From NCBI RefSeq assembly GCF_024713975.1, contig NC_091098.1:12434816-12498815 (forward strand): a stretch of 64,000 bases of DNA. The letters run 5' to 3'. The position numbers and the translations under genes are program-made. The stretch is from Paralichthys olivaceus. Lineage: Eukaryota > Chordata > Actinopteri > Pleuronectiformes > Paralichthyidae. The first letter of the stretch is position 1, and each line of letters opens with the position of its first letter. Below the pieces are notes generated by a model. It did not search any database, had not been told where the DNA came from, and worked only from the letters and a program-made list of their open reading frames with translations. Below, piece after piece: positions 1-64,000 of the stretch.

Positions 1-3000
1 TTGTATCTTCACCTGTTTGTAGCCCCAGTGTCCCTCTGTCCTCACAAACCTGCCTGATTCAATATGGGATAGATGAAGAAAACAGAGTGGATTCCCAGGA
101 CTTAGAAACCGGGGGGGAAAGGAAGGAAGCACAGGTTAAGGACGGAGTGAGAACAAAAGAGAAGGGGAACCTGAGGTAGGTAAGTTAGGGGAGGTGAGAG
201 ACGTTACAGCCGGCTGACAGGAAGTGGTTTGAGGGAGGCCTTCCATGGAGTGACTGTTTGATATAGGCACTTACACCACAGTGTTATTGAGCATCTCCAT
301 CAGGGCCTCTCAGGAGATGGTAAATGAAATGCATAGCGAGATCAGATAACTGTACTAGAAGGAAAACAGTCATAAATGGGAAATGGTTCAAAGCTTTTTA
401 TTGTGTTGCTGGAGGTGTGTGAACTACGAAGAGAATCTAGCATAAAATCTACTAAATACTCTGAAATTTTGCAAGTTTTTGTCATTGGTCCACTGATGGG
501 CCTTTGTACAATCAACTTGAACCTAAAATGATCCTATGTACCCTTTATTGTGCATTTTGAGTCATGTGGGTTCAGAGTTTCACTACTCACCCCCCAAATC
601 ATCCCACTAATAGGAGATAAATGCCAAATAGCTTCTGGTTCATGCTTCTTCAGTGTGAGGATCTGCTTCTTTTCTCTACCCATTGTTAATGCAGATTTAA
701 TATTGGTGGGATTTGAATAATGGTTGAACAAAACAAGCAATACAATACGAATTTGATCATGCTATAAATAAAAAGGAAATATATTGTATTTGATTGTGAA
801 CAAGGAGTGAGTTTAGACTTGAGTCTCTTGTATTATAGCAGAGTGAGTCTCAGCACCATGGACAGCACCAGCCTGAAGAGTGTGTCCTGGTTCCTGATGC
901 CGACTCGACCAAACTCTTTATCTGCTGGCAAACAGGCCTGGTTATTTTTTCATTTTCATTTTTTTTGTACTGATGACACATTAATGTTGAAAGCAAATTG
1001 TGCAGATACAAGCAAACATTTCCATTTAATTTGATTATCCCGTACATCTATGTTAGCCAAAAGTCCCAATCCAGTCCCTTTTGAACTGTGACTGAAACTG
1101 TGGCCAAGCCTGTTGTACAGAGTATGAGATCGGTATTGATGAGTAAGTGGCTTCTAGCAACTTCTTCAGGGACACAGTCGTGACCCAAACCTGCTACCAG
1201 ATATTGTCTTTTTCACTGTGGAAGCATCAGAACAACTGCAGCCTGTGTCGTCACACAGTAGAATGTGTTTCAGTAAGTGGGCAAAATCTTTAGTAGACAC
1301 TTTCCCAGTCTGCCATCAGTACCAAACGCCTCTCGCACCAGACTTTACTGGTGAAGTGACTCATGTTTTACTCTAAACTTAACAAAGCATTTATCAAAAC
1401 AACATTTATTCTATTCATATAATTCCAGGCAAGATATACAGAAGATGACTGCCGTATAGGCCTTAGACTTAGCTGCTGTCATGTAGTGATATCATCATAA
1501 CACACACATATACATCCGTCTTTGTATAGAACTAAGACGTAGTGTATTTGCTTAAACCCATAGCCTCAGTATGTCTTCCATGATATGCATGACATGGCCA
1601 TTGACATGGTTATTACATGGTGTAAAGGAAGAAATAACCATGCATGTAACGTCTGGCCTTTTCAAGTATATCCAAATATCTGTGATGAATGAGGTTAGCG
1701 GACATTTAGTGCACTGACTCGTGTCTGCACAGTCTGGCGTCACAAAATGAGTTGCTGGCCACTGTTCATCTTGGCCCTGCATGATCTACGTGAGGTCCAG
1801 CACAGGGGATAAATGCAGCTTTTCGGACAATAACATGCTTAAAAAAATGCCATGCTATTTTTAACTCGACTTTTGTGCCTTGCTTGAGGAGTAGCAGATT
1901 TGCCATCTACTGTGCAACACGGCAACCTGTTCTATTTCCACAGCTGCACACTTGAGGGAATCTGTAAGTGGGAGTGAGTCGCATCCTTGCTGTGGGAACC
2001 TGTTAGCAGATTAGGTGCTAACAGTGGAGATGTGTGCTGTTCCTCTGCGTGCGTACCACTGTCTACTGAGACCACAACACACTCTCCGTTCCTGCAGAGG
2101 GACAGAAGCCCAGTGGAACTGAGCTACCAGCTGCAGTAGAAAGTGTAGACACAAGAACGTACACACAAATGCTCACACTCATCATGGCTGCACAATCTCA
2201 GTGTCACACTTTGTTTGAATATTTCAGGCTTTGACACAAATCAGTGGAAATAACAGGAATAAATTACACACCGTCGCTCACCCACCTGAGTCTTTCACTA
2301 GCCTCGCTGCCACAGCTAACTCACCTGTGCGTAAATCTTGAGGGGGACTGCTCACATATTATCCCAAGCAATTAAAAATGACTGAGTAAGTAGGAGATGG
2401 GATACGTTGATACAAGCAATGACCTTTTCTTCCTGAGCAAGTCTTTTTAAAGATGAGACTTTCTGATATTTTTTAGTCAGCACCGTCTAAAAGTGTAATT
2501 TTATAATTAGAAAAAAGCCTCTCTGTCAAGAGGCGACTCCATTGCGAGCAGCACTTTTGAATATATGAGCGGACAAATGAGTCAATAGAAATCTCGCAGC
2601 TTGTTAGATTAATGTGATAGACAGCGGGAACAGCCTAAGGTATGAAGACCAAGACTTCCATTACTTGATTGGCAGGAGCCTTTTGATGGAATAAGATGAG
2701 ATTTCTTATAACATGAACGTAGCTGAAAGCTTTACTATGGGTCTTCCTCTTCTTCTAATGATGGTGGTTGTGGTTGGGGGAGCGGGTCAGAATGACACTT
2801 TCTAAGGCTCGCATTATTGCGAAGGTGACAGGAAAAGCACTTTAAGCAGGCATGTTTTGGTCCACTGGGTGGATGTGATGGCTGCAGTGGGGGATGGAGA
2901 GGGGACAGCGCCTGGGTCTACATGTGTATATACACTGTGTGCTTTCGCATGTGTGTGTGTCTGGAGTTATCATCTATATTTTGAAAACTATTTTTAACAT

Positions 3001-3329
3001 TAGAGGGCAACTGCACAAACTTTCACTAATATGTTACAGTTGCTTTGAAACACTCCTACTGAATATAAAGACAATTAGTTATACTTATACTGGACACACC
3101 TACATACTGTGAGCAGTTTTAGTATTTCACATCAGATTTCTGTATTTGCATTTTATCTGTTTTAGCTCGGCTGGCAAGGGGTGATGTATGACACATGTCA
3201 TTTACCTGTGTCACAGTTTTCAATTGTCACTGTGTTGTTTGTTTTTGTAGGTAAAGTAGTGATATAGTATTGCAATCAAGTTATCAGATCAATGAGAGTC
3301 AGATTTATAAAAAGATTGGTCAACTATGG

Positions 3330-3530
3330 AACAGAGGATGAGATATTCGATTACTCCCGAAGATACGATTCGCAACACAATGCTAAAATCTGTTAAGATA
3401 CGATATGTTATGCTATGATACAATAAAGTACAATATTCTACTGTATGTTTCAATACAACACTTCAGATACGACATGAGGCTAACGACACAATATTATTTG
3501 ATACAATACTTCAGATACCATATGATACAA
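3330..3530. repeat. Degenerate ATACGATA-type tandem repeat
   Basis: Variants of 'gatac(g/a)ata' recur throughout, for example gatacgattcg, gatacgatatg, tatgatacaat, cagatacgacat, cagataccatatgatac. The units have diverged by substitution and small indels, as in an old minisatellite. No coding potential is visible. Confidence 0.55.
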
Positions 3531-4714
3531 CGCAGAGAGCCTTCCTGCAATCACCACCACTCTATGCTACATTTATTTTTGTCCAGAAAGTGTGAACTCA
3601 CTATGAAACCAGTGAAGAAGTCGCCCTTAGATCTGTGTTCCTCCTTGTTGAGGCTGCAGCAAAGGCTTACACGTGAAGCCACCCACTAGCCCTCATTCTC
3701 AACATCAACATATGGTGACAAACAAGGGCCTCAGGCTCTTCCTATTGGCTGCTGGCCTCACTGACATCATTTCACTCTCTTGATGCCAGTAGCCCACACG
3801 CTGGAGTTTCACAATTCGGCTGTATTCACATAGATGATCTGGAGGCTTGGCCTTTGCAGACTCATGTGGCCTTACACCGTGATACCCTGTCCTCTCGGAA
3901 ATCAGTTTCATCCTACAAGTTGCACTACTCAACATCCCTGTGTGGATGAGCCATCTGCGTTTACCTCAGGAACACAGTTACTTCAGATTTGTTAAGGCCA
4001 GGACTTATTTATTAGAGCTAATGTAGACTCATCAGTTAAATATTATGTTTTTTTTCCTTTATTTCTATTAAGTTAATTCAGCATAGATTGTACAATGAAA
4101 ATGTTGTATTATCGACTATTCTCTCCTTGGCTAATGAAGTATATTGTTGTATAAAGGATACATCTGTTAGAAGAATGAAAGCTTTATAAGAGAAAGCTTT
4201 CAGATATTATTCATATCCATGTTGAGGGGACTTTGCTCTTGCTCCTGAATAGAGTCATTTTGTGTAAGTGTTCATTATTCCATCTACTCTGCCTTTTATG
4301 AAAACACTATAGCTGACCACTGCCATTCTTGATCTCAGCCTCTCTTTCTCATTCCCACTCTTTCTTTTTACACTGCTTCAGCTCGTCTTCCGCCCACTCT
4401 CGTTAGATTCGTTAGCTGGGTGTCCTGATTGTGGCTCAGCCCCTGAGGCAGTGGGGCTACAGACAGATGGCAGCACAGTTGTAAAGCCAGGGGGGTAAAG
4501 AGAAGAGGGTAGCTGGCGTTGCGGTGGCTAAGGAGGTGCTCCATTCAAGGGCACATAGTCAGTTGCCTGGGTGGAAGGAGCAGGCGGCTGGAGCAAGGAG
4601 CCGAGGATCTACAGGGCCTGCAGAGATGATGGGAGTCAAGGGTCCGTCTATTGTTAATTATAGCTGTGATAAGAACACTGAAGCACAAATACAGTGTTTA
4701 GCATGAAAGGCTGT

Positions 4715-5031
4715 TTCAATATTTATTATGTGCTATAAGTTAGAGAGAGAGATACTTGCAGCAGATAAAGTCCAATATATATGAATGTAATGCTAATGTA
4801 TTGTGCAAGGTGGTATAAAACATAATTGATCTATACTAAGATTTGCTGTTTATCAAGTGTTTGTCATTCTCTGCTGATACAGAAGAGTTTAAAACCACAA
4901 CCTTCACTCAGGATCAATAATCTTTATTTAAACTTAACAGAAAAATAATGGGACATTTATCATGAGAATTAAAGAATCCACTGGTATAAAAAAGTTGATC
5001 AAATGTTTGGCCATATTACCCAGCCCTACAT
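4715..5031 (+). repeat. Non-autonomous DNA-transposon-like repeat, copy 1
   Basis: The core 'gtttatcaagtg.ttg.cattctctgctg' followed by 'agaagagtttaaaacca' recurs in the same orientation at 38391-38712 inside a sycp2 intron. This copy ends in 'attacccagcccta', and copy 2 begins with 'gggctgggtgata'. The element therefore seems to have inverted ends built on TAGGGCTGGGYAATA. It is a few hundred bases long with no reading frame, so MITE-like. The left edge is approximate. Confidence 0.5.
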
Positions 5032-6281
5032 GCAAAAGGACATTTCCTTCCTCTAAGCAACTTCCTCTAGTTCTTACAGCATAAGAGGACAGATTCTTTT
5101 AAGCTCATCCAACAGGTCAACAGAAATAGTATTTTATTGTGAAGGAGAGTGCTCCTGACTGTGCTCATTTTCGGTTGTAAATGTTCCGCTGTAACTTGAA
5201 GGATGAATAGTACTTTTCACTGTTCAAGGCCCTTTCAGCTTTTATATTCCTGAGTGCGGATTCCTGTGGAAAGGTTTAAACACCTGCTTGTGAAATAAGA
5301 GGATAAGTACTTCATATTTGTTGTAACAACTTGTAATTCAGATAAGTAATGCAACAACAACATCATTCAGTCCCAGTGAGCTAATGGAGTGATGATTTAT
5401 TCTGCTTTATCATACCCTTTAATTCTTTATGGTCAACACACACAAACAGATGCAGAATCATTCATATCAGCAAACCAAGATTTTGTCCCTTACAATGTCT
5501 CTGCTGAAACAAAACTAAAGATATTTCACATCTCAGTGTGAAACCCTTTCATTGAAAAATCTGAAACACATTCAGAAATGCAGTATCACAGCAGAACAGA
5601 AGAGACTCCACTTAACACGTCATATAATATTAGAGAAAAACCTATTCCTGTTGCTTAGTTCTCACATTGGGCACTTGGGAGGAGGGATATTGTCAGCGTG
5701 AGCATGTGGGGGAGAGGTCTTATACTCCTGAATGTGCTGACAAGCTGGTTAAGTGGGGTGTGGTCCCTGGTGGCACGCTAAAGCGCTCTGTTTTAGTTTT
5801 CTTGCCAAGTTACATTATCATAGTCGATTTTATTCCACTCTTTAATCATTTCTGAGCTCACACTGCACTAATGCAGCGTGAAGCTGAGCAGTCATAGGGA
5901 ACATTTGCCTGCATTGAGGGTTTACATCACATATTTCTTTTTTTTTCTTTAATTTAATCTTTTATTTTTTGTGGAGACATGACACCACCCAGCATGTGTG
6001 TTGGAGAGCACCAAAACACACTGCATCAGCATGACACACGGATTTAACAAATCCTATTTGCATTGCTATATTAATTAGAATGGCACATCATCGCCACATG
6101 GTGCATGTCGTCCATTCATGCTTATCTGACACACATTTGGATACATCCTCATCCAGCGGATGAATTCAATCTCTGTGTGCATGCTTGTGTTTTCACCTAA
6201 TTCCCGGGCTCTGCTCGGACTCCTGTCATTTTCTCTGAGCAACCTCCCCTTCTATGAAAAATGAAGTTACTTGATATGCAT

Positions 6282-6880
6282 TATAAATAGCTGCTCCGTG
6301 ATTGGACGAGCCCAGATTCTCCTGGAAGCTCTTCCGTATAGCAACAGCCCCCTCCCATCTCTCCTTCTAGCCTCTTTTCCCTGGAATCCCCTTCTCTGTA
6401 TCCCCCCCTCCTTCCAATCTCCTTCACTCTCTCAAACCGCAGACAGATCTCGTCCTCCATGTGGCTTCAACCCCTTACCCACAATGCACTAGGTGCTGCT
6501 ACGGCTTTAGATGTGGCAGGCAGTGTCTGTGCAGGGGGTTTCTCGCCTCTTTTCTCTCCTCCTCTCCTCCAAGCTACAGACCGGCTGACTCCTCCCGCTG
6601 GCTCCCACTGCTGCGGCAGCATCTGGATGTGGTCGCCATGGCAACAGCAGCAGGCCTGACCCCACCTTCTCTCCCTTTCTCCACATGCACACAATCTCTC
6701 TCTCTCTCTCTCTCTCTTTCTCATCCTCTCACACAGACGCCTCTACCCCTCCTACTCCCCCTCTCCTTCTCTTAAGCTTTTTTTTCTCTGTGGGGTGCGT
6801 TTCCTTCAAGCTTGACCTGGATTCTGCGTGAGGCGTCACGTCCGCCACGCTGAATGTGTGACAGTAGTGATGATGACACA
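6282..6880 (+). promoter_or_regulatory. TATA-containing, GC-richer promoter-like block upstream of phactr3
   Basis: TATAAATA lies at 6282-6289 and an inverted CCAAT box (gattgg) about 10 bases downstream. A locally GC-rich stretch follows, with a perfect RFX X-box, CT tracts and a CRE-like gcgtcacgtcc near 6834. The block ends in a good splice donor (acaca|gtgagtg) at 6880/6881. This layout suits a promoter with a non-coding first exon of phactr3, which begins coding about 2 kb downstream. There is no direct evidence of transcription, so the assignment is inference. Confidence 0.3.
6632..6645. promoter_or_regulatory. RFX X-box motif GTCGCCATGGCAAC
   Basis: The sequence fits the X-box consensus GTNRCC-(N0-3)-RGYAAC at every constrained position, with a 2-base spacer. 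It sits in the GC-rich block upstream of phactr3. RFX factors bind such sites in ciliary, neuronal and other promoters. Whether this one is used is unknown. Confidence 0.45.
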
Positions 6881-7330
6881 GTGAGTGCATGGTCAACCGA
6901 CCTGTTTCCAGAGTCTTGAAAGGTCAAAAACTCAAACTGGAAAATATCCCTTTTTGTGTCATCTCTTCTGTTTTCTTTCTTATCCTACATTTATTTTTCT
7001 TTCTTTGGCTGTGCCTTTTGTCTGCTTGCAAACCCCCTTTTCTCTTACCACCCTCTTTTTCTTCCTGTCTCACCTACTTTTTCTTTTTATCTCTTTCCAT
7101 GTCCCCCTATCGCTTTCTCCTTTCCTCTCCTTCCTTCTTTCTCCCCTCCTCTCTTCTTCTCTCCCCTCCTCCAACAATATCTATCCATGTGCTTCAGGGA
7201 AGAAACAAGGGGCTGCAAAAAAAAAAATCATGTAAAGGAGTCAGCTGTATCCTCCCTCCTCCATCATCACTGCACTCCACATCACACCCCGAGCCACTCT
7301 ACGAACCCCTCCTCTTCCTCCCCCCCATCA
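6695..7330. repeat. CT microsatellite and long polypyrimidine tract
   Basis: A (TC)n run at about 6695-6716 is followed, from about 6940 to 7330, by a strand-asymmetric stretch made mostly of C and T (ttccttctttctcccctcct and similar). The asymmetry opens all three plus frames, giving Ser/Phe/Leu/Pro-rich apparent ORFs that are composition artefacts. Confidence 0.7.
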
Positions 7331-7389
7331 CAAATCCTTGCCTCCTCCTCGGCTGAATATTTGAACAAAGATTTATCAGTCTCCTGAAG

Positions 7390-9094
7390 GCAGCTATAGC
7401 TCTGTTTTTGTCACATTGACGTATGTAGCTCAAAAATACACAGCGTTTATTGTGCATTTCCTCTTTCTTGGCTGTCTTTGTGACTCTAGATGAGGGCAAT
7501 CCAGCAGCAATGTACGCATGCAGCTCCAGACCCACACTTTGATATGAGTCACAGTCAAGTTTTTCTCTCATCAGAGAAAATTGTTCTCTGTGCAGTGACG
7601 GAAGTACAGTAGGTTGTTACTGCACTCTACAGTTAATCACATACTCTTTGTTTTTATTCCTTTTATCTGAAATATAGTTTATATATGAATCGATGAATCT
7701 CAGTCATATGCAGACATCTCTTGTCTGCATATTTTCTTTTGGGTCTTTTTTTCCTATATCATTATGGAACTTATTTTACAGTATTAGGTTTCTCATGCTC
7801 TGATGTGCTTTTACTGTATGTTGCCATGCATTATTATTTGCATTTTATTTGATAGTTCCATTATGACACGAGAGCATTAGATTCAATCCTCCTGAGACAT
7901 ACAAGCCATAAGTCATCTTGGCTTTGTGGGAAGAAATAACAAAAATACACTGTATCTGCTCTGAGATTCTGTTCTGTGGCATTTTGCAAAATACTCATTA
8001 TGTTCCTGTAATGAGAGCAATTGTCTCCGATAGTGCAGAAAATGCTGGGTCTGGCATTTGAGTATGCAAATCAATGTACCGATCCGATACATTTCTTTTT
8101 ATTATTTTAATTAGTTGCATTTTTCTTTTCCCAGAAATCACTTCTTTAATCTTTGCTGTAAAACAACAGTTGCACTGTACTGCCACTGGCAAGAACTGTT
8201 TTTAGAGGAAGAGGAAGAAGAGAAGGAAGTGATTTCTGGTTGTGTAGCATTAGCCAGAGCTTGCTAACATGTCAGTAAATATTTCTTACTGGAAAGTCTC
8301 ACAGGTAAAATGGCTTTGTGCACCGTATGCAAGACTTCAGTTTCGAGGGGTGGCACTAAGGTTACCAACTACAAAGCCAGCACATAAAAAATCTTCCATA
8401 AGGGTTAGTAGGATAAATCTGTTGAAATATGTTATTTAAATGCACTGCTGTCAGATAGACACTCTGTATCGGCTGATACACAAAGTCCAGGTTTTGGAAT
8501 CGTTATTGGGAAGGTAAAAATACTGTCACACCCTGAAAACATTGATCACTGAGGAGACACACAGTGTGTTGTGTAAGAGCTGGGACATAAAAACATGTAA
8601 CAGTGGAGCATTGGAATATTTTGTGTTGTTTTACCCGGCAGTAAAGTCACACCTGAGTCTCAGGGCCTCTCCTGTGTCTCTGTGCGCTCCGGTGCTTCCT
8701 CCACATTTGGACAGCGAGAGATATTAATTTTGAAACCCTAGGCATCGCTCGGACAGAGGAGATTCACAGGAGAGTAACAGTCACGAGGGAGTGTGCCTTG
8801 ATCAAATGAGTCTTTTCTAATTCAATCTGTTCACAGCACTTGGAGTCCATCATGGCTCATTCAGTGAGGTGAGCGTACTAATTGTCTTCTGCCTTCTCTC
8901 TCCCTCTTCTCCTCCTAAACTTCTGCATGTTTTTCCTCATCCCCCCCACTCCCATGCTCTCTCTTTCCTTGTACTTGACCCATCTCCATATCTCACCTCT
9001 GTCCATTTACTCCTCACCCCGCCTCATCCTCCTGCGACACCTCTCTCGGCCCCTCTCCGGGCTTCTCCCCCATCGCCACTGTCTCCTGAAGTAG
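7390..9094. other. Non-coding sequence before the first recognised phactr3 exon
   Basis: No conserved coding segment is visible. A short ATG stretch at 8853-8869 (ATGGCTCATTCAGTGAG) ends at a good donor, gtgagc, and could be a small first coding exon of phactr3. Its phase does not fit the best acceptor at 9095, so it is not included in the gene model. Confidence 0.4.
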
Positions 9095-12000
9095 AGGTGC
9101 TGGACCAGCAGAGGGTGCTGAGGACGGGTTGCCTGGTGAGCAGCGTCCACACTCCACCCATCCGGCGAAACAGCAAACTGGCCACCCTGGGGCGCATCTT
9201 CAAGCCCTGGAAGTGGAGAAAAAAGAAAAATGAGAAGCTCAAGCAGAGTTCCACAGGTACAGGCCGCAGGGTGGTGGGTGTGAAGGGGAAGCTGTAGATT
9301 CCCAGGTTCCATAAACACATCAACCCACTCACATTGCTCCTCATCCCTTCTAATGAATTGGAGAGAGAGATAATGACGGGGGGACTCTAATCATTTGAGT
9401 TATTATTTTTTATTATTTCGCCAATATTAAAACGTTTACCATGATATCATAACCAACCAGAAACCTAAAAACCCAATTAAAGTTACATTTATTTCATTTT
9501 ATTAATTTCTTTACTTAATTTTATTTTGCATTACTGGCAAATAAAGGCCATTAGATAAATTGACAGCACTAACAGCTGTTGTGGAGGTATTACCAGAAGG
9601 CCTCTGTAATCATCTGGATAAAATGTTTGCTGTAAAATAAAATAGGAAATTGGAAATTATATATATTCTTGCTCTAATATGTTAAATTGTGTGAAATACA
9701 GAATAACAGTAAACAGTGACAACATTGTTAATTTTATTTATGACACAATGTATTTGCCTGAATAATATAGTATGTGTTTTAAGCTTGGTTCACCATCTTT
9801 CTTGCCTTTGGTGGATTAGGAAACAGAGCTGAAAATGGTTCAAAATGTTTTTCTATCAAGTAGCAAGTAGAATATGTTTTTTAAACCAGATGGTTGAGAG
9901 TCTGAGATAATTCTGGAAAAACCTCGGACTGGGTTGGTAAACCGATTTCTAAAACCTACATTTGTTAATCAGCTTAAATTCTTGTTTTGTTGATGTGTCA
10001 CCTGAATTTTCTTTATAGCTATAGAATCAAGATGGCAAAGGTCTGTTGCATAATTGGTCAGTCTGTCCTCATTTAGTCACCTGATCTGTTCAAGGGTGAA
10101 TTCCTGAGCTATTTCAAATAAAATATTCTCCACAAGGGATTTAAAGTAATTCACATTGTAACTATAATAAAAGTATATTTTTTATTTTATTTCACTGTTC
10201 TTAAGGTGAAAATACATTTAAAGGAGATGAGATGGCCACTAACTGCTGTTTTGTTGCAAATGTATTTCAAGTGCTGCCTGAAAAAAGGGTAGTAAAATAA
10301 GTAGAATGTCACTCAGCAGAGTGCATAACTCAGCCAAGGCCCAATACGAAATAGCATTTAAATTCACTAGAGCCGGATTTCTTTTTGGATCTGCACCAAA
10401 TTGTACAAACTCATAAATATCAGACCCCTTCATATGAGATTTTTTTTTTTCTGAGAATTTGTTGTAGATGAACTTGCAATTTAAAAAAAAATCCTGGATC
10501 CACCCACTGATCCAAATGTGCACCAAAATTTAGTGGGTTCTCTCCTGACCCACATTTTTCTATCGACTGTCATAGAAAATCATAAACCTGCTCACAAACA
10601 AACAGAGGGGGGGGGCATAAACCTCTTGGCAGAGGTAACAAAAGTAGGTCCAGCATCGATAGCAGAAACTCTTTCTTTCTATCACTGAAGATAAAGGTCA
10701 CATAATCGTGTTTGTCCAAATTACAGGCATTTTAACAGCTACACACACTTCTCTCCTCTCGCCACAGATGTAGCATTATCCAGTAGCCTTCTATGCCACG
10801 ACCCGAACTCTCCCACCCACGGCTGCTGCTCGGACGGTGCAGTCCTGCTCGGAGGATTCGGGGGATCTTTGAACTCAAACCTCACAGTCAGCAGTGTGGA
10901 ATACCTGGGTCCTGAGGAGGAGCATCCCCCTTCAGGTAGGACAGGACAGGGCCAATAGAATCATAGAGCTGTAAAAGCAGCAAGTAAGAAAGTAAATTTA
11001 AAATAATTTAAATGAGGATCTGGGACTTTCATACTGGACTGGAAAAAACATTGACACACGTTGAGTTTTATGCACACAAAGTAGTGGAGACATGTTGTTT
11101 ACATGTGCCTGTAGAGGGCAGCAGAGACAGCTCAATGATATTTCTGTGCTCACCTGCCATTAGAGGTCTAATACATTTTACACCTCATATTACTGTTTTT
11201 AATTTTAGAATATTTGTATTTACTTTTCATATTTCAGTGATTCCTCACAGGATTATATTTCAGTTATTTTCATTTGCATTTCAGTTTAATTAAGTGTTAT
11301 CTTTTTCATTTCTAACCTCACTGCTGTGTTAAATCCTCCTTTAAAAGCTGCTTCCACCAGTAGTGCCTTGTGTTTGCATTCTTTGCAGCAACACTCATTA
11401 ATACTTAGTTTTTCTTTATAAATGTCCCCCCAGTAGCCGCCCCTCTCCAGGACTGCGAACGAGTGGAGGAGAATGAACCGCCGCAGGAGGAGGTGGGAGA
11501 CGAGAGGGTGCACCCTGCTGGGGATTTACCCGAGGGGCTGCAGGACATGGGAGACCAGGTGGAAGACAGACCAGAGGAGGAGATTCCTCCGGGTACCTCC
11601 CCACCACAAGTACCTCCGAAACCGATGCCTCAGCTGAGTACTGGAGATGGTGAGTTAGAATCTAAGCTGAGTCACGTTTTCCAGCAGGTTGTGAGAAAAA
11701 ACAACTTTTTCCTGTTCCCATTTCCTCCTCAACATGTTCACATCATCGGTCAAATTAAACAGATGTGAAGTCAGGTAGATTGTAGAGTCTGAAGGGAAAA
11801 AGTTTACGTGTTTTGGAACTCTAGCTCAGTGTCTGGAAATAAACTCCGGCCCGTGTGATCTGCAAACTGTTTTGCAGGATAGACAAAACAGGAGAGGAAG
11901 AGACCGACTTGGTTGACAGTGTTTCTCTTCTCCTCCTCCCTCTCTTTCAGATTCAGGGCCTGTGTCGCTCCCTGCTCACCTGCCAAACTCCTACCTCCCC

Positions 12001-15000
12001 AAGGAGCCTCCCCCCAGGGCCACAGAAAGCATGGCTTCGATGACCCTGCCTCTACGAGGGCCACTGGCCAACTCCTCAGGGTCACCACATCTAGGCAATA
12101 TGATACATCCTCCCATGCCCCCTAGCTGCATTATGGAGGAACTGCAGAGAGCATTCGCTTCCAAGAACAGGCAGGAAAGGTGAGTCCTCAGTTTGACCCC
12201 ATACATCTGTTTATATGAGCCACAGCACTGAGAAATACTGGGACAGTGAGAAACAGATTTACTGCTTTGTCCAGTGTCACTTGGATATGATGATTATATA
12301 CAGTACATATAGTGTTTAAAAGTAAAAGTATATATAAATATATGTTGACAAGAATGAGGATCTCCCATTTCTAACAATATGAGCATTTGGACTGCCCAGG
12401 TTTACAAGTGATAATCAAATGCTTTAAATCTGAATGTGTAAGTCTATATTTAAAATCTAGAGGTTTCCCTCCACCCACAGCCATCAACATTAATCCTCCA
12501 TTTGTTCTCCCCCCGTCTCCCCTCAGTGTCCATGAAGGGTGTGAGCAGGGCTCACCCCCGCGGCTGTGGTGTTCTGACGGGCGGCTCTCTCGCTCATGCA
12601 GCTCTGAGAACCAGCACACGCTGTCTTTGGTGGGCGGCTGTATGGGCGGCGGAGGGTCCGACTGGCCCAAGAAGGAGGCAGAGGAGAACAAGGAGAACAT
12701 GCGGCTGGACCAGTGCTTCTCCAACACCTCGGGCCTCCCCAACGACCTGGAAGGCTGGAACGACTCCGTCATCTCTGGTATGTTGACGAGCTTGACAGTG
12801 TGATTTTAAGTGCGGTCTGGAAGTATTGAATTAAAATGAAATAATCATGAGAGCGACGTTTTATTTGAATATAGAAGTGTAACCCTGTAACTGTCTTCCT
12901 GCGCTGACTGGAAGCCAACATCTTAATTATAGCTTGCATCCTGTAATATCTATTCTATCCTGGATACTAAATGCACTCACATTTTCTGTTGCTTCGCTTA
13001 GCTTCTGCTTTTTGTTTAGGCAGATGTCAAATTTAAAGCTGCATGAATGAATAGTTTTAAATTAACAATGGTTTAAGTTACTATGTAAGGGGAAAGGGGC
13101 TGCTATTCCCACACAGCAGGGCCGTGCAGAGGCCTGTCGGGGGTCAGGTGCTCAGATTTTAAAACATCATACAGCAACACAGTTTTCAGCTGAACCTTTT
13201 GAATTATAGCAGCAGATATTCAAATAGAATGAAACATGGCATCTTACATCAAACCACATCATAATATAAACTTTATCTGCTAGCAGAGTTTCTCACACTG
13301 AGCTCAGAGGGTCAGTTATGTTATGTGAGTTCAGATGAGATGTGACCAACGGCAGCCGGATCATTTTATTTATACTGAAATTATTAATAGTTGTGAAATA
13401 TCCTTCTTGTTGAGGTTACCAGACAGGTCTTTGCAAGTAAAAGCCCTGACAAATGCAACCTGGGGGGCATATTTGCAACAGTCACGGGTTTGTTTCCGAC
13501 AAGCTTAATTTTTTGGAAAATGAATAAATAAGGGAGTTTGAAGAGCACAGCCCTAAAGCCATATCATGACATGTAAAAAAAATCCTGGATCTTTCCATTT
13601 ATCCTGATCTGATCCAAAGTTTAATGACTTTTCTTTGGATCATGCCCCGCCCCTCCACTAAACTTCCTGGGAATCTTTTATGTGGTTTTTGAATAATTCT
13701 ACTGAAAGACAGGCAGACACACAGCAAGGGAAACATAAACTCCATGTTAGAGGTAATTAATGCAGTTAAACAGACAGAGGGAACCTGAGGCGTTTGGGGC
13801 CCAGGTTGTTACATATAAATACTGTTTATTTTTTTACACAAGGGCTACATGGCGTACAGTGATATGGATCCTGGGGCTGAGAACCTGCACTTTACCAAAA
13901 TAATTATTGTTTAATTTAATTTCCAATGTGTTGCAATAAACAGTAAGAATGTGTCTCACGTCCAAATACTTCCAAACTGCACTGTAAATAAAGCTCAGGA
14001 TGTGAGGAAACATGTTCAGATCAAGCAGAGGGGGACATTTTGGGGATTAAAAGGCTTTACTCATTTATCGTATATGTATTGTTAGGTTTGGAAAAGGGAG
14101 AAGATGTGTGTGAAAGTGTGTTTGTGCGGTTGCAGGCACACTTCCTCGCAGGCTGAGGAAGGAGCTGCTGGCTGTAAAGCTACGAAACAGGCCCAGCAAA
14201 CAGGAGTTAGAGGACAGGAATATCTTTCCAGCAAGAAGCGACCAGGAGCGGCAGGAAATTCGCCAGCAGATTGAAATGAAACTGGCCAAGTAAGTAATGA
14301 AACCTTCTTTACATGATGATCTGTGAGTTGAGGTGATGGCAATGAACACAACATTGATTGTTTCTTGTCTTGTGGTAGAAATATAAATGTTTTATTGACA
14401 TCAGGGACAGAATGTCTCCTTGTCAATGTCTTTCTGGTTCCAATCAACTTATTTTTGCACATCTCATCACATAACTCCAACGAGTTCCAGCAGGTCCATT
14501 ATAAGCACCAAACTGTTTATACTCATAGCTGTCAGTTGCCCAAATAAATACGATTGTTTTTCATCGAGATCCACGAATTATTCACCGGGAATTTGGTGAA
14601 AATGTTAAAGAAGGTGGGGAAAACATTCCTGGATCCACCCCATAATGAAATGTGTTCTTTCTTGATCAATCAATCAATCAAATTAAATGTGTATAGCCCA
14701 TATTCACAAATCTTCCTCATAGGACAATGTGCAACATCCTCTACCCTCGTAAGTCATGAAAAAAGACCCAAACTAGCTCAGTTTACTTCCTGTTTATGAA
14801 TCCACCAAATGTATAGAATTCTGGAGTTTTTTCGTAATCCTGCCAACAAACAAACAAATAAACAAACCATCCAACAACCAAACAAATAAATGGACAAGAG
14901 TGAAAACATAACCTCCTTTTCTTTCATGGTGCAACAGAGCAAACCCATGACAGACCCTGACAAGTCCGTCCTGCGGGGAGAGACTGCAGTTAATGTTTAA

Positions 15001-18000
15001 TTACCTCAGTTACATAAAACCCATTGAGAATAAAGTGGGATCTAAACAGAAGATCTGATTGTGTTGCCCAGACTTGATTTATGTTGTATAATTGCTCAGA
15101 GGAATCTGTTTGGGTGTAATACTTTTCACTCAAGGCCAGTTCCCAATCATGGAAATCTCTCTATCATATTCCACTGCAGCATGTTGCTTCCAAATGTGGT
15201 TGAAATTGAGCGATCCACTTAAACCAGAGAGCAGCCAAATGGAATTTAAATATTCTGGCACGAGATATACGCTCAAGTTCAGTGAATTCCTTGATGCTTC
15301 AAAAAGAACATTTGCTGCAGAGCAACAAGTACAGACAGACGCCGCTTCCAGGAAATCTCTTCGTACAAAACACTGTGTGCTTCCCTGCCAGGACGTTAAT
15401 AGAACTGGCATTTGTGATCTAACTGAAAAACTTCCTGACGGCGGCGAGCTTGTATGCGAATGTATCACAGTTCTTTAGCACCAGCACATCAAACAGGGGC
15501 ACACCACGGCATTACATAACCCGCTGTGCGAGAACTCACAGTTAAGCGCAGAGTGCCACCCACACTTTCTGGAAAACAAGATCTATCGTCTGTCTGTGAG
15601 GCGACTAAGAATACCTCCTCCCTCATCTATTCTTAGATTGACTGGAGGAAAATGTTTTTATTGTAAAAGAAAAAAAACAAAAGCGTTCACAGGTTAGCGA
15701 GCTCACGGGTTATGTAAAGTTGGGGATGGACCATGACTGTGGCTTGCGTAAGAGTCAGCAGGGTCAGTGCTTTGAAGACAGAGAGGGTCCACTTGTAGAA
15801 CAGCAGTGAAAGGAACTGCCTGTTATACAAAGACCCAGTTGTGGGCGGCACGTGGTTCAAAAGATTAATAAGCGTTTAAATGTCTTTACACGCACAAAAT
15901 AAATGAATGGACTCAGAGGGATCAACCAGGATTCTTAAAGCAGCTTTGTTTTGTGTGCTGATGCTGCTGAGAGGAAAAAAAGCACTAAAACCTTTGCTCT
16001 GCTCCAGGATTTGGAACAGATGTGCAAATCTTATGCAAAAGAAAAAGCAGCTGTTCATCTGCTGCTAAAGCTAAATAAGATATAATGCTATTAGTCCACC
16101 TACAGCGTCAAGCATATGAGCAGAAAAATGCCTTTTCTACTGTACGATGCACTGAAGGCACGCTGCACTCTTTGTTTGGGTGGGTGGTGCTGAGGGGGGT
16201 CCTATAGCTAAATATAGCTCAGAGTGGGGAGGAGGAGGGCAGACGTAGGCTCATTTCCCCCTGGGCTTGCATACTGGATCCCAAAACAATCCATCACACA
16301 CTCCCCTGGATTTCTTTTCCATTTTTAGATTCCCTTTCCTCTTTTTCTTTCTCCATCCGCTCACCTGAAGCTTCACAATGAAAGAAACCTGCTGCTACAC
16401 ATTCGCTGCTAATCAGGCACAAGGTAGCATCAGGACTCACAGCGGGGATAATGGCACCTTGTCTATCCATTGTGTCAGTGATAGATGACCTTTCTATCTA
16501 TAGACCCCCCCCCCCCCCCACCTGGCATTTTTACTGCTGCCGCACTCTGCTGCTTCTAATCTTAGCGTGTGACTCTGTTCAATAATGCATCTCCCTCCTT
16601 CTCTCCACATATGTGTTGTCAGGGAGTTTTATCAGCAGTGTGTGTGTGTGGGGGGGGTTACTGTACCTTTAAAATGGAGATGCCTATTTTGGCCCCTTGT
16701 GCATTTGGCAGCAGAAGCCTCTGCCCCCCCCCCCCCCCCCCCCCCCACTTCTTTGGGTTTTCTCTCTTTGTTTGGATTTTTCACTCTTGCCTTGGCTGCC
16801 TTAGTGAGATTTTTTTTATTCTTACTCATTTTATTGCAGAACATCCTGAGTGGCAGATGGAATCCCTGGTGCCAACAGGCGTTAGTGCGTCATCAGGATA
16901 TTCTGGGGATACCTTTAAAAAAAAAAAATTATATCTATAGTATCCAGAAGGTGGATGTGGAGCATAGTGGATGAGAAACTGGTGCAGTGAGTCAGTGTGT
17001 TGTCTCATCCACTGATATTCCCATCACATATAAAACGTGCTTCTGTCCCCTGACAGCAGCGCACGGTGATAACGTGATTCATTTGGCTCACGACGAGGAG
17101 AATCTGGCTTTGTTTGAATATTTAAGGTTTGAGAATGAGCTCTGATTGATCCAGGGAGGAGACATAGATAAAAAAAAGAAAAGAAGTGGGCAGTGCATTT
17201 CTAAAAATAGCCTCAGAGTCGATGTAAAGCACATACAGCTCTGGTGTAGTAGTGAAATCCCCATTAGTGTGTTGCTAGGGAGAAGCGAGGCATTTCTGCG
17301 GGAAGACTCTATTGTCTCGAAGATACCAAGTGTTGTTGCCAGGCAACGCAGCGAGCAGGTCAATAATACAGTGGTTGGTTCTACTCGCTGGGGCTTTGGA
17401 AGTGATTTTCTGTTTCATCCATTTAAAACGTATCAGTGTCTGAGCTGCAGGAACACTCGGTCCCTCCGTTGTGTTTGTCGAAAAGTCGTGATTCAAAGGA
17501 GTCTCTGTCTCTTTGCTGTCCCCCACCTGATGATGAGATTCTCTGAAAGGAGCAGGACAAAGTAAAACTACTTTCAACCTCACAGAAGAGGCAAGTTAAA
17601 ATATAAAGCACATTTCAACAACAAGGCAATTCAAAGTGCTCCACATAAAATATGAAAGGCATCATGACAAATTTTAAACGCAAGACATCTTATGTGGTAA
17701 AGGATGAAGGAAGACGACAACAGAAACACATTCTCTGTTTGCTAAAGGTTGCAAGCAGGAATAAATTAATCAAATACCTTTTTGATGATGTCTACAACAA
17801 AGACAATTCCCTGGAAAACGTTCTTAGTGTCTATGTTTCATTTTCAATGTTATTTCTCAGAAGAGAATTCACAATTATGGAATTATTCCTTCTGTCGCTC
17901 CTGGATTTCTAGTCACACACGTGTTAATTGACACAGACTAATTTTTGGCCACAGTATTGATTATTAACAGCTTCTGTGGTGGGTTAAAAATAACATGCAG

Positions 18001-21000
18001 CACTTTATTCTTTTCTGTGAACACTGCTTTCTTTCCTCTGTTCAACTGAAGTAAAACACATGTACAGAACCAGCCTGAGCTTAATGCTTATTATTACATA
18101 ATATCTGTGTAGATGGCAGCGCCTGTTGATTCACAAATGTGTTAAGCTGGTTCACAACAGGCTTAAATTGTATTAACAGGGTTTAGAAGACTAGAATGCC
18201 TGTCCACATAAACTATTGTTACAGGGAACACCGCCATCCTTTCCATCTTCATCTCTATCAGACATTTTCTTTTGTATGAATACTTTAAACAGTGATATAC
18301 CTCTTCATTTATGTTGTACATTGTCTTTTTAAATGTTCTTATTTTGTTGATGTGCTGTCACACTCCTGTACGTCCCGGGAGAGGGATCTCTCTGAGGTTT
18401 CATTGTTTTTCTGCTCCTGTTAAAAGGTTTTTTCTTCGTCCTTGTCGAGGGTTAAAGGCAGAATATGTGTTAAGCCCTAGATTGTGATTTGTCAAAAGGG
18501 GCTGTACAAATAAAATCTGATTGATTGTTTGAAAATGAGCTTTTCAGCCGAACTCACGCGGCCGACAGCAGGGACAGCCGCTTCGTGTCTGGGTCTCAGT
18601 GCATGTGACCTAACTTTGATGTTTGTACAGGACAGAACTATAAAGTGTCCCGGGTTGGCCCAGGTGAGGGAGGTAAAGAGGGTCCTGCTGTGTGGCGGTC
18701 TCCTGCCCTCTCTGTCCTTTTCCACCTCTGGAGATGTGCTGTGGAGGGGGGTGCCACATGCTGTCTGGAGCTGAGCCCTGTTGTGCAGCTCACATTTATT
18801 ATTTATTCAAAGTATGAATAGTTCACACGCACAGGGGTTTCTGGGAGAGAAGAGAAACAATCATTGGCTTTCGGAGACCTTTCAGACGCTTTGATGGTGA
18901 AGGGAACGTGGCGGCTTGAAATAAACCGACTGATAAAATACTAGTTTTCAACTTTATTGTCAGTTCTACCATATGAGCAGGACGGAAGGGATGGGAATTC
19001 TGTTTATCTCTGATCCCTGTTGTAAACATATATGTAGAAATATACTGTAAGTACACAGTATATAAGTAAACACTCAACATATGAGTACACAACATAGTAC
19101 GCAGTCAAAAAGGCACAGGGCAGATAGGATACAAGTAGTGCAGGCAATAGATTGGGCAGTGCAAAATACTATATAGAAAGTAATGTACGAGTAGAACAGC
19201 ATCAGATGTAGTAAAATAGCTGCAGTCACAGCAAAAATGACACGACCACAAAAAACAGAGTGGTGCATTTAGTGTTTTGAACAAACCCAGAGTTTCATTC
19301 TGTGCTTAAAATAAAGCATGTGACTTAAACGAGCTGGTGCAGCAGCAGCATGGCTGACGAGACTGTGCCAGTGGCCCAGTGTGGATCAGGAGGATGGGGA
19401 TGCCTCCAGTGAGTGGGAGTCGATCGAAGCTCCGCCCTCCAAAAATTATGCATGTAGTAACCAGGGAGACTGAGGGAGTCGCGCCCCATCACGACCCACT
19501 TCAAAAGCGCCTGTGGTCGGTGGAGGATAATAAAGAGGAGCCGCTGCTGCTGTGGTGAAGTACAGTCAACACCGCACGTCCTGCAACCGCGCCTGAGATG
19601 CAGCATCTGTCCGGGGCACAATAATCTGGCGGAGAATTCCCAAAACCTCAGAGAAGTCGAAGCTTCTTGTTTCCAGATGTGGGGAGCGCCTCTGCCCAAG
19701 CACCACAGCCGCGGATCGGATGCGAGATGGAGACATAGGGGATTCCTTTGGAGAGCGCGCACAGTGAAGAAGCGAGAGCCGGTTTAAGGGCAGGAGAGGA
19801 CAGGAGAGGACAGGAGAGGACAGGGGGACAGCTTGAGACACAATGGTTCAAAACGTGGTTCTGGTGTTTCTCCGCAGGAGGCTGAGCCAGAGACCCAATG
19901 TGGAGGAGCTGGAGAGTCGGAATATCCTGAAACGTAAGTTTTGGAGGCATGTCTTCCGATGTGAAACCTTTTTACTTGAATTTAAAAAACACACACACTC
20001 ATTTAAAGCTATGCATATTTGATAGCGCAGCCTGGCCCAGTGTATGGTCCATTATTCAGGAGCAGGAGAACGCATCACTGCACATCCCCTCCCTCCACTC
20101 TGATCCCGGTGGAAGGTGGTGGAGGATGGATTTGTACACATGAATTTGAAATTACCAGATTAAGAAAAAAGAGAAAGATTTTACATCAATATACAACCAG
20201 CATTGCTCCCAGTTGACCACATGCACCTAATGTGAATTTCTGTGGTTTCCAACTTATTTAATTGCAATGATAATTGGCTGTGTGCAATCTTTAATATCAT
20301 ATATGCTCGTTATTATTTTGTTTAGATTTTACTTAATTCTATCTTCCATAGTCCCTTGTGTTTATATTGTATATTTTACTAGTTATCTTTAATGTGTGGC
20401 TTTATTTCACTGCTGCCTTTTTATTGCTTTAACACAGTAAATTCCTCCATAGTGGGAATAATAAAAGATAATCTCATCAGTTTTAAAAAAAATGAATCTA
20501 TACTCATTAATCATTTAAATGAAATTACTGTGATATCTGATGTTTTTCTAAAGAACCCACTTGTTGATGTATGGATTTATAATTTATTTGTTGTCTTGTT
20601 TTTTGTTTCAGAGAGAAATGACCAGACAGAGCAGGAGGAGAGGAGGGAGATCAAACAGCGGCTAAACAGAAAGGTACACAACTGTGACTGAGTGTATTTA
20701 TTACTGATGACTTATCAATACTTATAAATTGTATTGTATACATTGTACAGGTGGAGCACATGGAGACAGTATTGTAGTTGATTCAAACTTAACTTAGCAG
20801 CCAGAAATAATCATTCATTCCCCGCTTCCTTGTGTATTCCAGCTCAACCAGCGGCCCACGGTAGACGAGCTGCGAGACAGAAAGATTCTGATCCGCTTCA
20901 GCGACTACGTGGAGGTGGCCAAAGCTCAGGACTACGACCGGAGAGCAGACAAGCCCTGGACTCGGCTCTCGGCAGCAGATAAGGTATGTGTGCGTGTGTG

Positions 21001-21955
21001 TGACACAGGCAAGATAACTCATGTTTTATTTATTTTCAAACCAAGGGAGTTTATATTAAACCTATTACTTTCCACTAATCGCTTGGATTCATCACCAAAA
21101 CAAAATTAAGGCCAATATTATTACAAATATTTCCCAAGACAATGAGGGCATGATTCCGCTCGTGTGACACTACATGATTTGTGGATGTTTTCACTCTCCT
21201 CATATCATTACCACTGCTTGTTTTCTTTATGTCTTAAAATTTGATATATGACACTTAAAAATAAAATGACTCAACTCTCCACTCATCTGCAATGCATGTC
21301 GCTGCTAATCTTGTTTTTTGTTTCATATGACATTTCCTCCTCCTGCTGTCATGTTCCTGTTGCCCGAGGTTGCAGCACCGTGATGGCTCAGGATGCACTA
21401 ATGCTGTTTTTTTCCCTCTCCCCTCCTCACAGGCTGCAATCAGAAAAGAGCTGAACGAATTCAAAAGCACCGAGATGGAAGTCCACTCCTCGAGCAAACA
21501 CCTGACGAGGTCAGTGTTCGAGGGTGCATGTCTGTGTAATGTGCATGTAAGGCTCTATTCTGGGAAACAGCGATTCTAAATTTAGCCCTCCTTGCTCATC
21601 ATGAGAACACTCGGGAGCTAAAGATAGATGGGAGTGCGTGCTGATGTGGGGGTGGGGGAGGTTGTCCTCTGGTGGGGTCGTACTATCAGACAGACGATAT
21701 AATGCCAGTGTCCTTGGTCAGGCTTGTTTGGAAAGCAGCGATCTTTGTTGTGAGTTCTGACAGTGACCCAGAGCCAGGATAGGGGACATTGTATACGTCC
21801 ATCCCTTCCACATTTAGTGGCTGTGCTGAAGTAGCCCTACAGAGCTGATTAACGCTGCAATTATAGCTGGGTGTGATGACAACAGGCACCTTCTGCTCTC
21901 ATGATACGTTACTGATCTTCTCCACGTTTGTCTCTTCAGGTTCCACCGGCCATGA
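9095..21955 (+). CDS. phactr3: Phosphatase and actin regulator 3 (scapinin), multi-exon
   Basis: PHACTR proteins bind G-actin through RPEL motifs and protein phosphatase 1 (PP1) through their C terminus, regulating the actin cytoskeleton. Exons: 9095-9256, 10768-10935, 11434-11649, 11951-12179, 12527-12777, 14136-14289, 19878-19933, 20612-20673, 20843-20983, 21433-21509, 21940-21955. All phases chain, giving about 509 residues without the unidentified first exon. Exon 1 carries the basic PHACTR signature '[20 protein letters not shown]'. Three C-terminal RPEL motifs are clear: [28 protein letters not shown] and [14 protein letters not shown]. The last exons give the PP1-binding tail ending LTRFHRP. 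The tail and central segment match PHACTR3 best among PHACTR1-4, and the neighbour sycp2 supports this. Oddities: no exon for the N-terminal RPEL motif was found, and the true start is unresolved (acceptors at 9095, 9097 or 9109 are possible). A teleost a/b duplicate cannot be assigned. Confidence 0.9.
10304..10639 (+). repeat. Dispersed repeat family R1, copy A (phactr3 intron)
   Basis: It opens with 'aatgtcactcagcagagtgcat', shared almost exactly with copy B at 24286, runs through 'ggatctgcaccaaat', and ends in '...cataaacctcttggcagaggtaa'. The outer ends are inverted (tacctctg at the start of copy B, cagaggta at the end here). That suggests a non-autonomous DNA transposon without coding capacity. 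Confidence 0.5.
13569..13757 (+). repeat. Dispersed repeat family R1, truncated copy C
   Basis: It shares 'aatcctggatc', 'gatccaaa' and the terminal 'gaaacataaactcc..gttagaggtaa' with copies A, B and D. The 5' half is missing or too diverged to recognise. It lies in the phactr3 intron between 12777 and 14136. Confidence 0.4.
14550..14923 (+). repeat. Dispersed repeat family R1, copy D, split by another repeat
   Basis: 'cgagatccacgaattattcacc..gaaaatgtt' and 'cctggatccacccc' match the interior of copy B. After an unrelated block (14655 to about 14770) the R1 end resumes with 'aacaaacaaacaaa..gtgaaaacataacctcc'. This copy was therefore hit by a later insertion. Confidence 0.45.
14655..14770 (-). 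repeat. LINE/SINE 3' tail fragment with TGAT repeats, inserted in R1 copy D
   Basis: Read on the minus strand, it has a 'gggctatacacattta' segment running into a (TTGA)n-type end. The same kind of tail is seen on the plus strand at 18360-18532 (ggggctgtacaaataaaatctgattgattg). Such tails are typical of fish non-LTR retroposons. The family cannot be fixed from this fragment. Confidence 0.45.
16505..16746. repeat. Two homopolymer C runs
   Basis: Runs of C lie at about 16505-16519 and 16724-16746, with a short GT/G run between them (gtgtgtgtgtgggggggg near 16645). They may be collapsed or miscounted in an assembly. They lie inside the large phactr3 intron. Confidence 0.7.
17335..17347. promoter_or_regulatory. 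Palindromic RFX X-box GTTGCC-A-GGCAAC in a phactr3 intron
   Basis: Both half sites are perfect and the spacer is one base, within the allowed 0-3. The surrounding sequence is mixed-composition intronic DNA. Use as an enhancer is only a possibility. Confidence 0.45.
18360..18532 (+). repeat. Non-LTR retroposon 3' tail fragment
   Basis: The layout 'tctctctgaggtttcattg...ctcctgttaaaaggttttttcttcg...gtacaaataaaatctgattgattg' is that of common L2-like fish LINE or SINE tails: a conserved stem-like 3' region ending in short TGAT repeats. No reverse transcriptase is attached. Confidence 0.5.
19400..19877 (+). promoter_or_regulatory. Candidate intronic promoter and 5' UTR for a short phactr3 isoform
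   Basis: Directly before the exon at 19878 the DNA turns GC- and CpG-richer. It has a gctccgccctcc Sp1-like box (about 19429), an octamer-like ttatgcat and a TATA-like ataataaag near 19527. The 10-base unit caggagagga repeats three times at about 19792-19821. An ATG at 19843 reads through the splice acceptor in frame into the RPEL exon. This is what an internal first exon would look like; no transcript evidence is available. Confidence 0.4.
19843..21955 (+). CDS. phactr3: Possible short phactr3 isoform from an internal start
   Basis: Translation from the ATG at 19843 gives an 11-residue leader ([11 protein letters not shown]). The reading then crosses the acceptor at 19877/19878 without changing frame and continues through 19933, then 20612-20673, 20843-20983, 21433-21509 and 21940-21955. 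The product would be 128 residues with the last two RPEL motifs and the whole PP1-binding tail. It would lack the basic N-terminal signature and the first of the three C-terminal RPEL motifs. PHACTR genes are known to have alternative promoters. This isoform is inferred from frame and promoter-like context only. Confidence 0.35.
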
Positions 21956-22602
21956 AAGGGGGGAGTTTCTTCTGTGAAGAAATGCTGAGCGTAGAAATTT
22001 TTCTGAGGCTGCTACAAGCTGTTCAGCAGCAGCAGCTCAAAGAGCCTGAAGCTTTTTTCGTCTTCAGCGTGTCTTTAAACAATCTTCCAGCACCCTCTGA
22101 CTATCATATCATCAGCCTGAGAGCACGGGTGTGGGAGAAAAGATGACAGTAACGCGAGCGACGGTGTGTCTTGGAGAGGACCAGACGTCGCCACATGGAG
22201 GCCGACAGGTAGAGGAGGACTTTGTTGGGAGCCTCACACTCTCAGGATGAGAGCGGAAGAAAAAAAAACAATCTTGTCATTCAGTCAGTATTGAGTTTTT
22301 TTTGTACTATTACATGGACTCCTCTGACAAGGCAGCAAGAATCTGTGTAGTGGGAAGAAGTTGTGCATGTGACCAGCTTCACCTTTTCTTAACTGATGAA
22401 TAATGTGTCACTTGGACTGTGTTAAGACTGTGCAGTCTGGGGGTGTTGGGACTGAATTTGATATTAACTGTACATACAGTATGTCAATATGAATGGGACC
22501 GTCAATGTCTTCACTGAAAAGAGAAATACCTTTGTAAGCACTACTTGTCTTCAAAATACAAGGTCTTTTTTAAAGAATGGCTTCTCTCATGTTTAATCAA
22601 CC

Positions 22603-22608
22603 TTTATT
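22603..22608 (-). terminator. Poly(A) signal AATAAA for sycp2
   Basis: On the minus strand this reads AATAAA. It is the first such hexamer downstream of the sycp2 stop codon at 22954, implying a 3' UTR of about 350 bases. It lies past the phactr3 poly(A) signal, so the two transcripts would overlap tail to tail. Confidence 0.55.
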
Positions 22609-22725
22609 TTCCATGAAGAATCAGGTTGAGGTCTTTAAAAACAATGGTTAAGATTTTAAATGGAACTATTCAGTACTTAACCAACCTACAATCTATACCT
22701 TTCATCAATATAAATATCAGAATAT

Positions 22726-22731
22726 AATAAA
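22726..22731 (+). terminator. Poly(A) signal AATAAA for phactr3
   Basis: It is the first canonical hexamer after the phactr3 stop at 21955, giving a 3' UTR of about 0.8 kb. A second AATAAA at about 22799 is a possible alternative. Confidence 0.55.
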
Positions 22732-22953
22732 ATTGCTTTTTTCAAACAAACATACAAACAACATATCCAGGTCAGACTAAACCAATTACATTTTCATAAA
22801 ATAAAAGCAGAACATGAAAAAATTCAGCCGAACATTTTGGCACAAATTCAGCACAGGTCAACTACACAGCACATCATGTGGTGGTGAGATACATAACCTT
22901 GTTTACAGCATGGGGACCTGAAGGAACATCGTTCAACTCAAAATCGGTCTCCA

Positions 22954-25900
22954 TCACGGGAAAAACAAAGCCTGCAGACCTTTCTTCACACTCTGGATCT
23001 CCCCCACTTGCTACAGAAGGTAAAGAATCACAACGAAACATTTAGGAAAGATATAGACACAATAGAGTTTCTGCAGGTTTCCACAAAGCTATGTCACAAA
23101 CTACAGGCAGAGACAGTGGGCATCATTAGTCTTTCCTACAGCCAACCTGAGTGCACTGAGATCAATTCTAACTGGGTGTTTGTAGACCATCAATTATCAG
23201 TTCCATGTTGGTCTTGTTTGTATTTTTTTAATAATGTTTAATTTAAACGAAAACCCACAACCACATACTAAATAAAAGAGGGGGACTACACAAAGCTCTT
23301 GTTTGTAGTTAGATTACAGTGTGCAAATGTCTGTAGTGTTGAGAAAGAACTACAACACACATTATGCTAAAACTCATATTGTTGAAATCGACTTTTCTAT
23401 AACCAGGGGACACCCTGACACAAACACCTTCCAGGACATAAATCCTCTCAAGTCTGTATATCATGTACTGACTGAGTAGAGAACACAAAATGAAAAGACA
23501 AAAAGCCAGGTCAATGTTTCGTGCCTAATCCATCAAACCTGTGACTTGTCAACTCACCATCTCACCCAGGAGTCGGTCCTGAACTGACTTCATATCTTTC
23601 CTCATCAGGCACATCTGAAAACAGCAGGCAGAGCAGCAGGGTTTTAGCGGTGGGAACATAGAATGTGACAGTCAGGTCAAGCAGGGCGCCAGCTGACACA
23701 TGAGACAACGAGATAAGCAAAATGCTGCAAAGGCCACTCAGCGAAAAACTGGTTGGAAAGACAGATTGACAGACAGAGGTGACATGTTCTATTTAAAAAG
23801 TAGATGGTCTGAGAATAAATATTCTTTCAAAGCTACCTGGGCTCTGGATTTTACAAAGCAAGTGAGAAGTTCATCCCATGAGCAACACATTGAAGCACAT
23901 ATTAGACACTGGCTGTAAAGTTCAGGCCTGAGAGTCAGACCTGGGATGTGAATACTCTCTCCTCGTACTCCAAGCTGTGACACACATTGCTCTGGAGGGC
24001 TTTCTTCAGGGTCTCGTTTCTGGGGGAAAGAAGACAAGCAATCAATAACCAAATGAGAAAGCCCCAAAGAAGGGGAGAGAACACACAGGGTAAGTGTAAA
24101 GGAGAAATAAATACACTAATGTAGTGATGTGCATGTTAAAGGGGAGTATGAGACACACTGATGCACTTTTTCAATTCAAAAACTGCCAGGAGGGATATTT
24201 TGTTACTTGTGGCCAAATGTTGAGTAAAACAATACTGTTGGAATCCTAATTTTATGACCAGCCACTTGATTACATATGTTAACTAAAATGTCACTCAGCA
24301 GAGTGCATACCTCTGTTGAGGCGGTCCCCTTAATTTCAATCAAGCTTCACCAAACTGCACACACTAATAGATATCAGGTCCCTAAATGTGTCTCATCGTT
24401 TTTATCAAGATCCATGAATAATTCCCAAGGAAAATGTTGAAAAATGCCATATCTGGCTATGTGTGGAAAACTTGCTCTGCCCCCTGATACAGATCTGCAC
24501 CACACGAGGTTCTTCCCTGACCAATACCACATCCTTCCACTGAGGAATTTATGTCATTTTGTTTACAAACAGAACAACCAACAAAACATCTTTGTGAAAA
24601 CACAACCTCCATGGAGCATGGGCAGAGGTGAGACTTCCAAACAAAACCTGAGCACTTTCATGGGCATCAAGTCATTTCTAAAAGCTGTTCTAATATATAC
24701 AGGGTTTCCCGCAGCGCTTTATAGTTAAGGCAGCCGCCTTGACAACAACGGCCCCCCGCCTTGACTACGTCCCCCAGTGCCCCCCCCCGATCCAACACAC
24801 CGTGGCTCCATTGGCGTGGCCTGTTGGATCGGGGGGAGGGGACATGGCACTGTAGTTCCCACGACTGCTCACCACCTTGACTGACTAATTTACGGACTAA
24901 TTTACTGCGGGAAACACTGATATATATATATATATTATAATATATATTTTTGTCATACCCATTAACTTTGACTGGTTATTCCAACCAGAACTGCCATTTG
25001 CAGTAAAGACCAACAGTGGATAATAGTAGGGCAAAGCTTCCCAAATAATCATTAGTGAACTCAGCTTAGTCATATGAAGAAGCGCTGGATAAAAATAGCT
25101 TGTGCTGTTGGGTGCATATCTAGATTATGATGATAAGCCTGAGGAAAAACTTATTTTCCTATAAAGCTTGTTCCTCAAACTAAAGTGTGTTATTCATCCT
25201 TGCACAGAGAGGGATTTAAGCCTGTGGGAAGTGCATTGATCAGTGTGTAAGGAACACAGCATCACACAGACAACATGACTCTTTCACTGCTCGCACAAAC
25301 AGAAACACCAAGTCCCAGGCTTCACCTCCTGGTTTCCTGCTCCTTGTAAGAATGGAAAGCCACCGCCTGTTTTTTCCAGTAAATCTGTGAAAGAACAAAC
25401 ACAGACTCTGGATAAATCAATTCCAACAACACATCATATTTAGTGACAGTCTCATATTACAGAATAGTGATATATTTTCTTTAGGGAATGATACTTTCCA
25501 CATCCCCTCTAAACACAGCTAGTTAGCAAACGTGGGTGTGAGCTCTAGAAAGAGGCAGAGTGACCCACTGTCAGGTCTTTCTCCATGTTCCTGAGCGCTG
25601 TGTCATCTTGCTCCAATTTGTGAATCTCTTCCAAGAGGACCTTGTGAACCTGTTCAAGCTTCTGTGTCCTGTGGAGAGAGAATCAATCAGTATAAAATAC
25701 AAATATTAAATGGAAAGCAAACAAAAAAAAGTACAACAATATTTCAGACTGTAAGAGAAAGACAGGACATTGTAGAGTCTTCCAGAGTACTATGGAAGAG
25801 AAAATACAAAACATGGAACTTCTTTGGGAACTCAACACTGAATACGGACTGTGCAGATACAGTTGTCATCTCAGATTCTGATTCAGTCAATGGCGGTAGC

Positions 25901-28900
25901 TGCCAGGGGATGCAGTGATATTATGATGGTGGATTTTTATGCATGCAGTATGCTATCAAGCAAACCTGGTACACATAGTGCCTGCTTGCATGTCGTGGAA
26001 ACACACGCAGCAAAAATGGTATCTACAATAACTACCAACTACCACTAACATTAGGAATAATATGTGGTAAAAGGTTTCTAGATGTTTTGACTGTTCTCCA
26101 AAGCAGTGAGAGAGAAAGACACCTACAGTTGGGTAAAGAGCGTTGCACACAGCTCTACGATAAAACAACAGCGCAACACAGAGATCTATTATGCAATCAT
26201 GAGAAGTGTTAAAAATGTTTTGATCATTATAACTGTGGTGAGACAAATTAGACCGCCAGAGTCAAGGTAATTAATGGGAAACACTGCTGTGTATGGAAAC
26301 ATTTCCTTTATGGTTTCTTTACACTATTTACATACTGACTGACCTTTGTTTGGTGACTTGCATGTGGAAGGAGGACACATGTTGCTGGACAGTCTTCAGT
26401 GACTGCTTGTTGTAAACCTCCACCATCTTGTAACGGTTCTGAATATACACATTAGAAACAGTGGTTTTAAAGGTCATCATTCAATATGTCAGTGGATCAG
26501 TATTGCTGAAAATAAATCTAAAGAGAAGAGGTGTGATGTGTTCAGAAGACTATGTTAAGTTAAAAAGGTATTAACTATTTATTTAATACACAGGTCTGCC
26601 ATTCCTAAAATATGGTAAGTGGTGTTAACAACCGTTTTAAACATGCTTCAGATACATAAGAGGAACAGCATGATATACTGTCATGAATGCAGGTAATGCT
26701 GTCTCCACTTGCTCTGTTATAATGTGTCACTGTGTACAAGTGTGTGTGTGTGTGTATGTCCAACCTGGAACTTCTTCTTTAGCTCAGAGCTGAATTGCTG
26801 GCACACCTTACTCTGGTTAACAGCAATTCTAGGCAACTCCAAATCTTCATCCATGTCTATGTCTCCACTGACCTCTTCGACCTCCCCTTGACTGGAGCGT
26901 ACCGTGTGAAAAGAGGACATGACCTGGCTCACCCCACCTTCAGCAGACAACTCAGTGACTGAGGACAAAACACAGAGCCACAGATATGAGAGGATAGATA
27001 TTAAATTTCTCATTAGTGCATTTTTTCCAAACTAAAAAGGAAAGCATAGAAAAAAGGCTCTCTGCACAAACTGTACATAATTATATGTAAAGAATGTATC
27101 TAATCGAGTATTCATAAATTAGCTTTTATTTTAACACAAATTAAATCTTTCTAATGGTGATTTGACACCAAAGCTTTCCTGCTTTGCCCACTTTTTATGA
27201 ATTATTTTGAACTGGATGTGACCATCAGGTCCAGTTGCTTAAACAATTACAAAATATATGAAAACTTAATACATACATATTAGAAGTAACACTATGAAAA
27301 CTTGGGAAAGACTTTTATTGTGTTAATAGCTTTTAGTATGTAAATGATGAACTGAGAAGTGACTCATCACTAAGATGATCAAACTGAACATATTAACAAA
27401 GGATAAAAGAAAATTCAAGTTTTTTTAAAAACCAACATTGTGACATTCAAAGTGTGATTTCTGCATAGGTTTTTACAGGTTCTCTACAAGATTAAATTGA
27501 TTTGAGATATTTATCCATCTGAATACGATTTTATCCCTGTATAAATGCACCACTAATTCACAAGTAACGTGTCTTACGGGACTTGAACAACTTCCTTGGC
27601 TTCATCCGAGGACAATGCTGCGCTCTCATCTTGCTTTTCTTCTTCTCTTCCTTCTCATCTTCCTCAGAATTACTGGATATGGAGACGTGCCGCTTGCGAC
27701 TTGGTCCTTTAAAAAAAACAACTTACAATACATAACCAATAATATGACAGGTTTTTAACAAAAGAACTTGGGATAATATGTAGTGATTTGAACACACTTC
27801 ATAAAGTGTTCATAAAGACTGTTTCATTAAATGTAATTTTCTACCTAATTGTAAACTAATAGGGAAGTCAAGTTTCCATGTGAAAGATCAAGCAGGACAC
27901 AAAATGTCTTCTACCTGACATAAGAGGCTGTTCTGGCTCCACATCTGAGTCTGAGTGTGGTGTTTTCTGTCAGGATAGACAGTAATGCATTATAACTCAT
28001 TAAAGGTTTTTCAGTTCCGCTGCTGTCTATTCAATCACTATCATATAAACATGAAACATGAAGAGTAATAAGGCCATCCATACCTCTGTTTTGTGAAACA
28101 CAGTCAGAGCAGCACTGGGGCTTTCCTTAACTCTGCCAGTCAGCACTGATGACTTTGTGGACGATTGGCTGAGTGAAACCCTGGTTACTGAAGACACTTT
28201 ACCTATGCCATATAGGTTGCTATTGTTGTCTTCAGGGAAAGGTGACTGTGGAGGAGAGGGCAAGGATGGCTTTTCTAGCTCAAAGAATGAGGAGGTCAGC
28301 AGGGGTTGAGTGAACACAGGCAAAGGAGACTGAGGTGCTGGTGAGAGACACTGCTGATTTGGACTGATCTGGAAACAGAAAGGGAGATGACATTGAAAGT
28401 GATGAGACAATGATGGACAAGAGGAATGGAGCAGCTCATTTGGTGGTGATCTAATCATCAAACTCATCATGGATGACAGTCAACAGTGAAATGATGAAGA
28501 CATTTTCCATAGTGGCACAGATGAAACGCTGCAGCACAATTATCTGTTCTGCCTGAAGTTAAATAAGTAATTTCAATCATACTATTTAATTGTTCAAATC
28601 ATTATGTGTAATTCCATCATTTCCAACATAAATACATGATATTTGTTATTAGGATCATTTGTATTTCTCTAATGGCCACTTCAGACATGGTACCACACAT
28701 TCACCCCTGACCTCAAAACCTCAAAAATGGTTGTGGAGGGAGCAAAGTTTTACTTCTTCAATATCTCTGTTCAACTAGCAAGGTTACAGATCCACTTACT
28801 TAAGTTCTATGTTAAAGTTTATGAAGGCCTTTGGTCATAAATCACACATCCAGTCACGTGACTAGTGGTTCTCACATGACTACACAGTGGTGTCAATGAC

Positions 28901-31900
28901 GTCCATGTAGTGTAAAGGTGCGTGATCCACTCAAACGTGTTAAATACCAGGGAACCTCTCACTAGACTAGTCTAGTTGGAATTGACAAGCACAATATGTT
29001 CTAGACTGCACTGCCCAGTTACACAGAAAAAGCATTTGACTCTGATTCAAACCCTTGAGCTACAGAGGACAACAGGAAGGTGCTGTGTTACCTCTGCTGC
29101 GCTCGGTCCAATGGGAGGATTGTATGCAGCGTTTCGATATCTCAGTGAGGCGAGAGAGGCGGCAGACTGGATGGATTGAGTCCTAGATGTGCTGTGCTTC
29201 TTTTCTGCATTGTAGTGAGAGGGGGGCTTGAAGATTCCATTACTGCTGACTGTAGAGCGAGGTTTGGGTAGCAGCAGGATTGGCGAGGGGGTGTCCTGGC
29301 CGGCAGGGTCAGGGGAGGCAGGGAGTGGGGATCCCCGCGGGGTGACAAGAGGAGAGAAGGTCAAATCCAAGGTTGAGACTGACCCCGCATCAGCTGTGAG
29401 GGTCCAAAATAAACACAGATGTTCAAACAGCTGGCCACAGGAGGAGGATAGAGAGTAAAAGGTCAATATATACATGCTTTGCTACGCATCAACTTACAGT
29501 TAGGAGGCTGTCGAGCAACAGGGTTATTTATGTAAGAGTTTTAAAACTTAAATACAAAATATATTATAACTGAAATGGCTAAAACAATGCTTTACATAAC
29601 CACATCATAACCACGTACACAGCCATAATAAAAGCTGTTTTTTAGTCCAAGTGAAACTCATAAAGAACATAATAGATAAAACTGGAAATATAAAAAGACA
29701 AAATAAATGCCATCCAACAATCAGTAGAAAAATAGATTAAAAAAAGACAATGCTATATATATTGTTTGAGACGCTGAACACCCAGGTAAGACTCCTTCAT
29801 AGAGACCGAATACAAATTGAGGATGTCAGGTCCAGGTGAACCGTGCTGGGGGGATGGTCTTGACTGTTTTGTTGTGATATCGCACAGGTTACTTTACTTA
29901 TTTTTACTGTATTTGAATATGTTCACATTTATACAGAACCTAGACCTGCTTCATGATGACAAAAAGTCATTGATCTCACTTTATGGGCAATAGACCTTCA
30001 TGTACATCTGAAAGACAGGCACTAAGAGAGGGCAGTGTTATACAGAGGTCTGCTTGCCTGGTGAGAGCTGTATGTCCATCCCAGGAACACACAAAGCCAA
30101 GTGTGTGAGAGAGTGAGAGACTATTAGCAGGGCAAAGAGCACTGCACACAGATCTACAATAATGCCATGGAACAAACACTCTTTTTAAGACTTGTGATGT
30201 ATTAATGAGAAGCGTGAAATAAAATTGATGATGATGAAACTGTGGTAGGACAAATTAGACAATGAAAGGCCTCCACAGTTTAAGTAATAAGAAACATTAG
30301 GGACCGTTAAGTAATGTACTGTATGCGCCCACTGTGATGGAATTAATAATCCATTTGACCCCATCATGAAACATAGAGTAGACATTAGCTGATATCAAAG
30401 GAGTCAAATGACTGTTATCTAACTCAGATGTTGGTGAGTATCTGTCCAGTCTTACATCTCATCCTCTCAATGGAAGGAGGCGACGGACAGAACGAGGTCT
30501 GGCGAGCAGCCAGCTTCTCCTTCAATGCATTCATCTGTTCTTGGACAGGGGTGATTTTTTTCTTACTAAACTTCGAAGTGACTTGAAGGACATTCTCAGG
30601 CTTCTTCTTCTGAAAAACAGAGTGTGTCTGTTATATATCTGAATCAAGAAACCCAAAACCTGTTCAGGCCCACAACTCGCTCAGTGACTACATTCAAAAA
30701 TTATGCTACAGTCCATACTAACTAAACAACATCATCAGTGACTAATCAGAAGTATTGTATATTCTTCAGATTTAAGTACTGTAAACTAATATATGTGGAA
30801 TGTCAACAAGATTTACAGCTGATTTACAGCTGCCTGCGGTGGAAATGTTCTTTGTAATTGCCTGACAAAAGCAAAATTGTTTTCCATCCCTTGCATTACT
30901 GCTAGTTTATGTTTGTTTCAATGAAATTAGCCCCAAAAGCATTAGATGATGCTTGAGGGACAAATGGAACCATCTGTCGAGTTTAGTGTAGCTCTGATGT
31001 AGTTGATATCAACCATGGAGGATGTCATTAAAATGTTAGACATTACAAATATCAGTGCCATAAATTATTAACCTGTTTGGATCATTGTAGTTTTACAGCC
31101 CAACACAAAAAAAGCAAAAAAGAGGATTAGACAAAAGTCAGACAAAACAAATCACTAAGTTGAACATGCTTCTAGTGACATTGATGTTTTCTGATAAACT
31201 AAGATACACAGATGCTTTATGGGATGAATGGATAATCGTTTCATGAGGATAACATGAAAAATGAACTCTATGACCTGTACCTTGGAAGTAGATGGCTGTT
31301 CTGACTCTATATCCAAGCGGCTGCTGAGATGACTGCTCTCTAGTTTCAGGGAGCCTTTGGTTGGTTGTTTGGTATTAGACTTTTTCTTCATCTCCTGAGC
31401 AGCCTCATGAGTTTTCTCAGTGTTATTCAGATGGTCATAGGCAGAGTACTATTATTAAGGGACAAAGAAAATATGATTTTTATCTATTTCCAAGATCACG
31501 ATAATAATTTGCTTTGTTATGCTCCTCCTCATGGTATGAGTTGATCCCACTTGTGTTTTACTTGGGTTGTGAAATGTGCCTAACTCAAATTTCAAACAGT
31601 ATATGATTAAATACATGCGATTAATATCAAGTGTTTTAGGTCCTTGTCTAAATCTTCTGTTCACTTGTTCAAGAGAACATATATATTCAAAGTAAGTTAC
31701 ATTATTTTACATGTTCTTGCTAAGGGCCTTTTAAAACACAGACACAATTTGCTTGACATCTCTCATGAGTAATTCATGTTGTCAAAATACCAAAATGGTG
31801 ATTGGTCAGATCTGTGTCATTTGTTCTGCAGTGTTTCAAAAGAGGACAAACTGGCAAAACAGACACAGGTTTTAGAGAAGCATTTGCCTTAGGAGCAGGA

Positions 31901-34900
31901 GGCCTCTCTGACTCTGACTGGCTTTCGTCAGTATCTGCCTCCCTGTAGCTCTTGGTAGAAGTGGCTGCAGCTCTCCTGGGCCTCCTGCCTGCTGCATGTG
32001 GTCTGTTGGGTGCTTCTGCTGCTGGCTTCACCATCTTCTTTGGCTGCTCCACTCTCGCCTTCACATTTTGCTTCTGCTTAAACAAGAGTGACACACTGTG
32101 GCTGACTGTGATAGTGCATTACAAGCTTAGAGCAAATGATTTATATAAAAGCAATACTGCCTTACTTTATTTGGTTTGGTGTTACCCTTTACAGGTTTTG
32201 GGGAGGGAGATGGCAAATGTGACGATTCCCCTGATCAGAGATAAAGCACATCCTCTTTATGGAAATACTAATGTCTGCCTGTGATCTTATCAACATCCAG
32301 TCTAAATGGACAAGTAAATAAAAGCATGAATGTGCAGCTTTGTGAGCTTACATGAAGTTTGAGGTGTCTCAGCTTTAGGGTTGATGGGTGCCTGCCTTGA
32401 ATATTTGGTAACTTTGGGTTTGGGTTTCCTGCTTGACTCCCTCAGCCAGCTGACCTCTGTCATGGTATAGTCTGTATCGGTGTCACTAAACAAATGCTTT
32501 TTCACATGCTGCTTCTCCTGTTAAACAATAGGAGTGGGGAATAGAGAGATATATTTAAGGAGAGAAAAATCAAGGGAGCGAAAACTGAAAGCAATGAGAT
32601 ATTTTTCAATGATTGCTGTATAATTATTGTCCCTATGAGTGTAAGCCTTTTGGAAAGCTGAACATTTTCTTATTTTGCAACATTTGTGTGCTTTCCGTCT
32701 ATTTTCTGATTAAATAATTACATGAGCACAGCAAGCACAAACACACAGAGTATATGAAAGTATACTTTTGTCACAGATTGTCCTTTCTTGGTTGTGTTGT
32801 GGGATCTTGAGGAGTCATGGATGTCACTGTCAAATAATATGGGAGATATGGAATTAGACAGATTCTAATACGAACTATTTACAGAAGGTTACTGTGTTTT
32901 AGCCCAAAGGTGATTCTCCACTGTGAGACCTACCTGCTTAATGAAGCAGAAGTGTTATTGAGGGGTTGTTCCTTTCCCTAAAGAGCAATTATTAAGACTT
33001 TAAACACCACAGTGGTACATCAAGATCTGAGATATAAAATGACTAACTATAGTATTGTTTACCCCAATAGTTGATGGTGTATCAATTCTGAATGCAAAAA
33101 TATCCTTTCTGTTCAAAAGAAAAAAGGCGTTTTATACATTCTAAATTTCACTAAACGTCAGAGATATATTTGAATGTACTTGAAACCTTTAAATTGAATT
33201 ATTTTACCTCGAAGAGTTTGTTGCTCTTTTATTGTGGGATTTCATCATGTTTAAAGCTCTGGATGTATCTTTCTATTGCAGGTAAAGATAATCTTTAGTT
33301 AATCAAGCAGGAAATAAATGACTTAAGATACAGCTAGGAATAAATAAAGTATTGCTTACATTAGCAGTTGGTAACCAGCTCATATTGAAGATTGGCCTGT
33401 TACAAAAATACAAACGATCACTAAGTGGTATGGTTATGCCGAAGTGACATTTATAACATTGCAGAGCCCTGCAAAGCATACCTGTTAACAAGAGGAGGAA
33501 TCAAGCTCCCATGGATATTTTCTGCTTTATGTTTTGCTGTGGATTGAGTGTTAGTCTCATAATGGCTAGAGATGATCTTCACCATGCTTTGTGCAACCTT
33601 TGCATCTCTCTGAGTAGTGACAGTAGAAGGTGTGAGAATAACAATATACAGGAAAACAAAGAATTGAAGAATCAGCATTAATCCCCTAAAATTAAAACAA
33701 TTCATACCTTCTCTTTGTTTGAGAGTTCCCTGTTAGTTTTAGCCCTAATGTTGGGTGTTACTCTCTCCTGCAGTGATGTTGTGTTGGGGGCCTTGACTGG
33801 AGCTTTTTTTGGAACAGCATCTGCCTCTAGTGACATCTGGCCTTTAGTCTTGCCTTTGCCCGAGCCACCTCTCTGGGGTTGCTGCACTTTGGGAGCACAC
33901 AAGGTGGAATAACACTGGTCTGCAGTGGTTCTGCTTTTTGAGTGCCCATTGATATCAGACAGTTTTGTCTGAGATGCCTCTCCAGGTGCACAATCTTGGG
34001 TTCTCTCACTGAGGACCTGCTGCAGGCGCTGGGTGAGTTTGGTATGGAGCTGCTTTTGACTGATTGTGCCTGATTCTGGAACTGACAATCTCAGTGCTGA
34101 GGATGAGCACTCCTGCTGGTGTGACAAACTTGACTGAGGATCTAAAAAGGAAAATTACTGAATTTGAAAACAAAAAATAGGTTTGATAATATTTAATTTT
34201 ACCTGGATGTCGTGTGTGTATTACTATATATTACTGTGCAAAACATTTAGTGATGTTTTAGAATTAGTGAAGATATTTGATAACTTACCAGGTCTTTGCA
34301 GAGTATTTACTTTCTGTGTGGGCATCGTTACCATTTCAGAAACTGACAGTCTGCCCCAGTTAGAAGATCTGAGATTTGAACATAGAAACATGTAAGCCTC
34401 ATATACACCTATTGCATAAACAAAAACATCCATGACCAAATCAGAGCATATATCTGCAGTGCGTAAGTGTGGTGGTTCTCCACAGAGCTTACATGCTTCT
34501 CACAGTTCTGGGCTGGGTGTCAGGCACAAAATTATTATCCTCTGTAAATAAAACAATAAGGGATGGATTCAACAGTCAGTGAAAGATAATGATGTTACTG
34601 TATCTTTGGGTAAAGCTTCAGTCAATACAATACCCAGGGACTGTTCTTCTCCCTGTCCAGTTTGAACTTTATCTACTGCTTTTTCCAAAGGTGTGTTCTG
34701 TACAACAAGCAGAAACAACAAATGTCAGTGTATGATATAGATGGTTTAAATATAACTTTATACAAATTATAGTAGATATGCAGACATATGCAGCTGTGCT
34801 GGTTGGTACCAGAAACATCAATCATTATCTGGGCTTGATTTTCTTCTCTTAACAGTTATGTAATTAAGACAATGGCAATATTAGGTCTATCGTATCATAC

Positions 34901-37900
34901 ATTCATATACTGAAAACATTTCAGAAAGACACTGCAGAAGTAGAGAATGCATAGTACCTTAACTTTAGAAATTAAAAATAATAATTTGATGTTTATACCT
35001 TTTCGTGTTTGCCAACATTGTTGTTATCCACCTTTTTGGTGGCCAAGCTCTAAAGAGACACAGAGAGCACGAAACTGAAGTTTAATTCCAAAGAGCACTA
35101 AGAAAATCTGTGTTGTATGTTAAGTAATAAGTGTGTGTGTCACACCTGCTGTACCATGCCCCCTGCTGTTGTGCTGCTGGGAGTTGTGTGATGACTGCAG
35201 GTCTTTAGTTCTCTCAGGTAAAATTCACCTTGCCTATCACATGAACGAACCATCAGCAAAGATGGCTTCCCTTTACCCTTGGATAGAGTGTCTAAAAGGA
35301 AGGGGGAAAAAAAATCAACAATATGCGACAAGAAGACAAGGGGGGCGATGACCAAGAGGGTCAGAGTCTGAATGCCAACAGGATGATGAATCCAAAGTGT
35401 ATTCAGATGCAAGTTATGAGTAGTGTCTTAACACAAACATGATCTTTACTTTAATAACTGTCACTTTCGAACAGCATATTTTGATACAAAATAAAGGTGC
35501 CCTGTTCAACATTAAATTAAATACAACATAAAAGCTAATGTGTCAATTTGCAGTTAACTAAGAGCAAAGCTGTTAAAAACCAAATTACATTAATTATAAT
35601 GTTTTCTTTAAGACTGAAGACATGGTTAACATACACATGTGCCTCCTGGTTCAACAGCAATACCTTACAGTCTGTAGTGTGCACTTACTTTGCATAACAG
35701 CAGAGAGCGAACCAGCACTGTGCACACTTCCTCCTGTACTGTTGCTTATGAAAGTGGTGGACTCTGAAATCCTCATCTTGGCAGGGGTCAGTATCTGAAT
35801 GGAAAATCAGAATGGCTGTGTCTGTAAATCTTTTGTTTGGGCACATTTATTTGTGTATATAATGTACACACTCTGCATTTTTTTATTTCATTTTATTCTT
35901 TTTCATTCTATTCCTTTTCTTTTATATTTTGTATCATCTTGTCTACCCCATTCTGACTTGATTGCTGCTGTAACAACTGAATTTCCCCCAGTGTATAATG
36001 GGCAATTTAAATGTGATATCCAAATTATCCCCTAAATTAACTAAATGTCATCCTTTATTCCATTTTTAATGGCACAGGATCACAGAAACACAGAAATGTT
36101 ACTGTCAATAAGGATTCAGTGTCTTGCAGAATAAAAAGCACAGAAAAGCTTGAACCTGATATAATCGTTACCTCGCTATTGACACCCCCTACTGGCTGTT
36201 TGAGTGACATACTGTATTCATTTGTTTCATTATGACCAAAAATACAATGTGTGTGTATGTATGTGGTTACTACTGCTTGCTGCAATCTCAAGTGCAGTCA
36301 ATTAAAATCAACACATTCATTAATCTTTACCATCCTCAAAATTCATTCCTCCAAACACCTTACAATTGAGTAATATTTTGCAGCATTTAAATGTAGTGTT
36401 GCTTACTGAACTTCAATTTCAAGCATTTACTGTCATTGAAAAGCTGTACAATGAAACTTAAGTGCAACTCCTCTCAGTGGTACAAAGAGAAAATGAAAAA
36501 TACATTGGAGTACAAAGAAAAAATGGACTAACTGTACATTTAGTGAATTAACATGAATAACATATAAATATATAAATACGTTCCTCTAAATTCTTGAGGG
36601 AATCAAACAAACACTAAGTAAACTGTTCAGGTCGTAATAACTTCTGATGAGAGCTGGTGTTTTTTGTTTAAGTGAAAATTGAACGGGAGGACATCCAGAC
36701 AGGAGACTCAGACACGATACAACCAAACCGCTGCTTCTGTCCTGATCCTGAAGCAGTGGCGCTAATTGTCTATCATTGGCAGTCCGTCGTGGAAATCCTG
36801 AATTCAAGCTTTTGTGTTGGGACGCCACTCAGAAATGTTACCAGCGGAAACACTGCATTAAATGATCATTATTACATTTAAATGCTACATAGTTTTTGTT
36901 TTAATATAAAATGCAAAACTCTTCTACCTGTACAGGTGCAGTCGGAGCAGGCAAAAGATAGGGGGCGGTGCTTATCTCGGTTTCACCAAGGGACACTTGG
37001 CTCTCTGGGACGACCTCCATGGAGAGTGGCATGCAGTACAAACATCTCAACAGTAATTTCGGTTGTCACTTTGATGCTTTTTCAAAATGTTCAAATCAGT
37101 TCAGATATAATAATATCACATTGATGTAAATCTCATTACAAAGGCCAAGCACCTCCTATAAATTCCTTCATATGTTGGCATCCGTGATGACCACATTAAT
37201 CATCATAGCTGTAATATGACAGAATTATGTTAACCGACCATACCATACCTGGGAGCTGTTCTCCTCCATGATGATTTTAACTGTAGTCTTCACCACTGAT
37301 GTGCCCGTCTTCCCTACAAAGCCCTGAAAGGGAAAGATGCTTGTGAATGTAAATCATCTGATTGAAAATCTTCTCTAGACTTTGCTTGGCGCAAAAGCAA
37401 GAATGCTGTGGTTTTTACAAGCCAGGAAGTGTTAAACCAAAGTGAAATGTTACAACTAGATATTCATTAAAATTCATTAAGAGTCAAAACTTCTTGTCAA
37501 AGGATGCCAAGTTCCTCTCAAAGTTATTATTCTACCAATCACATTTTCTACTTGTGCATTTTGGTGTGAAAAACAAAACAAAATAATGATAAATATTCCT
37601 ATTGGCATTGTGACCAATATGGAGGGACTGAATGAGCCATGGCCTACTTTGTTTTTGCTTTGTCCGTAGATGCTACGAGCAGCCTGCTGGATGTCCAGAG
37701 AGGAGCTGAAGTGGATGGTAAGACTCCATCCTTCAATCCCACCAACCATCACCACCTCTGACAGTTTCAACTGCAAGACTTTCCTCTTGCCTTCCTCTGG
37801 AGATCAAAAAACACAGTATATGATACTGTACTCTCAGCCCCACACACAAGAAAATACTTAAAGGTGTTTAAAAACACATAAATCTTAAGTTCAGATCTGC

Positions 37901-40900
37901 ATCAAAATATCTGTGCTCTTTTCTGGATGGGTGGATGTATTGAATACCATAATACGCAACATACTATATACTGTACAGTCAGTTTGGGATGAAATCTGCA
38001 GCTAGAAGCTTTGATTACCTTTAACAGTGTAGCTTTGGACTTCATTCTCATTGATACAGATCGTTTCCCACTGACCCTCCTACATGATGGGAAAATCACT
38101 CTATGTTAGACTGTGACAGATGTCTTATGTTATAAATATAGTTATAAGTTACACAGCATTTTGCAAATTGACTATTAATCTTGAAGTACCTCTCCGTCTC
38201 CATCGGCCAAAGAGAAGTAAAAGGAGATGCTGTGGCTGCCAAGGTTGAAGTCGATCCAGAATTCCTCCAACTTCTCATCAGCAGGCATCAGCAGCTGACA
38301 ACAGAACCACAATCATTTCAACACAGCTACAAACAAACTTATTAGTATATGGAACAGTTCATAATAACAAGAGGGTACTTTTTTCCTTGGGCTGGGTGAT
38401 AAAACAATAACAATAATAACTGCAATATATTTTTCATCAACAGCAATATAGCAAAACTCCAATGAATATCAATATAATGCTAATGAATTGTGAAAGCACA
38501 GTGAGAAGTTATATCACATAATCAATCAACCTCAGATTTGTTTCTGTTTATCAAGTGGTTGCCATTCTCTGCTGGTAAAGAAGAGTTTAAAACCAAAACC
38601 TTTATTCTGGAGCAAAAATCACAAAATTGAATCATGATAATCATTGAAATTAACTGATATGAACATTTCTTGATAACATTTTGATATTTTCTGGCATATT
38701 GCCTACTTGTTCCTATGTATCTTTGCACATCCTGTTTATACTGACCTCATACTTGTCCAGATAAACTTCCAAACAAGGGTATGAATACACCCTACAAGAG
38801 AGAACACTGACATTCAGTTATGTGCATCTTTATTTTGCAAAGCATGTGTCCTACCTTTGTCCTATCTAAAAACCAACAAATTCTGTACATTTAAAAAATC
38901 GTATAACAATATAATTTTTGTTATGAGCTTACATAGAATTACAGTGTATTCTATGGATGCTTGTTATCACTGGTGGTAAGAGACAGATCGATAGCCAAAA
39001 TGGTCATTCTTATTTCTTTGTACTTTGTGTTCGAGCCAAAGGTGTGTACCAGCCAAACTCAATCATATGTAATGCCTTGTGAAGCACTGAGCTATGGTGT
39101 GTATGTATTTTACCTTCTCCTGTCTCCCTGCATCCCATTCACTAAATTGAGAAACTTCCGACAATCCTGAAATCACACACATTTACATTAAATTCTATGT
39201 AACATGTTGTAACATTACAACAATAAATTCCCACAGTATTGCAACAAAATGAAATTGCTGATGAGATAAATTAGTATATTTTACCGTCTCAAACTCAGAA
39301 TCATGGATCTTGGCAAAGGCACTGGCCACATGCACCATGCTGAACCATCGATCTGCCAGCTCCCTCCTCTGGACAGGAGTGGCCATCCTGCACAATGCCT
39401 CGGTCAGGGCTGTCTGCAAGTCGTAATCTGACACAAAACCACTGTACTGTACATTTTTGGTAAGCAGTTTGTAAGTATGGTTCTTGATGAAAAAAAAAAG
39501 GAAAAGACATCATACTACTCATAACACTTACCACCACCCTCCAATATCCGACCAGCCAGCTTGATCCTGTTGAAAATTGTTCAACACAATTCAAGGTTGT
39601 GTAGCTAGTTCGAAATAAAATGTAATAATGACAGTGAGCCAGCTATGAGGAAACTACCAAGACATACATGATATCTGAGGCCTCCTGTGATGTTAGGATC
39701 TTCCTCTCTTTCTTGAGCTCCACTGGGATTTTGTCCAGAATTAGATTAAATTTACGAATTGCCTGTTAGAAAATCATTAGCAAGTTAATCTATGAACAAA
39801 CACCTGACTCACAGTTTTTAGTGCTGCTCAAATAAGCTAAATGGTTATAAAAAAAATGTCAAACCTCCTTCTGGATCAGGATGTAGATTCTAGGATCAAT
39901 TCCCAATTGACCAACAGGATACAGGAAGGACTCTGTGATTTTGTATGTTCCTACAAACAACATATAGGAATACTATCTTCAATAGAGACTTAGCACATAA
40001 ACGGTTTATATTAACTAAGGTTTATCATGAAAGCGTTTAAAGTTAAGCTCTGAGATGGTCCTACAATGATTGTCCTGTATTTTAAAGCATCATTATCTTT
40101 CATGTTAATGTATTGCCACAATCGTTCCTTTTATAAGTGAGAGTTACCTCAAAACAACATTGAGAGCACCTGATTTAACTGTGCCCTCAAATATTAAACA
40201 TGCACTGAGGTTGAATCAGAAATTAAGAAATGTACGAGCGTACCCTCTTTGGAAGCTTCATGTACCACCTATAAGAGAGGACAGAAATCCGTTTTCAGAA
40301 CGGACACTTACATGACTGTTTTATTATAGTAAGTGTTTTACTGTTAGACATTAGCTCACCATTAGGGCATCAAAGAAATCCTCAGAAAGGTTGAACAAAG
40401 TCTCATCCCACTGTGGGCCACAGTGGATCCACAGCTGCCTGCATTTCTCAAACCACTGTACCATGTGCATAAAACCAGATTCAATCAAGAGCTGAATACA
40501 TTTACTCATAGAGCACTCACACACAATTTGGCTTTATATATTAGATGTATACTTATCTTTTTGATAAGGCCACGAACTATCATTCCAGCGAGGCCTTGGC
40601 CACCAGGTAGTTTCAGTTTGTCCCCATATTTGGAGATGATAGCAAGAGCCAGACTAGCTGATTTGGAATCTTTTTGATCCAAACACTAAACAAACAGCAG
40701 AGACATGATTTCATTACACCTGCAAACAGCACATTAGCATGGCATGTTCGTCAGTGTGATGGGCCACATCCTACCTTGTGGACAAGTTTATCCAATTTGG
40801 TGAGAAACTGTTGGGAACAGTTTAAAGAGGTCCCTTCATGTATGTCCCTTTGCAAGAATACATCCAGTGCGTGGGCACCCCCACTCTTCAAGACCTCACC

Positions 40901-41059
40901 AATGACTTTCTCCAACTGCGTAACAAATGCAAACTTTTTCATTGTTACAGTACTTCATCAACAACTATTGGTGAAACGTTACGTTAAGTGACAGTAATGT
41001 TTGTAAGGTGAGCTGTTAAAGTACTGCATTCCCACCTGTGTGTCCTGAGCCGGTGCCAT
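22954..41059 (-). CDS. sycp2: Synaptonemal complex protein 2, 45 coding exons
   Basis: SYCP2 forms the axial/lateral element of meiotic chromosomes with SYCP3. The phase-consistent model encodes 1,605 residues (human about 1,530). Coding exons, 5' to 3': 41059-41036, 40915-40775, 40685-40557, 40464-40360, 40268-40244, 39950-39865, 39762-39668, 39566-39532, 39427-39285, 39166-39114, 38791-38746, 38294-38190, 38079-38019, 37796-37648, 37323-37249, 37014-36928, 35794-35689, 35291-35146, 35049-34999, 34697-34634, 34551-34503, 34368-34289, 34141-33708, 33609-33482, 33396-33360, 33272-33208, 33108-33063, 32977-32934, 32826-32766, 32517-32352, 32230-32166, 32073-31888, 31448-31281, 30609-30456, 29393-29092, 28368-28084, 27966-27915, 27706-27578, 26958-26765, 26438-26344, 25668-25569, 25384-25326, 24019-23941, 23614-23558, 23010-22954. 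Residues 1-~210 form the armadillo-like domain; ~240-420 the Spt16M-like domain ([23 protein letters not shown]). '[19 protein letters not shown]' lies near residue 895. The last ~210 residues form the SYCP3-binding coiled coil. The start MAPAQDTQ has a good context. Introns 40465-40556 (AT-AC) and after 31888 (GC donor) are unusual. Confidence 0.93.
24286..24631 (+). repeat. Dispersed repeat family R1, copy B (sycp2 intron)
   Basis: This is the most complete copy: 'aaatgtcactcagcagagtgcatacctctg' (in two parts) opens it and 'aaaacacaacctcc..gggcagaggtga' closes it. The tacctctg/cagaggt ends are inverted. It lies between coding exons 42 and 43 of sycp2 and has no reading frame. Confidence 0.5.
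24700..24919. mobile_element. hAT-like MITE with terminal inverted repeats
   Basis: The left end CAGGGTTTCCCGCAG and the right end CTGCGGGAAACACTG are 15-base inverted repeats with one mismatch. Both abut (TA)n sequence that could contain an 8-base target duplication (aatatata/atatatat). The interior holds a further palindrome (gatccaacac..gtgttggatc type, 24790-24837) and no ORF. At 220 bases it is a non-autonomous element. Assignment to hAT rests on the CAGKGTTTCCCGCAG-type ends and is tentative. Confidence 0.65.
26105..26283. repeat. Dispersed repeat family R2, copy 1 (sycp2 intron)
   Basis: It shares 'caaagagc.ctgcacacag.tctac' (allowing mismatches), 'gagaag.gt', 'aactgtggt.ag.acaaattaga' and 'taat..gaaaca' in the same order with 30103-30299. 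Both copies are intronic, in the same orientation, and non-coding. Confidence 0.5.
30103..30299. repeat. Dispersed repeat family R2, copy 2 (sycp2 intron)
   Basis: It is the diverged counterpart of 26105-26283: 'gcaaagagcactgcacaca', 'gatctacaata', 'aatgagaagcgtg', 'gaaactgtggtaggacaaatta'. Local duplication and independent insertion are both possible. Confidence 0.5.
38391..38712 (+). repeat. Non-autonomous DNA-transposon-like repeat, copy 2
   Basis: It begins 'gggctgggtgataaaaca', contains 'gtttatcaagtggttgccat', 'tctctgctggtaaagaagag' and 'tttaaaaccaaaacctttat', and ends in a degraded 'ttctggcatattgcctac'. The core matches copy 1 at 4715-5031 closely. It lies between sycp2 exons 11 and 12. 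Confidence 0.5.
40465..40556 (-). other. sycp2: Apparent AT-AC intron in sycp2
   Basis: On the minus strand exon 3 ends ...GGC CTT ATC AAA AAG and the intron runs ATAAGTATAC...TTTTATGCAC. Exon 4 then opens ATG GTA CAG TGG TTT GAG. The joint encodes GLIKK|MVQWFEK, matching the human SYCP2 stretch GLIQKMVAWFEK as I recall it. The GT-AG alternatives I tried (GT at ATAA|GTATAC with AG at attcag or gtacag) break the frame. The 5' site is a U1-type GTAAGTAT with G1 changed to A, not the U12 consensus ATATCC. A U2-dependent AT-AC intron is therefore the best reading. Confidence 0.65.
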
Positions 41060-41813
41060 TCTTCTCTCCAAGTAGCAACGTCCTGTGCTGTCTTCAGAAT
41101 AACTGTAAAGCAAAACTGTGATAAAGCTGCAAATCTTCAAGCAACTCGAACATGAATTTTAATGTATTTTCACTCTTTATTTAATTTATTTTCTACTCCC
41201 TAAATTGCTTCAACACCTTTTTGTATCTGTTTCCAGGAATAGAACCAATATAATCCTGGTTATAAATATACATACTGGCATAGAAAGTTTGTCTGTGCTC
41301 ACATACTGTTATTGTAAAAGAGGTCTCGGATAAAAAACAATAAGCTGTAGCAGGACTCAGGTTTGTGTTTGAAAGCCATCATAACATTCCTTGATTAAAA
41401 ATAATGAGGCGCCTAATCAAACAATATGAGCAGTTAGCATGACATTACATAACTGTGTTTACTGTTAGTGATGTTAACTAGCTAACCGCTGACAAGCTAA
41501 CATTGTCCTGTTTATCTGTCATCATTGGTATAAACTTTTCCTGTAAGTAAGCTGATCAAAACTGTAGTAAATTAGTAAATATACTTAAATAATTAGAGCT
41601 TACTGAGGTACAACTCGTCCCATATATGACCTCATCACTCTTCAGTTTAATGCTACTCTAGTGTTAGCTTAAGATGCTAGCTGCTAATACTAGCGGCTAA
41701 ACGTTAGCACTAGCAAACACTGATTTCCGGAGACAACGTTGAGTGACCTGTGAACAATTTTAAACGTTTAGGAGATGCCGTGTTATTTTTTTTGATCTTG
41801 TAATGTTACTCAC

Positions 41814-41955
41814 CGTGGGGTAAAATCCAGCACGCTAACCTACTGGTTTATCATAGTTAGCATGTAGCCCCGTGAGAGACGCGCGAAATCTCAAAGTGCA
41901 GCGCGCGTGCGCAGAGCAGTTCCCGGCTCGTGTGATGGACTGTCACACTTAAACT
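41814..41955 (-). promoter_or_regulatory. sycp2 promoter and non-coding first exon
   Basis: Minus-strand donor CCCCACG|GTGAGTAAC at 41814/41813 closes a probable 5' UTR exon. It would join the acceptor before 41102 and lead to the start ATG at 41059. Upstream, 41875-41955 is a compact CpG-rich patch (gacgcgcgaaatc, gcgcgcgtgcgcag). The transcription start cannot be placed exactly. Confidence 0.5.
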
Positions 41956-42612
41956 CAGCGGGGGTGTTTCGAAGATTATGGATTCCTCCGCTCTAATGGA
42001 AAAGGTGAATCATGTTTCTCTGGCATCCCGCCTGCATTTTAGCCTTTGCAGACATGATCGTCTGCACTGGATGATTCCACTTTAACATGAATATGAGTCT
42101 TATATTGATAGTAGCACATTTCCCATCACCAGGCTGCCCTGGTCTCCTGACAGTAGTATCATCACCTTTAAATGAAGTTGGTCATGTATGTTTGTATTAT
42201 GGTTGGATGAGGTTGGGTTCAAGTACAGTCTTTGTTTACCATGTGATCACTGGTAACCAACCACAGCTTCTGGTATATGAAGTGTTATGAAACTGTTATT
42301 GTGACAGATTACAAAATGTCTCAGTGGTTTCTCCCTCAGCAAACCTCATGATGAACATGCTGCCACATGGAGAGCTGCAATCATAATGCTGGCATTGAAA
42401 CAAGTATTTAAAAGGCTGACAGTGTTAGATTAAGGGAGACAGGGAATTTCCGGTTGAGTGCGACAGTGCTTTCAAAGATTTAAACTGTACTGTCAGTTAA
42501 TTAAATCACAAACAAGTTATGATAAACTAATTCGTTTTTTATGCCATAGTTATTATTTACATTATTTGTGTGATCTTTATATATACTTATATTTACATAA
42601 ATATATTACTAT

Positions 42613-42671
<59 letters not shown>

Positions 42672-43516
42672 AATATATAATGACAAATGATTTTGACATT
42701 TCAAAACGGACTGTCTATTCCCAAGTTATTACCTTTTCAACCCTTGACCTGTGGTATACCTAGCAGTGTAAGTCATGCCTTAACAGTACAGTGAATCAGC
42801 TAAATTCATGTATGATTGGTTTGGATCAAACACATGTTGACATTTTTACATGCTGGCATGTGTGATACGTTTTAATACGTTTTCCATTTCATACGTGTCC
42901 CACTCAGCCAAGACAGTTACACTTATATCAGGTTGACAGATGGAGTTGGTGATTTTGTTACTTCACTGATGAGGACCTCTATGAAAAGAATATCACTTTA
43001 CTGCAGAGCAGCTTATTCAAACTTAGCTAAAAACATCTATAAAAACACTCAGTCACAGAAGCTAGTGGAGGACAGCTGAGAGGTGGGACTTTTACTAACC
43101 TTAACCCTATATAAATGATACAAATACAAATACTTATAAAAGCTGAACATTATGTGTGACTGTGCTTTATTATTTACCAAACTGAGCATTAATTTCATTA
43201 TTCATTAAAATACATTTGGAGATATGGTTTGACAAGACAAGAATAATATCTGACCACAGAGGGAAATGGTTTGGCAGATCAAACTCCTGCATTGTATAAA
43301 AATAGTTTTCTTTGTCAAATAACCACCTGGAAGTGCTGTTATTTCAGTTTCACTGAATATTTATGAAGCACTCTGTGTGTGTCATCTCCACTGGATGTTC
43401 CCCCATTAGAGTACAATTTGCATCTAAGTAGCCAGGAAATTCAGTGCATCAAAAACAGTAAAACAGTGGCACTTAAGTTAGCATCAGGTGAGAGTGCAAC
43501 AGTGTTTCTGACTACG
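41956..43516. other. Intergenic region between sycp2 and ppp1r3d, with an (AT)n microsatellite
   Basis: No conserved coding exon is seen. A (TA)n microsatellite of about 50 bases occupies 42616-42666. Near the sycp2 promoter, a plus-strand ATGGATTCCTCCGCTC stretch at 41979 runs nine codons to AAG|GTGAATC. That could be the first exon of a divergent transcript, but no continuation was found. Confidence 0.55.
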
Positions 43517-43522
43517 TTTATT
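43517..43522 (-). terminator. Poly(A) signal AATAAA for ppp1r3d
   Basis: On the minus strand this reads AATAAA. It is about 140 bases beyond the ppp1r3d stop codon, giving a short 3' UTR. Confidence 0.5.
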
Positions 43523-43663
43523 TACAGTTAATCTTGGAACTAACTTGAGTCAAAGAAATCCTCTGTTAGCATCAGACTAACAAAATGAACAGTATATGAC
43601 AATGCAGTTATACACTTGAAACTGCTCTTGCTAAAGTGCTTCTTAATGGCTTTAGTAGGCGTC

Positions 43664-44578
43664 TTAAATGAAGTGTACCATACTATCCTCACATTCTTTA
43701 GGCACAGTGAGCTTGTAGCTATGGCAAACCAACTTATAATTCTCGCCATCATTGTTGTCCCAGTATTCATCCCCACAGACTTTGTACTGAATGGCAAACT
43801 CCAACACTGCTCCTGGCTGTAGGAACGGAGGAACAGGAAGGTGGAAACGAAATGTATCACAACTGAGTTGGCCTCCTCCTTCCCACGCCTTAGTGATGGT
43901 GGACACCCACGAGGCCTTCGTTTCTGTGCAGCTCTTCCACTCTGTAAATGAAAAGCGAGCCGTGACCTCTTTCTCAAAGTCCAAATTGACAACCTGGGTG
44001 ATTCCGATGACACCCAGTTCAAAACAGAACACCCTCTCCAGACACACTTTCTGCTCACAGAGACGATGCAGGAATCCTGGTTGGTCACCGGGTTGCTCAG
44101 AGAAAACTGGCTTCATGTATGGCAAGGAAATCTCCAGATGCCTTCCGTCTGCCAACTCTGCAGCCATCAGCAACCTAAAGGTGACATGATGCGGCACCGA
44201 TGGATCCTCTCCAGATCTGAAAAGTCTGATGTCTTCCAGGTCGAGGCCCAAAGAGTCGATGAAACGTACACCAACATTCCTGCAGTGTTTCTTCCCCTCT
44301 GTGCCGGATGGCAGGGAGTGGGAGCGTTTTCGGATGATGGGTTTCGGCGTGGGTTCACAGGAGAAGCTGCGGTGGAACTCTTGGTCCCTTGGCAGAGATG
44401 GCACCCTGGGGCTTGGCGGGCGGATGGGAATCGGCTTCTTTGTTGCTTTAGGTTTATCTGCTTGAAGCATTCCAGTCAAGTTGATAGTCATGCAGGGCAT
44501 TGAGACACACATCTGCGGCTCAGATTTTGTCAAGGGAATCCTCTCATGTCCTATAAACCACCCTCGATCCATGATCAT
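43664..44578 (-). CDS. ppp1r3d: Protein phosphatase 1 regulatory subunit 3D (glycogen-targeting)
   Basis: R3-type subunits bring the PP1 catalytic subunit to glycogen, favouring dephosphorylation of glycogen synthase. The reading frame is a single exon of 304 codons (human PPP1R3D 299), the usual structure for this gene. Residues 104-106 (VRF in NVGVRFIDSLGLDLEDI) are the PP1 docking site. The CBM21 glycogen-binding domain spans about 175-290, with CLERV, NLDFEKEVTARFSF and the hallmark YWDNNDGENYKL at 272-283. The C terminus SMVHFI matches the family. The basic residue normally just before VxF is glycine here. Translation may start at 44578 (weak context) or two codons later at MDRGW (44572), whose ATCATGG context is stronger. 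An acceptor at 44601 shows a 5' UTR intron. The order sycp2-ppp1r3d-fam217b supports the assignment to 3D. Confidence 0.93.
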   Translation of the reverse strand: MIMDRGWFIGHERIPLTKSEPQMCVSMPCMTINLTGMLQADKPKATKKPIPIRPPSPRVPSLPRDQEFHRSFSCEPTPKPIIRKRSHSLPSGTEGKKHCRNVGVRFIDSLGLDLEDIRLFRSGEDPSVPHHVTFRLLMAAELADGRHLEISLPYMKPVFSEQPGDQPGFLHRLCEQKVCLERVFCFELGVIGITQVVNLDFEKEVTARFSFTEWKSCTETKASWVSTITKAWEGGGQLSCDTFRFHLPVPPFLQPGAVLEFAIQYKVCGDEYWDNNDGENYKLVCHSYKLTVPKECEDSMVHFI

Positions 44579-45310
44579 TAAGACTTGGTGTCCAGCTCAC
44601 CTATGAAGAAAGTTACAAAGTATGATTTATATCACTAAGTCACATCCATGCTCAAACTTTCTTTGAATCAGAGGCATTAAGACCCAGCTGTAACTTCAAT
44701 TATATCTTTTTACCTAACATAGCATGGCGGTGTGCTGCAAATCTGAAAGAACAAGCTATTTCGTTGTTGTAAAATTGTTAAGACGGAAACAGTGTTTGCA
44801 GGAGGGGGAGTGGGCGTGTACCCTGTGAGTACGTGCCTGCGCGCACACAGCTCATCTCTCTCCCTCTCTGCGCGGTTGTAACATGAATTAGAATGCACTT
44901 CTTTAAAATCAGACACTGACATCACCTCACCATGTACAGATGTGATGCGTAAGGCTGCAGCATGTAGCCTAGGTTGCCTCCATTTAAAGTTGCTTTTATT
45001 ATGGCTGCACGTTTCTGTGCGTGATGGCGTCTGCGACTGCGTCACCTGATTTGTAAACACAGAACACTGCAACACACATGCACGACAACACACTGCTGCA
45101 GATGGAGATCCTCTAAACACGAGAGCAGGAAGCTGCGCACGAAGAGGAATATGACTGATGCTTCATGGGAAACTGAGTCAAATAAGACACACTGTTATAA
45201 CTATGTGCCTCATCTGTCAACTTAAGTGTTTAAGTATGGAGTTGTGCACTTTCCTCGGTTGCATTCGCTGTTTATCAGAAGTAAGTGGACTCACCGAGGA
45301 GCGTCTGCAT
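44578..45310 (-). other. Predicted spliced uORF in the ppp1r3d 5' leader
   Basis: Assume the strong donor CTCG|GTGAGT (exon end 45295) is joined to the acceptor tcatag|GTGAGC (exon start 44600). The leader then holds ATG at 45310 followed by 12 codons (MQTLLGELDTKS) and stops at TAA 44580-44578. The last A of that stop is the first base of the upstream main ATG (TAATG). This rests on the splice prediction. Confidence 0.35.
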
Positions 45311-45798
45311 GTTCACTTTGCAGAAGCGGCTGGTGCGCCTGAACTCCGACTCCCAAGATGCACCCGTGCACGCTCCCTTCACACAAACTGCGAGCCAGTG
45401 AGCAGCAGGTAAACAAACCAATCTGACTGGGACAGCGAGCTAAAGAAAGCGTCTGCGCTGTTTGACCGTCTTGCATTTTTAATTGCGGCGAAGATGACAG
45501 TCGAGAAAGAGACGCATCTGCTGTAAACAGTTTATTACAAATAGGAAATAATCGCTCCATTGTTACACGCGCAGCTCGACGATAAAAACTAGGACGAGTT
45601 CAACCTGCAGCGGAAAAGCGACCGTCGACACCTGCGCATGATGCACTGCACCACTTTTGAGAAAACCGGTATTTTCAGCCTCATTCTCCGGATAGAGTAT
45701 CTGATCCGAGATGTCGGTTGGGTCCTTTAGCCACCGTGTCGTTTGAAATTGTGCTGGACTCTTCAATCAACAACATCCCCACCTGGCAACCTAACAAC
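45296..45798. promoter_or_regulatory. CpG-rich bidirectional promoter of ppp1r3d and fam217b
   Basis: The two genes are divergently transcribed, with about 1.2 kb between coding starts. The interval contains clustered CpGs, a leftward donor at 45295 (first ppp1r3d exon) and rightward leader sequence running to the fam217b start at 45799. A head-to-head arrangement is also present in human. Exact start sites cannot be read from sequence. Confidence 0.45.
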
Positions 45799-47808
45799 AT
45801 GGGGCCCATCATGCAGGAACACACAGCAACCACGACTCTCAAACGCATCGTATCCAAAGACAAGATTCGGGTGAAAAACACTGAAAATAGCGGACCAGTA
45901 ACCAGGTATTCCTAATATTATGCAAGCAGGTAATAGTAAATTATAGTTGTCATGTTTCACCTCGGACTGACAAGCACTGTCATGTTTTCCACAGTTCAAA
46001 GAAAGGTAACAAGATGAAGAAAGCAGTGAGCCAAATGAAAAATGGCCTCCCAGGACCAGGTCAGGATAAGGACACAGTGACTACAGTGCAGAAGGCAAGT
46101 GAATGCAAAAATAGTAAATCTAAAGCGATATGAATATTCTATCTTTTTGTCTTTTGATTGAAGGGGAAACAATGTCAGAAATCATATAACAATTCATGCA
46201 ATGATTATTGTACAGGGTGCACAGTCAAATGGTGGAAGGGTCAAATATGGCTCTTCACGGAACACAAGCAAACTCTCCAGGTATGTGTGGAAAAAAAAAA
46301 AAGAGTGTGTCATACTGAATGTTTTACTTCAGGTACACTAAACCCCTAAATCCCTAACAGGCATTTCTGACACTTATCTGCCTCTTTACAGCCCTGAAGA
46401 CGGGGAGATGAGACCTCCACTCCGCAAACACTCATCTGTGCAGAGGAAAGAGGAAAAACTAGAAAATCAGCGGATGTCACAGTGCAGCAATGAGCTACAA
46501 CCGAATCGGGCAGGGATGGGGAAAAATCGGCGAGCCCTCTCCCTGCCCCTCTCCCCGATATCGGGGCTACGACACATGCCAATGCACCCCCTAACGCACT
46601 CCCCAGCCCCCACCCCAGAGGCACTACAGCAGCACTACAACCAGAAGGATGACGACACTGACAGTGCCAGTGATCTGTCAGACTCAGAGAGGCTGCCTGT
46701 GCTGCCCTCCCCCTGTACCCCCTGTACCCCTCCTCATCTCAACCTGCGAGCAGAGGTCATCAACACTAATGACTTTCCCCCGGACATCCCAGGACCCTGT
46801 GGGACTTTGGGTGATGAAGATGAAAGTGAAAAACCCAGCTACAGTTACCAAGAATTTCTGCCTCCTCCCTTCAACAGCTGGAGCCTCAGACAGCTGGCGG
46901 TGTTTCTTCATACAGAGGGCCGTGGTGCCCCCCGCCCAAAACCCGTAGGTTCCTTGGAGAAGTACCTGGAGAGGCTGCTGCAGCTGGAGTGGCTCCAGAT
47001 CCAGACAGTGCAAGCTGAGAGCAGTCGTCCACCTGGAACTCGAACAAGGCCACAGAGCTTCCCCTCTGCCACCACAGCTCACCCACCCAGGCCTCACACA
47101 GCTCCACCGTCCCGACTCAACTCCCCTAAAGGGTTGCGGCAAAGCCAGCGAGCCTTCCCGTTTGCACCTGTTAACAACCCCCCATCACCTGCCTCAACTC
47201 AGCACCAGCTCTCCCGCTGCCCTCACTGTCACATTCGCTACCCGATGTGCAACGGAAGCTGCTCTGCCTATGCCTACCAGCGGCACTCACGGCTAAGCCC
47301 ACTGCTTGAGCGCAGAGCCGGACCTGGGGCACCAGCGAAGCGGAGCAGCAGTGAAACCCGAGCACCTTCCACGGACGGCAAGAGCCCAGGAGGACAAGGT
47401 GGGGGTGGAGGAGGAGCCCAGACGCCAGTTAGCCCCTCGGCCGGGAAGAGTCATATCAGGCACATGCAGGCCGCAGGCAACGCCAGAAAACAACCCCAGG
47501 AATCTGGGACAAACCCAAACTGTAGAGGTCAGGTCAGGAAAAGCCGCATCAGAGCCAACTCCGAGACAGATGTTAAAAAGGTTGACATTAAAGCAGCCAG
47601 TGCAGAGAAACGTGTTTTAGCTGCAAGTAAAAGAGAGGTCATCACCTCTAAGAGAGTGGAGAAGGATTGGCAGAAAGCAGAGTTGGGAAGTCAGGCCACT
47701 AAAACTTCTGTGAAAAGAGCTGCTAAAGAGCCGCCATTGCTTTCCAAAGCACCGCTCAGTAATAAGCAGAATGGAAAAACAAAAAACGTGCACTTTGTTG
47801 CAAAGTAA
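45799..47808 (+). CDS. fam217b: FAM217B family protein, four coding exons
   Basis: The molecular function of FAM217 proteins is not established. Exons 45799-45905, 45995-46094, 46216-46280 and 46392-47808 chain in phase to 562 residues, longer than human FAM217B (about 380). The start AACAACATGGG has a strong context; a second ATG lies four codons on. The family core is clear: DDDTDSASDLSDSERLP (about residues 177-193), LNLRAE, YQEFLPPPFNSW and LEKYLERLLQLEWLQIQTVQ. The rest is low-complexity Ser/Pro/Lys-rich and probably disordered, ending in a basic tail. A four-cysteine cluster CPHC...CNGSC lies at residues 367-381. Intron 2 has a GC donor (AAG|GCAAGT). The gene is divergent from ppp1r3d, as in human. 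Confidence 0.88.
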
Positions 47809-49141
47809 CCCGCTTAGATCTTCAGTGTAGTGCTTTACTCACTGGTTACTTGGTGCAGGAGCTTCAATCTATGCTTGCTTTCTGTGTAATCTGTGTAATA
47901 CTAACATGTTGTAACTGTTGTACAGCAGTCTAAATCAATCAGTGGTGTGCAGCCTTCAGAAGGTCAAAACTATCCAGACACAGAGTAGCTAGAATAGTTA
48001 AAAAAACACATATACGACACTAGAACAGAAGTATTCACACTGTGTTTCATTTCAAATGTACAGTAATTATATCAGGCTGTGTTTTGACAAAAGGTTCATT
48101 ATGAACCTAAACACAACTACTGATTCAAAAGACAGCTCTTATGTAAACTAAACCCTGTTGCACTGCAGTCATCTTTTAATGTGCTACTGATGTTGAAATA
48201 AGCATTAAATAAGCATCTATTATACTGTCGGACAGCTTCCAGCATTAGTAATCCATAGTAAAGTTGAGCACAAACCATCACATGTTATTCATTTAAGACA
48301 ACCGTAGCCGTTGCTAGTGGAGTTTTTGATGTTGGAATGTATTTGTTTTCAAGGCTTTTACATTACTTGATGTTAAACTATTTTCTTTTGTGCCTCATGT
48401 TTTAAGACACATATTCAGTTCAAGCATCTTTGGCTGAAGAGAAGGGGGCACAGTAAGGTGTGGTATGGTGTGTACTGCAGTAATGTAGTTTGTTTCAGAT
48501 ATATTTGTACGATGGTTTTACATTTTTGGTTACAAGGGCTTTTCATGTTTGAACAGCTTGATGACAAACTGTATTTTGCATAGAGCTGAGCTCTTTATAT
48601 CATTGACGAAGATGGTGAAATGTTTGCTACGAATGTAAAAGCATATTTTTCCAAATTTTATATGCCATAGTTATATTTATGAAATGTTTTGTGGTTGACT
48701 TGTTTTCATCATGGTCATTCTTTTGTTTACATCATTGCACAGAAAGAAAAAATATTTAGTAAAAGAGCTGAATGTATATTCTTGTCTCGACTGATGCTGT
48801 ACCATTGGCCATTCTAAGGATTCAGTGAAATTTAAATGCATCATTAATGTTTGGCTGGAACAACACTTGAAGTCTTTAGAAAACCATGTTTACGTTAGAG
48901 TGTCTTGTGTGTTTCTTGTGATTTACCATGTGCAAATGATTCATTGGAACACTTCAGCAATGTACGTGACATCTATCCGGACTGCACCTCTTTACTTCAC
49001 ATTCAGTATCAAAGCCATAGATCAGGGGCCAGGGGTGGCGCTGTTATTATTAATGTGTATGCTATTGACACGCACGCAGAAAGATTGTGGTATGTATTTT
49101 CTCAATGTTGAATGCAAGTATTTGTAAGGCAAAGAAATAAA
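47809..49141 (+). other. fam217b: fam217b 3' UTR, ending in AATAAA at 49136-49141
   Basis: This is AT-rich non-coding sequence following the TAA at 47806-47808. The first well-placed AATAAA is at 49136. Small ORFs near 48825-49127 have no family resemblance. The ttll9 stop codon on the other strand lies only about 350 bases further on. Confidence 0.5.
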
Positions 49142-49492
49142 TGTTTTGCAAACAAGGGGCTACACCATTCACAACTTTCTTTGTTATTGACCGAAAGCTG
49201 CAATCCCAAATATTACAATTATCATGGTCATTAAATCATATTAATAACCAAATTCACTAACAAATATTTTGTACCAATATACTTTTCTTTGGACTCAATG
49301 AATAAAAGAATTTTGCTCAGTAGTTTTAACACATTCAGATCTTACCAAAGGATAAAAATCTGATCCGATCATCACAGTGAACTTATGTTTTTGTGTTCAC
49401 TGAAGGCTTTCTACTCAAACAACCACACCTAGATGATGAAAAAGTCTTGCGTGCCAACTCCTTTTATAGCTGGATAGAGTTTGTGAGAGTGA

Positions 49493-52400
49493 TCACATCC
49501 TCTTCTGGCCTGGAAACGGTTTTAGTAGCTGACGAAGCTGCTTCTCTCTGTCATTCACACATCCTGCAATAAAGAAAACATTTACATGTGCAGTTATTAC
49601 TAATATTAATCACAACAATGGCTATTCTGTGAGTTTTCTTTTTTTTCTTTAGTTTTTCTTAATTATATCTCAGGAATGTGGTGCATCACTGACTCAAAAA
49701 GTTTGCATTAACAGCACAGTTCAGTTACCTAAGTGTGTGTTGGCGGTGAAACACGAACTCCCAAATGTTTCGGGGTTGGCATCCTCTCTGTAGACAGGGC
49801 CATCGTTCCACATGAGATCGTAGCCACCCACCCTTTTCTCCTTGCCTGTCAGCCTAATGAGATAAAAACTGATGGAAATCACCTTGTGATCTGTATATCA
49901 TTGCTTTATGAAATAAATATCTGTAGATTATACTAAAAAATGTTGGCAGATGTCAATAAAGATTGTGATTTCTAGAATGAATATAGACACACGTTTCCTG
50001 ATGATAAAAAGTTAAACATGATGAGGCCGTTACCTTCCCTCCATATCAACAACATTCAAAGTGTCTTCCAGCAGCCTGCACTTCATCTCATAATCCTCTT
50101 GACTACTGGGCGTGTGTGACGGAGAGGCATTCACCTCAATTAACCACCTGCAAATAGATGGAGAGCGATGACATTCTCCAAAATTTGCATTACCTTTTGA
50201 GTCAATAATTGGCAGAACAGTGCAAACAGTTCAATAAAGATTGTTAGATGAGGTGATGGCTGATAACAACTTAATTAAAAGTGTTAAATGATTGTTTCCT
50301 GATGTGATCACAGTTTCATCTGTGACATGAGCAATGACATTAAAGCTTTTTTGTGTTCTGCTCAACAACTCACAAACCTTTTTGACCTTTTTGCAGAACC
50401 TAAATCAAATGGTGCAAATGTGAACTCATTTTCTGCAGCCTTACTACCTAGACATCAGGTATATTGTGGGCAAAGATAATATTGTTGGGTCAACGATATG
50501 ACATCCATTTGTTGTGTCAAATAATTGAATCAATTCACTTTAATCTCTCTTTGAATATTCTTTCAGTACATTTAAATAATTTGAATATTCCTTTAGTATC
50601 TCAAAGTTCCTAAATATCGGGAGATGACACCTTCAAAGCATGTTTGACAGTGTACAGACGTTGGACAGAGAGTTTCAGACCTTTGCCTTCAGGTCAGAAA
50701 CTGAGGGGGCGACAAGCAATGAATGGTCAGAGGACCTGAGTGACCCCTATAGGGTGTTAAAAGTTCAGACAGGTGAGCAGTTCAAGAAGAACCAACCAAT
50801 TCATCAAGAACAGTTTAAAATAACCCCTAAAGCTGACAGGGATCCAATGGAGGACAGCAAACCAAGCTGAATTATGCTCAAGCTTTTTGGGAGCTAGTCA
50901 GCAACCTCGCAGCAGTGTTCTGCACGTACTGCAGGTGTGAAAGGGAAGACTGACTGTCTCCCATGTACAGGAAGTTGCAGTAGTCTGGGCAAGCAGTAAT
51001 AAATGCATGGATTACTTTCTTGCAATCTTTGAATGATGGAAAGGCTTTTGCTTTCGGGCTTGAATTTGGTTAATCTGTTTATCACATTTGAAAGCATGAG
51101 TCAAAAATTACTAAAAGTTTCCTTGCCAGCAGTTTGACAAAGGGTGAAAAATGGCCAAGCTTCCCACCAAGAATATTAGTATGTTCAGGGGGGCCAAAGA
51201 GAACCACCTCAGTGTTTTTCCATCTGGTTTTCTGTTCAAATTTACGCCAATGTTAAAAAGCTAAATGTTATTTTCTCTATAAAACTCTTTATTCATTTTT
51301 AGGAATTGCTAATACATGAAACCTATTACAAATGAGATATTTGCCATCTACCAGTGTTATACTAAAATTTAAAAATGCTTTAAAATATTTTTTAAACATG
51401 ACTTCCATGAGGATTCCTGTATTTGGTGATTTAAAATCTGAGATAATATTTGTTGAATGCATTTAGATATTTTATATTCATTTTTTGAATTGACTGAAAC
51501 TTTCCTTTAAAGTGTAACAAACTAAAACATGACTTTGTTATTGTTCAGTTACAGTCCATTACAGTGTGTCAAATCATACTACATTGTGTACCGAACAAGA
51601 AGTATCCCATTTTCCCAACAGGTTATTAACTATGATGGAGACAGCTGTTTCATTAAATGCATTCATTTATGTATTTGTTTGCCTTGTTTTTAAATGTAAA
51701 CATTTGCTGCTAATGACAAAAAATAACTGGCCACTGGAATGTTATTATATTGAATTACTATCAATGCATTTAAAAATAACACATTATTGAATGTATACAC
51801 TAAGAGATACTTGCCATAGGATATCATATACAGACAAATATTATGTTACATGAAAATCTTTGGGCAGTGAGGTAAGGAATATTGTTTAAAAGGAATATAA
51901 TTACTTTGAAATGTAATTTCACGAATTAGACTTTTTTAAACACAGCGTTTCAAATAAAAAGAGATACACGCTTTATGTCCAGTTTGGAAATCCTTTTTAG
52001 AAATACCTGGGAAACCTTGTCCCATTCAGCTGTATGAAGAGGGGAGTAGTGTCAAATGTTGTTAGATGTATTTGATAAGGCAGTTGTATTGGCAATAGGC
52101 TAAGCAATTCTCATCTTCAACATTGTAAAGTAATTATAGTTTGTTAAATGTAAATAGGTCAAATTGTTCCTGGTCTAGGGTAGGAAGCCTGTCTTTGGGT
52201 GACAGCCTCATTCATCTTGTCCTTCCCTGTTGTTTGGCAGTATTTTTTCGAGATTGCTGGGTGCAGATGATACCTTTTCAGCAATGCACCACACCTAAGC
52301 ATTCTGGGCTTTGGAGGCTATATATCAGGGCTCTCGGCCTCTTCCCTTCCGTGGGCTGCAGACCAATACTGTCGTACTTTTGTTCCTACTTATATACACA

Positions 52401-55400
52401 CAGACACTGCATGACCTGATGATAGAAACACCCTCTTATGTAATATACCTTACATTATTCAAGAAGGTCCTCTGCATAACTTAGATTACCAACTACCAGT
52501 AGATGTTGGCAGGTGTTAGCGGCCACCAGTGGATAATAGGGACATAACTTCAGTTGTGCACCTTAGCGTCATCTAGTGTTTTGGGCTTGTAATCGACAAT
52601 ACATGGCGAACCTGGGGGTACGCTGAGGAAAAATGTAAATCTAACTGGCTACTGGCTTGTATGGCAGTACTATGAAAGCCATGTGGCCTGCTCAGAAGAT
52701 CAGACATCACTACCTCTATGCCTTTTTAAACTAAATGCTGTCCCATTGTAGAACATATGAGAAGCTGGAGAATATTTCTTGTACGTTCTGACGCACTAAT
52801 TAATGCCTACTGCCAGTTGATGTTATCGGATGTTAGTGACCACCAGCGGATATTAGGGACATATCTTCAGTTGTGCACCTTAGTGTCATCAAACCTGATG
52901 GGGATGTTGCAAGGAAACCCCTGCAGCCAACCTCCACAGGACAAACTATTGCTTTCCAGCCTTGTTGCTCTGCCTCAAAAGTCATGTCTGCATGTCGCAG
53001 TCTTCTCCTCTCATTCGCCTTATCAACATTATGCTCCGAGGGGAACTGTCAATTCTACGAAATAGACGACGCACAGGGTATTGGACCAGAATATCAGGTC
53101 AGGTCAGGTCTTAGGGCGGTAGTGACAATATGCGATGGGACTGTAAGCCGCTGGCCTACGTCCACCAACATCAACCAGTCTTGGGCTTTCTCCAACTGAC
53201 CACTCTTGGTCAGTGAAGGAGGCCCCTGTTTCCCCTCACAGACAAAAGTTTTAATTTGGACTGAGTTTGTTGTTTTTGATGACAAGGCATTGGTAGCAGT
53301 TCTCTTTGTTTCTATTATTGCTGCAAGGCTTTAGTGTATGTGTGTTATTATTTACAGCAGTGTGCAATCAGTTATTGCACACCTGTTAGTTTTTCAGATA
53401 CACTGTTGAGCATTATGAGGTTATTTCTCTGAGTCAAACACTGGCAGATTTACTGCTTTGTTTTGAGGTATTCATGATGTCTAGTCAAATGTACAATGTT
53501 TGCTTGTCAGTGCATGTGCTTTTCTGTGCTTATTTGTGAGCATGCATGCCTGAGCAGTACATGTTTGCAAGTGAAAATATGTGGCAGGTAATGCACTGTG
53601 TTGCCATGCGGACACTGTGTTTATGAACACTTACGGTTTGAGGTTCTGATCCAGCAGAATGTCGTAGCCGTAGAGCTCGAAGCAGTGTTTGTCATTTATA
53701 ATGACCTTTTGTACACTCTGGAGACTGCGGACAAAGATATTATCCATCTCTTTGAACAGGATTTCTACCATCTCTCTACCGTGCTTTGCAGTCAGGTATC
53801 TTCGAAGCTGCTGCAACTGCCACTTACATCCCTACTTAGAGATAGATAAAACAATGCAACAATATACAGTATAACAGATGTAGTTACTATAAAGAGAGAC
53901 ACTTCCTCCAAGAAATATAACATTATATCATGTGAGGTTCTTTAATTGCAGACCTTTTCAGGATCATAGTCAGGTGCTGTTTTTTGAACAGCCACATTGG
54001 TGAGATGCATATCTAAAAACAGACATTAAGGAGAATTTATTCAGGCTTTGTTCAAAGAGTTGCTGGTGATCAAAAAGAAACTCTCAAATGGATGGTGACA
54101 AAATGTCATGACACCAAAAAAAAGATACACTTGTCATCAATACTTCTCAGAGAGAAGCGGGTGCTTGAGAAGCGAGCAAAGCCATCTCGATACAGCCAGG
54201 CCTTCAAGGGAACATACTGAAACATACAAGGAAGCACACGCACTGGTTCATAAATTAAGAAAGATTTAAATGGTATAAAATTCTGTGATTTGCAATACAT
54301 CTGCTAAATACATACTGATGTGACCAGAATATAGATCCTCAGATCAAATTTCCTGCCTGTGGATACAAAAAGTATAAAAAGAACTGAAGGAAGAAAAGTT
54401 TCTCTTCTGTTTTGGTCACAAATCCTCTTGGTCCCAATTTGTCTTTTGTAAAATGAGTTGTTGGGAATTTACAATAACATTTATTTCTCATCCAGTTTAT
54501 TACCATTAATAAGGTAGGGGTTCTCTATGTAGCGCTGTGCCACATAGCTTTCCACTTGGGCTGCATCCTTCTGTTCCTCTGAGCGGGTGCCATCCTGTGT
54601 GAGCACAGTGTTATCAGTCTGAATGGCTGTGTGTGTGTTTATTTTAGTCAATTTATAACCAGTTATTCAATAAAATCAGCACATTACCTTCTTCCAATCC
54701 ATGATGTCTTTCAGTTTCCTGAACAGAAAAATGCCTTTCCCTTGTGATTTTGCTACCTAAATAAACATACCAGTTAATTTTAATTAATTTTATTGCACTG
54801 GATTAATCTGCAGTGTGCTTTCACTAACTGGCTTCATGATCCAGGTGCTGCCAGTGCTTCTTTTGAACTCCTCTACAAAAAGATGATACTCGCTGGGCAG
54901 TGCAAAGGTGCTGGGGAAAAAATCACATTTGGATGCCTCCATGTAGCCAACATCTCTTTCAAGGTTCTTCCTGTACCTTTTGAGGTTCTTCACCATGAGG
55001 TTTTTGCGAGTCAGCTGTAATATAAAACAAAGAAATGAAAAAATATATATGTTTATTACTGCTAAAATATCCAGGGTACAGTCTCGTAGCAGGCTGGACC
55101 GATGCCACCTCACCTCATAATGGTTGCGAAAGTGATTTACCCTCACATGTTCCTCCATGTACGAATTATCAAAATTCTCCCTGAGCCAGCCCACGTCACA
55201 CCAGTTGAAATCCCACTCTCCATCACTGACAAAAGATAGCAGATATAAACCAGTTAATCCAACAAGGATGCTACTGTGATGACGAAACAAGACAACCGCC
55301 CTCACTCTTTGACTTCAACCCAGCCGGGTCTTTGGTGCAGGACGTTCTGTATGGTGTTGAATAGGCCGCATTTGAAACGCACAGAGCTTTTTCCCTCCCT

Positions 55401-55998
55401 GAGGACACATAGGAACACAGGGTTAACTGTGCTTTTGAATGAAGGTATACATCAGCAAATATATAAAAACACCCACCGCTCCTCGTTTTTGCCGCAGTTG
55501 TATGAACCTTTGTATCCGGGTGTCTGCAAAGGTGGAGAAAGCAAACCAAGATTTAAATCCCAATGATCAGAAGTTCAAGTTTATTATTATTATCATTTTT
55601 ATTATTATTATTATTATTATAAGTAGCAGTAGTAGTAGTAGTGTTATTATTAATTGCACTTTACAGCTGTGAACCATCCATTAGTTAGCAACTCCTCTGG
55701 CTCCCTTATTATTAGCTTCGTTTACAACAAGCTAACTCTCAGTTTATGCCTCTCATACCTTTGTTTTCTAACTCTTTACATTTTTCCTGGTCATTTGCTA
55801 TTTCTCCCAAAAAGGTCTCGGGCAGAGTTTAAACCAACCGCGCCTAGATGTCTTCTTTTACCAACTCATGGGTTCTCATAAAGTAAAATGTAGCTAACAC
55901 GAGCTAGGGTATGCTACATCACATAGCTTATTATGTAGCTAGAAAGACTACAAACATGTCCGCACATGGCGCCGTCTGTTTACCTTATTCTTTGACAT
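49493..55998 (-). CDS. ttll9: Tubulin tyrosine ligase-like protein 9, 14 coding exons
   Basis: TTLL9 belongs to the ATP-grasp family that adds glutamate chains to tubulin and acts in cilia and sperm flagella. Coding exons, 5' to 3': 55998-55984, 55523-55477, 55398-55306, 55225-55114, 55014-54829, 54756-54688, 54594-54504, 54356-54316, 54216-54129, 54012-53954, 53831-53635, 50147-50034, 49853-49729, 49563-49493. All junction phases agree and the protein is 435 residues (human 439). Landmarks: [33 protein letters not shown] (ATP-binding lysine at about 150); [50 protein letters not shown]; and [10 protein letters not shown], whose E337 and N339 are the expected metal ligands. No catalytic residue is missing, so an active enzyme is likely. 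The first exon is only five codons (MSKNK). RFX X-boxes lie just upstream. Confidence 0.94.
50590..51240. repeat. Old interspersed repeat in a ttll9 intron
   Basis: The block contains 'gacagggatccaatggagga', 'cagcagtgttctgcacgtac', 'gactgtctcccatgtacagg' and 'aagttgcagtagtctgggca'. I recognise these phrases as a recurrent fish genomic repeat, probably a retroposon tail. A 76-codon ORF inside it (50640-50870) has no clear domain. Confidence 0.4.
52483..52890 (+). repeat. Pair of imperfect ~90-bp direct repeats in a ttll9 intron
   Basis: Copies lie at 52483-52573 and 52801-52890. Both run 'ac(t)accagt.gatgtt..c(a)ggtgttag..gaccaccag(t/c)gga(t)a(t)tagggacata(a/t)cttcagttgtgcaccttag(c/t)gtcatc' with scattered substitutions. 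The ~230 bases between them show no coding signal. Confidence 0.6.
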
Positions 55999-56125
55999 GG
56001 ATGCACGCACCACGTAACGATAGCAAGTTACTGTGGCTAATGTAATTACATTTAAAAGAATATAATAAGTTGAGTTTAGTTAGCAAAGCTCCGCCATGCT
56101 GTCCCCGGTGTTTGAAAACAAAGCT

Positions 56126-56139
56126 GTTACCATGGCAAC
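56126..56139. promoter_or_regulatory. RFX X-box GTTACCATGGCAAC in the ttll9 promoter
   Basis: This is a perfect near-palindromic X-box with a 2-base spacer, 128 bases upstream of the ttll9 start codon. RFX2/RFX3, often with FOXJ1, drive ciliary genes through such sites near the promoter. The gene encodes a ciliary tubulin-modifying enzyme, so the position and target both fit. Confidence 0.75.
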
Positions 56140-56177
56140 CTCACATGAGCGTGTCAGAGGGGGGTTGTCGCATTGTT

Positions 56178-56191
56178 GTTACCGTAGCGAC
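56178..56191. promoter_or_regulatory. Second, imperfect X-box GTTACCGTAGCGAC
   Basis: The left half site is perfect. The right half, AGCGAC, differs from AGCAAC at one base. It lies 38 bases beyond the perfect X-box, so the two may act as a pair. Confidence 0.4.
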
Positions 56192-59100
56192 GCCTCAAAC
56201 TTTATTTATGATCAAAAATAAAGACCTACTGATCCACTAAGCTTGTTATTGCGTGTATGTTTTTGTTGAAAGTGATTTAGAGTAGGTTTGATCGTGTGCA
56301 GTCATTTTGGAGAATGTCTAGTTTGTGGTGCTGTTTACTATTGCATCATTTAGATTTTTTAAAACATTATTTGGCCTACCCTCATATGATATATTTATAA
56401 TAAAAGTGGAGACAACATAATTTAAATGTTGGGGACAAAAAGGACAATTACCTAATTACAAATATAGAATTTCTAAGGTTATTATCAGACTAAAAATGTA
56501 TCACACACATTTGAATGTATTTGAAATGAAATGATACTGTCTGATTTTTGATTTTAAGTTAGCTTTCTTTCTCGTTTTTTTTTTTTTTTTCAGATTTGCT
56601 TTTACCCATCATCGCTCCTCAACTTTACAATCACATCACCACTTTGTGGCGCCAAAACCTTGAAAACTTGTAGCAAATGTTTATTCAATACCTTCATTAG
56701 TATTTGATTCATCTGCCAGCAATAAATATATCCTGCAATTAAGATGTCAGATCATTAACCTATGAGTATTATCTATGATAACATCTATAAAAAGGGGTAA
56801 TGTGTAAATTTAGCCAAAATTTGTGTTCACTTTGGAAATGCAAAGATAAACATCATCGCCAACTTTATCCTTTTCTTTTTCACCATCTTCACAATGCTAC
56901 ATTCTGACATAAGTTATCAAAACTACGGCAAAATAATTAAATTGTATGTAATATTATTTATATTATATTATCATTTCATATCATTTACGACAAATATGCC
57001 CACCAGTAGAATAATAAACTTGTTTACATAAACAACTGCAATTGTTATGGATGCATTTCAGCACACGCTGAACTCTTCTCTATGATATTCAGTGACAAAA
57101 CATGCCTGAGGGACAAATGGCGCAGTTATTGCACATAGTGATTTACCATGACAAGAAGATTACGAAAGAACAGTCTGGAGTGGAGAGAGATGGATCATTC
57201 TTCAAGTCAAGTCAAGTCAGGCAGAACTTCTTGTGTCGCCAGAGGGGCAATTGGTTGTGCAGCAGTAATAACAGAAGATCAAAAAACACACACACAAGGC
57301 AATTAGAAACAATGATACAACATAATAAAAGGTAAAAATAATGAGAAAAAAAAACATACATTGACATAGCAGTCTATATTAATGTGCTACTAAAATTAAA
57401 AGAATATTTACCAAGTCAAGTTGATCTGTGTCTCCTGGAATTTAGCATTGAACGGGCTGAGAAGGAGTGTTTGTGTCTGTCCGGTATATGGAGGCAGCAC
57501 CTAAAGGCAAAGGTCTGAATTCTCTGCACATCGTCTGTATGCTGTCAGACAGGATATATTCTGTTCCCTTTAGTAATTGGTTTTCACACAACTCGGACAC
57601 ACTTTTCTGTTGATAACATATAACACGTTTTATGTTTTAGATTGAAGAAAAAATTGACTCAGTAAGGGATCAGGGACATGTTGAAATTGAACTTAAAGAG
57701 CTTCTTCTTGCTTCTTTAACACATCATATTGGTTTTACAGTTTTTTAGCAATTACAGTACCCAAGTAAAACTCAGTGATTTCTAAACCATTAATTTGAGT
57801 GATGACAGGATGTTGACATAGTCACGAAGTCTAAAATCAATCCACACACCCTTGTATTTGTTCCTAAAAGGCTTTTTTGACATAATCCATGAAAGTAATA
57901 TGAGAGGACAGTGGGGCTTTTTCAGACACCATCCCATCTGCAAACTCCACAATGTGATGGTTTACAGCCGCACTGCTGCAGCCAATAATGTGCAGAATAA
58001 GTCGGAGAGGAGGGAGAAAACAGCCCTGGGGCAGAACTTAGTTGATGTGCAGAGAAAATGTTCATTCATCCTCATTCTCACAAATCTGTTGGTGATGAAG
58101 TTCAAGTTTGAGCCATCGGGCTTTGGATGTTTTGTCGTACCAATTTTCAATGGGTATAGCATTATAACAGCTCAACCTATACCTAATTCATGAAAACATT
58201 TAGATTTATTGCTTTAAACTCCTCTGTGTTATTACTGCAAGAAGAACGTTCAGAGATTCCTGTGAAAAATTACATAAATGGACAACCACCCACCATTTAT
58301 CAAACAATCAACTTTACTGTCGTCTCTGACATAAATAATTAGAACAGGTTATAATTGAATATAGATGTATGGTTTGGCTGGCTACCAAGATGTCCCCTAA
58401 AATAAAGAATGTAGTTCAGGCCTCTCAGCAGTGTGTGGGATCGCTCAGCAGAGCCAAACCCAGCGTCAAAGCCTTGTAGCACACGGATACGTTTTATAAT
58501 CATTATAAAACATAAACATGTGGTGAGGAAAACTGATTTTCTTTAGAGTTCTTCATTTTGGTTTTATTTTGAAACAATGGCAGGGATAATGTGTGGTTTA
58601 TATCCATTATATCACTCTACCATCTCTCTCCAAAATTGCATGTCTTTGATACCTTTATGTGTGTGTGGGATTTATAAAAAAAATGTATCACAATTCCAAA
58701 ACAGCTGGCTATAGCCTATAAGACGGCATCCTTTTTCTTTGAAATATCACCCACATCATCTGCTTGGGCAAGCCTCAGACAGAAAAAACAAGTACCCAGG
58801 TGTCTATCTTTGCTGCAGTAGAGATCTATATATAAAGAATGTGATGGAAGTGATGACTACAATTACCAAAACATGTCAAAACAAGCTGATCATATACATG
58901 ATATATATACAGTATATCATATATATGATATCACTTTTGTTTTACTACATCCTCTCCTGAATGGGTCATGCCCTCAACTTCTCCTGCTCTCTACTTGTAC
59001 GTGTGTGTAAATGTGGGTGTTATATTGCCTGCAGGTCCAATCACCTTTTTAACGTAGCAACCACTAACTGGTAGCAGAGTCTATGATCTGGCAGCGAATA

Positions 59101-60459
59101 TTTGAAGAGGCTTGATTTACGGTGATGAGATGGCAGCTGGGTGCTCTGCTCTGACTGAGGCACACCTGCAGACAAACAGGAAGAGCATTGCAGCACGCTC
59201 CCTTATTTTTATTCACAATGTAGACAAATGACTGCATCGTCCCTACGTGTCTTCCAAAGTTTTCCCTTTGTCGGGAGTTTTCTTCCACCACAGAATGCCA
59301 AACCCTATTTCTTAAGCCTTGATAATCAGTTAAACTATTTTGTATTTGTTTTCAGAGACGAACCCAAGTTTTCCATGGATCTTAGATAAATTCCAGCTTT
59401 ATTGTCAATTTACATTGTGTCGCGTGATGGGACATGCCATCAAGCTCAAGTTAAACCTCCTTAACCAAAAATGGGCCAATGCTGTTGCATGTAGGTTGAA
59501 GTTCATCAGAAAAGGAGATGGCATTTGAGCAATGCTGCAACAGGGTCATGAGCAGCAGGACGATAATCACAGCTCAGTGCAGCTGAGGTTGAACGTTGGA
59601 GACTGGACAACTAATCAGAGAGGTGTCATTCTTGCAGATCGGTCTCTAATTCAGACCACTTTTCATCCGTCCAGAATTTGGCTGGGCCAATCATAACCTT
59701 TTAAACATTGCATGAAAATATTTATGTAGTGTTTCTGAAAGAAATTAGTTTTATTTAATTTTTTTCATATCAGTGTCTACAATGGAGAGTTATGATAACA
59801 ACAAAAACAATAATATAATTATATTGATTTAACACACAATAGTCCAGCCTGCATGGTTCAATATAGCAGCAATAATAATGTGAGATCCAACAGCTAATGC
59901 AACATTTGGCAGAAGGCGGGTGTGGTTCGAACTGCTAGATGCTGCATCCGAACATTGATAACATCATTAACACTATGTCCCTCAACTGCAACCACAGAGC
60001 AGGAAGTCTGTGGGATCCAGGGGCATCAGCTGTTACTCATAATTGAGGCATCTTGCTGACTTACAGTAAGTGTGATATTCCCCATTGTTAAAATGATGAT
60101 ATATACCTACCATATACCTTTCTGCAGCCTCTTAGTAACATCCTTCAGCTCATCTCCGAGTACAGAGGAAATGCCGCTGATTCAGTAAGGAAGGTAAAAA
60201 AAAGTGTAAATCTTTGTAGAACGATGGGGTAAAAAGTGCAGTTGGACTATAGAGTCAATGCAATCTGTGCAATGAAATGTGCCGGGGAGTAGCAAAGTGT
60301 GAGATCAACTTTGCAATTGTGACATGACAGATTGTCTCCGTCCTGCATATCCCTGAGCGAAATACTCAACTACAAAGAATATTTCAGCTGCCTGGATTTA
60401 GACTGCGACTGATGATCAGCCAGGAAATATAGACTTCATCACAGGCTTCTATAAGTGTT

Positions 60460-60468
60460 TGTGTGTGT

Positions 60469-60527
<59 letters not shown>
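60460..60527. repeat. (GT)n microsatellite
   Basis: About 33 GT units, with one TA interruption near the left end. Confidence 0.95.
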
Positions 60528-60528
<1 letters not shown>

Positions 60529-61961
60529 AAAAGTGTTTCTCTCTTTTATTATTGCATCTAACTAGATATAGAATGTAATAAAGAGCAGATAGTTCGGCTT
60601 TTGACTATATTGAAAAAAGTTATCTGCAGCTCTGCATCACACTTGAGATTGCCTTTCTCTCTGTGCTTGATTTCATGCCCTTATCAGACTGTATGTTACA
60701 TCATTGTTCTTCATGCTGATAACAACAAACCTGCATATTTGCAGCCTTTGAGATGGTAATTCCTGTGGTTTGTTGTTTCTCTGCTCCCTACTTCAGTAGC
60801 TCCACAACCTTCCAGTGGTAGTGAGTGTGCACATCCAAATGTTTTCTAATAAAACATAAGGGGAGGCCAAGAAAAACATGGCAAAGTGTCAGCTGGAATC
60901 ATCTTGGAATGTATGATATTACCATATGTTTTAAGGTTAAGCCTCTGATGCCTATAGGCAGCAACAGTTAAAAATGTACAAGCACGTAGAAAATGTTCAT
61001 ACAATATCCCTGTTTCTTGTAATAGTGTAGAATAATTAAAGTGATCTGGGAAACGTCCTGCTTGGATAATTGAGTTTTATACTAGCAACACTGAACACGA
61101 AGTAAACAAATTAAGTACTAAATGTGTTGCGTAATAAAACATTATTAAGAGGGATCTCATTTGATAAGTCCTACTATTAGGTTTCAGAGTTTCAATCAAT
61201 TTTAATACCTGGATCAGCTTAAAGGAAATGTTGTAGTGTATATTTATAGTTCTGATCATTTAAAGTCACATTGCAAATCACATTTACCAGATCAGCTTGT
61301 AATAAAAACCCCAAATAATAACTTGAAAGTGTACATGTATGCACTAAACCACACAGTCTGACTTAGCGTTCTGTTTCCACATCTCTGTTTGGAAGAAAGA
61401 AAACAGAATATGGTCTTCATTTGTCTGGAATTCTCTCTTTTTTTCCCTCCCAGCTGGGGGTTGTGCCAGAAAAGTGGTGTATGACACCAAACCCTCTCCT
61501 TGGGGAATTTGGGAAGGAACCAGAGGGCAGTCAAGCATCAGATAGAGTAGGTTCACTGGATGTTTGTAAATGAAAGCATAAATCTAGCTCACTGTTCATA
61601 ACCCAGCGAGGGAAAAGGTCAACTGTGTGGTCGACTGTGTATATCCTATTTGTTTCATGTAGGTGAATATCATGTAGGTGAATGTAGTTTAAATATATCA
61701 CTTAGATTGTGTTATCAGGGAATGTTCATGCCTCACGCCCAGAGGGAGAAACCTGATCCTTTATTTCAAAAACTTACTTTGAAATTGATATGTTCTCTGG
61801 TGTGAATAGCATAGAAAACATAAACAGATCACTTTTCCAGTGTTCCTCTGTGTGTTTCTTGTATTCTGGTGTTTGATACTAATGATCACACCGGACGTTA
61901 GAGAGGTTTATTTTCATGAATGCAATCTAGTGGCCTTTTTTTTTCTTTAGCAGTTTTCCTT

Positions 61962-61963
<2 letters not shown>

Positions 61964-62037
<74 letters not shown>
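61964..62037. repeat. (AT)n microsatellite
   Basis: A perfect (TA)n run of about 74 bases, able to form a long self-complementary hairpin. Confidence 0.95.
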
Positions 62038-62040
<3 letters not shown>

Positions 62041-62449
62041 TAACAGACATAATGTGGTTATTAAAGTTGAACTGATTACACTACATTTTAATCAATATTC
62101 AATTTAATTTGTCTAATAATTTGATGGCACCTGATCCTCTCTGCTCTCACGTCGTTATAAATAACCCTTTGAGAGTTAAACTTACAGGGGGTGACAGTGC
62201 CAGGGGCAGGACAGAGCATGGTCCTCACAAAAGTCTGATTGACATTGACGTTTTGGTTGCAAATCCGTCACTGGCTGCTTGCCGTCAAGTGCACATTTCT
62301 CACATCACCAGATACTTCTTTAGATGATTCCCTGCCAGGTCTGAACTCCAGCCATCTTTATTTTCCCCTCATTTCAGGACCTTTTTATCTTCAGTTTGGC
62401 CTCCTGTCAAAGAAACACATGATGAATTTGACTGGCACTCTCTGAATGA

Positions 62450-62960
62450 CCAGATCCGTCAACAACATCACACCGTTTGGAGCGTTGAAACATTTTGGTT
62501 GCTTTGGACGAATATTCAGGTTCATTGTCCTGCTGTATGAAACGTTATCTCATCTTTGTCTGACAGATGAGGTGGTATGCCTTGGATTATTTTTCTTTTC
62601 CTAACATACTTTCCATCATACTGGAACAGGTCTATCTCTGACTCATCCGTCTATAACAGTTACTTTCTAAATCTGCATGTGCAAAGCATAATATGGTCTT
62701 TGTATTTTTGAGGCTTACTCAAAGGGTTCCTATAATGAACCCTCAGGAGTTTTGCTTATAGAGAGTGGTCCAGTTCTTTCTTTCAAGCAGATCATTCACA
62801 ATTCCCGAGTCACCAATGGTATCTCATCTGTCAACACTGCACCAAAAAGTTGAGGTAATGTCTTGTACTTTGATTGACTGATTTATTCTGAGTTTTCTCT
62901 GGATTTCAAAGGCAACACACCCAAAATCAACTTGGAGCCAGTTGGTTGAACCAGCTTTTC
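62450..62960 (-). pseudogene. Degraded Tc1/mariner transposase fragment
   Basis: Read on the minus strand, three blocks of a Tc1-type DDE transposase appear in order but in different frames. They are LCFAHADLE (about 62690-62668), TDESEIDLF with the first conserved catalytic aspartate (about 62648-62620), and IQQDNEPEYSSK with the second (about 62542-62508). Upstream sequence resembles the 'HYRNPLS' region. Several stops and frameshifts separate the blocks, and terminal inverted repeats were not located. The copy is dead. It is identified by motif order only. Confidence 0.6.
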
Positions 62961-63594
62961 ATTGCGTTCATTAAGAAGAGATTTACACAAAACAAAATTA
63001 AGACAAGTTGGACTAGAACCTTGCAACAAGGTTGAATGAGTTACACTTGGACTGAAAGTGAACTATTAAATAAATCTGAAGTTAGGATTATAGGTTTTGG
63101 CTTAATCTTCTTTAATGTCAAGAGTTATTATTATTATTGTTAAGGCTTGTAATAGCAGCAGGCAGGGAGGACTCATGTGCTACAAACAAAAGTACCACAG
63201 GGGCTCCCTATGTCCCCCCTACGGGTTCATGTACACCACCCTTTGATCCAGAGGAGGTGATAAGACCACTCATACAGCTCAAATTCAAATAAAGTATCTG
63301 TTGGGTGCACGGTTGGTCAGATCGATTGGCAGCAGCACAATCATGGAGGACTCATGGGCAGACACTATGGCAGAGAGCTGCGGGGAGGGTAGCTTCCAAT
63401 GAAAGTACTGGGTTTGCAGACAGATGAAGAGTAAAAAAGGGAAGGCAGAGGTGGTGGAAGTGGCTGGTTCATTAACAGAACACTAAATGTGGGTCAGAAA
63501 GCGAGGATAGGCCAAAATGTCCTCACTTTCCAAAAATCTCCTCACTCCGTAGGCTGTTGGCTCAAATAGTCCTCACAAAAGCAACTGTAAAAGA

Positions 63595-63595
63595 G

Positions 63596-63653
<58 letters not shown>
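63595..63653. repeat. (CA)n microsatellite
   Basis: A perfect CA run of about 59 bases, a common form in fish genomes. Confidence 0.95.
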
Positions 63654-63656
<3 letters not shown>

Positions 63657-63659
63657 ACT

Positions 63660-63862
63660 CTCACAGAGGGGGTGATGGGGGAGACGTGGGCGTGTACATG
63701 CTCCTCTCCAAAGCTCTGCATCCCAATGATTTGTGCCTCCAGAAGGCGAAGTGACTTCCAGGAGCAGATCCTCCCTCAGCTCCACAGATCACCTGTGCCG
63801 CGCGGCTCCGGAGAGCAATTCATATCAAGGAGACCTCAGTTTCCATCTCACACCGATGTGCA
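63660..63862 (+). other. Possible non-coding first exon of a further gene
   Basis: After the CA repeat the sequence turns more GC-rich, with a short CpG cluster (gtgccgcgcggctccggag, about 63794-63812). It then reaches ACTGCAG|GTAGGA, a good splice donor at about 63870. No family is recognisable and the window ends soon after. It could equally be unrelated sequence. Confidence 0.2.
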
Positions 63863-64000
63863 CACTGCAGGTAGGATTTATGACAAGAGGACATTAATAC
63901 TGAAGGAACATCCTCTTCCTCATCTGACGTCTGGACCATATGAGATGCGCCGCGCATGGATCTACACTGAAGTTATTGGATTTTCACTGGATGCAGGTGG

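Follow-up and report, generated by a model that had tools for sequence, protein, structure and literature searches.

Which bases bound the third coding intron of sycp2 in the flounder Paralichthys olivaceus, and which spliceosome removes it? The intron lies in the stretch of 64,000 nucleotides analysed here (the window), and it begins with AT and ends with AC. U2-type introns with such ends are few, and they are mostly cited from sodium-channel genes. We consider it very probable that the major spliceosome removes this one, as an AT-AC intron of U2 type. The teleost intron and intron 5 of human SYCP2 are most likely orthologs. The features concerned are as follows, with a slash marking a splice junction.

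31281..41059, minus strand: part of sycp2 modelled, coding exons 1-33, 1085 aa (hand-built; identity to P0012)
40557..40685, minus strand: sycp2 coding exon 3, 3' end GGCCTTATCAAAAAG (hand-built model)
40556-40465, minus strand: AT-AC intron of sycp2, coding intron 3, 92 nt, phase 0, starting ATAAGTATAC and ending TTTTATGCAC (letters and frame enumeration)
40360..40464, minus strand: sycp2 coding exon 4, 5' end ATGGTACAGTGG (hand-built model)
40547..40559, minus strand: 5' splice site AAG/ATAAGTATAC (U1 duplex fold)
40465..40470, minus strand: 3' splice site ATGCAC/ATG (letters, frame and the codon before the join in relatives reading out)
40484..40488, minus strand: TTGAT, a yUnAy match and candidate branch site of U2 type; its A is at 40485, separated by 20 nt from exon 4 (pattern match only)
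40456..40520, minus strand: frame-open GT-AG alternative TGT/GTGAGT...TACAG, 65 nt (enumeration; judged not to be the main intron)

Joined by hand, exons 1-23 gave 763 residues with no stop, and the addition of exons 24-33 extended the product to 1085 residues; of the 32 introns spanned, GT-AG ends occur in 30, GC-AG ends in one and AT-AC ends in one, at 40556-40465. Synaptonemal complex protein 2 of P. olivaceus (P0012), which is possibly itself a predicted protein, came up in a protein search with 100% identity across 280 scored residues, and across all 1085 residues it showed no mismatch to the model, the sole difference being one extra P0012 residue at a NAGNAG acceptor. This acceptor, AAGCAG, stands ahead of exon 32 (32074-32079, minus strand), where P0012 has one more Q than the model. 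Intron 32 is apparently GC-AG (AAG/GCAAAT...AATAG; 31449-31887, minus strand), and the protein joined across it equals P0012. Around 39428-39531 (minus strand), exons 8 and 9 are 35 and 143 nt long; the exon 8 and exon 9 pieces measure 34 and 143 bp in a minigene spanning zebrafish sycp2 intron 8, the site of the mis-splicing mutation named its (PMC7062287). Since these sizes are close, zebrafish numbering may also make the AT-AC intron number 3.

In minus-strand sequence the intron is flanked by AAAAAG upstream and by ATGGTACAG downstream, and its AT and AC ends are fixed by the reading frame, by mouse SYCP2 and by relatives. Every GT-AG, GC-AG and AT-AC choice of at least 30 nt around the site was enumerated if it joined exon 3 to exon 4 in an open frame, which gave 59 choices (15 GT-AG, 21 GC-AG and 23 AT-AC). 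Only one, 40556-40465, produced GLIKKMVQWFEK, that is, the join GLIKK/MVQWFEK. The sequence-only reading was thus exact in its coordinates, the 92-nt length, both ends and the join, and right that this junction alone restores the SYCP2 sequence, while its statement that GT-AG options run into a stop within a few codons is not general, as 15 of them stay open. Mouse SYCP2 (PDB 5iwz) reads GLVQKMVSWFEN, with no alignment gap over the flounder join. Judged by this ungapped alignment and by codons of relatives fitting AT...AC, the AT-AC join goes beyond chance. When the intron is retained, the flounder reading frame meets a stop within it.

AT-AC introns of the minor class carry a 5' splice site with the consensus ATATCCTTT, and the U12 branch site, TTCCTTRAY, lies close to the 3' end of the intron. 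That the flounder intron is one of these U12-type introns, spliced by U11/U12, seems to us very unlikely, even though roughly one in four human introns of the minor class has AT-AC ends (PMC8280824). The donor ATAAGTAT pairs with U1 at -2, -1 and +2 to +8, is mismatched at -3 and +1, and has G at +5, and it otherwise fits U1; this bears out the earlier description of a U1 site with A at +1. The duplex energy of this donor with the U1 5' end was -5.8 kcal/mol, rank 19 of the 33 sycp2 donors, which is ordinary and not exceptionally strong. The U12 5' splice site ATATCCTT was not found at the donor, where ATAAGTATA agrees with the consensus ATATCCTTT at only 4/9 positions and has G at +5. Near the 3' end of the intron, GCTCTTGAT has a faint U12 branch-site likeness of 6/9, but within the last 50 bases the best match to the U12 branch consensus is 6/9, a score equalled by 81% of 20000 shuffles. 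No weight was given to U11 duplex energies, because they do not discriminate: several ordinary GT donors of sycp2 come out below the canonical U12 site. What defines U12-type introns is the conservation of their 5' site and branch site (PMC3584512). A 2021 study that covered 85 major AT-AC introns or related subtypes names intron 5 of human SYCP2, in its Fig 5E legend, as belonging to the major (U2-type) AT-AC class (PMC8280824). The sycp2 intron shares its terminal dinucleotides with U12-type AT-AC introns, but has neither a U12 5' site nor an above-chance U12 branch site, and the U12-type reading was rejected on the donor letters and the branch-site scan. Splicing by the major spliceosome, as first proposed, fits both the donor and the absent U12 signals and is probably what the flounder intron undergoes. 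On the acceptor side, yUnAy is matched at two further places in the intron besides TTGAT at 40488-40484, and the candidate branch site and pyrimidine tract are weak in appearance.

Could a GT-AG intron be used here instead, with the AT-AC join an artefact of protein-guided annotation? We find this highly improbable. Fifteen GT-AG choices do hold the frame open, but the conserved GLIKKMVQWFEK comes from none of them; the best-looking by eye, 40520-40456, would swap the conserved MVQ for 12 intron-encoded residues, and the GT-AG alternatives were rejected after enumeration. Homologues were counted in the best 120 of the 276 proteins passing the flounder search (P0012-P0131), a set that includes isoforms of single species and in which the named proteins are from fish. 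Within these best 120, 105 have the direct join of exon 3 to exon 4. The residue preceding the join in the 105 is K, except for M in P0027 and P0112, and counted among them are three proteins with MVQ replaced, by IKQ in P0034 and by IIQ in P0072 and P0114. The direct join is also present in the mammal-like P0132-P0134, from contigs of 967, 1151 and 1350 nt.

The other 15 of the best 120 of 276 (P0075, P0077, P0082, P0085, P0086, P0092, P0095, P0101, P0105, P0106, P0107, P0108, P0111, P0118 and P0119) show intron stretches, skipped exons (in some, exon 3) or other joins; P0077 (RKIKWFEK), one residue short, was scored as lacking the join and not as reading into the intron. Some of them speak for a GT-AG intron, as WFEK, the point at which the TACAG acceptor would join, is where P0105 resumes after an intron-like insert and where P0108 and P0111, which lack exon 3, resume too. 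Against this, the 15 differ among themselves, as if software avoids AT-AC, and the join is carried by two compact contigs: P0064 (1600 aa from a 5191-nt contig, nearest named relative in the set Acanthochromis polyacanthus at 78% identity) and P0113 (1513 aa from a 5074-nt contig, nearest Maylandia zebra at 93%). Both were taken as transcripts because they are too compact for an unspliced gene with more than 30 introns, although they could be retrocopies.

The AT-AC ends can also be followed in relatives whose proteins read into or out of the intron; here the intron ends are inferred from protein codons, and the read-ins and read-outs were picked by eye. The donor read-in pattern gave chance matches too (e.g. 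P0010, P0011, P0089 and P0090), and 13 true read-ins in the frame of exon 3 were chosen by eye: P0001, P0002, P0003, P0005, P0082, P0086, P0092, P0095, P0101, P0105, P0107, P0137 and P0138. After exon 3 these proteins continue with I-S in 11 cases, M-S in one (P0101) and I-I in one (P0082), so that 12/13 show the coding expected from ATAAGT or ATGAGT, and V, which a GT donor in the same phase would give, occurs in none of the 13. P0004 and P0009 cross the donor in another frame as K-D-K-Y, which is compatible with G/ATAAGTAT. At the acceptor, all 14 read-outs into MxxWF (carp P0007 included) have H or Y directly before M, coded by CAC or TAC as an AC intron end predicts, and K, Q or E, expected from an AG end in the same phase, stands there in none of the 14. 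A base error at 40556 that makes a GT-AG intron look AT-AC, the refuting case named by the sequence-only reading, is a negligible prospect and was rejected on these codons of other species. One changed donor base would indeed give a GTAAGT-like sequence, but I-S or M-S in 12/13 relatives and V in none argue against it, and the acceptor would need to be wrong too.

Several gene models break at the same place. The very short public models P0001 and P0002 (Pagothenia borchgrevinki and Lates japonicus) end inside the AT-AC intron, and P0006 and P0007 (Pangasius djambal and carp) begin at or shortly before exon 4. With these short models and the 15 proteins lacking the join among the best 120 of 276, gene annotation seems to break or stumble at the sycp2 AT-AC site.

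The comparison extends to mammals. From LEKC to VQK, P0137 is the same as mouse SYCP2, after which it reads ISTFS, and the mammal-like P0138 reads VQK-ISIEY. At the level of protein, both enter the intron after the same K as the flounder and with I-S codons; the intron site thus appears to be common to fish and mammals, and the donor codons in both groups are ones that ATAAGT could supply. From this site and these donor codons, as seen in P0137 and P0138, we infer that human SYCP2 intron 5 is probably the same intron as flounder coding intron 3, the difference in number presumably reflecting upstream non-coding exons. If the shared site and donor reflect common descent, the intron would be at least as old as the split of ray-finned fish and mammals. 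P0137, a 908-nt contig matching mouse, is continuous across earlier exons and then runs into the AT-AC intron, a hint of retention from one contig.

For U2-type AT-AC introns it is established that A(+1)-C(-1) replaces the usual G-G pair. The U2-type reading of the flounder intron would then work as follows. U1 would recognise AAG/AUAAGUAU even with an A as the first intron base, U2 would bind the weak yUnAy branch site, and in the second step the A(+1)-C(-1) pair would stand in for G-G. Removal of the intron would leave the N-terminal armadillo-like domain of SYCP2 whole. The intron may be trapped as AT-AC because changing one end alone would impair splicing. It is doubtful, in our view, that AT-AC ends have been kept since the common ancestor of fish and mammals as something useful, slow splicing throttling SYCP2; the idea is drawn from the stop that an unspliced flounder copy meets in the intron and from P0137 running into it.

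Two known systems are close to this intron. Human SYCP2 intron 5 is in the same gene, belongs to the same class of AT-AC introns (PMC8280824) and probably lies at the same position, whereas the flounder intron is a fish sequence of 92 nt. The U2-type AT-AC introns of sodium-channel genes, SCN4A intron 21 among them, share the AT-AC ends and G at +5, and splicing of SCN4A intron 21 requires the major spliceosome (PMC2831892); sycp2, in contrast, is an unrelated gene, and for its fish intron this requirement is a prediction from sequence. A major-class AT-AC intron in SYCP2 is already published for human, in the 2021 study (PMC8280824), which weakens the claim of the sequence-only reading that the find is notable; its further point, that conservation would add interest, is upheld at the protein level. 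What would appear to be new is an AT-AC intron common to fish and mammals, and in the open-licence literature we found no report of teleost conservation of the SYCP2 AT-AC intron or of its effect on gene models.

PMC2831892 proposes the idea of a trapped intron, in which leaving the AT-AC state needs both ends to be changed together, and the sycp2 intron fits this idea. A deeply conserved AT-AC intron in a gene that meiotic chromosome synapsis requires would support it, and on the practical side, this site appears to be one where gene prediction has trouble with sycp2.
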